From: an uncultured Gemmatimonadota bacterium
GTDB taxonomy: Bacteria; Gemmatimonadota; Gemmatimonadetes; Gemmatimonadales; GWC2-71-9
NCBI GenBank assembly: GCA_946479825.1
Contig: CAMLHU010000111.1
Coordinates: 1 to 7,012, forward strand
Direction of reading: 5' to 3'
Length of the DNA: 7,012 nucleotides
Made by a program: the position numbers and the translations under genes. Position 1 is the stretch's first letter. Each line of letters begins with the position of its first letter. A model generated the notes under the pieces. The model had not been told where the DNA came from, made no database searches, and worked only from the letters and a program-made list of their open reading frames with translations. This document shows positions 1 to 7,012 of the stretch, in pieces.

Positions 1-180
1 CAGGGGTTGTCGCTGTTCATCGCGGCGGGCTCGGTGGCCGGACTCGCCTGGCACTTTGTGCACGGCGGCCAGTCCAACGGCGACGTGCTGGCGCTCCTCG
101 TGCCGGTGAACCTCGGCGTGGCGGCCAGCGTGTGGTGGGGGGAGCTGCGTGGGACATCCGGACCGTCGATCGGGACCTGA
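1..180 (+). CDS. C-terminal end of a membrane protein (5' partial)
   Basis: Reading frame 1 is open from the first base to a TGA at 178-180, giving 59 residues of a protein whose start lies outside the window. Codons are strongly G/C-ending like the neighbouring genes, which supports real coding. Two hydrophobic stretches are visible, roughly residues 3-19 and 29-46 of the fragment, separated by a short polar segment containing HGGQSNGD, followed by a short hydrophilic tail. This looks like the last two transmembrane helices of an integral membrane protein. I do not recognise the family and assign no function. It converges on the HD-GYP gene, with 33 bases between the two stop codons, so it is not part of the minus-strand operon. 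Confidence 0.65.
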   Translation, partial: QGLSLFIAAGSVAGLAWHFVHGGQSNGDVLALLVPVNLGVAASVWWGELRGTSGPSIGT

Positions 181-187
181 CGTGGGC

Positions 188-212
188 GCGGCGGGGTCGG
201 GCCGCCGACCGC
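188..212. terminator. Candidate hairpin between convergent genes
   Basis: The 33-base gap between two convergent stop codons contains a small GC-rich inverted repeat: GGTCGG (195-200) pairs with CCGACC (205-210) around a GCCG loop. An alternative pairing, CGGCGG (189-194) with CCGCCG (202-207), uses the same bases. The location fits a bidirectional terminator. Neither side has a clear run of T, so this is a weak candidate based on position and pairing only. Confidence 0.3.
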
Positions 213-213
213 C

Positions 214-2151
214 TCACCCTTCCTTTCGCTCGTACACCTTCGCGTCCACGAACACCTGGTAGAGGGCCGGGTCCAGCATCCCGGCCTTCACCTCGTCGGC
301 CATGATGTTGAGGGCCCGTTCGAGCGGAAGGGCGCGCTTGTAGGGGCGATCCGAGGCCGTGAGCGCGTCGAAGATGTCGGCGATCGTCATCATCCGGGTC
401 TGGATCGGGATGGCCTCCCCCTTGATGCGCCGAGGGTAGCCTGAGCCGTCGAGCTTCTCGTGGTGCCCGTGTGCGATGTCCGGCACGCCCTGCAGCTCGC
501 GCGTCCAGGGGATCTTCCGGAGGAACCAGTAGGTGTGGGTCACGTGGCTCTCGATCTCGAGCCGCTCGGCCTCGTCGAGGCTCCCCTTGCGGATGCTGAG
601 GAACCGGACCTCGTCGTCGGTGAGGTAGGGGAGCACCGCCCCCTCGATGCTCTCGTAGGTCCGCTCGGCGAACTCCTGCAGCCGCTCGAAATTCCCCTCC
701 GGCAGCACCGTCGGCTCGTTGGACTCGAGCACCAGCCCGATGAAGCGGTCGAGCGCGGCGCTCTCGGCCTCGAACTCCGCCCGGATCCGGCGGAGGTGTT
801 CGTCGTATCCCTCGCGTCCGTGGCGCTCCAGGTGGTCGGCGCGCTGCTGCTCGAAGCGCCACTGGGCGGTGCGCTGCAGGAAGGCGTGGCGCTGGCGGAT
901 GAGCGCCAGGTCGGCGGCGTAGAGCTTCTTGGCCTTGACCAGCACCTGCTCGCGCACGCCGACCTTGCCGAAGTCGTGCAGCAGGCCGGCGTAGCGCAGC
1001 TCGCGGATCTGCTCCGGCGAGAAGGTGACCGCGCGGAACGGCCCGTCCTGCACCCGGTCCACCGAGGTGGCGAGCTCCACGCTCATCGTCGCCACCCGGA
1101 GCGAATGGCCCGAGGTGGTCGGGTCGCGCTGCTCGATGGCCGTCACGGCCGCCTTCACGAACCCCTCGAACAGCCGCTCGATGGCCTCGTAGAGCTGGCT
1201 GTTCTCGACCGACACCCCCGCCTGGCCGGCCAGCGCCTTCACCAGCTTCACCGTATGCGGCGAATACGCCAGCACCTCGCGCTCCGCGTCCTCCGGCGCG
1301 TGGAGCACGGTCTCCGCCCGGCGCTTCCGGTTGATGAGCTGCAGCACCCCGATGGTCTCGTTGTGATGGTTGAGCATCGGGATGCTCAGCATCGAGCGGG
1401 TGCGGTAGCCGTAGCGCTGGTCGAACGAGCGGTTGAACGAGTACTCGACGTCGGGCGGCAGGGTGTAGACGTCGTCGATGACGAGAGGCTCGCCCTCGGC
1501 GGCGGCGTACCCGGCGATCGAGGCGTGGTCGATCGGGATGGTGAACTCGACGAACGGGATGTCGGGCCGGCTGTGGTTCTGGCTCAGCTTGAAGCGGAGC
1601 CGCCGTCGCCCCTGTTCGTCCTGCTCGACGAGGTAGAGGCTTCCGGCGTCCGACTGGGTGATGCGCCGGGCCTGGGTCAGGATCGTCTCGAGCAGGCGGT
1701 TGTAGTCGCGCTCGGTGCTGAGGCGGATCCCGATCTCGGTGAGCTCGCCCAGTTCGTCGGCCCGCGCGGCGCCGTCCCCCCGCGCCCGTGCCACCTCGCG
1801 CCGCACCGCCGCCGTCTTGAAGGCCGCGCGCAGGGCGAGGAGCGTCTCCCTCGGCCCCGCCGGCGCCTTGACGAACCCGGCGAGGGCGGTCGCGGGGAGC
1901 TCGGCCGGGAGGTCGGCCTCGCCGGGGGCGCCGATCGCGAGGATCCCGGCGCCGGCGTCGGCCAGGGCCTCGAGCAGGCCGGGGGCCCACGCGGTGCGGG
2001 CGGCGGGGTCGAGGACCAGGACGGTCGGATGGTCGTCGAGGGTGATCGGCGCCCCCGGCGCGATGGCGCGCACCACCACGCCCTCGGCGTCGAGCGCCGG
2101 GCGCACCGGGGTCGGATCCCACCCCGCGGGATGGAGCAAGATGTAGGTCAT
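214..2151 (-). CDS. Pseudo-receiver/GAF/HD-GYP protein, probable c-di-GMP phosphodiesterase
   Basis: This 645-residue protein is predicted cytoplasmic. Residues 1-118 resemble a response-regulator receiver: D48 sits after a hydrophobic strand and K95 lies in a 'FVKAP' context, but the N-terminal acidic pair is missing, so phosphorylation is doubtful. Residues about 135-318 form a GAF sensor domain. Residues about 325-645 form an HD-GYP domain, with GHS (H349), HD (392-393), H536, HHE (563-565), DGSGYP (568-573) and D592 in ADIFDAL, so the expected metal ligands are present. The family hydrolyses cyclic-di-GMP. The position of the third-metal glutamate (four before H349) is T345, suggesting a two-metal centre. 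About 144 residues separate HD from H536, against about 28 normally, so a large insertion is present. The ATG lies in an ATGA overlap with the MCE gene, with a GGAGG six bases upstream. It is the last gene of the operon. Confidence 0.9.
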   Translation of the reverse strand: MTYILLHPAGWDPTPVRPALDAEGVVVRAIAPGAPITLDDHPTVLVLDPAARTAWAPGLLEALADAGAGILAIGAPGEADLPAELPATALAGFVKAPAGPRETLLALRAAFKTAAVRREVARARGDGAARADELGELTEIGIRLSTERDYNRLLETILTQARRITQSDAGSLYLVEQDEQGRRRLRFKLSQNHSRPDIPFVEFTIPIDHASIAGYAAAEGEPLVIDDVYTLPPDVEYSFNRSFDQRYGYRTRSMLSIPMLNHHNETIGVLQLINRKRRAETVLHAPEDAEREVLAYSPHTVKLVKALAGQAGVSVENSQLYEAIERLFEGFVKAAVTAIEQRDPTTSGHSLRVATMSVELATSVDRVQDGPFRAVTFSPEQIRELRYAGLLHDFGKVGVREQVLVKAKKLYAADLALIRQRHAFLQRTAQWRFEQQRADHLERHGREGYDEHLRRIRAEFEAESAALDRFIGLVLESNEPTVLPEGNFERLQEFAERTYESIEGAVLPYLTDDEVRFLSIRKGSLDEAERLEIESHVTHTYWFLRKIPWTRELQGVPDIAHGHHEKLDGSGYPRRIKGEAIPIQTRMMTIADIFDALTASDRPYKRALPLERALNIMADEVKAGMLDPALYQVFVDAKVYERKEG

Positions 2152-3095
2152 TGCTGGCCTCCGCCGGCGGCGGCGTGGGCGCGCGCGGAGTCAGGGGGCG
2201 GGGGGTGGACGCCGCTCAGCATCCGGAGCGGCCGGCGGCTCACCTGGTCCACGAAGTATTCGAGCTGGGCGCTGGTCGCCTGCAGGTTGGCCACCGTCGC
2301 CCGGATGTCCTCGCGATTCTCCGTCCCCATCGTCCGTGCCAGGTTGACCAGGCTGTCGAGGTGGAGGGTGAGGGCGTGGGCCGTGCCGAGGGTGCGCACC
2401 AGCGAGTCCTGCAGCACGCGGAAGTGCCCGTCGGCGCTCGACACGAGCGTGTCGGCGTGGCGGAGCAGGGGCTGCAGTTCCGCCAGCGTGGCCGCGACCC
2501 CGGCGATGGACCGTTGCAGCGCCGGGGCGGCGTCGTTCACCTGGCGGTGGACCAGCCGCACGGTCCCGTCCACGTCCTGCAGCACGGTGCGGGTGTCGGT
2601 GAGGACGAGGGAGACCTGGCGCGCCAGCGAGTCGGCCACCTGCGCGATCTGGTCGAGCGGCGTGGTGTGCCGCACCGAGCCGATCGTGTCGTCGGGGTTG
2701 AGCATCGCGCCCGACGCGGCGGCCGGCGTGTTGAGCGAGATCACCGCGCCGCCCAGTGCGCTCGCCGCCGCGATCTCGGCGGTGGTGCCGACCGGCAGGC
2801 GGACCGGGCTGCCGTCCTCGAAGTGCTGGTCGATCCGCACCCGAACCAGGAACGACAGCGCCCCGTGGGCCCCGTCGATCCTGGGGTTCACCGCCGCGAC
2901 CCGCCCGACCTCGAGGCCCTGGAGGAACACCTTGGTGTCGGCGTTCAGGTCCTGGGCCGACGCGGCGGTGATGTAGAGGTCCCAGCGGCGCTGGTTCCAC
3001 CCCAGCGTGAAGTACACCGCCACGGCCAGCACCAGGGCCACGCCCACGACGAGGGCCCCCACCAGCGTGTCGGCCTGGCGCTCGGAGAGGCTCAC
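2148..3095 (-). CDS. mlaD: MlaD-type MCE-domain lipid transport protein
   Basis: This 315-residue protein is the periplasmic substrate-binding component of an Mla-type phospholipid transporter. One N-terminal transmembrane helix (about residues 11-31) anchors it to the inner membrane. A single MCE domain follows (about 37-125), with family features visible: VFLQGLEVGRVAAV (56-69), strands with the LPVGTTAEI element (100-108), and SALGG (112-116) before the last strand. Residues about 145-290 are predominantly helical heptad-like sequence typical of longer MCE proteins, where the helices form a channel or tether. The tail is proline- and alanine-rich and probably disordered. E. coli MlaD is shorter (about 180 residues), so the helical extension is substantial. 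The start is GTG, in a GTGA overlap with the upstream ABC gene, and the stop overlaps the HD-GYP start (ATGA). The MCE assignment is secure; the transported lipid and the direction of transport cannot be read from sequence. Confidence 0.9.
   Translation of the reverse strand: MSLSERQADTLVGALVVGVALVLAVAVYFTLGWNQRRWDLYITAASAQDLNADTKVFLQGLEVGRVAAVNPRIDGAHGALSFLVRVRIDQHFEDGSPVRLPVGTTAEIAAASALGGAVISLNTPAAASGAMLNPDDTIGSVRHTTPLDQIAQVADSLARQVSLVLTDTRTVLQDVDGTVRLVHRQVNDAAPALQRSIAGVAATLAELQPLLRHADTLVSSADGHFRVLQDSLVRTLGTAHALTLHLDSLVNLARTMGTENREDIRATVANLQATSAQLEYFVDQVSRRPLRMLSGVHPPPPDSARAHAAAGGGQQ
2158..2162 (-). promoter_or_regulatory. Ribosome binding site of the HD-GYP gene
   Basis: On the minus strand GGAGG lies 6 bases before the ATG at 2151-2149, inside the 3' end of the MCE gene. 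It confirms that start and shows that the last operon gene has its own ribosome site as well as a 4-base stop/start overlap. Confidence 0.7.
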
Positions 3096-3757
3096 GCCGC
3101 CCCCGCGCCCGCGGGGAGGGGACCGACGTGCACCTGGCGTTCCACCCGGGTGCGGAGCATCGCCGGGATCTCCTGGCTGGTGATGAATACGGTGCGCCGG
3201 CCGCCCAGGGCGGTGTCGCCGCCGCGGGCCACCTCGAGCAGCTCTCCCGCGACGCGGTCGGAGAGCCCGACGAACGGCTGCTCCAGCACCACCAGCTCGG
3301 GGTCGAACGCGAGCGCGCGGCCGAGCGCCGCCCGGCGCCGCTCCTCGGCCGAGGCTTCGGCCGGGCGCGCCGCCGCGACGGCCCGCAGGCGCAGCTGGGC
3401 CAGGATCACGTCCACGCGCCCTTCGATCTCGTCGGAGCGGAAGTCACTGCCGAAGCGGAGCGGGAGCCGGATGTTGTCGCGCAGGGAGAGGTTCTGGAGC
3501 AATCCATCACCTGTCGGAAGGTATCCCACCCGGCGGCGGAAGGCGAGCTTGGCCCGGCGCGGCAGGGCCCCCACGGCGACACCCAGCGTCTCGGCCGCGC
3601 CGCCGCCGGGCTCCTGGAGGCCGAGGGCGAAGCTGCCCAGCTGGTCCACGCCGCTCGCAGCGTCACCGGTCACCACGACCGTCTCGTGGTCGGCCACCGT
3701 GAGCGAGAACGGCCCGTGCCGGAGGGGGACGGCGTCGAAGCGGAGCGGGGCGGTCAT
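3092..3757 (-). CDS. MlaF-like ABC protein lacking ATPase motifs (probable pseudo-ATPase)
   Basis: These 221 residues align end to end with the ATP-binding subunit of MlaE-type transporters by position and framework: RRRVGYL (74-80), LSLRDNIRLPL (90-100), ALGRALAFDPELVVLEQP (144-161). The catalytic residues are all changed. Walker A reads GDAASGVDQ (31-39), so the lysine is V37 and the next S/T is D38. The Q-loop position is T82. The signature LSGGQ/M is ASAEE (135-139). Walker B ends LEQP (158-161), with aspartate as E159 and catalytic glutamate as Q160. The H-loop histidine is S194. The frame is uninterrupted, with 4-base overlaps on both sides (ATGA with MlaE, GTGA with MlaD), so this is a maintained gene and not decay. 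It probably keeps the MlaF fold and binds MlaE, but hydrolysis by this subunit is unlikely. Family placement is firm; loss of activity is inferred from motifs. Confidence 0.85.
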   Translation of the reverse strand: MTAPLRFDAVPLRHGPFSLTVADHETVVVTGDAASGVDQLGSFALGLQEPGGGAAETLGVAVGALPRRAKLAFRRRVGYLPTGDGLLQNLSLRDNIRLPLRFGSDFRSDEIEGRVDVILAQLRLRAVAAARPAEASAEERRRAALGRALAFDPELVVLEQPFVGLSDRVAGELLEVARGGDTALGGRRTVFITSQEIPAMLRTRVERQVHVGPLPAGAGAA

Positions 3758-4539
3758 GCGCGGAAGACCACCACGAAGAGGGCCGTCACCACGAAGATGA
3801 GCACGATCGAGCTCACCGTCCCCCGGATGACGGCGCGCGGGATCTCGGTGGGGCTCCGGCCCACCCGGAGGCCGTGGAAGCTCGGCAGGGTGCCGATGAT
3901 CAGCCCGAAGCTCATCCCCTTGAGCACCGTGAGCAGGACGTCGGTCAGGTCGAGGGCGCCGAGGACGCTGGCCAGGTAGCGGCCGCCGGACATCCCCTCG
4001 ACGCCGGCGGCGAGGAAGCCGCCGCAGAGCGCCACGACGTCGAACAGCACGATGAGCAGCGTCACGGCCACCGTGCAGCCCAGGACGCGCGGCAGGACCA
4101 GGTAGTGGTTCGGGTCGATCCCGATGGCCTCGAGGGCGCGGACCTCGCCCAGGACCGCGTTGGTGGCGAGCTCGGCGCTGATCGCGGTGCCGCTCCGGCC
4201 GACCACGGCGATGGCGGTGAGCAGCGGGCCGAGGAGGCGGACGATGGAGACCACCAGGAGCTGGCCGATCAGGTCCGTGGCGCCCACCTGGCCGAGCTCG
4301 CGGACGGACATCTGGATCACGACGAAGCTCAGGATCCCGCCCAGGAGGATCACGAGCGGCACCGCCTGCAGGGCGGTGAAGCGGAGCTGGTTGAGGAGCA
4401 CCCGGGCGGTGACCCGGCGCCCCGCCCCCGGCAGCGACGGGGCGGAGGCCGCCACGTCGAACGCGAAGCGCGCCGGCGCCCCGACGACGGAGAGCCGGCG
4501 CGCGGTCGCGCGTCCGATCCGGGCGAGGTGCCCGGTCAC
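3754..4539 (-). CDS. mlaE: MlaE/YrbE-family ABC transporter permease
   Basis: At 261 residues this matches the family's usual length of about 260. It is the inner-membrane permease that contacts MCE proteins and moves phospholipids. An amphipathic N-terminal region (1-50) precedes hydrophobic helices at about 54-77, 92-112, 146-178, 199-218 and 241-259. The family hallmark is clear: GRSGTAISAEL (114-124) followed by EVRALEAIGIDP (132-143), the cytoplasmic coupling segment that in E. coli MlaE reads EIDALEVMGIDP and docks on the ATPase MlaF. The start is GTG, 4 bases after the stop of the upstream CsgG-like gene; no strong Shine-Dalgarno and no in-frame start immediately upstream are seen, so coupled translation is likely. 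The stop overlaps the MlaF-like start (ATGA). The permease looks fully conserved even though its partner ATPase is degenerate. Confidence 0.93.
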   Translation of the reverse strand: MTGHLARIGRATARRLSVVGAPARFAFDVAASAPSLPGAGRRVTARVLLNQLRFTALQAVPLVILLGGILSFVVIQMSVRELGQVGATDLIGQLLVVSIVRLLGPLLTAIAVVGRSGTAISAELATNAVLGEVRALEAIGIDPNHYLVLPRVLGCTVAVTLLIVLFDVVALCGGFLAAGVEGMSGGRYLASVLGALDLTDVLLTVLKGMSFGLIIGTLPSFHGLRVGRSPTEIPRAVIRGTVSSIVLIFVVTALFVVVFRA

Positions 4540-4543
4540 GGCA

Positions 4544-5245
4544 TCACGACTGGGAGACCCGCTTCAGGCCTTCGGTGGCCGGCGTGTAGTCCGGATACGC
4601 CTTCACCGCCTGCTGGTAGAACTCCTTGGCCTTGGCCTTGTCGCCCCGGTCCTCATAGAGCAGCGCGCGGCTGTAGAGCGTGAGCGCCTCGGTCGGGACG
4701 TTCTGCTTCTTGACCGCCTCGGCCACCTGCTTCGGGAGCGGCGGGAGGTTGGTGCCGTCCATCAGCTTCTGGGCCACCGACTGGAAGATCTTGAACATCT
4801 CCTTCCGGTCGTGCATCGAGTCGTCGTTGGCGACCGACTTGATGATCTCGCCGGTCTCCACGTCGATGATCCGCGCGGTGAGGCGGAAGTCGCCGTAGAG
4901 GTCGATGAACGTGCCGGTGACCATGTACCGGGCGCCCACCAGCTTGCCGACCTTGGCCGCCGTGGCGGCGTCCACCCGGCCGTCCTTCGCCAGGTTCTGC
5001 TCGTCGAGGACCTTGTTGATGACCGACCGGTCCACCACCCGCGCGGCGGGGTTGGCCTGGAGGTCGTTGATGAGGAACGCCGGGATCCCGTTCTGCAGGG
5101 CGGCGAAGTCCTCCTTGTCCCGCCCGTAGGAGCCGCCGTTCTCGAACGGCAGCACCGCGATGCCCGGGCGGGTGTCCTGCTGCTGGGCGCGCGCGGCCGG
5201 GGCCGCGAGGCACAGGGCGAGCAGGGCGAGGGTGAGGCGCTTCAT
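4544..5245 (-). CDS. Secreted CsgG/TolB-N-like protein with TPR-like C-terminus
   Basis: This 233-residue exported protein begins with a classical signal peptide ([20 protein letters not shown]), probably cut after ARA-20; no proper lipobox surrounds C12, so it is probably soluble and periplasmic, not a lipoprotein. Residues about 27-165 match the CsgG/FlgO/GNA1162-like fold: [10 protein letters not shown] (29-38), a helix ending in [36 protein letters not shown] (104-114), then [18 protein letters not shown] (121-138). Residues about 184-225 resemble one TPR unit ([34 protein letters not shown]). Family members assemble in or on the outer membrane or act as envelope adaptors; the role here is unknown. 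The ATG is supported by GAGGAG 8 bases upstream. It lies 15 bases after the MBL gene and 4 before mlaE, so it may be an envelope partner of the transporter. That partnership is inferred from position only. Confidence 0.85.
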
Positions 5246-5253
5246 GGGTAACG

Positions 5254-5259
5254 CTCCTC
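5254..5259 (-). promoter_or_regulatory. Ribosome binding site of the CsgG-like gene
   Basis: On the minus strand GAGGAG lies 8 bases before the ATG at 5245-5243, filling most of the 15-base gap after the MBL stop codon. It fixes the start that gives a proper signal peptide. Confidence 0.7.
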
Positions 5260-5260
5260 G

Positions 5261-6127
<867 letters not shown>

Positions 6128-6165
6128 AGGGGCGTGGCTGGCATCCGAAGAAGATGGCGACGACC

Positions 6166-6203
6166 GCCCGCCGGGCCCGTGACCGGGCTCACGAGCGGCG
6201 GGC
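6166..6203 (-). terminator. Hairpin at the end of the CRP-family gene (possible terminator or attenuator)
   Basis: GCCCGCCG (6166-6173) pairs perfectly with CGGCGGGC (6196-6203), and inside it GCCCG (6175-6179) pairs with CGGGC (6184-6188) around a 4-base TGAC loop. The structure spans the stop codon of the CRP-family gene (6191-6189). On the minus strand it is followed within about 15 bases by a mildly U-rich CATCTTCTTC but by no true U-tract, so termination would be partial at best. It may reduce read-through into the MBL operon or only stabilise the transcript end. Confidence 0.4.
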
Positions 6204-6866
6204 CGCGCGCATCAGCGCGGGGCGGTCGGCGATGGTCACGTCGCGGCGGGTCACGTGGATCAGCCCGCGGTCGGCGAAGTCGCGCATCGTCCGCGACACC
6301 GTCTCGCGGCTCGAGCCGATCATCTGGGCGATGGTGTGGTGCGTGAGCTTCCGGGTGATCCGGTCGCCCCCCTCCTCCTCGGAGAGGCGGAGGAGCAGCT
6401 CGGCCACCCGGCCGTTGACGTCGAGCAGGACGAGGCCGCCGATCTTCTGGTCGGCCTGCCGGAGCCGCCGCGAGAGCTCGCGCAGCAGCGCGATGGCGAC
6501 CTCGGGGGAGGAGCGGAGCCGGGCCTGGAAATCCTCGCGCCGGAGCGCCAGGACCGTCGCGTCCTCCATCGCGATGACGTGGGCCGAGCGGGGTTCGTCG
6601 TCGAGCAGCGACATCTCGCCGAAGAACGTCCCCTCGCCCAGCACCGAGAGGATGACCTCGCGGCCGTCCTCGCCGATCAGGACCACCTTCACCTGGCCCG
6701 AGGCGACCACGTAGAGCGCGTCGCCCGGATCGTCCTCGAAGAGGATCACGCTCCCCTTCGGATAGGCCCGCTCCCGGAGGAGGTCCGCGAAGGCCGCGAG
6801 ATCCGCTTCCGGCAAGGAATGGAACAGGGGGACCTTCTGCAGGACCGCGACCGGTGCCACGGGCAA
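6189..6866 (-). CDS. CRP/FNR-family transcriptional regulator
   Basis: This 225-residue cytoplasmic DNA-binding regulator is of the usual family length. The cyclic-nucleotide-binding beta-barrel spans about residues 13-125. The phosphate-binding cassette FFGEMSLLDDEPRSAHV (81-97) keeps the glycine-glutamate pair (83-84) and the RSA (93-95) that contact the ribose and phosphate in CRP, so a cyclic nucleotide ligand is credible. A dimerisation helix follows (about 121-145), then a winged helix-turn-helix with TIAQMIGSSRETVSRTMRDF (178-197). No cysteine is present, ruling out an FNR-type iron-sulphur sensor. The start is probably TTG at 6866-6864, with a GAGG five bases upstream; GTG at 6860-6858, two codons in, is the alternative. 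A promoter lies just upstream. Next downstream is the MBL gene, 61 bases away and beyond a hairpin. Targets and ligand are unknown. Confidence 0.92.
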   Translation of the reverse strand: MPVAPVAVLQKVPLFHSLPEADLAAFADLLRERAYPKGSVILFEDDPGDALYVVASGQVKVVLIGEDGREVILSVLGEGTFFGEMSLLDDEPRSAHVIAMEDATVLALRREDFQARLRSSPEVAIALLRELSRRLRQADQKIGGLVLLDVNGRVAELLLRLSEEEGGDRITRKLTHHTIAQMIGSSRETVSRTMRDFADRGLIHVTRRDVTIADRPALMRAARRS

Positions 6867-6899
6867 GGGCGCCTCGAGGGGGTGGAAGTAGCGGCCCGT

Positions 6900-6928
6900 A
6901 CGTTACTTGCGGCCTTTCGGTGTGTCAA
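6900..6928 (-). promoter_or_regulatory. Sigma70-like promoter for the CRP-family gene
   Basis: On the minus strand a perfect TTGACA (-35, 6928-6923) is followed after exactly 17 bases by TAACGT (-10, 6905-6900). The -10 matches the consensus only at its first, second and last bases, which are the most important ones. Transcription would start near 6893, giving a leader of about 27 bases before the TTG start. The ideal spacing and placement make it convincing by inspection. I see no CRP-like palindrome overlapping it, so no autoregulatory site can be claimed. Confidence 0.65.
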
Positions 6929-6938
6929 ATTGGAGGGA

Positions 6939-7012
6939 GGGCTCAGGGCGTAGGGCGTAGGGCGTAGGGCGTAGGGCTTAGGGCTTAGGGGTCAGGGGTC
7001 AGGGGTCAGGGG
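6939..7012. repeat. Heptanucleotide tandem repeat array, G-rich on the plus strand
   Basis: Ten consecutive 7-base units plus a 4-base remnant run to the window edge: GGGCTCA once (6939-6945), GGGCGTA four times (6946-6973), GGGCTTA twice (6974-6987), GGGGTCA three times (6988-7008), then GGGG (7009-7012). All units keep a GGG start and an A end and stay in the same 7-base phase; only the middle varies, in homogeneous blocks, as expected from slippage or unequal exchange. The array begins 10 bases upstream of the -35 hexamer and contains no coding signal. Its full length is unknown because it leaves the window. Confidence 0.9.
6988..7012 (+). other. Perfect four-tract G-quadruplex motif
   Basis: Four runs of GGGG (6988-6991, 6995-6998, 7002-7005, 7009-7012) are separated by identical three-base TCA loops, matching the canonical rule for a stable intramolecular G-quadruplex with four stacked tetrads. 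It is on the plus strand, the template for the CRP-family gene. The neighbouring GGGC units provide additional three-G tracts. Folding is predicted from pattern only. Confidence 0.7.

Follow-up and report, generated by a model that had tools for sequence, protein, structure and literature searches.

The window, the whole stretch of 7,012 nucleotides analysed here, encodes an Mla-type transporter whose ABC subunit carries none of the expected ATPase motifs. It lets one ask, in a natural setting, how a transporter of this kind can work without fuel. Is the subunit a maintained protein or a decaying relic, how old are its losses, and what could it do between a permease and an MCE protein?

An Mla-type operon whose ABC subunit lacks ATPase motifs

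Open reading frames and Pfam matches identify seven genes in the window, all on the minus strand. The genes and the sites within them are as follows.

3092..3757, minus strand: pseudo-MlaF, 221 aa, ABC nucleotide-binding-domain fold without ATPase residues (Pfam, structure match, alignment)
3644..3667, minus strand: Walker A relic GDAASGVD, residues 31-38, with K replaced by V37 and S/T by D38 (alignment)
3512..3514, minus strand: Q-loop position, Q replaced by T82 (LPTGDG; alignment)
3341..3355, minus strand: signature relic ASAEE, residues 135-139 (alignment)
3278..3283, minus strand: Walker B relic, E159 and Q160 (alignment)
3176..3178, minus strand: H-loop position, H replaced by S194 (alignment)
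3754..4539, minus strand: mlaE, permease, of a lineage that adjoins a pseudo-NBD in every genome examined (Pfam, tree)
4120..4146, minus strand: MlaE coupling segment EVRALEAIG (132-140), with the lineage-specific G131 just before it (alignment)
2148..3095, minus strand: mlaD, with a TM helix, an MCE domain and, in the model, long helices at 146-223 and 227-287 (Pfam, predicted structure)
4544..5245, minus strand: CsgG/LpoB-like N-terminal domain and C-terminal TPR, signal-like N terminus (Pfam, synteny)
214..2151, minus strand: GAF and HD-GYP protein, HDFGK and HHEKLDGSGYP present (Pfam, motifs)
5261..6127, minus strand: metallo-beta-lactamase-fold hydrolase, conserved neighbour (Pfam/NCBIfam, synteny)
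6189..6866, minus strand: Crp/Fnr-family regulator, conserved neighbour (Pfam, synteny)

The MlaE permease (PF02405, 180.8 bits) and the MCE protein (PF02470, 37.5 bits) both score above their cut-offs and lie in one operon. The ABC subunit matches Pfam ABC_tran at 34.4 bits against a cut-off of 25, and E. coli MlaF is the solved structure that it matches best (E 4e-15). It has the fold of an ABC nucleotide-binding domain (NBD), which its predicted structure also appears to keep, and it lacks the Walker A, Walker B, signature and H-loop residues. The sequence-only reading had described these losses, and alignment confirmed every one (GDAASGVD at 31-38, T82, ASAEE at 135-139, E159, Q160 and S194); S136 of the LSGGQ signature is still Ser in the window copy. 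Judging from its sequence, pseudo-MlaF would neither bind nor hydrolyse ATP. It scores 58.9 bits with the NCBIfam equivalog NF008809 (cut-off 441), a cut-off that the canonical MlaF-like proteins of the phylum miss too (173-191 bits), and it falls far under the cut-off of all 25 NCBIfam models compared.

The gene was also said to be an intact frame coupled to mlaE and mlaD, and this is correct: the 221-aa frame overlaps each of them by 4 nt, as mlaD does the HD-GYP gene. Stop-to-stop frames of ~500 aa had suggested an MlaE-NBD fusion. We rejected this candidate; the upstream part is not MlaE, which lies in another frame.

The losses are shared across a family with conserved gene order

A search of 5.8 billion proteins returned 864 relatives. 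The residue counts in this paragraph cover the 120 listed of these 864, which are 62-100% identical to the window subunit. The thirteen best matches from other contigs share 72-77% identity with it, and in the 11 of 120 listed rows that name a taxon it is always Gemmatimonadales or Gemmatimonadota. The Walker A Lys is found in 0/119 (Val in 119/119; the remaining sequence ends short of the site), and the Ser/Thr position is canonical in 1/119. The Q-loop Gln occurs in 1/120. At the signature, Leu is present in 0/120, Ser in 19/120, the first Gly in 0/120 and the second Gly in 0/120, with Glu in its place in 120/120. Walker B is the most variable motif (Asp in 33/120, Glu in 11/120). The H-loop His is found in 0/120, and two sequences have a His one residue later. 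The relic blocks are conserved in their own right (GDExSGVD, LPAGDG and RRTVFITGQDLP-type); in the relic P-loop, G31 and G36 are invariant and S35 and L40 at least 90% conserved across 33 sequences. Other blocks are still present, namely GLLQNLSLRDN after the Q-loop and the region around RPA..E..RRRAAL.

Searches of a phylum sample of 395 genomes, in which the best 6 or 7 candidates per genome were scored, found 22 genomes that match the window NBD at the cut-off of E 1e-40 or better. We refer to the window's group as clade A. A broader NBD profile adds one fragment at a contig end in the same 395 genomes, and all 23 genomes of the phylum search are among the 26 of 201 that match in an order-level sample. 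A profile search of genome contigs gave two members among the best 80 of 220 loci, both from Gemmatimonadetes. GK[ST] is absent from the pseudo-NBD in all 22 clade A genomes. A few canonical residues survive in clade A: the Q-loop Gln in 2/27, the signature Ser in 4/26, the first signature Gly in 1/26, and the Walker B Asp and Glu in 2/26 and 3/26.

The gene order crp-mbl-CsgG/LpoB-mlaE-pseudoF-mlaD-HD-GYP is kept in 22/22 loci as far as the contigs reach, with no gene out of order in any of the 22. All seven genes are found in the window's order and orientation at 19 loci, and the other three miss outer genes at contig ends. Among the 19 full loci, the hydrolase is split over two frames in one and the HD-GYP gene is cut in another.

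A canonical NBD is encoded at another MlaE locus in 21 of the 22 clade A genomes, and the NBDs at these loci are intact in 37/37 cases (GKS, SGG, DEP and His). Since NBDs at other loci of the same genomes are intact, the losses belong to the locus and not to the organisms or assemblies. Given family-wide losses and intact paralogues in the same genomes, we rejected a recent mutation or artefact. The description of pseudo-MlaF as the only encoded ABC subunit holds for the operon but fails for the genomes of relatives, given the canonical NBDs elsewhere. G388 is the sole clade A genome without another MlaE. Because it spans 1.8 Mb and also has no TamB match, this genome is probably incomplete.

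One locus (L182 in G328) represents a further divergent canonical MlaEF type, which the MlaE tree places apart from the remaining paralogues.

A second clade carries a dead NBD

When the 395 genomes were searched with a profile of the window's MlaE lineage, 30 had E values of 3e-63 or lower, and the one after them had 3e-47. Seven of these 30 (G083, G353, G124, G086, G204, G316 and G059) were new, and they encode a motif-less NBD between mlaE and mlaD. In this group, clade B, the P-loop place reads RTTPxRS in 6/7 genomes and GAPPSAG in G086, and the gene surroundings differ from those of clade A.

A protein search with the seven clade B NBDs gave 726 matches, of which the best 120 were listed. 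The first 70 of these 120, down to 2e-41, are clade B; the next 50 begin at 3e-20, and 49 of them have Walker A. A taxon is named for three of the 70 clade B matches, Gemmatimonadetes twice and Longimicrobiales once. Among the clade B homologues, the signature was found in 0/70 and the P-loop in 0/66 that reach the site; one regex match falls in the C-terminal tail. The Q-loop Gln is present in 4/7 genomes and 33/70 homologues, and a His stands at the H-loop in 14/70 homologues. No genome member of either clade retains the second signature Gly or the D-loop Asp where its sequence extends that far. We looked for orthologues with intact Walker motifs, which would mark the window copy as an aberration, and there are none in the 120 listed of 864 or in the clade A and B genomes found in phylum and order.

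The surviving residues bear on whether the subunit binds and hydrolyses ATP by other residues. Some P-loop proteins relocate the lysine, the fold appears to be kept in the predicted structure, and some members retain scattered Q-loop, H-loop and Walker B residues. However, the relic P-loops of the two clades are unrelated, and neither the second signature Gly nor the D-loop Asp is left in the genome members that extend to these sites. We consider an unconventional ATPase of this kind very improbable.

For an outgroup, nine of the next ten MlaE genomes were fetched (G098 was left out). One gave a fragment without an NBD, and the outgroup NBDs have Walker A and the signature in 8/8.

One of these eight, the MlaE-linked NBD at L278 in G336, has intact Walker A and signature motifs and DDT for DEP at Walker B. 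It is perhaps impaired.

An rpoC gene lies near the clade B locus in 5/7 genomes, as does a RidA-type gene (5/7). In 4/7 clade B operons, mlaD is followed by a gene for a PlsB-type glycerol-3-phosphate acyltransferase (Pfam check in one genome), located at L263:3922-5373 and in the same place in L264, L265 and L267. Because this gene follows mlaD and is the only GPAT_C match in each of those four genomes, it ties the clade B system to phospholipid supply. The link is absent in clade A. As evidence we set aside the co-occurrence of GPAT with the system (21/30 genomes with it vs 8/30 without; p 0.0017), which is confounded by kinship.

One MlaE lineage and an old loss of catalysis

In the unrooted tree of MlaE, a protein without ATPase motifs, a 100/100 branch separates the 33 rows of clades A and B from 51 others. 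The NBD tree, also unrooted and with long branches, agrees. Since the MlaE proteins of both clades share this branch, unrooted as it is, the simplest reading is one loss before the clades parted: catalysis probably disappeared a single time and long ago. The NBD and MlaE profiles revealed no intermediate between canonical and dead NBDs in the 395 phylum genomes. The NBD profile scores fall from 1.9e-42, for the contig-end fragment, to 1e-32, for a canonical protein; further down, clade B and canonical proteins are mixed.

The lineage has eleven MlaE positions that are fixed to at least 93% and present to at most 10% elsewhere, G131 among them. The coupling segment had been called conserved, which holds only in part: it retains ALE, yet Gly stands directly ahead of it in 33/33 lineage MlaE, against Glu or Gln in 51/51 others. 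None of the eleven positions is a charged residue. Proton coupling through a new invariant membrane charge in MlaE was considered and rejected, as no such charge was found.

The pseudo-mlaF gene is probably under purifying selection

By the Nei-Gojobori method, applied to GC-rich and partly saturated sequences, dN/dS of the clade A pseudo-NBD stays under 1 throughout the 208 pairs (of 253) whose dS is less than 2, with a median of 0.395 and a maximum of 0.774. The closest clade A pair gives 0.14. Canonical NBDs give similar values, with a median of 0.354 over 549/666 pairs and a maximum of 1.466, which comes from a divergent row; with the same method, single pairs exceed 1 for mlaD, the CsgG/LpoB gene and canonical NBDs. 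We also compared 51 columns that are at least 90% conserved in 44 canonical NBDs. None of the 15 catalytic columns, a set that we chose ourselves, reaches 80% conservation in both dead clades, vs 11 of the 36 others (p 0.022).

No internal stop occurs in any member match listed, and neither the relaxed constraint nor the broken frames of a pseudogene were found. A decaying or neutral relic, or a sequencing artefact, would account for the missing catalytic motifs. It is scarcely credible in view of the open frames, dN/dS below 1, fixed synteny and the 72-77% identity to the thirteen best matches on other contigs. Pseudo-MlaF is instead probably kept under purifying selection. The proposal of a maintained pseudo-ATPase is strongly supported: orthologues share the losses and stay below 1 in all 208 pairs, synteny is conserved, and the same genomes hold intact paralogues. 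On sequence grounds, pseudo-MlaF is a conserved, ancient and dedicated pseudo-ATPase in an Mla-type operon.

Canonical MlaF encoded elsewhere

Eleven further genomes were searched, and every one has another MlaE. At six other clade B loci (L340, L341, L342, L344, L345 and L346), mlaE is paired with mlaD but has no mlaF beside it, and Pfam identifies an LptF/LptG permease gene close to each pair. An orphan canonical MlaF is present in 5/6 clade B genomes searched (173-191 bits; next NBD 112). Four of these five were checked for neighbours, and each has an ATP synthase alpha/beta-family gene close by. Because these pairs have no mlaF and an orphan canonical MlaF is present, one MlaF probably serves the other MlaE-MlaD pairs of clade B in trans. 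Two further MlaE loci, L343 and L347, have neither mlaF nor mlaD nearby.

A canonical MlaF could also visit the MlaE of the window lineage. It might bind there by itself, or it might dimerise with the pseudo-subunit, which would then be the asymmetric or regulatory member of the pair. The canonical NBDs at other MlaE loci in 21/22 clade A genomes are consistent with this, as are the six mlaF-less pairs and the orphan MlaF in 5/6 genomes of clade B. However, TEQ is kept before DALE in 6/6 MlaE presumably served in trans, vs Gly in 33/33 of the window lineage, which argues that the coupling site of this lineage has moved away from the canonical partner. A dedicated pseudo-gene is also kept beside MlaE in every genome examined. 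Each ABC ATP site joins the Walker A of one NBD with the signature of the other. Both composite sites of a heterodimer would be broken, one without Walker A and the other without the signature glycines, so the ATP-hydrolysing asymmetric dimer that had been suggested is disfavoured. We regard binding of a canonical MlaF from another locus as unlikely.

A possible ATP-independent lipid conduit

Our main reading, to which we give a probability of about 0.5, is that MlaE, pseudo-MlaF and MlaD make up an additional MCE system of Gemmatimonadota, an ATP-independent lipid conduit with pseudo-MlaF as its structural clamp. Two pseudo-MlaF subunits would dock on the MlaE dimer and fix it in one conformation. 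MlaD hexamers, through their long helices, may lengthen the path toward the outer membrane; the length of this conduit comes from a single-chain model with pLDDT 78, lower toward the C-terminus. Lipid would move down its own chemical potential and not by ATP. The direction is probably outward, from newly made inner-membrane phospholipid. Several observations count against this reading: scattered catalytic residues survive in both clades, a canonical NBD or MlaF is encoded elsewhere in most of the genomes, the GPAT link is confined to clade B, and no gained charged residue in the MlaE lineage points to another energy source.

A broader version is doubtful. It would have a lineage across Gemmatimonadota give up ATP once before the clades parted and keep the NBD as a permanent clamp in a fuel-free outward conduit for newly made phospholipid.

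Replacement of TamB by the system was rejected: TamB is present in 29/30 genomes with the system and in 30/30 without it, the latter being the lowest-numbered of the sample.

Relation to known systems

The window operon resembles E. coli MlaFEDB and Veillonella parvula MlaEFD, as excerpts of PMC10665443 present them, in encoding MlaE, an MlaF-like ABC fold and an MCE protein together. As in Veillonella, MlaD is long and there is no MlaA, MlaB or MlaC among the window's seven genes. Unlike both, its NBD is without ATPase motifs and its MlaE belongs to a separate lineage. Set against the same excerpts, the NBD leaves no room for a C-terminal extension (tail anchors differ by up to two residues), and the MlaD model appears to lack the C-terminal beta-barrel.

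Heterodimeric ABC exporters likewise maintain a degenerate NBD by selection. In the passages available from PMC7756269 they keep one intact site, and in the cases quoted there the degenerate site still binds ATP. A complex built from the window operon alone, which encodes no second NBD, would have no intact site; most of the genomes encode a canonical MlaF elsewhere. It would be an ABC transporter without an intact ATP site in its own complex, beyond the exporters with one degenerate site.

PqiABC/LetAB also combines an MCE tunnel with an operon that has no working ATPase, but the inner-membrane protein is unrelated and the window operon keeps its ABC parts (PMC10897342, in part). Should PqiA be a transporter, the same paper gives passive operation, an unidentified ATPase or PMF as the options. 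SbmA/SLiPT, according to extracts of PMC13316013, shares an ABC-type membrane domain that runs without ATP; it has no NBD and is proton-driven, whereas the window system keeps a dead one. The direction of lipid transport by Mla systems is treated as an open question in the section of PMC10212509 available. Among the search results listed from open-licence PMC text, we found no description of a pseudo-ATPase Mla operon. A natural lineage with a disabled ATPase and a kept permease and MCE tunnel separates energy use from the conduit, in a form that is purifiable and testable.

Neighbouring genes

The neighbours in clade A bear on a ligand-sensing gate, in which a different ligand, for clade A conceivably a cyclic nucleotide or lipid head group, would bind in the old ATP pocket and open or close the conduit. 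The clade A operon encodes a Crp-family regulator as well as an HD-GYP/GAF protein whose motifs are present, and the relic P-loop itself is conserved, G31 and G36 being invariant. However, neither gene occurs in the clade B stretches retrieved, and the relic sequence there is different. We find such a gate rather improbable and favour the structural clamp.

In clade A the gene for the GAF-HD-GYP protein (214-2151) stays beside mlaD, which may connect c-di-GMP with lipid transport. The CsgG/LpoB-TPR gene (4544-5245) adjoins mlaE in 22/22 clade A loci, and its product may be a partner of MlaD in the periplasm or outer membrane. The end of the window, at 6945-7012, contains short direct repeats with gggcgta, gggctta and ggggtca units.
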